In this document: one piece after another, positions 1 to 43,502 of the stretch | Position numbering within the stretch: the first letter of the stretch is position 1 | Layout of the letters: each line of letters starts with the position of its first letter | DNA from: Methanobacteriota archaeon | GTDB lineage: Archaea > Thermoplasmatota > E2 > DHVEG-1 | Assembly (NCBI GenBank): GCA_017885605.1 | Contig: JAFNFT010000089.1 | Location: 1-43,502, forward strand | Length of the DNA: 43,502 bases | Direction of reading: 5' to 3' | Made by a program: the position numbers and the translations under genes | The notes under the pieces: generated by a model | The model's input: the letters and a program-made list of their open reading frames with translations, nothing else | What the model was told of the DNA's origin: nothing | Database searches by the model: none

Positions 1-171
1 AAATAAAGGATTTCTACAACCCCTGAAGATTGTAATTTATCGGAAAAAGAGTACATCGTGATACACTATCATATGTTCAACCATCGTCTAGGCGAGAAAA
101 TTGTTAGTCGAGGTAAAAAAAAATTATGCCAATCCCTTATATATTTCATTAAATTTTTTCTATAATAGATA

Positions 172-183
172 AAAATATTTATA
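172..183 (+). promoter_or_regulatory. TATA box of the C1A protease gene
   Basis: An AT-rich box (aaatatttata) lies about 40 nt before the start codon at 220. That would place transcription start near 203 and leave a short leader containing a purine-rich gaggga stretch. A second AT-rich box lies at about 137-147. The rest of positions 1-219 shows no gene I can support. Confidence 0.45.
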
Positions 184-219
184 GGTGATAGTGACTGCCG
201 ATAACCGAGGGAAAAAACC

Positions 220-2115
220 ATGAATGGAAAAATATTTTCAATTCTGTTTATAGGTGTATTGATGGGTTCTTGTTTTACCGTCATTGGGACACAACAACAG
301 ATCGACACCACAGACACACAACTTCAAACAAATGAGCAGGAACCAACCGAAGAAACCACGATTGACAATGAGTGTGGTTGTGAACCGCATGAAACATCGA
401 CAACCGATGGACTCTACTACAGGACAGGATTGCTGCCTGCAAAAGAAATCCTGCCGGAAGGAGAGACATTCACAGGGCGGACATCGTCATCATGGGATTG
501 GCGTGATGCGACCTACAATGGTCAGACCGGTGATTGGACCACACCAATTAGAAACCAAGCGAACTGTGGAAGTTGCTACGCATTCGCACCACTCGGATCA
601 ATCGAATCTCTCATAAAAATAAAACAAGGGAACCTAGGGTATTCCATTGATCTCTCTGAGCAATTCATTGTCTCTTGTGGAATGGAATGGATGAGCGATT
701 ACATCGACGGGTGCGATGGTGCCTATTCTCCAGGACAATATAATTTCATCACAACCTACGGAACCCTCCCTGAATCCTGTTTTCCATATGTGAGTGGATC
801 TGGCTCTGTTCCTCCGTGTTCAGATAAATGCAGCAACTGGGAAGATCTCATCATCCAAATCAACGGATGGCACACGGTCGCAAGTGATATCACCTCGATA
901 AAAAATGCTCTGATTCAACATGGTCCGTTGACTGCAGGAATGATAGTGTACGATGATTTCTTTGATTATAGCGGAGATGTGTACGAACATCCGGGCAGCG
1001 ACCCTGACCCGATGAACCATGCAGTTGTCATCGTCGGCTATGATGATGCGCAAAACTGCTGGATATGTAAAAACAGTTGGGGGACAACCTGGGGTGAGGA
1101 CGGATGGTTCAAGATCCTGTATGGAGACTGTAAAATCGGACAAGAAATCGTATATTTTGATTATATCCCTCAAACAGGTCCTCTAGTGGATCTCAAGATA
1201 CATCGAATCCAGATGATCGGCGAGATTGAAGGATGGCTAGAGGGAGATGCGGACTGGTCCTATCGAGTGCAAGTCTATACTGGGAGCCAATGGCTCGAAC
1301 AAACCAATGATGACTACTCCAGGAATGAAGACGACCATACGGAAGACGTAATTCACCGATTCCATGTCCAGACACCAACACCGGAAATAACCATAAAAGT
1401 CTGGGATCGAGATACGATTACCGGAGACGACCTTGCAGATGTCAGCGGATATATCGGTGGAGGAACAGATGACAGTACGACGGATGTCCGAGGAGCGATA
1501 TTCCATTGTCAATACAACCTCATCACCAACCAACTCATCCAGATCGATACAATCATCTCAGAAGGAGGATACATCACATCCTCAGGAACGTACCAGCCAG
1601 ACGGAGGAGACAACAGCGACGAGGAGAACGATGCGAAAGTCTGGTTCCAGCTCTCAGATTCCTATGAGCCTCCTGAACCAAATCTCCAGGTCAGTGGCAC
1701 GCTTCAGGGTAATGCAAAAATTGGTACGAATCATTACGCCCTTGGAACGTTCATAGTGGAAAACATCGGCAGTGACCCCGAAGGGTTTAGCGACTCGTAC
1801 CTGGATTGGGCGATCGCTGAGACACCAAACTGGGGGAGCAACTGGGTCTTTGAACCAAACAGTGGCATGAATCTTCCCTCAGACGATCCAGTCACGGTCC
1901 ATGTGTATGTTGACGTACCAGATGAACAAGGGACATTCACAGGCTCAATAAAAATATGGAACACGGAGAACCATGCAGATTACGGAATCATATCAGTCCA
2001 ACTCGTAGCCCCCGTCGAGAAGACTTTCCTGCAGTGGAATTTATTTTGCAAGGGATTCGATGGTGCTGTCTCAAAAGACATATTGTCTTTCCTCCAGGTC
2101 CGTCTCCTAAGATAG
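220..2115 (+). CDS. Secreted papain-like (C1A) cysteine protease with C-terminal beta domains
   Basis: This is a 631-residue exported endopeptidase of the papain family. Residues 1-24 form a signal peptide, followed by a short acidic, Thr/Gln-rich linker and propeptide. The catalytic domain spans roughly residues 90-320. Q113 is the oxyanion-hole residue, C119 in the NCGSCYAF motif is the nucleophile, H267 sits in MNHAVVIVGYDD, and N285 in KNSWGTTWGEDGW completes the active site. After it come a C2-like beta region (about 325-450) and an Ig/CARDB-like beta-sandwich (about 485-600), probably for substrate or cell-surface attachment. The last 30 or so residues are hydrophobic/basic and may be a sorting tail. 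Papain-like proteases are part of the detrital-protein-degrading set known for benthic Thermoplasmatota. A C25 protease gene follows on the same strand from its own promoter. Confidence 0.93.
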   Translation: MNGKIFSILFIGVLMGSCFTVIGTQQQIDTTDTQLQTNEQEPTEETTIDNECGCEPHETSTTDGLYYRTGLLPAKEILPEGETFTGRTSSSWDWRDATYNGQTGDWTTPIRNQANCGSCYAFAPLGSIESLIKIKQGNLGYSIDLSEQFIVSCGMEWMSDYIDGCDGAYSPGQYNFITTYGTLPESCFPYVSGSGSVPPCSDKCSNWEDLIIQINGWHTVASDITSIKNALIQHGPLTAGMIVYDDFFDYSGDVYEHPGSDPDPMNHAVVIVGYDDAQNCWICKNSWGTTWGEDGWFKILYGDCKIGQEIVYFDYIPQTGPLVDLKIHRIQMIGEIEGWLEGDADWSYRVQVYTGSQWLEQTNDDYSRNEDDHTEDVIHRFHVQTPTPEITIKVWDRDTITGDDLADVSGYIGGGTDDSTTDVRGAIFHCQYNLITNQLIQIDTIISEGGYITSSGTYQPDGGDNSDEENDAKVWFQLSDSYEPPEPNLQVSGTLQGNAKIGTNHYALGTFIVENIGSDPEGFSDSYLDWAIAETPNWGSNWVFEPNSGMNLPSDDPVTVHVYVDVPDEQGTFTGSIKIWNTENHADYGIISVQLVAPVEKTFLQWNLFCKGFDGAVSKDILSFLQVRLLR

Positions 2116-2128
2116 ATTTAAATACAGA

Positions 2129-2138
2129 TTTATATAAT
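2129..2138 (+). promoter_or_regulatory. TATA box of first C25 protease gene
   Basis: The box tttatataat lies about 70 nt before the start at 2204. It predicts a leader of some 40-45 nt ending in a Shine-Dalgarno-like aggggat. The second C25 gene has the same aggggat in the same place, so the two paralogues share leader architecture. Confidence 0.5.
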
Positions 2139-2203
2139 TAAGAACATACGGGGATAAACATCATAGATGTTCAATAAAAATAAAAAAAAATAGGGGATAA
2201 GTT

Positions 2204-4096
2204 ATGAAGAAAATAGTATCACTGGTATTAATTGGAATCATGGTCCTCAGTGGACTTGGAGCTGCTGCTGTTTCAAAAACCTCAGAAACACCATTGAAAA
2301 AAACAGAGACAATCACTTTTTCAGACCCAGAAATCACAACCAAAGAAGGCTATACGTTTGTTACAGTAGACAATGCGAACGCATGGCTCAATACACCCGG
2401 TGCACCGATGCTTCCCGCATCCGTCACTACCTATATCTTCCCATTCGGCACTCAGATAAAAACTGTGGACGTGACATTCTCTGAACCAGAAGAATACAAT
2501 GTAGAAAAAAAGATCGCGTCAGCCCAAGCACCAATAACCTATGTCGAAGGGAAGAAAGTAACATATAAGCAAGAAAATCAAGTAATGGGATCGACCTATC
2601 CAGAAACACTTTTTGATTATCACCTTGGCGCGGGCATCTCCGGTGAAGATCATGTTCTTTTTGTGACAGTCCGCTGTTTCCCCATCCAATACAAACCAGA
2701 GGAGAACAAAATCCTTTTCCGAAACAAAGTATCGCTCTCAATAACCTATGAGCTCCCATCCTCTGAAACATCGATTGTCGATGATTACAAATTAATTATT
2801 ATTGCTCCGAAAACATTCTCCGAGGCACTCCAACCATTGGTGAACCATAAGATCAGCAAAGGAATCACGACAAAACTAGTCACCCGCAATGAAATCTGCG
2901 ACAGTGTCTACTTCCCTGCAGAAGGACGAGACTGTGCCGAGGAGATGAAATACTTCATAAAGAATGCTTATGATCAATGGGGAACCGATTATGTGCTCTT
3001 GGTTGGAGGAAGATACGGTGGGATTCTGAACGAAAAATGGTATGTCCCGGTCCGATACACCAACCTTGACGATGGGGAGAACTGGGAGGGAGGCTATCTA
3101 TCAGATCTGTATTTCGCAGATCTCTACGACGCCTTTGGTAATTTTTCTACGTGGGATTCCAATGGGAACGGTATCTTTGCTGAATGGAACAGCCAAGGAA
3201 AGGATATCCTTGACATGTACCCTGAGGTATATATCGGACGACTTGCTTGTAAAAACATCGATGAGGTTGAAACTCTTGTCACAAAGATAATCACCTATGA
3301 AAACACAACGGCTGGAAAAGAATGGTTTAACAAAATGGTTGTGGTAGGAGGTGATTCCGCGCCGAATGCGACAGATCCTTGGTATGAAGGTGAAGAAGAA
3401 AACGCACTAGCGTTAGAGTATATGACTGGATTTGATGGTGTCCGACTCTGGACATCAAATGGAAATTTCACTGGTTCTCAAGATGTTATTGATGGGATTA
3501 ACGCAGGCTGTGGATTTTTATTCTTCGACGGGCATGGCAATCCTGCATCCTGGTCCACACATCCGCCGTATAACGAAAGTATCTGGATAAACGGACTGCA
3601 GGTGAAGGAGATGCCGAAGTTGACAAATGGGGAAAAACTCCCGGTTACGGTATGTGGCGGGTGTCATAATGGACAGTTTAACACGAGTCTCTTGAATATT
3701 CTGAAAGGCTTTATCAAAGAGGGATTCAAATACTTCCAATGGAAATTTTACTTATTGGAATGGACGCCTGAATGCTGGGCATGGAAATTGATGAGTGTAA
3801 AAAATGGTGGGAGTATCGCAACCATGGCATACACAGGGCTTGACTGGTTTGGAACTGGAGATAACAACACTGATACCATCCCTGATTGCACCCAATTTTT
3901 TTCAGGATATGCCAATACGCAGTTTTTTAAAAATTACGGGGTGAACAATAGGACAATTCTTGGTCAGGCGCACACTCAAACGCTCATCGATTATCTCAAT
4001 GCGTATCCACCGATGCTGGAGAAACTTGATGCTAAAACTGTCCAGGAGTTTGTTCTTCTTGGTGACCCTAGTCTGCAAATAGGAGGATATTCATAG
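2204..4096 (+). CDS. Secreted gingipain-like (C25) cysteine protease, copy 1
   Basis: A 630-residue exported endopeptidase of clan CD. Residues 1-22 are a signal peptide. The next 180 residues match the beta-rich C25 propeptide type, and the caspase-haemoglobinase fold follows (about 195-625). The dyad is visible: H444 in the FDGHGNP motif, at the end of a hydrophobic strand, and C487 in the CGGCHN motif. The protein ends right after DPSLQIGGYS, the usual end of the C25 catalytic domain, so no Ig-like or sorting domain is attached, unlike Porphyromonas gingipains. The M14 gene starts 16 nt downstream with a purine-rich leader, so the two are probably cotranscribed. A close paralogue lies at 6723-8606. 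Arg or Lys specificity cannot be read from the sequence. Confidence 0.93.
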   Translation: MKKIVSLVLIGIMVLSGLGAAAVSKTSETPLKKTETITFSDPEITTKEGYTFVTVDNANAWLNTPGAPMLPASVTTYIFPFGTQIKTVDVTFSEPEEYNVEKKIASAQAPITYVEGKKVTYKQENQVMGSTYPETLFDYHLGAGISGEDHVLFVTVRCFPIQYKPEENKILFRNKVSLSITYELPSSETSIVDDYKLIIIAPKTFSEALQPLVNHKISKGITTKLVTRNEICDSVYFPAEGRDCAEEMKYFIKNAYDQWGTDYVLLVGGRYGGILNEKWYVPVRYTNLDDGENWEGGYLSDLYFADLYDAFGNFSTWDSNGNGIFAEWNSQGKDILDMYPEVYIGRLACKNIDEVETLVTKIITYENTTAGKEWFNKMVVVGGDSAPNATDPWYEGEEENALALEYMTGFDGVRLWTSNGNFTGSQDVIDGINAGCGFLFFDGHGNPASWSTHPPYNESIWINGLQVKEMPKLTNGEKLPVTVCGGCHNGQFNTSLLNILKGFIKEGFKYFQWKFYLLEWTPECWAWKLMSVKNGGSIATMAYTGLDWFGTGDNNTDTIPDCTQFFSGYANTQFFKNYGVNNRTILGQAHTQTLIDYLNAYPPMLEKLDAKTVQEFVLLGDPSLQIGGYS

Positions 4097-4112
4097 GTAG
4101 GGGGTAGAAGAA

Positions 4113-6632
4113 ATGACTAAAAAGATAATTATTTGTTTTGGAACGCTGGTATTGCTTCTTTGTGGATCTGTTCCTCTATCAGGATCAGCGAGTGATGAGC
4201 CCACGGCTTTTGTCAAAGCCCTGGTGAGAGTTGATATCACCCAGGGAAATGTGGTACTTCCACAGGGTGTGGAGATCGTCGCAGAAAGCCAGGGTGAATG
4301 GGTCGATATTGTCATCCCACAGTATCGTTTACAAGAGTTGACAAATCATCAGATATCGTATACTACTCTTATTGCAGATATGGATGCCTACCATGCGGCA
4401 ATGATGGGATCGTACCATACCTATGCTCAGATGCAAAGTATCATGGAGGGTATTGCAGCCAATCACTCAGACATCGCGAGTCTCTTCAGCATTGGGACAA
4501 GCTATGAAGGACGTTCTCTCTGGTGCCTGGAAATCACTGATAATCCTGGTGTGGATGAAGGGGAACCCGGTGTGTTCTTCATGGGGCTTCATCATGCCCG
4601 TGAATGGCCAACGGTGGAAATCTGTCTTACCGTTGCCAACAATCTGACTTCCGGGTATGGGGCCAATTCCACGATCACCAATTTTGTGAATAACCGGAGA
4701 ATATGGATCGTCCCCTGTGTGAACCCCGACGGGTATTATTACTGTCATGACCTTGGGAACGATTGGCGGAAGAACCGACATTATTTCTCTCAATATGGGA
4801 CCTATGGTGTTGATTTAAATCGGAACTATGCTGGATCTAGTGATGGAAATGCATGGGGTGCGTGGGGGTCTATCTTTGATGCATCTGTGACTCATGAACC
4901 AGGGAACGAGGTGTACTGTGGTCCTGGGCCAGCTTCAGAACTTGAAATACAAGCAGTGAGTAATTTCTTCGTAACCCATGACATCTGCGCATCTATCTCC
5001 TGGCATACCTACCAACAGGAACTGTACTGGCCCTGGGGGTACACCGCGTCACATGTCCCAGATAACACGTACATCAGTGCAGTGGGGACAGGAATCGCGC
5101 AGCGGATCACACGACAGAGTGGGTCTGGTACCTATACACCAGGACAATCCTATGGGCTCTATGGTACTACCGGAGATAACATCGACTGGGAGTACGGGTA
5201 TAGTCATTATGTTCTGGGCAGGACAACCTTTGGGTATACCATCGAAGCCTGTTCGGATTTCCATCCCTCAGCTAGCTACCTTGACCAGATCTGTAAAGAG
5301 AACTGCGATGGGGCATTATATCTCCTTTCAGAGGCAGAGAACATACGCGACTCGGTCGTCCCTCGTGTGATGCCACCGATTCTTGATGAGTTGCCCAATG
5401 ACTCTGATGGGAATTATCGGGTCTCATGGGAGGAACAGAACCCGTTAGCAGAGCCAGATTATTTCCAACTTGATGAACTCAATGGGCTTTCGATTGGGAC
5501 AGATGACGCGGAGTCTGGATCCGGACTCTGGACACTTGACGGGTTTGCTCTGTCAACCTCACGATATCACTCAGGAAGCACCAGCTACAAATCTCGTCAT
5601 ACCGATGCTGATGTTTCCTCAATGACGACCGTCAATCCAATACCTATAACTACGGGAATGAAGCTTTCATTCTGGTGCTGGTACAATACCGAGAATAATT
5701 ACGATGATACGTTTGTTGAGGTCAGTAGAGATGGCCGGTCCTACGACGTCTTGGATATCTTCACCGGATCATCAGGGGATTGGATTTACAAAGAGTACGA
5801 TTTGAATAATTACTCGGGGGAATCCCTCTTTATTCGATTCAGGTATACGACCGATACAGGAACATTACAAGAAGGATTCTATGTGGACGATATAACCCCT
5901 GTCGCAGATGTCGATACGGTGACGACACTTTCGAGTTCCATCACCAACCATTTCTATGATATCACCGGGAAGACTAACGGAACCTATTATTACCGAGTAA
6001 AAGGCCATAATAATGAACGTGGATGGTGTGATTTTAGCACCCTTGAGAAGATCATCGTAACAATAGGTGAAGACATAACCCCGCCAGTGACCACCTGCAC
6101 TTTAGCAGGGGAGCTGGAAGGTGATGTCTATGTCAGCGATGTGATCGTTACCCTCATCGCGACTGATGGTTCTGGTGTTGATTACACGAAATACAAACTC
6201 GACGATGGGACATGGACGATATATACTGCACCATTTGTCGTGTCAACGAATGGAAATCATACGGTCTCATTCTATTCAGCTGATACCGTTGGTAACACGG
6301 AGACGGAGAAAACCTGCTCCTTTATCATCCAGAAGGAGGTGCCATCGGTCACCATCACGATAAAAGGTGGGCTAGGCGTCTCTGCAACCATTACGAACAC
6401 GGGGACGATGAATCTGACGGACCTTGACTGGACGATGAGTCTGGACGGAAAACTGATTTTTGTTGGAAAAACAAAATCAGGCACCATTGACGAACTTGCA
6501 GTAGGCGAATCGGTCACCGTAAACGATTTCGTCCTTGGTTTTGGAAAGACAGGGATAGCAATGCACGTAGAGGCTGCTGAGGCGACTGCGACAGGGATAG
6601 TTCTCCTGTTATTTGTGATTGGAGTAAAGTAG
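4113..6632 (+). CDS. Secreted M14 zinc carboxypeptidase with MAM-like, FN3 and Ig-like domains
   Basis: An 839-residue exported metallocarboxypeptidase. A signal peptide (about 1-26) and short propeptide precede the M14 domain (about 90-410). The zinc ligands are H161 and E164 in HHARE plus H298 in SWHTY. Substrate-binding residues lie in the VDLNRNY block, and the general-base glutamate is E378 in TIEACSDFHP. Downstream are a MAM/immune-inhibitor-A-like jelly roll (about 460-600, ending FYVDDI), an FN3-like segment (about 605-655), an OmpL47-type Ig-like domain (about 665-745) and a C-terminal CARDB-like domain ending in a hydrophobic patch that may anchor the protein. It would trim C-terminal residues from peptides made by the flanking C25 proteases. 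It starts 16 nt after the first C25 stop codon. Confidence 0.93.
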   Translation: MTKKIIICFGTLVLLLCGSVPLSGSASDEPTAFVKALVRVDITQGNVVLPQGVEIVAESQGEWVDIVIPQYRLQELTNHQISYTTLIADMDAYHAAMMGSYHTYAQMQSIMEGIAANHSDIASLFSIGTSYEGRSLWCLEITDNPGVDEGEPGVFFMGLHHAREWPTVEICLTVANNLTSGYGANSTITNFVNNRRIWIVPCVNPDGYYYCHDLGNDWRKNRHYFSQYGTYGVDLNRNYAGSSDGNAWGAWGSIFDASVTHEPGNEVYCGPGPASELEIQAVSNFFVTHDICASISWHTYQQELYWPWGYTASHVPDNTYISAVGTGIAQRITRQSGSGTYTPGQSYGLYGTTGDNIDWEYGYSHYVLGRTTFGYTIEACSDFHPSASYLDQICKENCDGALYLLSEAENIRDSVVPRVMPPILDELPNDSDGNYRVSWEEQNPLAEPDYFQLDELNGLSIGTDDAESGSGLWTLDGFALSTSRYHSGSTSYKSRHTDADVSSMTTVNPIPITTGMKLSFWCWYNTENNYDDTFVEVSRDGRSYDVLDIFTGSSGDWIYKEYDLNNYSGESLFIRFRYTTDTGTLQEGFYVDDITPVADVDTVTTLSSSITNHFYDITGKTNGTYYYRVKGHNNERGWCDFSTLEKIIVTIGEDITPPVTTCTLAGELEGDVYVSDVIVTLIATDGSGVDYTKYKLDDGTWTIYTAPFVVSTNGNHTVSFYSADTVGNTETEKTCSFIIQKEVPSVTITIKGGLGVSATITNTGTMNLTDLDWTMSLDGKLIFVGKTKSGTIDELAVGESVTVNDFVLGFGKTGIAMHVEAAEATATGIVLLLFVIGVK

Positions 6633-6662
6633 ATTACTCCCCTTTTTTCTTTCTTTTTTTTG
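6633..6662 (+). terminator. Oligo-T terminator after the C25-M14 unit
   Basis: Directly after the M14 stop codon comes a pyrimidine tract with runs of six and eight or more T (ccttttttctttctttttttt). This is the usual archaeal intrinsic termination signal. The next promoter begins within about 10 nt. Confidence 0.5.
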
Positions 6663-6671
6663 TTCGCAAAG

Positions 6672-6682
6672 TTTTATATATT
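6672..6682 (+). promoter_or_regulatory. TATA box of second C25 protease gene
   Basis: The box ttttatatatt lies about 45 nt before the start at 6723 and is followed by a leader with an aggggat ribosome-binding-like motif eight nt before the ATG. The same layout occurs upstream of copy 1. Confidence 0.5.
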
Positions 6683-6722
6683 ATTGAAAGTTTTTATTAA
6701 TTATTGAATTAGGGGATATTCT

Positions 6723-8606
6723 ATGAAGAAAAGCCTCGTTGGAATTATCGTCGCTGTAGTGATCATAAGCGGATATGAAGCTGTTGCCACGTCGTTTGCA
6801 GATCAGAATAGCGCAGAAAAAACAGATACCTTCGTGTTTTCGTCTGTCCAACTTTCTGAGGAACAGGACTTCACCACTGTTGATCTTTCTGAAGCAACCT
6901 CGTATCTGACCGCACAAGGAAGTTATGCGGTACCGGTCGTGACGCGGGTGTATACGTTTCCATTCATGACGAAAATAACAGATATTGTGGTTAATTTTTC
7001 AGAGATACAAGAAGTATCAATCTCAAAACCACTGAAGCTTGTCCCCGAAGCGATCGCGGATAACGGAGTGGAATCGACCGACGTATCCCTTCAATCGACT
7101 TCATTGAAGATCTATCCGGAGCAAAGGTATAGCTATCATTTAGCAGCTGGAAGGCAGAATGATAACCTGGCGACGTTTTTAGCGATTCATCTCTATCCGG
7201 TTCAGTATCTTCCTTCAGAGAGTATCCTGCGTTGTACCAAAAATGCGAAGATCACGATTACCTATGTACTTCCAGAGACACGTTCGACAACATCCTCTGA
7301 TCAATACGAGCTTGTGATCATCGCCCCTGAAAAATTCTCAGATGCGTTACAGCCACTTGTCACCCATAAGATTGACAAAGGGTTGACAACCAAACTTGTT
7401 ACCCGTGATGATATCTGCAATAGCGTCTACTTCCCTGCAGAAGGACGAGACTGCGCTGAGGAAATGAAATATTTCATCAAGAACGCATGTGACCAATGGG
7501 CGACGAAATACGTCCTTTTGGTGGGTGGAAGGAACGGTGGTGTCACGGAAGAAAAATGGTGGATACCGGTTCGATACTCTTTACTCAATGACGACGGGGA
7601 AGGCTCCTATCTTACCGACCTGTATTTTGCTGATCTGTATGACATCAACGGGAGTTTCTCGAGCTGGGATTCGAACAATAACGGGATTTTTGCGGAGTGG
7701 ACGACCACACAGAATGACGTCCTGGATATGTATCCTGATGTGTATGTTGGTCGTCTGCCTTGTACAAATGTTCCTCAAGTAAAAACCATTGTGAAAAAAA
7801 TCATTACGTATGAGACGACAACCTATGGGGCTGAATGGTTTAAGACATTTGTTGGGGTCGCTGGTGATACCTATCCAGACCCCAATGATCCGTATTATGA
7901 AGGCGAGCTTGCGACCAATGCATCGTTTCAGCAGCTGGAAAGCCTTGGGTTTGATGCCTCTATGATTTGGACATCCAATGGTCGGTTCACGGATGCTGAT
8001 GCGGTGATCGCTGAAATAAGCAAAGGCTGTGGGTTTGTGCATTTCTCGGGTCATGGGAACCCTCTGGCCTGGTCGACTCATCCTCCGAGAAATGAGACAT
8101 GGGTGGACGGGCCGAATGCATTTGAGATGAAGAAACTGTCCAATTGGGATCAACAACCAGTTGTGATTGTCGGCGGCTGTCATAACGCGCAGTTCAACAC
8201 CAGCCTCTATAACATACTCAAGGGAGTATTAGAGGATGGGTTATCTTACTTCAAATCGACTCGGCCATTTGGGGCTTTCTGGTACGATGAGTGGATCCCT
8301 CGTTGTTGGGCATGGGCAATGACAAGTCAGAGCAGAGGGGGTGCGATCGCGGTAATTGCAAATAGTGGTCTTGGATACGGAGAACCAGGGGAGCATACAT
8401 TGACCGAAAGGGGACGGCACCTGGAATGGTTATTCTTCAAAGCCTATCACGATGGAGAGGTGAACCTTGGGGCGACGCATGGGACCAATCTGATCTATTA
8501 CATGAATGAGCATCCTCCCATGGCGGATCAAACAGACTGCAAGATTGCGCAGGAATGGGTACTCCTTGGTGACCCTAGTCTACTTATTGGAGGATATCCC
8601 TCCTAA
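6723..8606 (+). CDS. Secreted gingipain-like (C25) cysteine protease, copy 2
   Basis: A 627-residue exported C25 protease, collinear with the copy at 2204. It has a signal peptide (about 1-24), a beta-rich propeptide, then the catalytic domain from about residue 195. The dyad is H444 in FSGHGNP and C486 in VGGCHN. The C-terminus DPSLLIGGYPS matches the other copy. Similarity between the copies is highest around the YFPAEGRDCAEEMKYF block and much weaker in the propeptide, as expected for an older tandem duplication in which the protease core is constrained. It has its own TATA box and a T-rich tract after its stop. Two C25 enzymes side by side suggest division of labour in cleavage specificity, but that is inference. 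Confidence 0.93.
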   Translation: MKKSLVGIIVAVVIISGYEAVATSFADQNSAEKTDTFVFSSVQLSEEQDFTTVDLSEATSYLTAQGSYAVPVVTRVYTFPFMTKITDIVVNFSEIQEVSISKPLKLVPEAIADNGVESTDVSLQSTSLKIYPEQRYSYHLAAGRQNDNLATFLAIHLYPVQYLPSESILRCTKNAKITITYVLPETRSTTSSDQYELVIIAPEKFSDALQPLVTHKIDKGLTTKLVTRDDICNSVYFPAEGRDCAEEMKYFIKNACDQWATKYVLLVGGRNGGVTEEKWWIPVRYSLLNDDGEGSYLTDLYFADLYDINGSFSSWDSNNNGIFAEWTTTQNDVLDMYPDVYVGRLPCTNVPQVKTIVKKIITYETTTYGAEWFKTFVGVAGDTYPDPNDPYYEGELATNASFQQLESLGFDASMIWTSNGRFTDADAVIAEISKGCGFVHFSGHGNPLAWSTHPPRNETWVDGPNAFEMKKLSNWDQQPVVIVGGCHNAQFNTSLYNILKGVLEDGLSYFKSTRPFGAFWYDEWIPRCWAWAMTSQSRGGAIAVIANSGLGYGEPGEHTLTERGRHLEWLFFKAYHDGEVNLGATHGTNLIYYMNEHPPMADQTDCKIAQEWVLLGDPSLLIGGYPS

Positions 8607-8649
8607 TCTTTCTTTTCCTTTTTGTTCTAGTGATATTTTATAAAGAAAT

Positions 8650-8660
8650 ATTTATATAAT
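8650..8660 (+). promoter_or_regulatory. TATA box of M28 peptidase gene
   Basis: The box atttatataat predicts transcription start near 8680. That leaves about 14 nt of leader before ATG 8694 and argues against the in-frame TTG at 8685 as the start. Confidence 0.5.
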
Positions 8661-8693
8661 CAAAGGAGAATCATTTCACATAGGTTGAGACGT

Positions 8694-9989
8694 ATGAAAA
8701 AGACACTGTTGGTATTCCTTGTTGTTGCATTGCTGTTCGATTCATCCGCTTTCCTCGTATCAGCACAGGAAAAAAAGTCCGATGGAGCCGTTGCATTGTC
8801 TGATGAGGCAACCATCATCGAGATGATCAATCAAATCAACCAGTCACTTTTATATGAGTATCATTCTGGATTGCTGAAATTTGGGCCTCGATATACAGGG
8901 TCGATTAGCTGTAACCTTGCTGCAGAATATATCTACGATGAATTTGTTCAAATGGGGCTTGAGACCGAGTTTCATGAATGGCGGTATGGTGGTTTTCATA
9001 GTAAAAATGTCGTTGCGACCTTGTATGGAACTGATGTGGATAGTACGGCAGAATACATCCTCTGTGGCCATTATGACACGGTTGTCGATGCTCCTGGTGC
9101 AGATGATGACGGCTCTGGGACAGCAGCAGTGCTTGCGATTGCCTCGGTTCTGAGGAACTATCAGTTTAACCATACAATCCGGTTCATCACATTTTCTGGT
9201 GAGGAAGTTGGAACGTACGGGAGTTTTACCTATGCACGAGATGCATCCTATCGTGGCGATAACATCGTCGCAGTTTTAAACATGGACATGATTGGATATG
9301 CAAGCACGACAGAAGGTGGACGTGTCCTGCGGTTTTTCCCACCAAAGCGCTCTTCCTGGATTGCGAGTGATGCAACCATGATTGGTGAGAAATACAATGA
9401 CATTATTGATATGAAGGTTGTGACACTCCCAGGGTACCGTGGGGCTGATAATCAGGCGTTTGTTGATTACGGGTATGATGGGGTCTGGATCGCGCACCAA
9501 GACGGGTACGCTTGGGGTCATTCACCAAATGATACCGCTGATCATCTGAACTGGTCGTATTATGTGAAGGCAACAAAACTGATGCTTGCGATTACTGTTG
9601 AGTTTGCACAAAAACCACTAGATGTTCAGGTTGTTCTAAATCAACCGTACGAGGGATACACGTATTTCTTTAAAAACCCGATTTTTGAAAGTTCATTTGG
9701 GAAAAAATATTTTAGTGGGCTTCGGGGGTCCACATTTATCCTTGGGGGAAGGACTGTGGCGAGTGCCGAGGTTTTTTCCCATGAGCCGATTCAATATGTG
9801 GTCTTCTGTATCGATGGGTATTTCATGTTCTGGGATTCAGAACCACCGTATGAATGGACGATCCAGGGGTGGTTTATTCCTATCATAGGGAAGCATATCC
9901 TTGATGTCTATGCGTATACGACGACGGGGAAGGTAGCATCTGATCAAATGGATATTACGATTGTGGAACTTGCGACATCGTATAAATGA
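8694..9989 (+). CDS. Secreted M28 family zinc aminopeptidase, copy 1
   Basis: An exported di-zinc exopeptidase of 431 residues, counted from the ATG that best fits the promoter; an in-frame TTG nine nt upstream is less likely. The signal peptide covers about 1-24. The M28 core runs from about 40 to 310 with all metal and catalytic residues visible: H126 in CGHYD, bridging D138 in ADDDGSG, catalytic E170 and metal ligand E171 in FSGEE, D198 in NMDMIGY and H276 in GHSPND. The last 120 residues form a beta-rich domain. Such enzymes remove N-terminal residues from peptides, complementing the endopeptidases and the M14 carboxypeptidase upstream. A second M28 protein with the same layout lies at 12923-14248. 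Confidence 0.92.
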   Translation: MKKTLLVFLVVALLFDSSAFLVSAQEKKSDGAVALSDEATIIEMINQINQSLLYEYHSGLLKFGPRYTGSISCNLAAEYIYDEFVQMGLETEFHEWRYGGFHSKNVVATLYGTDVDSTAEYILCGHYDTVVDAPGADDDGSGTAAVLAIASVLRNYQFNHTIRFITFSGEEVGTYGSFTYARDASYRGDNIVAVLNMDMIGYASTTEGGRVLRFFPPKRSSWIASDATMIGEKYNDIIDMKVVTLPGYRGADNQAFVDYGYDGVWIAHQDGYAWGHSPNDTADHLNWSYYVKATKLMLAITVEFAQKPLDVQVVLNQPYEGYTYFFKNPIFESSFGKKYFSGLRGSTFILGGRTVASAEVFSHEPIQYVVFCIDGYFMFWDSEPPYEWTIQGWFIPIIGKHILDVYAYTTTGKVASDQMDITIVELATSYK

Positions 9990-10002
9990 TCGTCGAAGAG
10001 GA

Positions 10003-10014
10003 ATAGTTTTATAG
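10003..10014 (+). promoter_or_regulatory. TATA box of exported Pcp gene
   Basis: The box tagttttatagg lies about 25-30 nt before ATG 10037, so the transcript would be leaderless or nearly so. This supports that ATG as the start, which keeps the signal peptide. Confidence 0.45.
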
Positions 10015-10036
10015 GGAAAGAACATATAAAAATTGG

Positions 10037-10714
10037 ATGAGACTTCGACAGGGATTCATCGTTATTGGAATTTTCATCCTGGTGGTTCCTTTTGGGATCT
10101 ATAGTGCGACTGGTGCCACAGTCGTACTTGTTACTGGATTTGAACCTTTTGGGACGTATGCAACAAACCCGTCGCAGTTAATCGCTGAAACGCTGAATGG
10201 ATCTACCCTGAACGATGCAGAAATCATCGGAGTCGTCCTCCCTGTTAATTTTACATCATCCGTAGAAAGAGCCAGAGACGCAATTGAGCAATACCAACCG
10301 GATGTGGTGATAAGTCTTGGTCTGAACGCGAAATCCAAAGTCATTGAAGTAGAAAAAATCGGGGTTAATCTTAAACGATATACAACAGATGATGGAAGAT
10401 GGTCGTTTCCCCAGCGGATTGATAAAAACGGACCGTTTCTTCGCATCACCTCTCTGAGAGCAAATGACATTGTTCGAAAAATACGGAATGCCGATATTCC
10501 TGCGAAGCAGAGTTTTTTTGCTGGGTCGTATATCTGCAACGCATTGTTCTATGGACTGTTAGGATATGCAAATGAGCAGGACCTTAACACCTCAATAGGT
10601 TTTATTCATGTACCATTATTAGATTCGCAAGATCCTCAGGGGATGTCATTAGAAAGAATGGTGGATGCAGTGAAAATAGCAATACAGGTAAGTCTGGGAG
10701 CGAAAGTTGCTTAG
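10037..10714 (+). CDS. pcp: Exported pyroglutamyl-peptidase I (C15)
   Basis: A 225-residue cysteine peptidase that removes N-terminal pyroglutamate. The family core starts at VLVTGFEPFG (about residue 31) and ends near 215, the normal length for Pcp. The triad is present: E106 in the EKIGVN segment (family ERVAIN), C167 in AGSYICN and H191 in GFIHVP. What is odd is the N-terminus: residues 1-27 are a basic start followed by a strongly hydrophobic stretch and small residues, a good signal peptide or membrane anchor. Pcp is normally cytosolic. A TATA box at leaderless distance supports the start that includes this segment. In context, an exported Pcp would unblock pyroglutamate-capped peptides for the neighbouring M28 aminopeptidases. 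Confidence 0.9.
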   Translation: MRLRQGFIVIGIFILVVPFGIYSATGATVVLVTGFEPFGTYATNPSQLIAETLNGSTLNDAEIIGVVLPVNFTSSVERARDAIEQYQPDVVISLGLNAKSKVIEVEKIGVNLKRYTTDDGRWSFPQRIDKNGPFLRITSLRANDIVRKIRNADIPAKQSFFAGSYICNALFYGLLGYANEQDLNTSIGFIHVPLLDSQDPQGMSLERMVDAVKIAIQVSLGAKVA

Positions 10715-10737
10715 GTGAAGAGACCGTCGATGAATAA

Positions 10738-10748
10738 TCTTTATATAG
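10738..10748 (+). promoter_or_regulatory. TATA box of small membrane protein gene
   Basis: The box tctttatatag predicts a transcription start at about 10769, directly at ATG 10771. This favours that leaderless ATG over the GTG at 10756. Confidence 0.45.
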
Positions 10749-10770
10749 AAAGCACGTGCTGACAACATCG

Positions 10771-11037
10771 ATGAGAGAGATTACGAAAGCTCAAATTACC
10801 ATTGGCTTGTTAGCCTTTTTTGCTACGATATGGGACGTTCTTATCAACGGATCGTACCCAACTATGCTCTACACCATTGGTATTGCTGTACTTCAACTGG
10901 TGTTACTGCTAATCTTATCCTATGTGATCATCGCGTTGCTCGAATGGGTCAAAGTCTTTGATTTGAAAACCAATTCGATCCTTACCTTACTGGTGTTGGT
11001 TACTTTAAAACTGCTGACCATCATTAAAATTTCATAA
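10771..11037 (+). CDS. Small integral membrane protein, function unknown
   Basis: An 88-residue hydrophobic protein, counted from the ATG at leaderless distance from a TATA box; a GTG 15 nt upstream would add five residues. Three hydrophobic segments are visible at roughly residues 9-27, 32-58 and 66-85, with few charges between them. I do not recognise the family. It sits between the exported Pcp and a convergent PAS-domain regulator whose stop is 16 nt away. Its position at the end of the protease island might suggest an envelope role, but nothing in the sequence shows one. Confidence 0.6.
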   Translation: MREITKAQITIGLLAFFATIWDVLINGSYPTMLYTIGIAVLQLVLLLILSYVIIALLEWVKVFDLKTNSILTLLVLVTLKLLTIIKIS

Positions 11038-11053
11038 AAAAACGGAGAGTCGG

Positions 11054-11980
11054 CTAGACTTCTTTTCGTTTTCGTTCGGTGATATCCTTCATGATATGGA
11101 CAGAGCCGGTGATTTCTCCGCTGTCTGTGAAAATCGGTGATGCGGTGATCTCCAGATATCTGCCGAGATGCGGTTCATAGATTTCAACGGTTGCGGTTTT
11201 TTTTGTTTTTTGTACTTGTTGACAGGGGCAGGAAGAATGTGAATTGTTCAGGTTATGCAGGAGCTGATGACACTTTTTTCCGACACACTCTTCTGGTGTT
11301 CTGTGAAGGAATTCCGCAAACGAGCGATTCGCTCGAAGGATAAAGAAGTCGTTGTCCTGAATAAAAATCATGTCCGAAATGGAATTGAATGTTGTTTCCC
11401 ATTCGTGGATGCTGCGTTTCATTTTTTCTTCGTTTTGTTTCCGATCTGTGATGTCCTCAATCACGAGGGTGACTCCCGGTTCCCCGTCATCGAAGGTCGT
11501 GGGAATATGTTTGATCCAAAGGTAGAATAATTGTTTATTTTTGATATATTGTTTTTCGATGCTCTGTTCTGCTCCTTCGAGTGCTTTTTTCGCGTTTTGC
11601 GCGAGTTCAGGGATTTCAAAGAAAGACACAGCGAATGTTTGGATCGGCCTGCCAATGATTTCAGAGCGTTGGATTTCTATGAATTTTAAGAGGTTTTCAC
11701 TGACTTGAAAAAATTTTAATTCGCGGTTCAGTAGGACAATAAAGTCATGGGTGGAATTTAATAAGGCGGTCAGTGGTATTCTGGATGAGGGAAAAAAAAC
11801 TTTTGCGGGGCCGAAGGTAACCATTTCGACATGACCGGAGATGAGGAGGATATCGAGGTATTTTGCAACTGAGTTTCGGTTGATGTGGATTTCGTGGGCG
11901 ATATCGCTGACGGTCATTCCTTTGGGATTATTTTTTAGAATCGTTTTTATCTGTGCTAATTCTTCTTGATAACTCTCCAC
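11054..11980 (-). CDS. HTH regulator with two PAS domains
   Basis: A 308-residue cytoplasmic sensor-regulator. Residues about 1-60 form a winged helix-turn-helix (GMTVSDIAHEIHINRNSVAKY). Two PAS domains follow (about 70-185 and 190-305), each ending in the typical D-I-T-D/E-R-K motif. The second PAS holds a Cys-rich patch around HSSCPCQQV that could bind metal or sense redox state; this is inference. There is no kinase, receiver or membrane segment, so this is a one-component DNA-binding sensor. It is transcribed away from a regulatory gap that has a palindromic TATA box, and the stand-alone receiver at 12442 lies on the other side. It may control part of the protease island. Confidence 0.85.
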   Translation of the reverse strand: MESYQEELAQIKTILKNNPKGMTVSDIAHEIHINRNSVAKYLDILLISGHVEMVTFGPAKVFFPSSRIPLTALLNSTHDFIVLLNRELKFFQVSENLLKFIEIQRSEIIGRPIQTFAVSFFEIPELAQNAKKALEGAEQSIEKQYIKNKQLFYLWIKHIPTTFDDGEPGVTLVIEDITDRKQNEEKMKRSIHEWETTFNSISDMIFIQDNDFFILRANRSFAEFLHRTPEECVGKKCHQLLHNLNNSHSSCPCQQVQKTKKTATVEIYEPHLGRYLEITASPIFTDSGEITGSVHIMKDITERKRKEV

Positions 11981-12033
11981 GACTGATTATCCGTTCCTGT
12001 GTATTTATGCATTTCGTTATTGCCAATCAGTAA

Positions 12034-12092
12034 TGCCATGCAAAGAAAGAAAAGTATATATACTACATAGATGATGCTTTTATTGCCATGCA
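12034..12092. repeat. Pair of TGCCATGCA repeats flanking a palindromic TATA
   Basis: TGCCATGCA occurs at 12034-12042 and again at 12084-12092, exactly 50 bp apart in the same orientation. The two copies bracket the palindromic TATA element at 12053-12064. They could be binding sites of the neighbouring HTH-PAS regulator. Confidence 0.4.
12053..12064. promoter_or_regulatory. Palindromic, possibly bidirectional TATA box
   Basis: AGTATATATACT is a perfect 12-bp palindrome lying 73 bp upstream of the PAS regulator start (minus strand) and 65 bp upstream of a possible small gene on the plus strand. It could serve both directions. Confidence 0.45.
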
Positions 12093-12128
12093 GAAACGCC
12101 TGGCAAAGTGGTGAAGGGATAAAAAAAT

Positions 12129-12299
12129 ATGAATTCTCCTCTAAAAAAACTGCATCGCTACCAACCCATCAAAGCATCCGCCTGGGGGAGTAAAACACCT
12201 TCAAACAAAAAATCAGGTAGCAACGTTCCTCCTCATCTCTTCCCACATCCCATCCTTCTTCAAACACCCAATAAGAAAAAATCCTTCCTACATTCATGA
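12129..12299 (+). CDS. Possible small basic protein (56 residues)
   Basis: A 56-codon open frame starting ATG, preceded by a good Shine-Dalgarno candidate (ggtgaaggg, about nine nt upstream) and a TATA box at a suitable distance. The product would be basic and rich in Lys, Pro, Ser and His, with no hydrophobic segment and no motif I recognise. It lies in a 460-bp gap between two regulatory genes, and its stop overlaps a 10-bp palindrome. The frame may be fortuitous: the composition is unlike the neighbouring proteins, and I have no homology evidence. Confidence 0.25.
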   Translation: MNSPLKKLHRYQPIKASAWGSKTPSNKKSGSNVPPHLFPHPILLQTPNKKKSFLHS

Positions 12300-12352
12300 G
12301 GTACCTCGGCCGTTCAAAGCATCCCATCTCTCCTTTTCCCAGAGGTACCTCT
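12298..12352. repeat. Two GAGGTACCTC palindromes, 44 bp apart
   Basis: GAGGTACCTC is a perfect 10-bp palindrome at 12298-12307. It recurs at 12342-12351, where it extends to the 12-bp palindrome AGAGGTACCTCT at 12341-12352. Centre-to-centre distance is 44 bp, about four helical turns. The pair ends about 57 bp upstream of the TATA box of the response-regulator gene, a fitting place for an operator or activator site. Confidence 0.5.
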
Positions 12353-12408
12353 CCTCATCCCATCAAACCAGATGTATTTTTGTCGGTTTTGACATTTGTA
12401 CGACGTAA

Positions 12409-12419
12409 TTTTATATAGT
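12409..12419 (+). promoter_or_regulatory. TATA box of response regulator gene
   Basis: The box attttatatag lies about 25-30 nt before ATG 12442 and implies a very short or absent leader. Confidence 0.5.
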
Positions 12420-12441
12420 AAAATAAGGAAGATATACACAT

Positions 12442-12849
12442 ATGAACGAGGTACGATATTATCAAAAAAATATTATGATTGTCGACGACGACCCTGATAT
12501 CGTCCTGAGCCTTCAGGAACTTTTTGAAAGAGAAGGATTTCAGGTCACCACAGCGGAAAACGGAAGAAATTGTTTGGTTGAACTCGAAAAAGGTTTTCAG
12601 GGAATCATCATCCTAGACATAATGATGCCGATCATGGATGGCATCGAAACCATAAAGAAAATGACGGTCGATGGATTCACCGACGATAACACTATTATTG
12701 TACTGACCGCAAAACGCATCCAAGGAGAAGAGTTCAACGAAATCTACCCGTATATCGCCGATTATATCACCAAACCGTTTGATATCAGTACCCTGTTGAA
12801 TACTGTGAAAAAAATCGCGCAAAAACCACCGGTGAAAAGAAGATACTAA
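12442..12849 (+). CDS. Stand-alone response regulator receiver protein
   Basis: A 135-residue CheY-like receiver domain with no output domain. The acidic pocket is the DDD cluster after IMIV (about residues 14-16). The phosphoacceptor is D59 in ILDIMMP, the conserved Thr is in VLTAK, and the Lys is in DYITKPF. After the receiver fold only a short basic tail (PPVKRRY) remains. It presumably relays phosphate from an unlinked histidine kinase to a partner protein; none is encoded here. It lies between the PAS regulator and the second M28 gene, so a role in controlling the peptidase island is possible but unproven. Confidence 0.92.
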   Translation: MNEVRYYQKNIMIVDDDPDIVLSLQELFEREGFQVTTAENGRNCLVELEKGFQGIIILDIMMPIMDGIETIKKMTVDGFTDDNTIIVLTAKRIQGEEFNEIYPYIADYITKPFDISTLLNTVKKIAQKPPVKRRY

Positions 12850-12881
12850 AAACAACTTATTTTTTTATTTCTATTAGAAAA

Positions 12882-12892
12882 ACTATATAATA
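12882..12892 (+). promoter_or_regulatory. TATA box of second M28 gene
   Basis: The box actatataata lies about 35 nt before ATG 12923, giving a leader of about 10 nt. The pyrimidine-rich stretch just before it (about 12856-12875) may terminate the response-regulator transcript. Confidence 0.5.
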
Positions 12893-12922
12893 TTGATACG
12901 TCTTATAAGATAAATAGTAAAC

Positions 12923-14248
12923 ATGAAGAAAGAATCGGTTCATATCATCCAAACAGTATTCGTTCTCTTCATTATTTTTCTCCTAAGCTCCACAGCAGCC
13001 TCGAGTTCGTTTTCCCAAAAAAACACGACAAACTCATCACTGCTTGTAAAGCAAAAGGTACAGACAACGAGTAGTCAAAAAATCTCAGATATTCTCTCCT
13101 TGATTGATGAAAACCTCATTTTGAGATATCTTCAAAATATCGTTGGCTTTGGTCCTCGTAAGACAGGAACATACGGATGTGAAAAAGCCGCTCAGTACAT
13201 CCATCAACAATTCATAGAAAATGGTCTTATCGCACGGCGCCAAAACTGGACAGGACGGGGAAACGAGGTGATTCCCCGACGGTATACAAGCCAGAACATA
13301 GAAGGAACGATACCGGGAACAGATCCGACAGATACATCAATCATTATTTTTAATGCACATTACGATTCAGTCGCAAAAGGACCAGGGGCGAACGATGATG
13401 GTTCAGGGACCGTCGCCGTACTTGCAGCAGCCTACGCACTGAGCCATTTTGATTTTAAACGTACCGTTAAATTTGTCACTTTTTCAGGAGAAGAAGAAGG
13501 CTTACTCGGAAGCCAGGCCTGTACAAAAGAAGCGTATGCACGAAACGACAACATTCTTGTCGAAATCAATGCAGACATGGTCGGACATGATGAAGGAAGT
13601 AAAACGATGACCGTCACCGCAACAGAGGATGCTGGATGGGTCGCAGAGATCTTCCAAAGCATGAATGCGAATTATACGATTGGGCTGACCGTCAATCGCG
13701 GAACTATCAACCGAGCAGGTCACGGTCTTGGTGGGAGTGACTACTCAGCATTTATTCCGTATAGCTGGGAATCTGTCTGCTGCTGGGAAGGAGACCACGA
13801 TCCAAACTTCCATTCCGCACTGGACAATCTCAGCAACGTGAACCTCAGCTACCTGGTGAATACAACCCGTATGATCGCTGCAGCACTTGCCTATCTCGCG
13901 GATATGGACCAAACCCCTCCGCAAGTACGGATCACCTCACCACGCGTTGGATTTCTCTATAACGACGGGATGCAAAAACGCCCACTCAGTGAATTCAAAA
14001 CAACGGTCATCAACAATATCTGGATCTGGGCGGAAGTCGACAATGCAACAATCCCCATTCAACGAGCTGAGTTTTACTACGATGGGAAACTCGTCTATAC
14101 CGATACTGAGGCGCCGTTTAAATGGGAGTTCAACAAATTCTCTTTACGGAAGCACCAGATAACCGTCATGGTGTACGATCAATTAGGCAGAAACTCCTCA
14201 GATTGGAGGGAAATCCGTTTCATCAACATCTTTAAAAAAATCAGCTAA
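12923..14248 (+). CDS. Secreted M28 family zinc aminopeptidase, copy 2
   Basis: A 441-residue exported di-zinc exopeptidase, collinear with the M28 protein at 8694. The signal peptide covers about 1-28. Metal and catalytic residues are all visible: H146 in NAHYDS, D158 in ANDDGSG, E190/E191 in FSGEEEG, D218 in NADMVGH and H297 in NFHSALDN. A beta-rich C-terminal domain (about 330-441) of the cell-surface type follows, with a YYDGKLVYTD strand also recognisable in the C-terminal part of the paralogue. It has its own TATA box. Two exported M28 enzymes plus an exported Pcp suggest that stepwise N-terminal trimming of peptides happens outside the cytoplasm. Confidence 0.92.
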   Translation: MKKESVHIIQTVFVLFIIFLLSSTAASSSFSQKNTTNSSLLVKQKVQTTSSQKISDILSLIDENLILRYLQNIVGFGPRKTGTYGCEKAAQYIHQQFIENGLIARRQNWTGRGNEVIPRRYTSQNIEGTIPGTDPTDTSIIIFNAHYDSVAKGPGANDDGSGTVAVLAAAYALSHFDFKRTVKFVTFSGEEEGLLGSQACTKEAYARNDNILVEINADMVGHDEGSKTMTVTATEDAGWVAEIFQSMNANYTIGLTVNRGTINRAGHGLGGSDYSAFIPYSWESVCCWEGDHDPNFHSALDNLSNVNLSYLVNTTRMIAAALAYLADMDQTPPQVRITSPRVGFLYNDGMQKRPLSEFKTTVINNIWIWAEVDNATIPIQRAEFYYDGKLVYTDTEAPFKWEFNKFSLRKHQITVMVYDQLGRNSSDWREIRFINIFKKIS

Positions 14249-14324
14249 TGAAACCACTCAGTCTTTTCACCATCGTTCCATCCTATTCTTTTTTAACAGT
14301 GAAACAGATAACGGCACGTAAACC

Positions 14325-16286
14325 ATGGAACGAGGACTGGCATCATTTGACATCTACGTCATCGTCTCAGATCTACAAGACCTGAGAGGATGTTTCGTAG
14401 AAAAAATCTATCAACTCTCTCGCGACGAGATTCTTCTGAAAGTCCAGCAGAAAACAGGCAATCAAAAAGAATCACTGTTTATACGAAACGGAGAACTCTT
14501 CTGCCGCACCCAGAGATCGTTTGACGCCCCTGAGAAACCATCCTTGTTCGCGATGACGCTACGAAAATACCTGCTGAATGGAAAAATCAGTGAAATCACC
14601 CAACATGAATTCGATCGTATCATAAAGATAAAGATCGGGAGAAAAGAGGGAGATTATACTCTGGTATGCGAACTCTTCTCCAAGGGGAATATCATCCTTC
14701 TCAACCCTGAGGGAAGAATCATCCGACCGCTCATCAAACAGGAATGGGCGTCCCGCATGATTAAAAGCGGTGAGATCTACAAACCACCACCAGCTCAGAC
14801 GAACCCATTTGATATCTCTGAACAAGAATTCCAAGAACGCTTATCAAAGAGCTCGAAAGACCTTGTAAGAACCCTTGCGACCTCCATGAACCTCAGCGGA
14901 TTGTACGCAGAGGAGCTCTGCATGCGTGCTGGGGTTGATAAGGCCACAAAAACAAGAGAGATCGATACAGCAACCATGAAAAAATTATATGATGAACTAC
15001 AAAAACTTTTATCGATGTTTCAAGAAAAAAACATTCAACCCATGTTCGTCAAAAAAGAAGGAGCCCTCATCGACATCCTCCCATTTCCCTTTTTGAGTTA
15101 TACCTCTATCGACTATGAAGCAACCACAAGTTACTCCAAAGGTCTTGAACTGTTCATCCCAAGTAAAAAAACACAAAAACCTCTGGAAACACCACATAAA
15201 AAGATGATCGAAAAACTCAAGCGACAGCTCACACAACAACAAGAATTAATCGAGGGATTCAAAAAAAATATCGAGCAAAAGAAACGAGAAGCCAATCTCC
15301 TGTACCTCAATTTTCAACCCTGTGAAAAACTCCTCCAGGAAATCGCAGTCCTCCTCCGACAAAAAGAGAAAAACGATGCAATCAACAAGATTCGCCAGAA
15401 TCCCTTGGTAAAGCTGTTCGATCCGACAACGAACGAACTCTTTATCTTCCTTAATGACGAAGGAGGAAACAAAACTGAAATCAGTCTGGATTTTCGTAAA
15501 AGTGTTTCTGAAAACGCTGATCAGAAGTACGAAGAGAGTAAAAAAATCCAGGAGAAATTGAAAGGAGCACTGGAGGCGGTCGAACAGACAAAACATCAGC
15601 TTGCCACGAGAAAAGACGTTGACGTCGTCGAAAAGAAAAAAAAAGTGACTCATGAGAAACAATGGTGGTTTGAGCGATTCCGCTGGTTCATCTCAACAGA
15701 AGGAAACCTGGTGGTGGCTGGAAGAGACGCCTCAAGCAACGATACCGTCGTGAAGAAATACCTCTCAGAGGGAGATCGGTACGCCCATGCGGACATCCAT
15801 GGTGCCCCTAGCTGCGTCATTAAAAGCAAAGGGTTGAACGATGAGAAAATCCCTATTTCTGAAAAAACACTTGAAGAGGCATGTATGTTTGCCGCATCTT
15901 ATTCACGCGCATGGAACCAGTTCGGTGAAGCCTCAGCGTACTGGGTGCTGCCAGAACAGGTCAGCAAGACACCGGAGAGCGGAGAATTCGTCCCAAAAGG
16001 CGGATTTATCATCAGAGGAAAACGCAATTATTGTCGATCTAAACTAGAAGTCGCTGTCGGGCTTATTCCCCTAGAAAATCAAGAGAAACTTATGGGCGGT
16101 CCAATCACTGCTATTGCTGCACGGGCAGTGAAAGGATACGTTATCCTTACCCCGGGTACAACAAAGAAAAGCATGATTGCACAGAAGCTTGCAAAAGCAT
16201 TTCACGTCTCGACCGATACAATCGAAAAAGTTCTCCCACCAGGGGAGTGTACCATTGTAAAAACCATGGGATTTGAATTACGATAG
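14325..16286 (+). CDS. rqcH: RqcH/NEMF-type ribosome quality control protein
   Basis: A 653-residue NFACT-family protein that binds large ribosomal subunits carrying obstructed nascent chains and, in bacterial and eukaryotic homologues, recruits tRNA for C-terminal tailing. The domain order fits: NFACT-N (about 1-180), helix-hairpin-helix (about 190-235, with LYAEELCMRAGVDK), a long charged coiled coil (about 285-440) and NFACT-R (from about 447, WWFERFRWF, then GRDASSND at about 466). The two residues essential for tailing in Bacillus RqcH, Asp97 and Arg98, are present at exactly those positions (D97, R98). The pelota gene follows after 10 nt, so both act in ribosome rescue from one transcript. 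Confidence 0.94.
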   Translation: MERGLASFDIYVIVSDLQDLRGCFVEKIYQLSRDEILLKVQQKTGNQKESLFIRNGELFCRTQRSFDAPEKPSLFAMTLRKYLLNGKISEITQHEFDRIIKIKIGRKEGDYTLVCELFSKGNIILLNPEGRIIRPLIKQEWASRMIKSGEIYKPPPAQTNPFDISEQEFQERLSKSSKDLVRTLATSMNLSGLYAEELCMRAGVDKATKTREIDTATMKKLYDELQKLLSMFQEKNIQPMFVKKEGALIDILPFPFLSYTSIDYEATTSYSKGLELFIPSKKTQKPLETPHKKMIEKLKRQLTQQQELIEGFKKNIEQKKREANLLYLNFQPCEKLLQEIAVLLRQKEKNDAINKIRQNPLVKLFDPTTNELFIFLNDEGGNKTEISLDFRKSVSENADQKYEESKKIQEKLKGALEAVEQTKHQLATRKDVDVVEKKKKVTHEKQWWFERFRWFISTEGNLVVAGRDASSNDTVVKKYLSEGDRYAHADIHGAPSCVIKSKGLNDEKIPISEKTLEEACMFAASYSRAWNQFGEASAYWVLPEQVSKTPESGEFVPKGGFIIRGKRNYCRSKLEVAVGLIPLENQEKLMGGPITAIAARAVKGYVILTPGTTKKSMIAQKLAKAFHVSTDTIEKVLPPGECTIVKTMGFELR

Positions 16287-16296
16287 GTGAAAAGCT

Positions 16297-17343
16297 GTGA
16301 AGGTTATCTTTAAAGACCCCAGAAGCGGTGAAATTAAACTAATCCCGGAGAACCTTGATGACATCTGGCATCTGTATAACATCATTGAGGAACGGGATTT
16401 AGTCCGAGCAGTGACCTTCCGTACCGCAGAGGGAGAAAAAGCAGATAAACTTCGAGCAAAAAAAGCAGAAAAGAAAAAAATGAAACTCGGGATCCGTGTA
16501 GAAAAAGTAACATTCCATGAGTTCTCAAACAGACTTCGCATCCAAGGTGTTATCGAGGAAGGCCCGCAGGATCTCGGTTCGTACCATACCTTTAATGTCG
16601 ATGCTGAGGAGATGCAACCGCTCTCCATTCTGAAAGAACATTGGAAAGCACATCAGCTCCAACGGATTGATGAGGCGGTCCTGCAGCGGACGCAACCGAT
16701 GCTGGTGTTCGTGTGCCTTGACGATGATTCTGCAATAGTGGCTCTCCTATTTCAGAGCGGCGTGCAACTTGTTGCTGAGATTGACGCGCATCGGTCTGGC
16801 AAGATGTATGAAAGCAAAGAGACAACCCCGGAGTACTTCGGTGAAATTTTCTCTGTGATAAAAACAGTAAAAAAACCTGATTCGCCCCTTGTCGTCATAG
16901 GGCCAGGGTTTACACGAGAACATCTCATGAAAGAGGGGAAAGAAAAGGAACCACAGCTTTTTAAAGATTGTATCACTCATGCAACCGCGAACGCAGGGAT
17001 GAATGGTGTCCATGAAGCGCTCAAGGTAGGAATTGTCGAACAAATCACTAAAGAGAACCGTGTGTCGAAAGAAACCCAGGCTATTGAAAAAGTGTTTGAA
17101 CAAATCAAAAAAGACGGACTCGTCACCTATGGTGTAAAAGAAGTGGAAGACGCACTCTCGCGAGGTGCCGCTGAACACCTGCTTATCTCGGATGTGTTGG
17201 TACGAACGAATAACGGGGAACATCTGCTTGATCTTGTGAGAAAAACTCACTGTAATTTCATGATTATCAACACGATGCATGAGGCAGGGAAAAAATTCGA
17301 AGGACTCGGTGGTGTGGCAGCGCTGCTTCGGTTTAGATATTAA
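16297..17343 (+). CDS. pelA: Pelota, archaeal mRNA surveillance and ribosome rescue factor
   Basis: A 348-residue homologue of Dom34/Pelota, which with aEF1A or ABCE1 dissociates stalled ribosomes. Three eRF1-like domains can be placed: an Sm-like N domain (about 1-125, containing the basic KLRAKKAEKKKMKLGI stretch), a central domain (about 130-255) and a C domain (about 260-348, ending in GLGGVAALLRFRY). As expected for Pelota, the central domain has no GGQ motif, which separates it from aRF1. The start is GTG, supported by a GGTGA Shine-Dalgarno seven nt upstream that overlaps the rqcH stop region. The last codon is eight nt from the end of a convergent gene. Confidence 0.95.
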   Translation: MKVIFKDPRSGEIKLIPENLDDIWHLYNIIEERDLVRAVTFRTAEGEKADKLRAKKAEKKKMKLGIRVEKVTFHEFSNRLRIQGVIEEGPQDLGSYHTFNVDAEEMQPLSILKEHWKAHQLQRIDEAVLQRTQPMLVFVCLDDDSAIVALLFQSGVQLVAEIDAHRSGKMYESKETTPEYFGEIFSVIKTVKKPDSPLVVIGPGFTREHLMKEGKEKEPQLFKDCITHATANAGMNGVHEALKVGIVEQITKENRVSKETQAIEKVFEQIKKDGLVTYGVKEVEDALSRGAAEHLLISDVLVRTNNGEHLLDLVRKTHCNFMIINTMHEAGKKFEGLGGVAALLRFRY

Positions 17344-17351
17344 AATTTCTG

Positions 17352-18122
17352 TTAGACGTACCGACCGCACCCAGTGCTAATAATCATGGAGATATAAGGT
17401 GGTTGAGTTATTTCCTCATCAACCCAGAAATCATCTGGTGGCGTGGTAGGGTTTCCTCCAGTATTTTTAGTTGTATCCACTTTTAAGGCTCCATCATAGT
17501 ACTGATAACTTATTTTTAACTCAAAGTCATTTCCCTTGTCAAGTATTTTTTTCAAGATCCTTATTTCACCGATTTTTACACCGACAATGATTTTAATTTC
17601 TTTGTTGGACCACGAATCATCGTAATATGGTTTTTCTTTGAGTTTTGCTTGTGCAGCTTGATCATCAGCTGCTTTGAAGGAGATAGGAGGGATAATGCCT
17701 GTTGACACGGTATGAGTGATGGTCCCTTCTCCCGTTTTTGGTGCACTTGTATTTATCTCGATAAAAGTAACACCATCAGGGGTTGTCACGTCTAAGTGAA
17801 AGCGGTCTAATCCCATCCGTTTCATAACTGTCATGTGATCATCAGTCCAGCTAAGGTTAAACGTGATAGACTTCAGATTTCCTTCAGGTATCGTAAACGT
17901 CCCGTCATACGGAGAATTCTTATTAGCGAACTCAGAAATTGTAGGCAGAGTGACTTTTCGTTCTGTCCAGATGATATCATAGCTTTTTTCACCTGTGGTA
18001 TTCGAAGGGAGATTCCCTGTTGTTTTCGGTGATTGGTACATCGCGACACCAACACCTGCAATAACAAGGATTACTACCGCGACAATGATGATGATTTTAT
18101 CGTTCTTTTTTAATTTTATCAT
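17352..18122 (-). CDS. Membrane-anchored extracellular protein, function unknown
   Basis: A 256-residue protein with an N-terminal basic segment and one strong transmembrane helix (about 8-28), then a Thr/Asn-rich linker and an extracellular region rich in beta strands. I do not recognise the family. The part around LKSITFNLSWTDD through RFHLDVTTPDGVTF resembles a jelly-roll/proprotein-convertase P-like or PPC-like fold, which is only a guess. Near the end is a Pro/Asp-rich patch followed by a short tail with a single Cys. The start is supported by a GGTGA Shine-Dalgarno four nt upstream and an AT-rich box about 45 nt upstream. It converges on pelA with an eight-nt gap. Confidence 0.75.
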   Translation of the reverse strand: MIKLKKNDKIIIIVAVVILVIAGVGVAMYQSPKTTGNLPSNTTGEKSYDIIWTERKVTLPTISEFANKNSPYDGTFTIPEGNLKSITFNLSWTDDHMTVMKRMGLDRFHLDVTTPDGVTFIEINTSAPKTGEGTITHTVSTGIIPPISFKAADDQAAQAKLKEKPYYDDSWSNKEIKIIVGVKIGEIRILKKILDKGNDFELKISYQYYDGALKVDTTKNTGGNPTTPPDDFWVDEEITQPPYISMIISTGCGRYV

Positions 18123-18260
18123 AGAGTCACCTGTACAATTATTCTTACTATGGAGGTAATTTAATCTATAATGATAAATATGCTTCCACCTTTATTAAAT
18201 TTTTCCTCAATTTATATATTTAAACAGGTTTTAATCAGACAGAAGGAAAAAACATGCAAA

Positions 18261-19271
18261 TTATCCCATCTGGATAGGGATAACGGCTCCACACTGAGAA
18301 CACGTTCCTTGCGCGAATCCTTTTATGGTTACAGAGAAGCCGTTTCGCTCAATCAGGAGGTTTTTACACACGGGACAGTAGGTGTTGTCGTAGTCCCCAT
18401 GATCGATGTTCCCAAGATAGACAAACTGAAGACCAGCGTCTTTTGCGGTCATGCGACAAGTAAGAAGAGTGCTTCGAGGAGTTGCTGTGACGTCAGTCAT
18501 TTTGTAATCCGGGTGGAACCTGGAGAAGTGTACTGGGGTATCTGCTCCGAGTTTCTCTCCAACCCATTGGCAAAATTCTCTAATTTCGTTCGTGGTATCA
18601 TTATAACCGGGGATTACAAGGTAGGTCAGCTCGAGATGAACCCCGAGTTTTTTCGCACGCTCGCAGGTTTGAAGGACCGGTGCTAATTTCGCTTTACAGA
18701 TTTTCTGGTAGAACTGCTCATGGAACGCTTTGACATCGATATTCATCGCATCTAGATATGGGGCGATCGCTTTGAGAGGTTCTTCTTCGATATACCCATT
18801 CGTGACATATACGGTGTACAGACCTGCGTCCTTCACTAGTTTGGCAGCTTCCACTGTGTACTCATGCCAGATCGTTGGTTCGTTATAGGTCCAGGCGACC
18901 CCCCTGCAGTTATTTTCCTTAGCCATCTTACTAAGGTGTGCTGCTGGGATTTCGCGAAGAGACTGTTCTTCAGGGTGCACCATTGAAATATGATAGTTCT
19001 GACAATGGTCACATCGGAAAGTACACCCAACGGAGCCTAACGAGAGAACAAGAGACCCTGGGTAAAAATGATATAAAGGTTTTTTCTCAATCGGATCAAC
19101 CGCAATCGAAGAACACGCTTGATAGATAAGGCTGAACAATGTCCCGCGTTCATTTTTTCTCACACCGCAAATCCCGTGTTTCTCAGGGGCGATGAGGCAA
19201 TGGTGTGGGCAGAGAAAACATTGCACGGTCTGATTTTTCATTGGTTTCCAAAACAATGCCTCTTTTTTCAT
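18261..19271 (-). CDS. amrS: AmmeMemoRadiSam-type radical SAM protein
   Basis: A 336-residue radical SAM enzyme of the AmrS family, whose physiological reaction is not established. It has an N-terminal Cys pair motif (CFLCPHHC, then GICGVR), the radical SAM cluster motif C-x3-C-x2-C in CTFRCDHC, the family signature GVAWTYNEPTIW, and a C-terminal zinc-like motif (CPVC, then CSQC). I chose the ATG at 19271 (MKKEALFWKP), the usual family start. A longer frame would add 53 atypical residues and run into the neighbouring gene. In many genomes it pairs with AMMECR1 and Memo homologues, and neither is in this window. The C13-like peptidase gene lies 37 nt upstream on the same strand, so cotranscription is possible. 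Confidence 0.92.
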   Translation of the reverse strand: MKKEALFWKPMKNQTVQCFLCPHHCLIAPEKHGICGVRKNERGTLFSLIYQACSSIAVDPIEKKPLYHFYPGSLVLSLGSVGCTFRCDHCQNYHISMVHPEEQSLREIPAAHLSKMAKENNCRGVAWTYNEPTIWHEYTVEAAKLVKDAGLYTVYVTNGYIEEEPLKAIAPYLDAMNIDVKAFHEQFYQKICKAKLAPVLQTCERAKKLGVHLELTYLVIPGYNDTTNEIREFCQWVGEKLGADTPVHFSRFHPDYKMTDVTATPRSTLLTCRMTAKDAGLQFVYLGNIDHGDYDNTYCPVCKNLLIERNGFSVTIKGFAQGTCSQCGAVIPIQMG

Positions 19272-19308
19272 CGCAGGATTTTCAATCCTTGAGGCTTTAT
19301 TAATGTTT

Positions 19309-20613
19309 TTATGGGATGAGTTCGCCTCGGCTTCGGAACAGGCCTCGATGCGGGTATCCATCGTTGATCTGCGGCTGCATGGATTTGAAATCCTGATATT
19401 TCTCATCGGTGCGAAGCATGGTCCGAGCATAGTAGAATGCTTCTTCGACGGAGGCTTGTCCGTCCTGGAATATCTTCATTTTTCGGAGGATCCCTCGATC
19501 GAATAACCCAGGTCTGTAGCCGTCCGCGTTCCCGGTGGAGAGTCCCTCAAACCATAACAATGTGAAAATCGGACCTTGGATAGTGCTTGCGTACCCGGCA
19601 CGGAACTTGCTAGTCCCTGAGATCACAACTCGTCCGTTTTGAGGGATGCCTGATCGCATGAACAATGAGGTCCGGAGGCTGAGAATCGTCCGGTCTGCAA
19701 ACCCCCCTGTGTAACACGCATCAATGATTATCGCTACTTTCTTGGATTCCAGGGGCGCAAGGATATCGCCAAGTTCTTTGTCAGTGATGGTATCATCCCA
19801 GAGGAAAATCTCGCTTCTCTGCAGGATTTTTCCTCCAGTGAATGTTTTATTGTTATTACCGATTCCATGATCAAATATCCAGATGAATACCTCACTATCA
19901 GGGTATGTATTGGACTCGTTGATGATGTACTGCAAGGAAGTGATTACGTTTGCTTTGGTCGTGCCTCCATAGGAAATATCGTACTCATGAGTGCGTTCTT
20001 GCAAGGTTTTTTGTTTCGTGCCATATCCGTTGTCACTGCGGATCCAGCCATCATCAAAAAGGACCATGATCTGGGATGTCGGATATTCGTAGTTTTCAAT
20101 AAAGAACGCTGCCATTTGCTCTGCGAGATAGAGGCCACCGTTGCCTAGTTTTGAATCATTGTTTTTTGGGAAGTTTGCTGCTGCGATGAAGATCGCCCAT
20201 TTATGGGTGCCAGAGTCGATAGAGGTGGGGTTGTTCACCCTCACCGTGATCGATACGATCTCTGAGTAATCCTCCCCATTGTAGGATCGTGCACTGATAT
20301 TGTATTGTCCATCTGGTAAGGTATAGGTCGTCCAGTCATAGCTCCAGAGTGTTGTTCCTGTAACGGTCACCCAGTTATTCCCATCTATTTTGATTTGTAC
20401 GCTATTGATGTCTTTGCCTCCATCAGGGTTGCTTGCCGACCCGCTAATCATTACGAGTTTTGAGACGGTCGTCCCGTCGGATGGATAGGTGATGATAACA
20501 GTCGGATTGTTGTTATTGAAATTAAAATTTGTACCGAATAACCCTAAGTAGTTACCGATTAGTAATGTGAAGACAACGATGACAGTAAGAGCGATTATCC
20601 ATTTGTATCTCAT
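19309..20613 (-). CDS. Membrane-anchored C13/caspase-like cysteine peptidase with Ig-like domain
   Basis: A 434-residue surface protein. A signal anchor (about 5-27) is followed by an Asn-rich linker, an Ig-like domain (about 37-127, starting IITYPSDGTTV) and a clan CD peptidase domain (about 138-400). The dyad is H249 in WIFDHGIGN and C300 in IIDACYTGGF, both at the ends of hydrophobic strands as in legumain/C13 and caspase-like enzymes. The final 30 residues include HRGLFRSRGE. A likely role is endoproteolysis at the cell surface, perhaps maturing other secreted proteases or cleaving after Asn/Asp; that is inference. It is the only peptidase gene of the window outside the island at 1-14 kb. 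amrS follows 37 nt downstream. Confidence 0.85.
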   Translation of the reverse strand: MRYKWIIALTVIVVFTLLIGNYLGLFGTNFNFNNNNPTVIITYPSDGTTVSKLVMISGSASNPDGGKDINSVQIKIDGNNWVTVTGTTLWSYDWTTYTLPDGQYNISARSYNGEDYSEIVSITVRVNNPTSIDSGTHKWAIFIAAANFPKNNDSKLGNGGLYLAEQMAAFFIENYEYPTSQIMVLFDDGWIRSDNGYGTKQKTLQERTHEYDISYGGTTKANVITSLQYIINESNTYPDSEVFIWIFDHGIGNNNKTFTGGKILQRSEIFLWDDTITDKELGDILAPLESKKVAIIIDACYTGGFADRTILSLRTSLFMRSGIPQNGRVVISGTSKFRAGYASTIQGPIFTLLWFEGLSTGNADGYRPGLFDRGILRKMKIFQDGQASVEEAFYYARTMLRTDEKYQDFKSMQPQINDGYPHRGLFRSRGELIP

Positions 20614-20685
20614 TGTTCTCAGTATATACTGTGTCTCTTTACTCCCTTAAAACCTTTGTTGAACATCCCTTACCTGTTTGTTCAG

Positions 20686-21672
20686 CTAAAAATCATGTTT
20701 TTTGAAATGTTCGTATCCTTTGTTTGGCAACATCTTCTTTGTTCCGTTTTCAAGCAGCAATATCTTCCTTTTTTGTGTAACGATCCCAATTGGTGTGAAA
20801 ATGATACCATGTTTTTGCAGTGTCTGTTTGGTTTTTTCAAACTTCTGCGGTGGTATCGTCACCAGCAGCTCGTAATCCCCCCCAAAATGCAATGCAAGAG
20901 AGTACGGATCAGCACTATAATCAGTATGAAAATGCCGATCCAGTTCGGAAGCAAGCGGGAGAGCTTTTTTATCTATTTCAAATCCGACAGAGTTTATCTC
21001 CTGCAGCTGATACAAAGATGCAGACAACCCATCAGATAGATCCATGGATGATGTTATAGAATGAAGCTGTGCCAATAGCCTACCCTCTTTCAATCTTGGC
21101 TGAGGTTCTAACAAAGTGTTGGAGAGTTTTTTTTCTTTTTTGTTCCTTTGAAGTGCATAATACCCAGCGCCAGCTTTTCCTAACGTGCCTGTCACCGCGA
21201 CAACATCACCAGGTTGTGCACCACTCCGTGACATGAACTCGTCTTTTTTCATAGTACCAAACGCAGTCCCACATAAGGTTATCTCTGTTGTTTCTTTCGT
21301 GTCTCCTCCGACAATCGTTGTCCCAAAACGAACTGCGCATGCATCCGCGCCCTTCGTTAACTCCCTGAGAAACATCTCTGATGTTTTTTTCGGAAGACCA
21401 AATGAACAGACAACACCAAGCGGTGTTCCTCCTTTTGCTGCGATATCGGATAGATTGATCGCAACAAGAAACCATCCCATCTGATACGGCGTCATTTGAG
21501 AGGGGATGTGCGTCCGTTGAGACATCATATCGGTGGTGACCAGCAAATAGTTATTTCCCAGATCAATCGCAGCGCAATCATCACCGATACCCAGGTTATA
21601 CTTTCCTTTTGTGAGAATCGCTGCGATCCGTTGAATCGCCACTCGCTCCCCGAGATCCGCTAATCTTTTCAC
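20686..21672 (-). CDS. thiL: Thiamine-monophosphate kinase
   Basis: A 328-residue kinase of the PurM/ThiL superfamily that makes thiamine diphosphate from thiamine monophosphate and ATP. Typical ThiL features are GIGDDCAAI near residue 30, VTTDMM at about 46-51, the NLSDIAAKGGTP motif (about 73-84), VGGDT (about 121) and SSMDLSDGL (about 210). Length is normal. It is transcribed divergently from purM, a member of the same structural superfamily, with about 90 bp between them. Together with the ThiD-ThiN fusion at 32602 it supplies the cofactor needed by IorA at 28955. Confidence 0.94.
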   Translation of the reverse strand: MKRLADLGERVAIQRIAAILTKGKYNLGIGDDCAAIDLGNNYLLVTTDMMSQRTHIPSQMTPYQMGWFLVAINLSDIAAKGGTPLGVVCSFGLPKKTSEMFLRELTKGADACAVRFGTTIVGGDTKETTEITLCGTAFGTMKKDEFMSRSGAQPGDVVAVTGTLGKAGAGYYALQRNKKEKKLSNTLLEPQPRLKEGRLLAQLHSITSSMDLSDGLSASLYQLQEINSVGFEIDKKALPLASELDRHFHTDYSADPYSLALHFGGDYELLVTIPPQKFEKTKQTLQKHGIIFTPIGIVTQKRKILLLENGTKKMLPNKGYEHFKKHDF

Positions 21673-21763
21673 AACTATGACAACCCCATACGTATAAAAA
21701 AGTTTATCACAACCAGCATGTTTCTCTATACAGGGAAAACAGAGGCGATCCTTCTTGAAGAAA

Positions 21764-22786
21764 ATGACCTATAAAAATAGTGGCGTTGACATCGAAGAAA
21801 AAGAAGAGGCCATCAAACAGCTTTTATCAAGTATCCTTACCAAGCGGAAAGGTACCATTGGCAAACCTATGGGCGGACATTATGCGGGACTTATCGAGTT
21901 TGGGGACTACGCGCTCGTGCTATGCACCGATGGTGTCGGGACCAAGGTCAGGATAGCGGAGGCAGTAAAGAAATATGACACGGTCGGCATCGACTGTATC
22001 GCGATGAACGTCAATGACGCGTTATGTGTCGGTGCGGAGCCGCTCGCCTTTGTCGATTATCTCGCGATGGAGAACCCGGATCCGAAGATCACCAGGGAAA
22101 TCGGCAAGGGTCTTGAGAGAGGCGCAAAACTGTCGAATATCTCGATCGTCGGCGGGGAGACCGCGGATCTTCCGGAACTTATCAACGGTTTTGACCTTGC
22201 GGGAACCTGCCTAGCGTATGTGAAGAAAAACCGTATCATCCTTGGTGATACGATCTATCCTGGTGATGCGATCATCGGACTGAGCAGCAGCGGGATTCAC
22301 TCCAATGGGTATACCCTTGCTCGACGCGTGGTCGAAGAAGCGGAATTCTCCTACACCGATGAGTTTCCTGATGGGTTATACCAAAGAAAAACCATCGGAG
22401 AAATCATGTTGACACCAACCAGGATCTATGTGAGAGAAATCCTTGAGTTGTTCAAGAAAATCGATGTTCACGGGCTTGCGCATATCACGGGGAGTGGACT
22501 GTGGAACATCCCGCGTTTAAAAGAAAAAGTAAAATACCTTCTAGACGACCCCTTAGAGCCTCAGCCGATTTTCACGTTCCTGCAACAGTATGGGAACATC
22601 GATGATTATGAGATGTACCAGATCTTCAACATGGGGATGGGCTTCGCAGTCATTGTGGAAGATGAGGATGCCGAGGAGACCATCAAGATTCTGCAGAACT
22701 ACTCTGATGCTACCGTGAAACGTGTGGGGACTGTCCAGAAAGGAACCGGGGTTGAAATGCCTCATCTCAAGCTACGGTACCATTAA
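21764..22786 (+). CDS. purM: Phosphoribosylformylglycinamidine cyclo-ligase (AIR synthetase)
   Basis: A 340-residue enzyme of purine synthesis that closes the imidazole ring of FGAM to AIR. It has the N-terminal MTYKNSGVDIE start typical of archaeal PurM, the glycine-rich GGHYAG segment, CTDGVGTK, MNVNDALCVGAEPL, GGETADLP and GIHSNGYTL. I chose ATG 21764; an in-frame TTG at 21755, with a better-spaced gagg motif, would add three residues and remains possible. It lies immediately upstream of the dihydrouridine synthase gene (23 nt), so the two may be cotranscribed. PurS and PurL are encoded about 3 kb downstream. Confidence 0.95.
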   Translation: MTYKNSGVDIEEKEEAIKQLLSSILTKRKGTIGKPMGGHYAGLIEFGDYALVLCTDGVGTKVRIAEAVKKYDTVGIDCIAMNVNDALCVGAEPLAFVDYLAMENPDPKITREIGKGLERGAKLSNISIVGGETADLPELINGFDLAGTCLAYVKKNRIILGDTIYPGDAIIGLSSSGIHSNGYTLARRVVEEAEFSYTDEFPDGLYQRKTIGEIMLTPTRIYVREILELFKKIDVHGLAHITGSGLWNIPRLKEKVKYLLDDPLEPQPIFTFLQQYGNIDDYEMYQIFNMGMGFAVIVEDEDAEETIKILQNYSDATVKRVGTVQKGTGVEMPHLKLRYH

Positions 22787-22809
22787 AAAATCCTTCTTTG
22801 TAGGGACCT

Positions 22810-23721
22810 ATGAAAATTGGAACTGTTGAGATACCGAACCGTTTTGTGCTTGCGCCTTTAGCAGGCATTAGCTGTACTGCATTCCGAATGTTATGTAAGG
22901 AAAATGGTGCAGGGTTGATCTATACCCAGATGATTGATGCTGATCTCATCAGTCAAAAAACACAACATGAAGTCAAACAGTTTCTCAACATTCAAGAGAT
23001 GGAACGACCTGTGACCGTTCAGCTGATCAGCAGTGAAAAAAACGTTCTTGTCAAAGCAGTTCAAGCAGTCGAACAGTTCGCTGATATCATCGATCTGAAT
23101 GTCGGTTGCATCGAGGAAGATTTTCTGCAGAAAGGATGTGGTGCCAGCCTTCTGAAAGATCTCCCAAAGCTTGAGACACTGCTCAGAGCCATGGTGGATA
23201 CAACAGAAAAACCGGTGAGTGCAAAGATCCGTATCGGCTGGGACAACCAGCATATCAATGGCGTTGCAGTCGCACAACTGATCGAGAACGCAGGTGCATC
23301 AGCGCTCTGCGTCCATGGTCGAACCGCAGATCAAGGTTATGCAGGGAAAGTCAACTGGACTATTATGAGGCAAATCAAGGGAAAAGTAACGATTCCTGTG
23401 ATTGCGAATGGTGACGTTACGTCCTACAACGATGGGCTTGCGTTGCTACGTAAAACTGGCTGTGACCTGGTGATGATCGGCAGGGAGGCACAACATTGCC
23501 CGTGGATGTTCCATGAAAAACCAGTCGATATCAAACAACAGATCCTCCGTTTCATCGAATTGTACGAGCAGTACGAGGTACGACAATCACCGGTAGAGGT
23601 CGCTGACCATGTGTTCTGGATGCTGCGGGATTTCAAAACAACAGAAGACACCAAGAAGGTTCATGTGATTACCACCATCCCTCGGATCAAACGCTACGTG
23701 AACCGGTTATCATCCGGATAG
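22810..23721 (+). CDS. tRNA-dihydrouridine synthase family protein
   Basis: A 303-residue flavoprotein of the Dus family, which reduces uridines in tRNA using FMN and NADPH. The TIM-barrel motifs are visible: FVLAPLAG at about 12-19, the DLNVGC strand-loop, AKIRIGW, the CVHGRT motif and VIANGDV, followed by the C-terminal helical domain. The catalytic Cys is retained in DLNVGC, but the usual Pro after it is replaced (GCIEE instead of GCPS/GCPA), and the following KGCGASLL matches the KGGAGAALL-type segment. It begins 23 nt after purM. Its last 12 nt overlap the end of a convergent gene. Which uridine it modifies cannot be read from sequence. Confidence 0.9.
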   Translation: MKIGTVEIPNRFVLAPLAGISCTAFRMLCKENGAGLIYTQMIDADLISQKTQHEVKQFLNIQEMERPVTVQLISSEKNVLVKAVQAVEQFADIIDLNVGCIEEDFLQKGCGASLLKDLPKLETLLRAMVDTTEKPVSAKIRIGWDNQHINGVAVAQLIENAGASALCVHGRTADQGYAGKVNWTIMRQIKGKVTIPVIANGDVTSYNDGLALLRKTGCDLVMIGREAQHCPWMFHEKPVDIKQQILRFIELYEQYEVRQSPVEVADHVFWMLRDFKTTEDTKKVHVITTIPRIKRYVNRLSSG

Positions 23722-24453
23722 GAGATACAAGATTCCGACGATGATGAGTTGATGCAGCAGGTAGATGATCAACGCATGTCTCCCTAGGAAACAGAGCATG
23801 CGGGTTCCGATGAACCGCGAATACTCCTTCAATGTAAAATTCCGTGCGTTGTTCTGATAGAGCGTATTTCCAAGGAAGATTCCGATCAACACGACACCGA
23901 ACCACGGCAGCAGCGGGAAATAATCAAGTGTGTAGAACGATGTCGGGACGAATCCTAGCCACAGCAGCCACGGGAAATCGACAGTGACTGTACTCCTGAG
24001 GACAACCCCGATGATGATGCAAAGCACTCCAATCAGGAACGCAGAAAAACGGGACCGGATGAACGGATACGCAAGGAGAATCGACAGGCCGATGCAATGC
24101 AGAATTCCAAAGACGATGAATCCATTATGTGGATAGACCCAGGTAACGAGGGTGATGAGAAGTCCGAGTGCAAAAATACTGGTTCCTCGTTTGAGATACT
24201 TTATCCTGAGTTGATTCTTGGAATAGGTGTTTTTCACTCGTGAATAACTCAGGGTAAGAGAAACACCAACCAACAGGAGAAATAACGTCCCCACCGGATA
24301 GAGAAAAAAAAGAAGCGGAAGGGAATTTAAATCTGTGGAAGTGAACTCGAAGTAGTTCAAATCGAAAGTAACATGATACGTAATCATCATCAAAATAGCG
24401 ATACCGCGAAGAGCATCGATTTCCCAGAACCGCTCTGAAGATGTTTCTTTCAC
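23710..24453 (-). CDS. Heparan-alpha-glucosaminide N-acetyltransferase-like membrane protein
   Basis: A 247-residue polytopic membrane protein of the HGSNAT catalytic-domain/DUF1624 type. The signature is the N-terminal RFWEIDALRGIAILMMITYH, with the conserved Asp-Arg-Gly and a His in the first helix that is proposed to take part in acetyl transfer. About seven hydrophobic helices can be counted. The terminal GRHALIIYLLHQ motif is also typical. These proteins probably move acyl groups from cytoplasmic acyl-CoA to sugars or envelope components; the archaeal substrate is unknown. The 3' end overlaps the dihydrouridine synthase gene by 12 nt in convergent orientation. The initiator tRNA gene lies just upstream on the same strand. 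Confidence 0.85.
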   Translation of the reverse strand: MKETSSERFWEIDALRGIAILMMITYHVTFDLNYFEFTSTDLNSLPLLFFLYPVGTLFLLLVGVSLTLSYSRVKNTYSKNQLRIKYLKRGTSIFALGLLITLVTWVYPHNGFIVFGILHCIGLSILLAYPFIRSRFSAFLIGVLCIIIGVVLRSTVTVDFPWLLWLGFVPTSFYTLDYFPLLPWFGVVLIGIFLGNTLYQNNARNFTLKEYSRFIGTRMLCFLGRHALIIYLLHQLIIVGILYLLSG

Positions 24454-24510
24454 AGGGAAAACGGAAAAGAAATCGTCTTATAAACCTGATGTTCTGAAGA
24501 AATAAGAAAG

Positions 24511-24585
24511 TAGCGAGGAATGGATTTGAACCATTGGTCTACGGGTTATGGGCCCGTCGGGATTTCCTGACTACCCCACCTCGCT
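24511..24585 (-). tRNA. Initiator tRNA-Met (CAT)
   Basis: The 75-nt cloverleaf has acceptor arms AGCGAGG/CCTCGCT, discriminator A, T arm AATGG-TTCAAAT-CCATT and anticodon stem ACGGG/CCCGT. The A1:U72 pair and the three G:C pairs under the anticodon loop mark it as the initiator. The anticodon loop is CCCATAA, so position 33 is C instead of the usual U. CCA is not encoded. The gene lies about 60 nt upstream of the HGSNAT-like gene on the same strand. Confidence 0.95.
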
Positions 24586-24727
24586 ATAGATAGCAAACAT
24601 CACTTATGGGAATGTATCTTTCGGGAATACTGTTGCTTATACTTAAAGCTAGCACATTCTCTTGATTGTTCTCCAGGGGAAACAGAAAGTTTTAATACCA
24701 TAACGGAGTAATAGAATAGGAGGAGAG

Positions 24728-24946
24728 ATGATGGAGAAAAAATTACTTGAAACACGCTTGGTGAGACGACATTCGCAATTTCCCACCGTGTGCATTTACT
24801 GCAACACACAAATCCCTCCAGACGATCTTCATTATGTTGAAGAGGGAATCACTACACATATCCATTCGCTCATCGCACGGAAATATTGTTCGTCGTGTTA
24901 CACCAAGTTTGGGGAACAGATTCTGTTACACGAAAAATCGCTGTAA
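24728..24946 (+). CDS. Small zinc-ribbon-like protein, function unknown
   Basis: A 72-residue protein with two CxxC pairs, CIYC at about residue 22 and CSSC at about residue 54, spaced as in a small treble-clef or zinc-ribbon fold. Several His residues lie between them. I do not recognise the family. A very strong Shine-Dalgarno (aggaggag) ends a few nt before the first of two adjacent ATGs (24728 and 24731), which supports translation. It stands alone between the initiator tRNA and tRNA-Leu genes. A nucleic-acid-binding or chaperone-like role would be typical for such proteins but is not shown. Confidence 0.7.
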   Translation: MMEKKLLETRLVRRHSQFPTVCIYCNTQIPPDDLHYVEEGITTHIHSLIARKYCSSCYTKFGEQILLHEKSL

Positions 24947-25019
24947 CCCCTCAGAGTGATATGGTTTTTTCTTTCCAAACCTTTTTCAGTAGGGGATGAT
25001 ATTAACGGTGCATAGAACT

Positions 25020-25104
25020 GCAGGGGTACCCGAGCATGGTCTAAGGGGTAGGGCTTAGGACCCTATGACGTAGGTCTCCGCGAGTTCAAATCTCGTCCCC
25101 TGCA
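25020..25104 (+). tRNA. tRNA-Leu (TAG)
   Basis: An 85-nt class II tRNA with acceptor GCAGGGG/CCCCTGC, discriminator A, anticodon stem TAGGG/CCCTA and loop CTTAGGA, giving anticodon TAG for CUA leucine codons. The variable arm is about 14 nt, as expected for leucine. T loop is TTCAAAT. No intron and no encoded CCA. Confidence 0.96.
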
Positions 25105-25133
25105 TTAATTATTATGATAAGAAGGGAGACTCA

Positions 25134-25676
25134 ATGAAAATCATCGCGTTTACCGGTATGCCTGCCTCTGGAAAATCAGAGGCGGTCCAACTCGCTAAAG
25201 ACAAAGGAATACCAGTGATTCGTATGGGTGATCTGGTCTGGGAGGAGACCAAACGGCAAGGCAAACCACTGGATGACAAAAACGTGGGTTCCGTCGCCAC
25301 CAGCATACGGAAAGAATATGGGATGGACATCTGGGCGAAACGAACCGTTGAAAAAATCCATTCCTTGAAAAAATCACTACATCTTGTCATCGACGGCGTA
25401 CGCAACATGGAGGAAATCGAGTATTTCAAAAAAGAGCTCGGGTTGGATTTTTTTGTTATTGCGATTGATGCGCCTGATGAACTAAGAAGAAAACGAGCGA
25501 TCACTAGAGGAAGAACCGATGACAGCAAAGACCTCAAAGACCTCGAGGAAAGGGATAAGCGGGAGATCCACTGGGGCTTGCAAAAAGTCATCATGGACGC
25601 TGATATCATCATCCAGAACAATGGAAGCCTCGATCAGTTTCAAAAACAGGTTCTCACCGTGCTAAATAACCTCTGA
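25134..25676 (+). CDS. UPF0200 family P-loop kinase-like protein
   Basis: A 180-residue P-loop NTPase of the archaeal UPF0200 family. The Walker A motif is GMPASGKSE at residues 8-16. Further kinase-like features are the VIRMGDLVWEE segment near 30, VIDGVRNMEEIEYF (a Walker B-like strand with Asp) near 85, and the Arg-rich lid RRKRAITRGRTDD near 118-130. Sequence and size recall adenylate or dephospho-CoA kinases. Archaeal dephospho-CoA kinase is known to be a different family (DUF359), so the substrate of UPF0200 is open. A gggag motif precedes the ATG at good spacing. PurS starts about 50 nt downstream, apparently from its own promoter. Confidence 0.9.
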   Translation: MKIIAFTGMPASGKSEAVQLAKDKGIPVIRMGDLVWEETKRQGKPLDDKNVGSVATSIRKEYGMDIWAKRTVEKIHSLKKSLHLVIDGVRNMEEIEYFKKELGLDFFVIAIDAPDELRRKRAITRGRTDDSKDLKDLEERDKREIHWGLQKVIMDADIIIQNNGSLDQFQKQVLTVLNNL

Positions 25677-25725
25677 GGAACGATACTTTAATCTATCTAT
25701 TTTCAGATTAGGCGCCACGATTCGT

Positions 25726-25977
25726 ATGTTCGAAGCCAAAGTCACCGTTCAGCTGAAGAAAGGCATCTCAGACCCGGAGGGGGTAAACACCCTCAAAGCA
25801 ATCCATCTGCTCGGTTTTAAGAAAGTTCAGCAGGTGAAAACCATCAGGACCTTCGATCTCCTCATTGATGGGACAGATAAAAACCAGGTGAAAAAAGATG
25901 TTGAACAGATCTGTCAGCGGTTACTGACCAACCCGGTGATCCATCACTATGAGATAGCCATTGAAGAAAAAAAGTAA
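25726..25977 (+). CDS. purS: Phosphoribosylformylglycinamidine synthase, PurS subunit
   Basis: An 83-residue small subunit of FGAM synthase. In archaea and Gram-positive bacteria it bridges PurL and the glutaminase PurQ and helps pass ammonia. The sequence has the family pattern: FEAKVTVQLKKGISDPEG at the N-terminus, a central LGFKKVQQVKTIRTFDL and a C-terminal KDVEQICQRLLTNPVIHHYE. PurL begins six nt after the stop, so the two are one transcription unit. No purQ lies in the window. Confidence 0.95.
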   Translation: MFEAKVTVQLKKGISDPEGVNTLKAIHLLGFKKVQQVKTIRTFDLLIDGTDKNQVKKDVEQICQRLLTNPVIHHYEIAIEEKK

Positions 25978-25983
25978 GGGGGA

Positions 25984-28341
25984 GTGTGCATACAACTCGA
26001 TAATTTATTCAAAAAGATCAGAGCTGATATTGAGACCTATGAAGTTGATCTGCATACTGCCTCTGACAAAGAACTTCTTGAGATCAGCAACCGGATGGAA
26101 CTTGCATTAGCGCTTCCTGAGATGAAACGGATTAAGGAGTATTTTGGGAAACAGGGACGGAACCCAACCGATATCGAACTGCAGGCACTTGGACAAGCCT
26201 GGTCTGAGCATTGCTGCTACAAATCCTCAAAGGTCCCCTTGAAAAAATACGTCTTCAATGTCGATGAAAAACGGATCATCGCCCGTGAGGACGCTGGTGT
26301 CATGGAGTTTGACAAGGATCATTATTACTGTGTCGCTTTGGAGTCACATAATCATCCTTCTGCGATTGAACCGTACGGAGGTGCTGCAACTGGTGTTGGC
26401 GGGATCGTCAGAGACGTCCTTTGCATGGGAGCTCAACCGATCGCGTACATCGATCCCTTGTTCTTCGGGCCATTGGATTATCCCTTAGAGAAACTTCCGA
26501 AAGGCGTCAAACACCCAGTCTATCTCTTCAAAGGAGTGGTTGATGGTATTCGAGATTATGGGAACCGTATTGGGATCCCGACGCTCGCTGGACAAGTCTA
26601 CTTCCATGAGGGGTACACCGGGAATTGCCTCGTTAATGTCGGTTGTATTGGTATCATGGAAAAACGGGAGCTCGTACACAGCTGGGCGAAAGCACCAGGT
26701 AATGTTTACATCTATGTCGGTGGGAAAACCGGGCGGGACGGCATCCATGGCGTGAATTTTGCTTCCGCAGAGCTTACTGATGAAAGCGAGGAGAGCAGCA
26801 GATCTGCCGTGCAAGTCGGGGACCCGATCACCAAAGAACCAGTGATTCATGCGTGTCTGGAATGCAACAGAAAAGGGCTCTTGGAAGGATTCAAGGATTT
26901 CGGCGGCGGGGGACTCTCCTGCGTCTCCGGGGAGCTTGCGTACTCCGCGAACATGGGAGCAGAAATCCACCTCGACAACGTGCCTTTAAAGGAAGAGGGA
27001 CTCAATCCCTGGGAGATCTGGGTCTCAGAAAGCCAGGAGCGGATGATGATGCTGGTTGCACCAGAAAACGTCGAGACCGTCCTGCATATCTGCAAGCAAT
27101 GGGATGTCACCGCAGCTGTGGTCGGGAAAGTCATCAAAGAGCAGATCATCCGGGTGTTTCTGAAAGGACAAAAGATCCTTGAGATGGACCTGGAGTTCAT
27201 GACCGGTGGCCCGGTCTACGATGAATGCACACGACCAGTTATTATCAAGAAACCAGAGGCTGCTGAGAAAAACTTTCCACAACCTGATTTAAACAAAGCA
27301 TTACAAAAAGTGTTATCATCACCCAACATCGCATCCAAAGAATGGGTGATCCGCCAGTACGACCATGAGGTACGAGGAAACACCGTGATCAAACCACTGC
27401 AAGGAAAACTTGGACTGGAGACTCATGGAGACTCAACGGTCCTAAAACCTTTGGAGGATTCATGGAAGGGTCTTGCGGTGACCGCTGATGTGAACCCACG
27501 GTTCATGGAACGCGACCCGTACCGGGGTGCGATGTCCGCGGTTGATGAAGCATGTCGGAACCTGATCGCGGTCGGCGCGGCTCCAGACTCCTTACTTGAT
27601 TGTCTGAATTTCGGTAACCCTGAAAAACCAGAGCGGATGGGAGAGTTCTATGAAGCCTGTCGAGGTCTTGGCGACATCGGCCGAGCGCTTGACCTGCCGT
27701 ATGTTTCAGGGAATGTGAGTTTCTATAATGAGTCCGTGAAAACCGCGGTCCCGCCGACACCAGAGATCTTCGCCGTGGGAATCGTCGATGACATTAGAAC
27801 CTGCGTCACCAGTGATTTCAAGACCGAAGGAAACCTTGTCTATCTTGTTGGTAAACCAACTGAGAAGGAACTTGGCGGCTCTGAATACTACAACATGATG
27901 AAGATCGAGGGAGGTATTGTCCCAAAAACAGACCCGGAGATCCTCAAGCACTGTATGAAAGGGCTGCTTGCATGCATGAAGAAACAGTATATCGCCGCGT
28001 GTCATGATCTCAGTGAAGGGGGGCTTGGAGCGTGTCTCGCTGAGATGGCGATAGGGGGAGATATCGGCGCAACCATCGACGTCTCAGAGGTTAGCAAAGA
28101 ACTACGGACTGACGTCAAAATGTTTTCCGAGTCAAACACCAGATGGGTCATCGAGGTAAAAAAAGAAGCTCAAACCGATTTTGAAAAACAATTGAAAAAG
28201 GACGACGTCAGTTTCATCCTGTTTGGTAAAACCAAAGGAGATCATCTGATAATAAAGGATGGGACAAAAACAGTTGTTAATCTCAGCGTTGATGTCCTTC
28301 GGGAATGCTGGCGGAAACCGATCTGGGATTTCATGGGATAG
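25984..28341 (+). CDS. purL: Phosphoribosylformylglycinamidine synthase, PurL subunit
   Basis: A 785-residue small-type PurL that aminates FGAR to FGAM with ATP, using ammonia from PurQ. Motifs include WSEHCCYKSSK (about 75-85), the ESHNHPSAIEP block (about 118-128), GAATGVGGIVRD, GGKTGRDGIHG, the FGGGGLSC motif and the second PurM-like half with DLSEGGLG near residue 675. Length fits the archaeal form, without the fused glutaminase domain of the large bacterial enzyme. It starts with GTG directly after a ggggga stretch, six nt behind purS. The 3' end faces iorB with a 26-nt gap. Confidence 0.95.
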   Translation: MCIQLDNLFKKIRADIETYEVDLHTASDKELLEISNRMELALALPEMKRIKEYFGKQGRNPTDIELQALGQAWSEHCCYKSSKVPLKKYVFNVDEKRIIAREDAGVMEFDKDHYYCVALESHNHPSAIEPYGGAATGVGGIVRDVLCMGAQPIAYIDPLFFGPLDYPLEKLPKGVKHPVYLFKGVVDGIRDYGNRIGIPTLAGQVYFHEGYTGNCLVNVGCIGIMEKRELVHSWAKAPGNVYIYVGGKTGRDGIHGVNFASAELTDESEESSRSAVQVGDPITKEPVIHACLECNRKGLLEGFKDFGGGGLSCVSGELAYSANMGAEIHLDNVPLKEEGLNPWEIWVSESQERMMMLVAPENVETVLHICKQWDVTAAVVGKVIKEQIIRVFLKGQKILEMDLEFMTGGPVYDECTRPVIIKKPEAAEKNFPQPDLNKALQKVLSSPNIASKEWVIRQYDHEVRGNTVIKPLQGKLGLETHGDSTVLKPLEDSWKGLAVTADVNPRFMERDPYRGAMSAVDEACRNLIAVGAAPDSLLDCLNFGNPEKPERMGEFYEACRGLGDIGRALDLPYVSGNVSFYNESVKTAVPPTPEIFAVGIVDDIRTCVTSDFKTEGNLVYLVGKPTEKELGGSEYYNMMKIEGGIVPKTDPEILKHCMKGLLACMKKQYIAACHDLSEGGLGACLAEMAIGGDIGATIDVSEVSKELRTDVKMFSESNTRWVIEVKKEAQTDFEKQLKKDDVSFILFGKTKGDHLIIKDGTKTVVNLSVDVLRECWRKPIWDFMG

Positions 28342-28367
28342 AAAAAAATTCAATTAAAAAAACATTA

Positions 28368-28958
28368 TCATTTTTTTATTGCCTTCATCCCGCCATCAAA
28401 TGCTTTCTTATTGACATCTTTATACTTTTCAGGGACGGCCTCAAGGATTGTTTCCAATAACACATCAGACGTGAATGGTAATACTCCACTTGCCGCAAGT
28501 GCCCCAAGCATCACCGTATTTTTCGTAATAATCGCGCCTGCATCCTTTGCGATCTTTAATGCATCGACGGTAAACAACTCAGCATGCGCTGACAGCTCTT
28601 TGAAGATTTCCTCGACTTTTGGGTACTGCTCTCCACCCACTGCAACAGTAAATGGAATAATCGGATTAATATCTGTAATTACTTTTGTTTTTTTATTCAC
28701 ATAACAGATGTTCCGCAATGCTTCAACCGGCTCCATGCTCATCAAGACATCCGCGGTCCCACTCGGCAGTAACGGGCTGGAGACATCTCCCATCCGAACC
28801 GTACATACGACTGCCCCACCTCGTTGCGCCATTCCATGGATCTCTGAGACGAACACTCCGACCTTTGCGTTCACCGCGGCTTTGCCTAAAAGATTCGCAG
28901 CGGTAATCACCCCTTGTCCGCCGACACCCGTGAGGACGATACTGGTTTTTTTCTTCAT
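28368..28958 (-). CDS. iorB: Indolepyruvate:ferredoxin oxidoreductase, beta subunit
   Basis: A 196-residue gamma-domain-type subunit of 2-oxoacid:ferredoxin oxidoreductases. It works with IorA to turn aryl pyruvates from aromatic amino acids into aryl-acetyl-CoA, reducing ferredoxin. Family features are the GVGGQGVITAANLLGKAA loop near the start, the VSEIHGMAQRGGAV motif and the central PLLPSGTADVLMSMEPVEAL segment. The start is ATG 28958, which overlaps the iorA stop (ATGA), a sign of translational coupling. An upstream in-frame start would add 22 residues that look like read-through of iorA coding sequence. Confidence 0.95.
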   Translation of the reverse strand: MKKKTSIVLTGVGGQGVITAANLLGKAAVNAKVGVFVSEIHGMAQRGGAVVCTVRMGDVSSPLLPSGTADVLMSMEPVEALRNICYVNKKTKVITDINPIIPFTVAVGGEQYPKVEEIFKELSAHAELFTVDALKIAKDAGAIITKNTVMLGALAASGVLPFTSDVLLETILEAVPEKYKDVNKKAFDGGMKAIKK

Positions 28959-30835
28959 TGGGTTCCCTCCGCTGAGATCGCGCCAAACGGACAGACCTGC
29001 GCGCAGTTCCCACAACCATTGCATTGTGCTGCATCGATGTGAACGCTGCCGTCCTCCGCGAAATACAATGCAGGGCAGCCGAATCTGCCAATGCAGGTTT
29101 TACAGCGTTTACAGATCTCCTGATTAATCTGGTAGAGCTGGATCTCCTCCTTTGCTTTTCGTTTCCGCTGCACCTCAAGTAAGATGCAGGGTGATTTGCT
29201 GATTACAACCGAGGGGCCTTTGAATTCTATTGCTCTTTTGAATGCGGCGGTCGTTTCTTTGATCTTGTTGGGATCTACAATTTCGATATGTTCGATGCCG
29301 CAGCCTCTCACGACATCCTCGACTTTGATGAGTTTTGCTGGTCGTCCCATCCCGTCATAGGGTGTCCCCGGGTGTGGTTGATGACCGGTCATTGCTGTGG
29401 TCCGGTTATCAAGGACTGTGATGACCACATCATGGTTGTGATGCACGGCATTGATAATGGGTGGGATCCCGGAATGGAAAAACGTTGAGTCTCCCATGAA
29501 TGAGATGATCTTTTGATCGGTCGCAACGGAGAAACCGCAGGCCATCCCCGCGTTGGAACCCATGCAGAGGAGTACATCTGCTATCTCAAGTGGTGGTTCT
29601 TTGCCTAGCGTGTAGCATCCGATGTCTGTTGGATAGACTGTGTCTTTTGGTGCTGCTTTTTTGACTGCATAATATGTGGCTCGATGTGGACAGCCTGGGC
29701 AGAGCGATGGGGGGCGTCGTGGGGCTTTCAATGTGGATTGAATTGGTTTTGGGAATGGGGTTTTTACCTTGAAGATTTTTGAGAATGCGTCAACGACGAT
29801 ATCCGGTGTGTACTCATAGAGTCGGGAGAAATGACCGGTGGATTTCCCGTAGATCTTCACGTCGGCACCAATATCATATGCTAATTGCTTGAACTGGTTC
29901 TCAAGGAACGGTTCGAGTTCTTCGACCATCACAAGGGATGAACAAGATGAGATGAATTTCTCGCACATGGCACGGGGGATCGGATGGGTCATCCCGAGTT
30001 TGAGGATCTTCACATTCAGATTCAGCTCCTCTGCCATCTCTTTGACATACGTATAAGAAACACCGGAGGTGACGATCCCAACGTCCTTTGGTTTTCCGAT
30101 TGTTATTATTTCGTTGAATGGTGATTTCTCTGAGATTTTCTCTGCTTCCTCAAGCTGTTTGAGTAATACCGGGTGTTTTGCCCGTGCGGTCGCAGGGACC
30201 GTGACGAGCAATGGGTCTTTTTTAAAGAACCCTTTTTTGCGTGGCTGCTGCAATGCATGAAGCGTGATCGGACCTCGCGCATGGTTCAACCGTGTCGTTG
30301 TCCGTAAGAGCAAGGGAAGTGAGAGTTTCTCAGAGATATCAAACCCGATGCGTGTCATCTCCTTTGCTTCTTGTGGTGTGGTCGGCTCGAGCATTGGTGC
30401 GCCGCCGAACAACGCATAGTACCGGTTATCCTGTTCGTTTTGTGATGAATGACAGTAGGGGTCGTCCGCAGAGACGATGATATGACCGCCGCGGCAGCCC
30501 ACGTACATGTACGTCATGAATGTGTCGCTGGCGACATTCAGACCGACATGTTTCATACAGGTCAGTGATCGTAGACCACAGAACGATGCGGCAGCAGCGA
30601 CCTCTAAGGCGACTTTTTCATTGACGGAGTACTGGAAATAAAAACCTGGGTCTTTGTTCTGCCGGGTTGCTTCTTTTGCGATCGCGGAGAACGTATCAGC
30701 GATCTCCGATGCGGGCGTGCCCGGGTAGGTGGTTGCGACGTCGATGCCCGCCTCAAGGGCCCCACGGGTGATCGCTTCATTTCCTAAGAGCAGTATTTGC
30801 TTTCCGGGTTTATCTTCTGTGATTTCAGACATCAT
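28955..30835 (-). CDS. iorA: Indolepyruvate:ferredoxin oxidoreductase, alpha subunit
   Basis: A subunit of about 626 residues carrying thiamine diphosphate and two 4Fe-4S clusters. The N-terminal part (about 15-200) has the GNEAITRGALEAG and ATTYPGTPASEI signatures. The thiamine-diphosphate domain (about 370-540) includes CPGCPHRATYYAV, MGDSTFFHSG and LDNRTTAMTGHQP. The C-terminal ferredoxin domain holds two cluster motifs (CKRCKTC...GCP at about 575 and CNGCGNCAQVCP at about 600). The start is uncertain among ATGs at 30844, 30835 and 30832; a GGTG motif a few nt upstream favours 30835. The promoter is the AT-rich box at 30893-30901. Its presence fits a peptide-fermenting metabolism fed by the secreted peptidases. 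Confidence 0.95.
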   Translation of the reverse strand: MMSEITEDKPGKQILLLGNEAITRGALEAGIDVATTYPGTPASEIADTFSAIAKEATRQNKDPGFYFQYSVNEKVALEVAAAASFCGLRSLTCMKHVGLNVASDTFMTYMYVGCRGGHIIVSADDPYCHSSQNEQDNRYYALFGGAPMLEPTTPQEAKEMTRIGFDISEKLSLPLLLRTTTRLNHARGPITLHALQQPRKKGFFKKDPLLVTVPATARAKHPVLLKQLEEAEKISEKSPFNEIITIGKPKDVGIVTSGVSYTYVKEMAEELNLNVKILKLGMTHPIPRAMCEKFISSCSSLVMVEELEPFLENQFKQLAYDIGADVKIYGKSTGHFSRLYEYTPDIVVDAFSKIFKVKTPFPKPIQSTLKAPRRPPSLCPGCPHRATYYAVKKAAPKDTVYPTDIGCYTLGKEPPLEIADVLLCMGSNAGMACGFSVATDQKIISFMGDSTFFHSGIPPIINAVHHNHDVVITVLDNRTTAMTGHQPHPGTPYDGMGRPAKLIKVEDVVRGCGIEHIEIVDPNKIKETTAAFKRAIEFKGPSVVISKSPCILLEVQRKRKAKEEIQLYQINQEICKRCKTCIGRFGCPALYFAEDGSVHIDAAQCNGCGNCAQVCPFGAISAEGTQ

Positions 30836-30892
30836 CAACACCATTGAGGTAAAAGATGCGCAATTCCCCTGGGTGTGGTAAAAAAAGAACAG

Positions 30893-30901
30893 CATATAAA
30901 T
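30893..30901. promoter_or_regulatory. Shared TATA box between iorA and a putative ncRNA
   Basis: The box catataaat reads as a TATA element both ways. On the minus strand it predicts transcription start near 30871, about 30 nt before iorA. On the plus strand it predicts a start near 30920, at the first stem of the structured RNA. Confidence 0.45.
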
Positions 30902-30919
30902 CTAACCCTACTCGGAGAT

Positions 30920-31090
30920 ACCAGGAGGGCAACCTTCCTGTGATGGCGCACCTGCATCACTACTTGCATATCCATCTACAAACAAGGTTATTATAACAGG
31001 ACGTAATTCTTTGGCCTGGAAGGAATTAAGCTGGTAGTTGTAGAGTGCATCCCATCCCTCCTAGTGAGACCAGCATCCTTCCCTTTTTTG
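30920..31090 (+). ncRNA. Putative structured non-coding RNA
   Basis: This stretch of about 170 nt has no plausible protein but strong secondary structure. At 30922-30940 CAGGA pairs with TCCTG around an inner GG/CC and a GCAA tetraloop. At 30940-30960 GTGATG pairs with CATCAC. At 31018-31082 GGAAGGA/TCCTTCC and GCTGGT/ACCAGC form a two-part stem with an ATTAA/A internal loop, and T6 follows at 31084-31089. Alternatively AGGAGGG near the 5' end could pair with CCCTCCT near 31060. A TATA box at 30893-30901 sits at the right distance. I could not match it to SRP RNA, RNase P RNA, 5S rRNA or a known riboswitch. Confidence 0.55.
31018..31089 (+). terminator. Hairpin and T-run ending the putative ncRNA
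   Basis: Thirteen base pairs in two perfect blocks (7 + 6) are followed after one C by six T residues. It may be both a structural domain of the RNA and its termination signal. Downstream at 31098-31120 lies another small inverted repeat, CCATG/CATGG. Confidence 0.5.
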
Positions 31091-31293
31091 TTCTAAAAAA
31101 AATTTTTCTTGCCATGACACGGCATGGTTTTTTTGCACAAATACGAAAGTATATGTACTCAACGATGGTTACAGAAAAATTGGAGAGATTAAGAAGGAAT
31201 TATTGGGATCACTTACACGACTACCATATCTGCTTGGTGTCCTGATTTTTGCGACTTCTTGACTGAAAAAAAATACTGGAGGGTTGGAGAAAT

Positions 31294-31404
31294 ATGACCA
31301 CTAAAAATTACGTAATAATGGAATATAAGACAGTCCCGAAACAAGTACCGCTGTTCGAAGAGCAAGACGATGGGAACCTGATACCATACATAAAGGAAGC
31401 ATAA
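31294..31404 (+). CDS. Possible 36-residue small protein
   Basis: A 36-codon frame starting ATG, preceded by ggagggttggag at ideal Shine-Dalgarno spacing. The peptide is acidic in its second half (VPLFEEQDDGNLIPYIKEA) and has no membrane segment or motif that I recognise. It is followed by a run of eight T at about 31412, which could terminate its transcript. An AT-rich box at 31147-31155 could be its promoter. It sits in the long gap between the putative ncRNA and the methyltransferase gene, where I see nothing else. Without homologues it remains a guess. Confidence 0.3.
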   Translation: MTTKNYVIMEYKTVPKQVPLFEEQDDGNLIPYIKEA

Positions 31405-31582
31405 CCCAGTCTTTTTTTTGTGAATCGCACTGTTTACCACGGGTTTACCAAATTAATAACCTTTTTTTTTTGACACATTCATTTTCTGTAAAAAAAGATA
31501 TATCTATTAGACTGTGTATCCATAGAACTCTTAGGAGGATCTTAGGAAAAAAATATTCAATTAAGATAGTCGACTGAGAGCA

Positions 31583-31592
31583 TTTATATATA
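31583..31592 (+). promoter_or_regulatory. TATA box of methyltransferase gene
   Basis: The box tttatatata predicts transcription start near 31613. The first in-frame ATG (31595) lies before that, so the start at 31625 is preferred. Two CTTAGGA copies at 31530-31536 and 31541-31547 lie 11 bp apart upstream of it. Confidence 0.5.
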
Positions 31593-31624
31593 TTATGATA
31601 ATTCAATGGAGGCGACTGAAAAGT

Positions 31625-32509
31625 ATGGGACCGATGACAGCCTCAGAAGAAAAAATACAGCGATACTATGATAATCTCTGGTCTGTCGGGAAAAAATTTA
31701 ATCAAAAATTTATCGATGGCGGTTTTCATTTCGGATACTATGAAAAAGGTGTCATCAACTATCGACAGGCTATTCAGAATATGAACAAATACATCAGCGG
31801 ACTTCTTGAGCTAGGAACTGGACACGCATTAGATATCTTAGAGGCAGGCTGCGGGATTGGGGCAACGTCTCGCTATTTAGCAAAACAATATCCGGAATGT
31901 CATTTTACCGGGATATCGCTTGGGACGGAGGAAATTGAACTAGCAAAAAAATTACAAAAAGATCAGAATCTAAAGAACATGCAATTCATCTCAGGGAATT
32001 ACAATAACACGGGGTTTAAAAATAACTCGTTCGATCGTTCGTTTGCCCTCGAATCAATCGTCTATGCAGTGAACAAAAAAGATGTGATCAACGAAATCTC
32101 CCGAATACTCAAACCTTCTGGCAAGGTTGTGATCATCGATGGTTTTTTCCCAAAAAACCAACCTTCGAGTTCATTTCTAAAAAGTGCTTATTCGATTATG
32201 TTATCGAAACGTTCAATCCCTAGTGTCATCTCAGTACAAGAAATACAATCATATCTGACATCAGCTGGATTTACAGACATCATCATCCATGATCTTTCAA
32301 AAAATATCAGTAAGCATTATTTTTTTGGTGGGTTCTTTGTAAGTTTGAGAGGGTTAGTGTCCGCAGAAGTTAAACGGCTTAAAAATAAAGTAAAAGGAAA
32401 AATAAATGAAGACACTGATAAAATAATCGGGGGAGCTGGTTTTATGGAGATGCTTCTGGGGATTACCAAGAATCTGGGGTATTACGCTATCGTTGCAACC
32501 AAAAGATAA
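31625..32509 (+). CDS. SAM-dependent methyltransferase
   Basis: A 294-residue class I methyltransferase. The SAM-binding motif I is DILEAGCGIGATSRYLA (about residues 75-91), followed by the acidic strand end and a motif near SFDRSFALESIVYA, then LKPSGKVVIIDGFF. The N-terminal segment (YYDNLW, then FHFGYYEKG) resembles the tocopherol/sterol/glycine-sarcosine methyltransferase group, which act on small molecules or lipids. The C-terminal 70 residues are basic and may bind a membrane or substrate. I chose the ATG at 31625 because an ATG 30 nt upstream precedes the predicted transcription start. The real substrate is unknown, and no neighbour gives a clue. Confidence 0.85.
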   Translation: MGPMTASEEKIQRYYDNLWSVGKKFNQKFIDGGFHFGYYEKGVINYRQAIQNMNKYISGLLELGTGHALDILEAGCGIGATSRYLAKQYPECHFTGISLGTEEIELAKKLQKDQNLKNMQFISGNYNNTGFKNNSFDRSFALESIVYAVNKKDVINEISRILKPSGKVVIIDGFFPKNQPSSSFLKSAYSIMLSKRSIPSVISVQEIQSYLTSAGFTDIIIHDLSKNISKHYFFGGFFVSLRGLVSAEVKRLKNKVKGKINEDTDKIIGGAGFMEMLLGITKNLGYYAIVATKR

Positions 32510-32569
32510 ATTTTGTGATGACCCAAAAAAAAAAACTCATAGAAAAGCCCTCTTTTTCTTAGAAAAATC

Positions 32570-32579
32570 CATATAAATC
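32570..32579 (+). promoter_or_regulatory. TATA box of thiDN
   Basis: The box catataaatc ends 23 nt before ATG 32602, implying a leaderless transcript. No thiamine-riboswitch sequence is present between box and start. Confidence 0.5.
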
Positions 32580-32601
32580 TCAACAGTATTGCTCATCTGT
32601 T

Positions 32602-33951
32602 ATGCTCAAGAAGGTTGTGCTCAGCATCGCAGGCTCGGATTCCTCAGCGGGAGCAGGGATCCAAGCAGACCTGAAATCATTTTCATACCTAAACCTGCAT
32701 GGTGTCACCGCACTCACTTGTGTTACTGCGCAGAACACACAACAAGTCAGAGCTATCTACAAGATCCCTGCGGACATCATTGCCCAGCAGATCGAAAGCC
32801 TGTGTGATGATTTCTCCATTGCTGCTGTGAAGACAGGGATGCTGTACGACGAAGAAATCGTCCATGTCGTGACACAACAATTAAAAAAACATCATCTGAA
32901 ACCAATTGTCGACCCGGTGATGGTTGCAACGAGTGGTGATGCACTTGCGAACCACAGCTTTCTTGCATCATTAAAAAAAGTACTGCTTCCTCAAGCATCC
33001 ATGGTGACAGCAAACATCCCTGAGGCATGTGCCCTAACAGACATGAAAAGTATCAGACAAAAAGATCTTGAGAACGTAGCTAAGAAAATCTTTGAACTCG
33101 GCCCAGAGTACGTCTTAGTCAAAGGCGGTCATCTCCAAGACGAAATGGTGACAGATCTCCTCTACGATGGGAAACAGTTCCACCGCTTCACCCTCCCTCG
33201 GATACCTCAGAAAAAGGCGCATGGTTCAGGCTGTACGTTATCCGCTCTTATCACCGGGCTCCTTGCCGCAGGAGAATCACCAGTCACTGCGGTACAGAAA
33301 GCAAAATCCATTGTCTGGAGCATGATACAAGAGGGATACACCCCGGGGAAAGGCGCTGATGTGCTGAACCATTCCTCCACATTGCAGATCCCACCTCTCG
33401 TACAACACAACGAGCAATTCGACGTTTGGCTGCAGCTCAAAACCGCTGTTGAAACACTGGTCTCCTTCCTCCAATCACAGTATATCCCCGAGGTCGGTAT
33501 GAACTTCGTCTACGCTTCCCCAAACGCAAAAACAAGGAACGATGTCTGCGCGATCGAGGGAAGAATCACCAGATACAAGGACCAAGCGTTGTTGTGCGGC
33601 ACCCTAGATTTTGGTGCCTCCAAACATGTGGCATCCATTGTTCTAGCAGCAATGTCGTTTGATACAACCATACGATCCGCACTCAACATCCGCTATACAA
33701 AAAAAACTCTCCAGCTATCCACAAATCTTGGTTTCACGCTCGGTTCATTCGACCGGAAATTCGAACCACAGAACGCTACCTCAACCATGGAATGGGGAAC
33801 GAAACATGCTATCACAACATGTGGTTACGTCCCGGATATTATCTCTGACACCGGTACTATCGGAAAAGAGCCCATGATCCGCGTGCTTGGAAAAAATCCG
33901 CAAGACGTTCTTGCCAAAATAAAGAAGATAACAGACGCTTCATTCCTATAA
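32602..33951 (+). CDS. thiDN: HMP-phosphate kinase / thiamine-phosphate synthase fusion (ThiD-ThiN)
   Basis: A 449-residue bifunctional thiamine enzyme. The ThiD part (about 1-260) phosphorylates HMP-phosphate: AGSDSSAGAGIQADLK at the start, VTAQNT, the VDPVMVATSGD block near 110 and the HGSGCTLSALITG anion-hole motif near 210. The ThiN part (about 275-449) is the archaeal thiamine-phosphate synthase, with VGMNFVYASPNAKTRNDVCAIEGRI and the FDRKFEP motif. The fusion is common in archaea lacking ThiE. With ThiL at 20686, the window encodes the last steps to thiamine diphosphate. It appears to be transcribed alone from a promoter at leaderless distance. Confidence 0.95.
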   Translation: MLKKVVLSIAGSDSSAGAGIQADLKSFSYLNLHGVTALTCVTAQNTQQVRAIYKIPADIIAQQIESLCDDFSIAAVKTGMLYDEEIVHVVTQQLKKHHLKPIVDPVMVATSGDALANHSFLASLKKVLLPQASMVTANIPEACALTDMKSIRQKDLENVAKKIFELGPEYVLVKGGHLQDEMVTDLLYDGKQFHRFTLPRIPQKKAHGSGCTLSALITGLLAAGESPVTAVQKAKSIVWSMIQEGYTPGKGADVLNHSSTLQIPPLVQHNEQFDVWLQLKTAVETLVSFLQSQYIPEVGMNFVYASPNAKTRNDVCAIEGRITRYKDQALLCGTLDFGASKHVASIVLAAMSFDTTIRSALNIRYTKKTLQLSTNLGFTLGSFDRKFEPQNATSTMEWGTKHAITTCGYVPDIISDTGTIGKEPMIRVLGKNPQDVLAKIKKITDASFL

Positions 33952-33967
33952 GATATAAAATTACGAA

Positions 33968-33979
33968 ACATATATAAAT
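33968..33979 (+). promoter_or_regulatory. TATA box of alba
   Basis: The box catatataaatg implies transcription start near 34000 and a leader of about 35 nt with a ggagagg Shine-Dalgarno eight to ten nt before ATG 34035. Confidence 0.5.
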
Positions 33980-33984
33980 GATAA

Positions 33985-33997
33985 GGTCCATAGGACC
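33985..33997. promoter_or_regulatory. GGTCC-ATA-GGACC inverted repeat in the alba promoter
   Basis: Two perfect 5-bp arms separated by three bp lie between the TATA box and the predicted transcription start of alba. A repressor, possibly Alba itself, could bind here. The site is short and could be coincidental. Confidence 0.3.
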
Positions 33998-34034
33998 GCC
34001 CACTAACCTAGGAACTTACGGAGAGGTATAGTTT

Positions 34035-34322
34035 ATGACAGCAAAAGAAGAAAGCGAAGAAAACGTGATCTATGTAGGAAACAAACCACCAATGAGCTAC
34101 GTTCTGGCAGTCGTTACACAATTCAACAGCGGATCCAGCGAAGTCGTCATCAAGGCACGGGGCCGAGCGATTAGCAGAGCGGTCGATGCAGCAGAGATAA
34201 CCAGAAATAAGTTTGTCACCGATGCAAAGGTCAAAGATATACGCATCGGAACAGAAGCAATCACCAACGAAGAAGGACGAACCTCAAACGTCTCATCTAT
34301 TGAGATATCTCTGTCTAAGTAA
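34035..34322 (+). CDS. albA: DNA/RNA-binding protein Alba
   Basis: A 95-residue archaeal chromatin and RNA-binding protein. It has the full Alba fold pattern: [17 protein letters not shown], then the [21 protein letters not shown] helix and the beta-hairpin [21 protein letters not shown]. The Lys whose acetylation controls DNA affinity in Sulfolobus (K16) is matched approximately by K18 in VGNKPP. It is a single-gene unit with its own promoter, Shine-Dalgarno and terminator. Its end faces the ATP-citrate lyase operon. Confidence 0.95.
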
Positions 34323-34327
34323 ACAAG

Positions 34328-34375
34328 AGTATTACCCAAGAATAATACTTCTCTCCTTTTATTTTTCTTTTTTAG
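34328..34375 (+). terminator. Terminator of alba
   Basis: AGTATTA at 34328-34334 pairs perfectly with TAATACT at 34343-34349 around an eight-nt loop, followed by a T-rich tract (ctccttttatttttctttttt). Confidence 0.55.
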
Positions 34376-34407
34376 TGTATATCATAAGAAAATTCATAAG
34401 AATATTT

Positions 34408-34450
34408 TTTTTTAAAAAAAAAGAGAAAGGATGAGCCAGAGGGACGGCTC
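34408..34450 (-). terminator. Terminator of the acn-icd-acl operon
   Basis: Read on the minus strand, GAGCC (34450-34446) pairs with GGCTC (34437-34433), followed by a run of ten T. It lies just after the AclA stop. Confidence 0.55.
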
Positions 34451-34463
34451 GTTTCTATCAGGA

Positions 34464-36311
34464 TTATTTTTCTTTTTCGGGTAGCATATAGGCGATATCG
34501 TCCCAGGGGTGTCGGTACAACCCTTGTTTCAGACGCTTCTGGTCGAGATAGTGCCCGATAAGACCGATGCTCCGACCAAGGACGAACAATCCGTTCAATG
34601 CACCCATCTTGATGTACTCGTCAGCTTCCTGTTTGGTCAGCTCTGACCGCAGCAAGTCAACAAAACAAATCCCGATGCATCCATCGACATTCAAAATGAG
34701 GTTATCTCGTTTTGATGTGGTGATCTTCTCGACCTCTCGCGCATAGTCAAGCAGAGGAGTGCTCTTGAAATGTTTCTTGGCATACGAGCTGATGATGGTC
34801 ACCCGCATGTCAGGGTTATGGATGGATTTTATGAGATGACCAATCCCTTGAATGTTAGCGCCCTTTGCTTTCATATCGTCGACGAACTGTTGGGGTGTTT
34901 TGCCTGCGTCATACGCTTCGGAGAACATCTGCGCCGCACCATCGATTGCACCACCGAACCGTGGTCCAATGGTAAGCATGCCTGAGACGAGGGAAGAAAT
35001 CAGATCTTTGCCCGCACGGGTCGCAACGATCGTGTTATGCGCACCAGATACGGCGGGTCCATGATCAGCAGTTACCATGATCGCCATTTCAATGAACTTC
35101 GTCGCATAATTAGGCAGCAGTCGTTTGAACCAGAGGATGCTGAGTACGCCACCAACCCCAATGTCTTTCTTAAACACTTCAGAGATTGGCATGTTCCCGT
35201 AAATGAGTTCTTCGCCGCGGTCATCGGAGATCGTTGAGATGAAGTTTGCTGGTTTTCTGACCAGTTTTGCTTTGACTGCCGCGTTATAATCCATAGGCAT
35301 CTTGACTGCGGGTGGCTCTGGTCGGGGGATGATGATCTTCTTTTTCACCAAATCTTTGTACACTATTGCGATTTTCTCGCCATAATCATCAAACGAATTG
35401 GGTACAACTGCACCAGCTGCTTTCAGCGCGGTGTTCTTTGCATCGGCTGTCTCCGATTCAGATCCTGCCTTTGCCCCGGCATGGCCGAACTGCACCTCAG
35501 TTTTAAACGCTTTAGAACAGGTGCCCGTCACCCACATGACAAGGGGTTTGGTAATCATCTTTTTCTTCAGTGCATCCACGATTGTGTACTCATCAGATCC
35601 ACCGACTTCACCAAGACACACCAGCATTTTAATGTCAGGGTTTTTTTCATAACGAAGCAGATGGTCAAGTAAGGTAGTCCCGGGGAACCGATCACCACCA
35701 ATGGCGATACCCTCGTACAATCCATCGGTGTTCTGAGATACGATGTTATAGGCTTCGTTGCTCAACCCACCGGATTTTGATACGAAACCAACGGAGCCTG
35801 GCCGATGAAGTTTCGAGTCCATGATGTTCTCTATGGTTCCACCAGTGTTACCGATTTTAAAGGCGCCTGGGACGATCCCTCCGACGGTCGCAGGGCCGAT
35901 GATGACTTTATTGAGTTGTTTTGCTTTTACGTTCAACTCCCGCATCCGACGCTCCGGGACACCTTCTGCGATGATCACGACGGTCCGCAACTGGGGTATC
36001 GCAAAGGCTTCCTCGGTCGATGCCGCAGCGGATCGGAATGAGGCGAAGTTGATCATCACGTCGACATTCTTATGTTTGTTCGCCGCGTTCTTTAATGATT
36101 TGTAGACTGGGACGAGGATTTCCTTTGGTCCGAAGAAAAACTTCTGGAAGCCATCGTTTCCTGTTGGATTTACTATTGCAGCAACTGAAGGGGTTTTCCG
36201 TCCTGCGACGTAATCGAAATCAAGCATACGCTGAACCGCGTTTGTTTGCATATTGTAGATGAACGCTTGGGTGTCTTTATCAAATAAATTGTAGTCTTTC
36301 TTTCCTGCCAT
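34464..36311 (-). CDS. aclA: ATP-citrate lyase, AclA subunit (phosphohistidine and citrate-synthase-like)
   Basis: A 615-residue subunit of ATP-citrate lyase, close to the 608-610 residues of green sulfur bacterial AclA and collinear with the C-terminal part of animal ACLY. The succinyl-CoA-synthetase-alpha-like half (about 1-340) carries the phosphohistidine H277 in FGHAGAKAG. The citrate-synthase-like half (about 350-610) has the [13 protein letters not shown] and GIGHLIKS motifs with catalytic His residues. With AclB it splits citrate plus CoA into acetyl-CoA and oxaloacetate at the cost of ATP. The gene starts three nt after the aclB stop, and its Shine-Dalgarno (aggaggg) is embedded in the last codons of aclB, so translation is likely coupled. 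It is the last gene of the operon. Confidence 0.95.
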
Positions 36312-36313
36312 GG

Positions 36314-37591
36314 TTATTTCCCTCCTTTTAACGCCATGCTGACAATCTTGGTCATATGCGTCTCCGGTCCGTAGACTTCGATGGGTACACCAAGTTGTTC
36401 ACCAAGTTCCCGCATGACTCGCAAGCCTTCTTTGTAATTTGGTCCGCCTCTCCGGACATAGATCTTCACTTTATTTTCTCGGAGTCTGTCTTTGTATTCC
36501 TGTAGCGCTCGTACAATCCCTTTGAAGGTATTGGCGACATCAGTAAAGTTGGCGATACCACCGCCAATGAGCAGGAATTTTCCTTTTGGGTTCTTCTTCC
36601 GTGTCATGAGATCCAGGATTGTTTTTGCATACAGATAGGTGAACTCCTCGTTGGGATCACCAGAGTATTCGCCGTAGTTCGCCATCTCGCTCATGAACCC
36701 AAGGTCCGTGATTGTGTCCGCGTAGATAACCGAAGCACCGCCACCAGCAACCATGGTCCAAATCCGTCCCTCTGGGTTGAGGACGGTAAGCTTTAACGAC
36801 GCTCCAGTCTTTGAGTCCAGGTCTTGGATACATGCTTCTTCTTTCGTCAGCATCCTGCCAAACGGAGAGGGAAATTTGATGCTACCCCATTTTTTCCCGC
36901 TGACGAACTCAGCGGTGTCGTCGAGTTTGGCGGCAAGGTCCAAGGGAATGATATGATTTCCGGTTACCACGAACGGATTGATCTCTAGGTACGTATAATT
37001 GAGATCCGCGTAGAATTTGAACATCCCCTCGATGAATCCAGCAATGAGTCCTTTTCGTTCTTTTGGAACGTTGCCGAGCAGTTGTTTTTCAATGTCAGAA
37101 GCGGTCGGGTAGGTCCCAATCGGAATAGGCATACGGACTGCTTTTGCATCAATGTCCCCGACATTAATCCCACCCTGATGGTGGAATAAGATTTGATCAC
37201 CGTCTCGCTGTGAAAGAATCGCCAGGTAGTATTCATCGTTCTCGTTATGCGGGATGAAGGGTTCGACGATAAAATGATCAAGGATCCCGGTCACGGTTCC
37301 CACCGTGACTGGTTTGTTCATCCGCTCTTTGATCCATTTCTCCGCATCTTTCCAGTCCGTATTGAGTAATAACAGCTTGCTTTTGCCTCGTCGTTTGATC
37401 AGCTGATCTGGTTTCACAACGAGTTTTTCTTTTGTGAGCCATTTGTAGGTTGTCGACAGTTTCTTCAGATCTGTGTCCGGCCCTATGCTAATAAATTTAT
37501 TCTCTATCGTGTATGTTCCATTGGTGTACTCTTTTAATAAACGGGCGATCATGTTTTTCCCGTCTGCTTCTCGGATTGCTTTCTGCGCCAT
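36314..37591 (-). CDS. aclB: ATP-citrate lyase, AclB subunit (ATP-grasp)
   Basis: A 425-residue subunit with the ATP-grasp and CoA-binding fold of succinyl-CoA synthetase beta, collinear with the N-terminal part of ACLY and with bacterial AclB (about 400 residues). Visible features are [18 protein letters not shown] at the start, the [12 protein letters not shown] segment, LEINPFVV in the metal-binding region, the [15 protein letters not shown] loop and the PEGRIWTMV block. The C-terminal half includes [17 protein letters not shown] and the [13 protein letters not shown] motif that helps bind citrate in ACLY. It has a strong Shine-Dalgarno (aggagg) and starts 17 nt after icd. The pair AclA/AclB is the two-subunit arrangement seen in reductive-TCA bacteria. 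Confidence 0.95.
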
Positions 37592-37608
37592 AGTTCATCC
37601 TCCTTTTT

Positions 37609-38844
37609 TTATAGCTTTTTCTTCAGGTGGTCTGCAATTACATCGATGAATTCTTCTGTATAGACTTGTTTGTTTTTCGGGTTTGGTGTCGCGACTCTGA
37701 GGAGATCTCCAGTCATAATGCCGCTTTGAATCGTCTCAAGGGAGGCTTCCTCTAATTTATGGGCAAAGTCGATGAGATCAGGTGTGTTATCCAGTTCTCC
37801 TCGTTTCTTGAGTGCACCAGTCCAGGCGAAAATCAGTGCCATGGGGTTCGAGCTGGTTTTTTCTCCTTTCAGGTATTTGTAGTAATGTTTCTGCACGGTG
37901 CCATGTGCTGCCTCGTATTCGAAGTATCCTTCTGGTGAGACGAGCACCGATGTCATCATCGCAAGGCTACCGTACGCAGACCCGAGCATATCTGACATGA
38001 CGTCACCGTCGTAGTTCTTACATGCCCAGAGCATGCCGCCTTCGGATTTCATGATGCGTGCGACCGCGTCATCTATTAAGGTGAAGAAATATTCTACTCC
38101 TGCATCTTCGTATTTTTTCCTCCAGTTTTTCTCGTATTCCTCCTGGAAGATTTGTCGGAACCGTGCGTCATAAGTTTTTGAGATGGTATCTTTTGTGGCA
38201 AACCAGAGTGGTATCTTCTGGTCCAATGCATAGGTGAAACATGCTTTGGCGAAACTGCTGATGGATTTATCGGTGTTATGGATCCCCTGCAGGATGCCTG
38301 GTCCTTTGAATTCCTGGATGGTGAGTCGAATGGGTTGTGTACCATCTGCGGGGGAAAAAATCAATTCTCCTTTACCTGGTCCTGGTACGCGAATTTCTTG
38401 GTTTTTGTATACATCACCATAGGCGTGTCTGCCGATATGGATAGGTTTGGTCCAGTTCCGTACTCCTGGCGGGATGTTCTTGGATAGGATTGGGCTGCGG
38501 AAGACCGTTCCATCAAGAGCTGCCCGTATTGTCCCATTAGGGCTGGGCCATTCTTTTTTGAGGTTGTATTCTTTGATGCGATCCTTGTTTGGTGTGATGG
38601 TCGCGCATTTCACTCCGACGCCGTGTTTCTTGATTGCGTCTGCAGCATCATGGGTGATCTTGTCATCGGTCTCATCACGTTTTTGTAACCCGAGGTCATA
38701 GTATTCCAGGTTCATGTCGAGAAACGGGAAGAGAAGTTTTTCTTTGACCATCGCCCACATGACTCTGGTCATTTCGTCTCCATCGATTTCCACGATGGTG
38801 TTTTTCATCTTGATTTTTCCGGTTGTCTCTTTTGTTTTTTTCAT
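37609..38844 (-). CDS. icd: NADP-type isocitrate dehydrogenase (eukaryote-like family)
   Basis: A 411-residue isocitrate dehydrogenase of the homodimeric subfamily that includes human IDH1/IDH2, not the Escherichia coli type. Key motifs: [13 protein letters not shown], the substrate-binding [18 protein letters not shown] block, [17 protein letters not shown] with its conserved Arg and Tyr, the [25 protein letters not shown] metal-site region and [14 protein letters not shown] near the cofactor-binding site. It interconverts isocitrate and 2-oxoglutarate with NADP(H) and can carboxylate in the reductive direction. A good Shine-Dalgarno (aggag) precedes ATG 38844; a second ATG 12 codons downstream is possible. 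It lies 19 nt after aconitase and 17 nt before aclB. Confidence 0.94.
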
Positions 38845-38863
38845 GTGTCTGAGTTCTCCTTTC

Positions 38864-40804
38864 TTATTTTATGTAATTTAATGATCCTCCCGCAAGGATG
38901 ATGTTTTTATCACGTTCTGAGAGATCAAACGTCACAGTAAATTCCTTTCCTTTTGTCTTGTTGATGACGTTCACCGTGGTTGTTTTACTGGTAAGGATTT
39001 TGCGTATCCCTGGAATCTCAAGGTGGTCTCCTTGGTCGATGGTTGCGTAATCATCTTTGTTGACGAAGGTTAAGGGAATGATGCCAAAGTTAATCAGGTT
39101 TGCCTTATGGATCCGCTCCATGCTTTTTGCTATGACTGCTTTCACACCCATGTACATCGGGCAGAGCGCTGCATGTTCTCGTGAGGAGCCTTGTCCGTAG
39201 CTGATGCCAGCGATGATGATGTTATGCAGGCCGGATTCCTTTATTTTTTTTGCTCGTTCGTAGAACTTCGGGTCGACGACTTCGAAGAGGAACTCGGAGT
39301 ATTTTGGGACGTTTGACCGATACTTCATTTTCGCTCCCGCTGGGATGATATGATCCGTGGTGATCTCATCTCCTACTTTGATGGTGACCTCTGCGGTGAT
39401 GTTCTCAGGCAGCGGGGTGTTCTTTGGGGGTTCTCCGATGTTTGGTCCGCGTTCGATTTTGATTTTTGAGGGATCCTTTGGTGGGATGATGAACATGCCA
39501 TCGTCGATGTGGAATTTCTTTGGCATGGTCATTTTGGGGTAGGTGATGCCGATGTTTTCTAAGTCGCGTGGGTCGGTGATTTTCCCGGTGATGACTGCTG
39601 CGGCAGCGGTCTCGGGGCTGACGAGGTAGACTTGTGCGTCTTTAGTTCCGGATCTGCCGAGGAAGTTGCGGTTGCTTGTTCGCAGGGAGACTGCCCCAGA
39701 TTTTGGTGACTGGCTGTTGCCGATGCAGAATCCGCAGGCGGATTCAGCGATTCGCGCGCCAGCACCAAGAAGATGTGCGAGGCCCCCGTCGCGGGTGATA
39801 TTTTCAAGGACTTGTTTTGATCCGGGGGCGATGACGAAACTGACGTTAGGGTGGACTTTTTTATCTTTGAGTATATGGGCAACGGTCATCATATCGGTAT
39901 AAGAGGAGTTCGTGCAGCTTCCGATGCAGACCTGATCAACGGGGAGTCCTTCGATAGCCCTGATTTTCTTGACGTTGCCTGGACTGTGCGGTGTCGCCGC
40001 GAGGGGTTCAAGTTCACTGAGGTTGATGTCGACGATTCGGTCGTAGACTGCGTCCTCATCTGCGAGAAGTTCCACCCAGTCTTTCTCTCTGCCTTGTGCT
40101 TTGAGGAATTGTTTGGTGATGTCATCACTAGGGAAAACCGACGTTGTGACACCACATTCCGCACCCATGTTCGTGATGGTCGCACGGTCAGGGACGGAGA
40201 GTGTTTTGACGCCTTCGCCGCCGTATTCAAAGACGCATCCGACGTTTCCTTTGGTGGAGAACGTCTCAAGGACTTTTAGAATCACGTCTTTTGCTGCGAC
40301 CCAGGGTCTGAGTTTTCCGGATAGATTGATCTTGATGATTTTGGGATAGGTCAGGTAGAAGGGTCCACCGGCCATGGCGACGGCAACGTCGAGTCCTCCG
40401 GCGCCAATCGCGATCATGCCGATGCCACCGCCTGTCGGGGTGTGCGAGTCTGATCCTAGGAGGGTTTTCCCTGGTTTTCCGAAGCGTTCGAGGTGGACCT
40501 GATGGCAGATGCCGTTGCCTGCGCGTGAGTAGACGATGCCGTATTTTGCTGCGACGCTTTGGAGGTATCGGTGGTCGTCTGCGTTTTCAAATCCGATTTG
40601 TACGGTGTTGTGGTCGACGTAGCTGACTGAGAGTTCTGTTTTTACGTTGGGAACGTTCATCGCCTCGAATTGGAGGTATGCCATGGTTCCTGTGGCATCC
40701 TGGGTGAGTGTTTGGTCGATTTTTATACCGACTTCTTTTCCTTTTTCTGGTTTTCCTTGGGTAATGTGGGTAGTAAGTATTTTTTCTGTGATTGTTTTTC
40801 CCAT
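38864..40804 (-). CDS. acn: Aconitate hydratase
   Basis: A 646-residue aconitase that isomerises citrate and isocitrate through a 4Fe-4S cluster. It belongs to the shorter mitochondrial-like/AcnA-related type. Cluster and active-site motifs are [26 protein letters not shown] and the [14 protein letters not shown] pair of Cys. The swivel domain carries [16 protein letters not shown] and [13 protein letters not shown] chose ATG 40804 ([10 protein letters not shown]): it has a gaggt Shine-Dalgarno at good spacing and a TATA box about 45 nt upstream, whereas longer frames would start upstream of that promoter. It is the first gene of the operon acn-icd-aclB-aclA. Confidence 0.94.
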
Positions 40805-40848
40805 AATCAAACCTCTTGTATTGTGTATCGGTGCGGGAAATAGGAATT

Positions 40849-40860
40849 GATTTAATAAAC
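40849..40860 (-). promoter_or_regulatory. TATA box of the acn-icd-aclBA operon
   Basis: Read on the minus strand, gtttattaaatc lies about 45 nt before ATG 40804 and predicts a leader of roughly 20-25 nt that contains the gaggt ribosome-binding site. Confidence 0.45.
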
Positions 40861-40885
40861 TTTTTGTCATCATTTCCCCACATAA

Positions 40886-40909
40886 ACAATTAAAAGATAA
40901 TTTAATTGT
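40886..40909. promoter_or_regulatory. 24-bp palindrome, candidate operator
   Basis: ACAATTAAA and TTTAATTGT form perfect 9-bp arms around a six-bp spacer. The site lies directly upstream of the TATA box of the acn operon and about 80 bp before the divergent two-HTH regulator. An activator binding site, possibly for that regulator, is the simplest reading. Confidence 0.5.
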
Positions 40910-40988
40910 ATTTTGGCCCAATTTTTCTAATAATTTGAGCATTTTACTAAAATATGAAAATTATTTGGGTAATATGAGATAATTATTT

Positions 40989-42071
40989 ATGGGTGTTTTC
41001 CAATGCAGGTCTGTGAACCAACACCTCCTCACCAAGAACGAAAAAAAAGTCCTCAACGGAATTTGCAGATATCCCCACATAACAGACAGTGAACTCTCAG
41101 AACTCCTCCAAGTCAAACTTTCGACACTCACCTCCATCAAACGACGACTCACAGCAGAAGGATATTACCGACCACTCATCTTCCCACTCCCCAACAGACT
41201 CGGCTGTGAACTGCTCGCCATCATCTACATGCAATTCAACCCCGTCATCCCCCTGAAACAACGCATGGAGACCACCAAACGAACCATCGAAGTCTTCGAT
41301 GAAATCTTCTTTTCAGTCGGAGAAGAAGAAAAAGGATTCTCCATCAGTCTCTCACAGAACTACACCAACATCGGACGGATCAACGAGATACGTACAGAAA
41401 CATTTGGAAAACTCGGGCTGCTGGAAAAAGAATATCCTCACGAGGTCATCTTCCCCTTCGAAACCAGCCACATCCACCGATTCTTCGACTTCTCCCCGTT
41501 CCTCCAAAGCCTCTTCAAATTAGAGGACAACGAAAAAATCTCCACAACCCCTGAACTCTTTCGAAATACCAACACCGTACAATTCTCTCCCAAGGAAAAA
41601 AAAGTGTACAATGTCCTCGTCGAGCATCCAACCGCGACCACACAACAAATCGGAGATCTCGTCAGCCTCTCACGACATACGGTCGCCCGCATGAAAAAAA
41701 AATTCTTCGAAGACGGTCTGCTCCAGACATTTATCCTACCAAATCTCAAAACACTTGGGATAGAGATCCTCACCTTCTCACACATACGCTTCAATCTCAA
41801 TAAAGCACCCAGCACACAGGATCTTTCAATCCTCAACACCCCCTCAACGATATTTTTCGCTAGCAGGAAATTTGAGGCAGTCCTCCTCTCCGCGTATAAA
41901 ACCTACCAAGACTACAAAGAAGATGAAATGAACAAAATCAGATTCCTCAAAGAACATAATTTATTCTCCCTTCCGCCTTTCATGAGCACCTATATGTTCG
42001 ACCGCATGGAAGTCATCAAAGACTTCGATTTCTCACCACTCGTCCGCAAGATTCTTAAGAATGATTCCTAG
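40989..42071 (+). CDS. Transcriptional regulator with internally duplicated HTH modules
   Basis: A 360-residue putative DNA-binding protein built from two related halves. Half one has a winged HTH (about 15-60, LTKNEKKVLNGICRYPHITDSELSELL) and ends in FFDFSPFLQSLFK (about 165). Half two has a second HTH (about 198-245, SPKEKKVYNVLVEHPTATTQQIGDL) and ends in DFDFSPLVRKILK at the C-terminus. Each HTH is followed by an IL-PN-LG motif (FPLPNRLG, ILPNLKTLG) and an alpha-beta domain that may bind a ligand. I do not recognise a named family. It is divergent to the acn-icd-aclBA operon, shares its promoter region with a 24-bp palindrome, and lies next to acs, so it probably controls this acetyl-CoA/citrate block. 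Confidence 0.8.
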   Translation: MGVFQCRSVNQHLLTKNEKKVLNGICRYPHITDSELSELLQVKLSTLTSIKRRLTAEGYYRPLIFPLPNRLGCELLAIIYMQFNPVIPLKQRMETTKRTIEVFDEIFFSVGEEEKGFSISLSQNYTNIGRINEIRTETFGKLGLLEKEYPHEVIFPFETSHIHRFFDFSPFLQSLFKLEDNEKISTTPELFRNTNTVQFSPKEKKVYNVLVEHPTATTQQIGDLVSLSRHTVARMKKKFFEDGLLQTFILPNLKTLGIEILTFSHIRFNLNKAPSTQDLSILNTPSTIFFASRKFEAVLLSAYKTYQDYKEDEMNKIRFLKEHNLFSLPPFMSTYMFDRMEVIKDFDFSPLVRKILKNDS

Positions 42072-42090
42072 GCACTTACAAAGGAGAAAA

Positions 42091-42240
42091 ATGAAAAAAA
42101 GATATGAAAAACTTCATATACTACAACTCTGTTGCGGCACATCCCCATCACCTGATGGGACACAGCGGAGAAGACCATCAGCAGAACGGTCTTTCGAAGC
42201 ATTAGACATTAGATATATAATAGGAAAAATAACAGAATGA
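42091..42240 (+). CDS. Possible 49-residue small protein
   Basis: A 49-codon frame with ATG preceded by aaaggag at near-ideal spacing, 19 nt after the regulator gene. The peptide would be basic, with a CC pair (LQLCCGTSPSPDG) and an RRR stretch. It overlaps the TATA box of acs at its end, and its middle contains a perfect hairpin (CCCATC/GATGGG around ACCT at 42147-42162) that could instead be a regulatory or termination structure. I see no family resemblance, so the chance that it is fortuitous is large. Confidence 0.3.
   Translation: MKKRYEKLHILQLCCGTSPSPDGTQRRRPSAERSFEALDIRYIIGKITE
42211..42222 (+). promoter_or_regulatory. TATA box of acs
   Basis: The box agatatataata predicts transcription start near 42242 and a leader of about 20 nt, with a ggtga Shine-Dalgarno eight to ten nt before ATG 42263. 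So acs is probably transcribed independently of the regulator. Confidence 0.5.
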
Positions 42241-42262
42241 GAAAACAGGGTGAGATCTTAAT

Positions 42263-43502
42263 ATGACTGACGAAAACATATCGGTCCTCTTGGACGAAAA
42301 ACGGGTTTTTAAACCTTCAAAAGAATTTGTGAACAGCACAAATGTGAAGCAGTGGATGGACAAACACAACATCAAAACAATCGACGAACTCTACAAAAAA
42401 ACTGACAACTGGGAATGGTTCTGGGGCGAAATCGCAAAAGAACTTGTCGAATGGTACACCCCTCCGAAAAAAACAATAGAATGGGAAGTTCCCTGGGTGA
42501 AATGGTTCGTTGGCGCGAAATACAACATCGTACATGATGCAGTCGACAAACATGTGAAAACCTGGCGGAAAAACAAAGTCGCCTTCATCTTCGAAGGAGA
42601 ACCCGGGGACGTACGAAAACTAACCTACAATGATTTATACATCGAAGTCAACAAACTCGCTAACGCATTACGAAAAATGGGAATTAAAAAAGGGGACCGC
42701 GTCGGCATCTATCTTCCGATGATCCCTGAATTACCGATTGCCATGCTCGCATGCGCAAAGATCGGAGCGATTCATTCCGTGGTCTTTTCCGGGTTCAGCG
42801 CCGCAGCATTCCGCGAACGGATGAACGACTGTGAAGCAAAAGCGGTCATCACCTGTGACAGTTTCTGGCGACGTGGAAAGAAAGTACCATTGAAAAACCA
42901 GACAGATGAAGCAGTCAAAGAAGCACCCAGCGTACAACACGTCATCGTCTATAAGCGGACAGGCGACCAAGTCAACTGGAACCAAAGCAAAGATTCCTGG
43001 TGGCATGATATCACCAAAGACATGCCCCGTGAATGCGAAACAGAGAAACTCGATGCTAACGACCCGCTGTACTTCCTCTACACCTCAGGGACGACAGGAA
43101 AACCAAAAGGAATCATCCATGCCCACGGAGGATACGCAGTGGGTATCGCACAGACCCTCAAATGGGTCTTTGATATTAAAGACGAGGATGTCTACTGGTG
43201 CGCTGCTGATATCGGCTGGGTCACGGGACATTCCTACATCGCGTATGCTCCCTTGATACTTGGCGCGACCTCAGTGATCTACGAGGGTGCACCGGACTGG
43301 CCACAGCCTGACCGCTGGTGGGAGATCATCGAGCGGTACGGCGTCAGCGTGTTCTACACCTCACCAACCAGTGTCCGACTGTTCATGAGACATGGCGAAG
43401 ACTGGCCCAAAAAACATGACCTCAGCAGCTTACGGCTCCTCGGATCAGTCGGAGAAACAATCAACCCAGAACCCTGGATCTGGTACTACAAGAACATCGG
43501 TG
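42263..43502 (+). CDS. acs: AMP-forming acetyl-CoA synthetase (partial, runs off the window)
   Basis: The first 413 codons of an acyl-adenylate-forming enzyme that activates acetate (or a similar short acid) to acyl-CoA with ATP. The N-terminal ACS cap region is recognisable around [18 protein letters not shown]. Further motifs are [30 protein letters not shown], the P-loop [11 protein letters not shown] at residues 273-283, [20 protein letters not shown] and [15 protein letters not shown] near the cut. Full-length ACS is about 630-660 residues, so about a third is missing. Propionate or another short acid cannot be excluded. It lies beside the regulator and the acn-icd-aclBA operon, all centred on acetyl-CoA. 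Confidence 0.95.

Follow-up and report, generated by a model that had tools for sequence, protein, structure and literature searches.

The intergenic interval upstream of iorA in the window (the whole 43,502-nucleotide stretch of DNA analyzed here) carries no evident protein, as an earlier note had also found. This raises the question of whether the interval encodes an RNA, how far such an RNA extends, and on what it might act. The answer set out below is drawn from comparison of the RNA, its structure and distribution, its complementarity, its specificity for one ftsZ paralog, and joint changes of small RNA (sRNA) and target. On this basis, the window very probably holds one copy of a Thermoplasmatota trans-acting antisense sRNA on ftsZ mRNA, which probably blocks translation.

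Extent and promoter of the RNA gene

A covariance model matches the window at 31018-31082 (E = 6.7e-21). Together with alignment of relatives, this delimits the type A copy of the sRNA, composed of the conserved RNA and a T6 terminator, at 31018..31089 on the forward strand; the terminator-like TTTTTT run occupies 31084..31089. The earlier note had proposed a 160- to 180-nt transcript from a TATA box shared with iorA, and one RNA spanning 30920 to 31090 (about 170 nt) would fit the 85 to 88% identity that most genus members having this copy retain across the whole interval (BLAST, 99 relatives). Outside the genus, however, conservation in other genera and families is largely confined to ~31018-31088, a part with its own promoter, which makes the longer RNA very improbable. 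Since distant relatives keep the part from ~31018 with their own BRE/TATA at the right distance, the conserved RNA is, as judged from sequence, about 70 nt long, with 31015-31018 as the probable transcript start.

In a direct comparison, the distant copies open with the same stem as the window RNA and carry a BRE/TATA, either GCGAAAA plus CATATATA or GCGAAAAAGG plus TACTTAAAA, about 25 nt 5' of the RNA. The corresponding window stretch is GGTTATTATAAC, which places the probable sRNA TATA box, TTATTATAA, at 30988..30996 (forward strand). The TATA box at about 30893-30902, with the TATA-like TTTATATG at 30894..30901 on the reverse strand, reads best as the promoter element of iorA itself. The divergent iorA gene (28955..30844, reverse strand; Pfam TPP_enzyme_C, POR_N, and Fer4) has its start judged from relatives, the longest ORF starting at 30895. 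A GNRA hairpin (~30921-30940), previously counted as part of the RNA, sits between the two divergent promoters, 5' of the sRNA's own TATA, and is not kept outside the genus. The divergent orientation relative to iorA does hold for this copy, but iorA adjoins just one copy of the family.

Two further elements flank the gene. Type A copies in relatives have an 11-bp repeat, TACATATTTAT TTACATATTCA, 5' of the promoter; the equivalent upstream element in the window (30948..30985, forward strand, identified by eye) is degenerate and reads CTACATATTTATTTACATATTCATCTGCG in relatives. The repeat is a possible operator which, if real, would give the iorA-side copy separate control. Just 3' of the sRNA, a second hairpin with a T-run (CCATGACACGGCATGG TTTTTTT, 31111-31135) is kept within the genus.

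Structure of the RNA

The layout of 31018-31089 is GGAAGGA-ATTAA-GCTGGT-(33 nt)-ACCAGC-A-TCCTTCC, followed by C and TTTTTT. The two-block stem with an asymmetric internal loop and trailing T-run noticed earlier is thus present, and it is the conserved part. On the forward strand, the outer helix P1 pairs GGAAGGA (31018..31024) with TCCTTCC (31076-31082), based on sequence and fold, and P2 pairs GCTGGT (31030..31035) with ACCAGC (31069-31074), as marked by double changes across families. The conserved loop GTGCATCCCATCCC lies at 31045..31058 (forward strand), and a second segment, CTGGTAGTTG, at 31031..31040 (forward strand). Across the family, the loop UGCAUCCCAUCCC is almost invariant, whereas the outer stem changes in sequence per clade yet remains complementary.

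The fold of the 191-nt interval by itself is modest (z = -2.2; 6 of 200 shuffles as good). RNAalifold returned no pairs on the cross-clade alignment A2 because the helices shift register between clades; registers were subsequently split, and shuffled flanks were used as the control. Across 82 non-redundant copies, with flanks shuffled and the loop fixed, the mean fold z equals -3.35, and 212 of 8,200 shuffles were equally stable. The relatives' copies thus fold better than versions with shuffled flanks, indicating more structure than expected by chance. In alignment A5, 86.6% of cells pair, versus 34 to 55% in slid versions, and 17 cells changed on both sides, a number reached by none of 500 shuffles; the count of pairs with a double change was not above that of the shuffles. 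A P3 stem within the loop is partly supported (80% of cells pair, with no pair changed on both sides). Covariation analysis, which the earlier note had suggested as a check, therefore does reveal compensatory changes in relatives.

Distribution and genomic context

Rfam 15 gave no match at the gathering cut-off for the window interval or for three type B loci, and at E values up to 10 the interval's sole hit was opuB, a chance match on the opposite strand. This bears out the view of a structured non-coding RNA that matches no known family. A covariance model (R1; 27 sequences, 13 pairs) matches 289 of 392 Thermoplasmatota genomes, representing 117 of 147 genera, at E ≤ 0.1. Among these phylum genomes, R1 found families f36, f13, and f14 mostly without the RNA, and Thermoplasmataceae-like families without it; in six genomes of f36, FtsZ is missing as well. 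Named genomes yielded at least 117 stretches with AGTGCATCCCATCCCYTCY when scanned, and the record titles among the matches listed are nearly all Poseidoniales, Methanomassiliicoccales, and other Thermoplasmata. The few off-phylum titles among them were judged to be chance from their sequence context. A reversed-pattern control for the motif counts is biased, as the reversed word contains TAG, and was given no weight.

The genome that holds the window (G000) has two strong copies, the type A copy next to iorA (contig C89) and one behind an LSm gene (G000:C5:14038-14112). A structured element at G000:C17:5813 (L217), with loop ACATCCCATCCCCTCCTCC in the stem TTGTAGAGCC/GGCTCTACAA behind a TATA-like stretch, is possibly a third, divergent family member. 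Elsewhere in this genome, at G000:C87:4950 (L056), an exact GGGATGGGATGCA lies behind a TATA-like stretch, 5' of a short ORF of unknown kind. Family f1 also contains a recurring element, GGGACGGGATGCATTGGAT(A/G)GGAGGAA...GGAAAGCAG, at G000:C61:4708 (L066), L272, L284, and L263; it has no Rfam match (gathering cut-off for L066).

The genes that adjoin the copies vary by clade. The f1 copies have LSm upstream and urocanase downstream (both confirmed in Pfam), while type A copies, including that of the window, are flanked by iorA (Pfam) and a ThiD-like gene (named by eye). Also named by eye are a coiled-coil gene and an SRP54-like gene beside Methanomassiliicoccales-type copies, and methionine-aminopeptidase-like and pilin-like genes beside Poseidoniales copies. 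A riboswitch or other cis-regulatory element would be expected to have the same kind of gene downstream of each copy, and these clade-varying neighbors (urocanase, SRP54-like, pilin-like, ThiD-like) argue against such a role. The several copies in many genomes and the copies on viral contigs might also suggest a functionless small mobile element, similar to a MITE, that carries a terminator-like hairpin. Such an element would be scattered, non-syntenic, and present in many near-identical copies; the family instead has mostly one to five copies per genome, neighbors conserved within clades, and stems that diverge but stay paired. We consider a mobile repeat extremely unlikely.

Among 20 motif-bearing viral contigs, 3 have the motif inside a long, family-type stem. 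Two of these (IMGVR 3300042816_000267 and 3300027276_000137) represent the same stretch, in which the copy (L196:3986-4036; L197 around 4376) lies between structural genes, near a phage-capsid gene. On the third (IMGVR 3300033463_002572), the copy (L207:4972-5024) is flanked by the genes for the terminase large subunit and, probably, the portal protein.

Complementarity to the ftsZ leader

When the own genome was searched outside the RNA copies, the exact complement of the loop was found at G000:C81:4301. This locus was considered as another RNA copy and rejected, as it is the leader of ftsZ: the site lies 78 nt 5' of a gene whose product has Tubulin/FtsZ and FtsZ_C domains, and it closely follows a ribbon-helix-helix ORF. 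The conserved loop GTGCATCCCATCCC is the exact complement of GGGATGGGATGCAC (G000:C81:4301-4314), and the second segment CTGGTAGTTG is antisense to CAACTACCAG. The leader, which reads GGGGATGGGATGCACCCC, hairpin, CAACTACCAG, GGAGG, ATG, holds the complements of both conserved sRNA segments in antisense order; in its predicted fold, the site is partly folded. The same arrangement occurs in G014 and nearly so in G009, and in the distant G193 an exact site again lies 5' of an ftsZ gene. In all five loci read, the target ftsZ follows a CdrS-like ribbon-helix-helix gene. The sRNA genes (G000:C89 and C5) are unlinked to ftsZ (C81) and have a predicted promoter and terminator of their own, based on the TATA and T-run in relatives. 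An unlinked gene with its own promoter and terminator and leader complementarity beyond chance are two features of a trans-acting antisense sRNA with a DicF-like mode of action, which would also change target expression in a pairing-dependent way.

In many genomes (e.g., L251 at 1500, and L345), GGAGGGGATGGGATGC forms part of the target site and could serve as Shine-Dalgarno (SD) sequence and start codon for a short ORF (MGC...) within the leader; in some genomes this ORF is in frame with ftsZ. Archaeal initiator tRNA begins with a GGGAUGGGAU-like stretch. It was considered as a partner and rejected, as none of the exact GGGATGGGAT sites in this genome (11 in total) was recognized by eye as a tRNA; in 12 near-match loci, Rfam identified only two tRNAs, both away from the sites.

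The length of the exact complementary runs differs between lineages, and sRNA and leader change together. For the window copy, the match is 14 nt plus CTGGTAGTTG, compared with 16+10 nt for the type B copy of G000, 18+11 in G009 (from the window's family), 20+10 in G062 and G068, and 21 in G066. In G061, from another family, 33 contiguous nucleotides are complementary, where a TAG-to-TTG change in the sRNA is met by CTA to CAA in the leader. In family f10, a 19-nt run with the 5' arm GATAGGCTGGTAGTTGTTA joins the G064 sRNA to the G065 leader; these genomes represent two genera of this family. In G177 (30 nt, from a distant family) and G151 (26 nt), it is the 3' half of the RNA that pairs. The predicted direct RNA-RNA contact finds its strongest evidence in this joint change.

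Specificity across the phylum

The leaders of 80 ftsZ genes were compared. In families f7 and f2, every genome examined carries the site with one or two mismatches in the leader of its second ftsZ paralog, and first paralogs mostly have three to six, with exceptions such as L358, L381, and L403 (two). The site is exact in the ftsZ leaders of G086 and G099 and, after a further search by protein, also in G124, G136, G199, G223, G282, and G350. Duplex z scores against shuffled leaders (dinucleotide-block shuffle) have a median of -4.6 for the own sRNA and the chosen target leader in 35 genomes (27 below -3), a set of leaders picked with the site in mind. For leaders of other ftsZ paralogs, the median is -0.9, with 1 of 24 below -3.

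The unbiased comparison consists of two 400-kb scans. In G009, scanned on both strands, the ftsZ leader ranks first with the genome's own type B sRNA (-54.4 versus -47.7 for the next site) as well as with the window's sRNA (-48.7 versus -43.4). In G177, it is second only to the antisense strand of the sRNA gene itself (-80.2 versus -68.8 for the next). The predicted pairing is weak in G056, G121, G189, G167, G093, and G092. By lineage, weak pairing is seen in the one Poseidoniales genome tested and in several f25 genomes. For 22 of the 35 leaders, the score with a different family's sRNA equals or exceeds that with the genome's own sRNA, because the loop is common to the families and it is mainly the loop that pairs there.

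Proposed mechanism and alternatives

The hairpin would display the loop UGCAUCCCAUCCC, and base pairing may begin between this loop and GGGAUGGGAUGC(A/C) in the leader of a single ftsZ mRNA. In the window's family and nearer relatives, the duplex would then extend into the 5' arm (CUGGUAGUUG and variants); some Methanomassiliicoccales-type genomes would use the 3' arm instead. In f1, f2, and f7, the paired stretch ends beside the ftsZ SD, where a duplex would probably block FtsZ translation. Given this position, translational repression, the effect of DicF (PMC5069750), appears likelier than other outcomes. We infer that the RNA is transcribed, that the duplex forms in the cell, and that the sign of the effect is negative, possibly with LSm as a helper. 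Beyond this, we lean toward a sRNA and ftsZ leader that have co-evolved across the phylum in two registers, by lineage, and toward tailed-virus copies that could stop host division; viral copies may act on host ftsZ.

Several other readings share part of this evidence. The C-rich loop CCCAUCCCCUCC resembles the 16S rRNA anti-SD, so the RNA might act as a general anti-SD sRNA that pairs with many ribosome-binding sites of the GGAGGGGAUG kind, ftsZ among them, and other near-matches do occur at gene starts, e.g., those of EarA-like genes in G034, G014, and G009. We hold this as a tentative alternative, since the ftsZ leader is ahead by a wide margin in both unbiased scans and pairing extends past the SD-like part into lineage-specific arm sequence. 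The outcome of pairing could also differ from repression. The leader of G000 is itself folded, and pairing could open it; alternatively, pairing could stop translation of the short ORF that the site (GGAGGGGAUG) can start. Activation of FtsZ synthesis, or a leader that serves as a sponge titrating the sRNA, nevertheless seems unlikely to us, as the paired stretch in f1, f2, and f7 borders the ftsZ SD in the manner of DicF repression (PMC5069750).

A loop that is nearly invariant while its stems drift could instead be mainly a protein site, for LSm or a KH-domain protein, with the RNA as a scaffold or sponge, and the f1 type B copy does have an LSm gene directly upstream. This would not account for lineage-specific complementarity to the ftsZ leader that reaches 33 nt, and we rate it as improbable. 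Under the preferred reading, an antisense sRNA on ftsZ, the loop shows stronger conservation than a single target would demand, which makes further targets or a protein partner likely. EarA-like HTH genes (PF07381) have GTGGATGGGATGCA at the start codon in G034 (L270, L273, and L276), G014 (L283), and G009 (~1109776); they are a possible second target, judging from this match.

Relation to known regulators and significance

The closest parallel in mode of action is DicF from the Qin prophage of E. coli, a 53- to 72-nt RNA that pairs at the ftsZ ribosome-binding site and represses translation, with a proven need for Hfq (PMC5069750). Both are trans-acting sRNAs that pair with the ftsZ leader, by prediction in our case, and DicF is virus-borne, as some copies here are located on viral contigs. 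The likeness concerns the mode of action, there being no known sequence relation. Unlike DicF, for which repression and chaperone are proven, the RNA described here is archaeal, chromosomal, and phylum-wide, and its pairing would begin in a hairpin loop and spread into an arm. Other bacterial RNAs described as acting on ftsZ mRNA or division, as predicted here, include StfZ, described as a cis-antisense RNA of the ftsA-ftsZ region (PMC9628754), and a Klebsiella sRNA regulator of cell division (PMC10907235). In contrast to StfZ, the archaeal sRNA gene is unlinked to ftsZ.

The cdrS-ftsZ2 arrangement is reported to be conserved across archaea, and the control described for it in haloarchaea is transcriptional, through CdrS and CdrL; the main text of that study does not contain "small RNA" or "post-transcription" (PMC7439475). 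The target leader identified here is similarly situated between a small ribbon-helix-helix gene and ftsZ, but the predicted layer of control is post-transcriptional, unlike the transcriptional control described for cdrS-ftsZ2. Our literature search found no paper on an archaeal ftsZ sRNA or a conserved Thermoplasmata sRNA, and no trans-acting sRNA for an archaeal division gene. To our knowledge, targets have been established for few archaeal trans-acting sRNAs.

If the proposed pairing is true, this RNA would provide an archaeal sRNA model as clear as DicF-ftsZ, with a target that can be read from co-varying sequence, and it would add a post-transcriptional layer to the control of archaeal cell division. 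It would also supply an RNA family for the annotation of many genomes, among them those of Poseidoniales and Methanomassiliicoccales, and of some of the viruses of these archaea.
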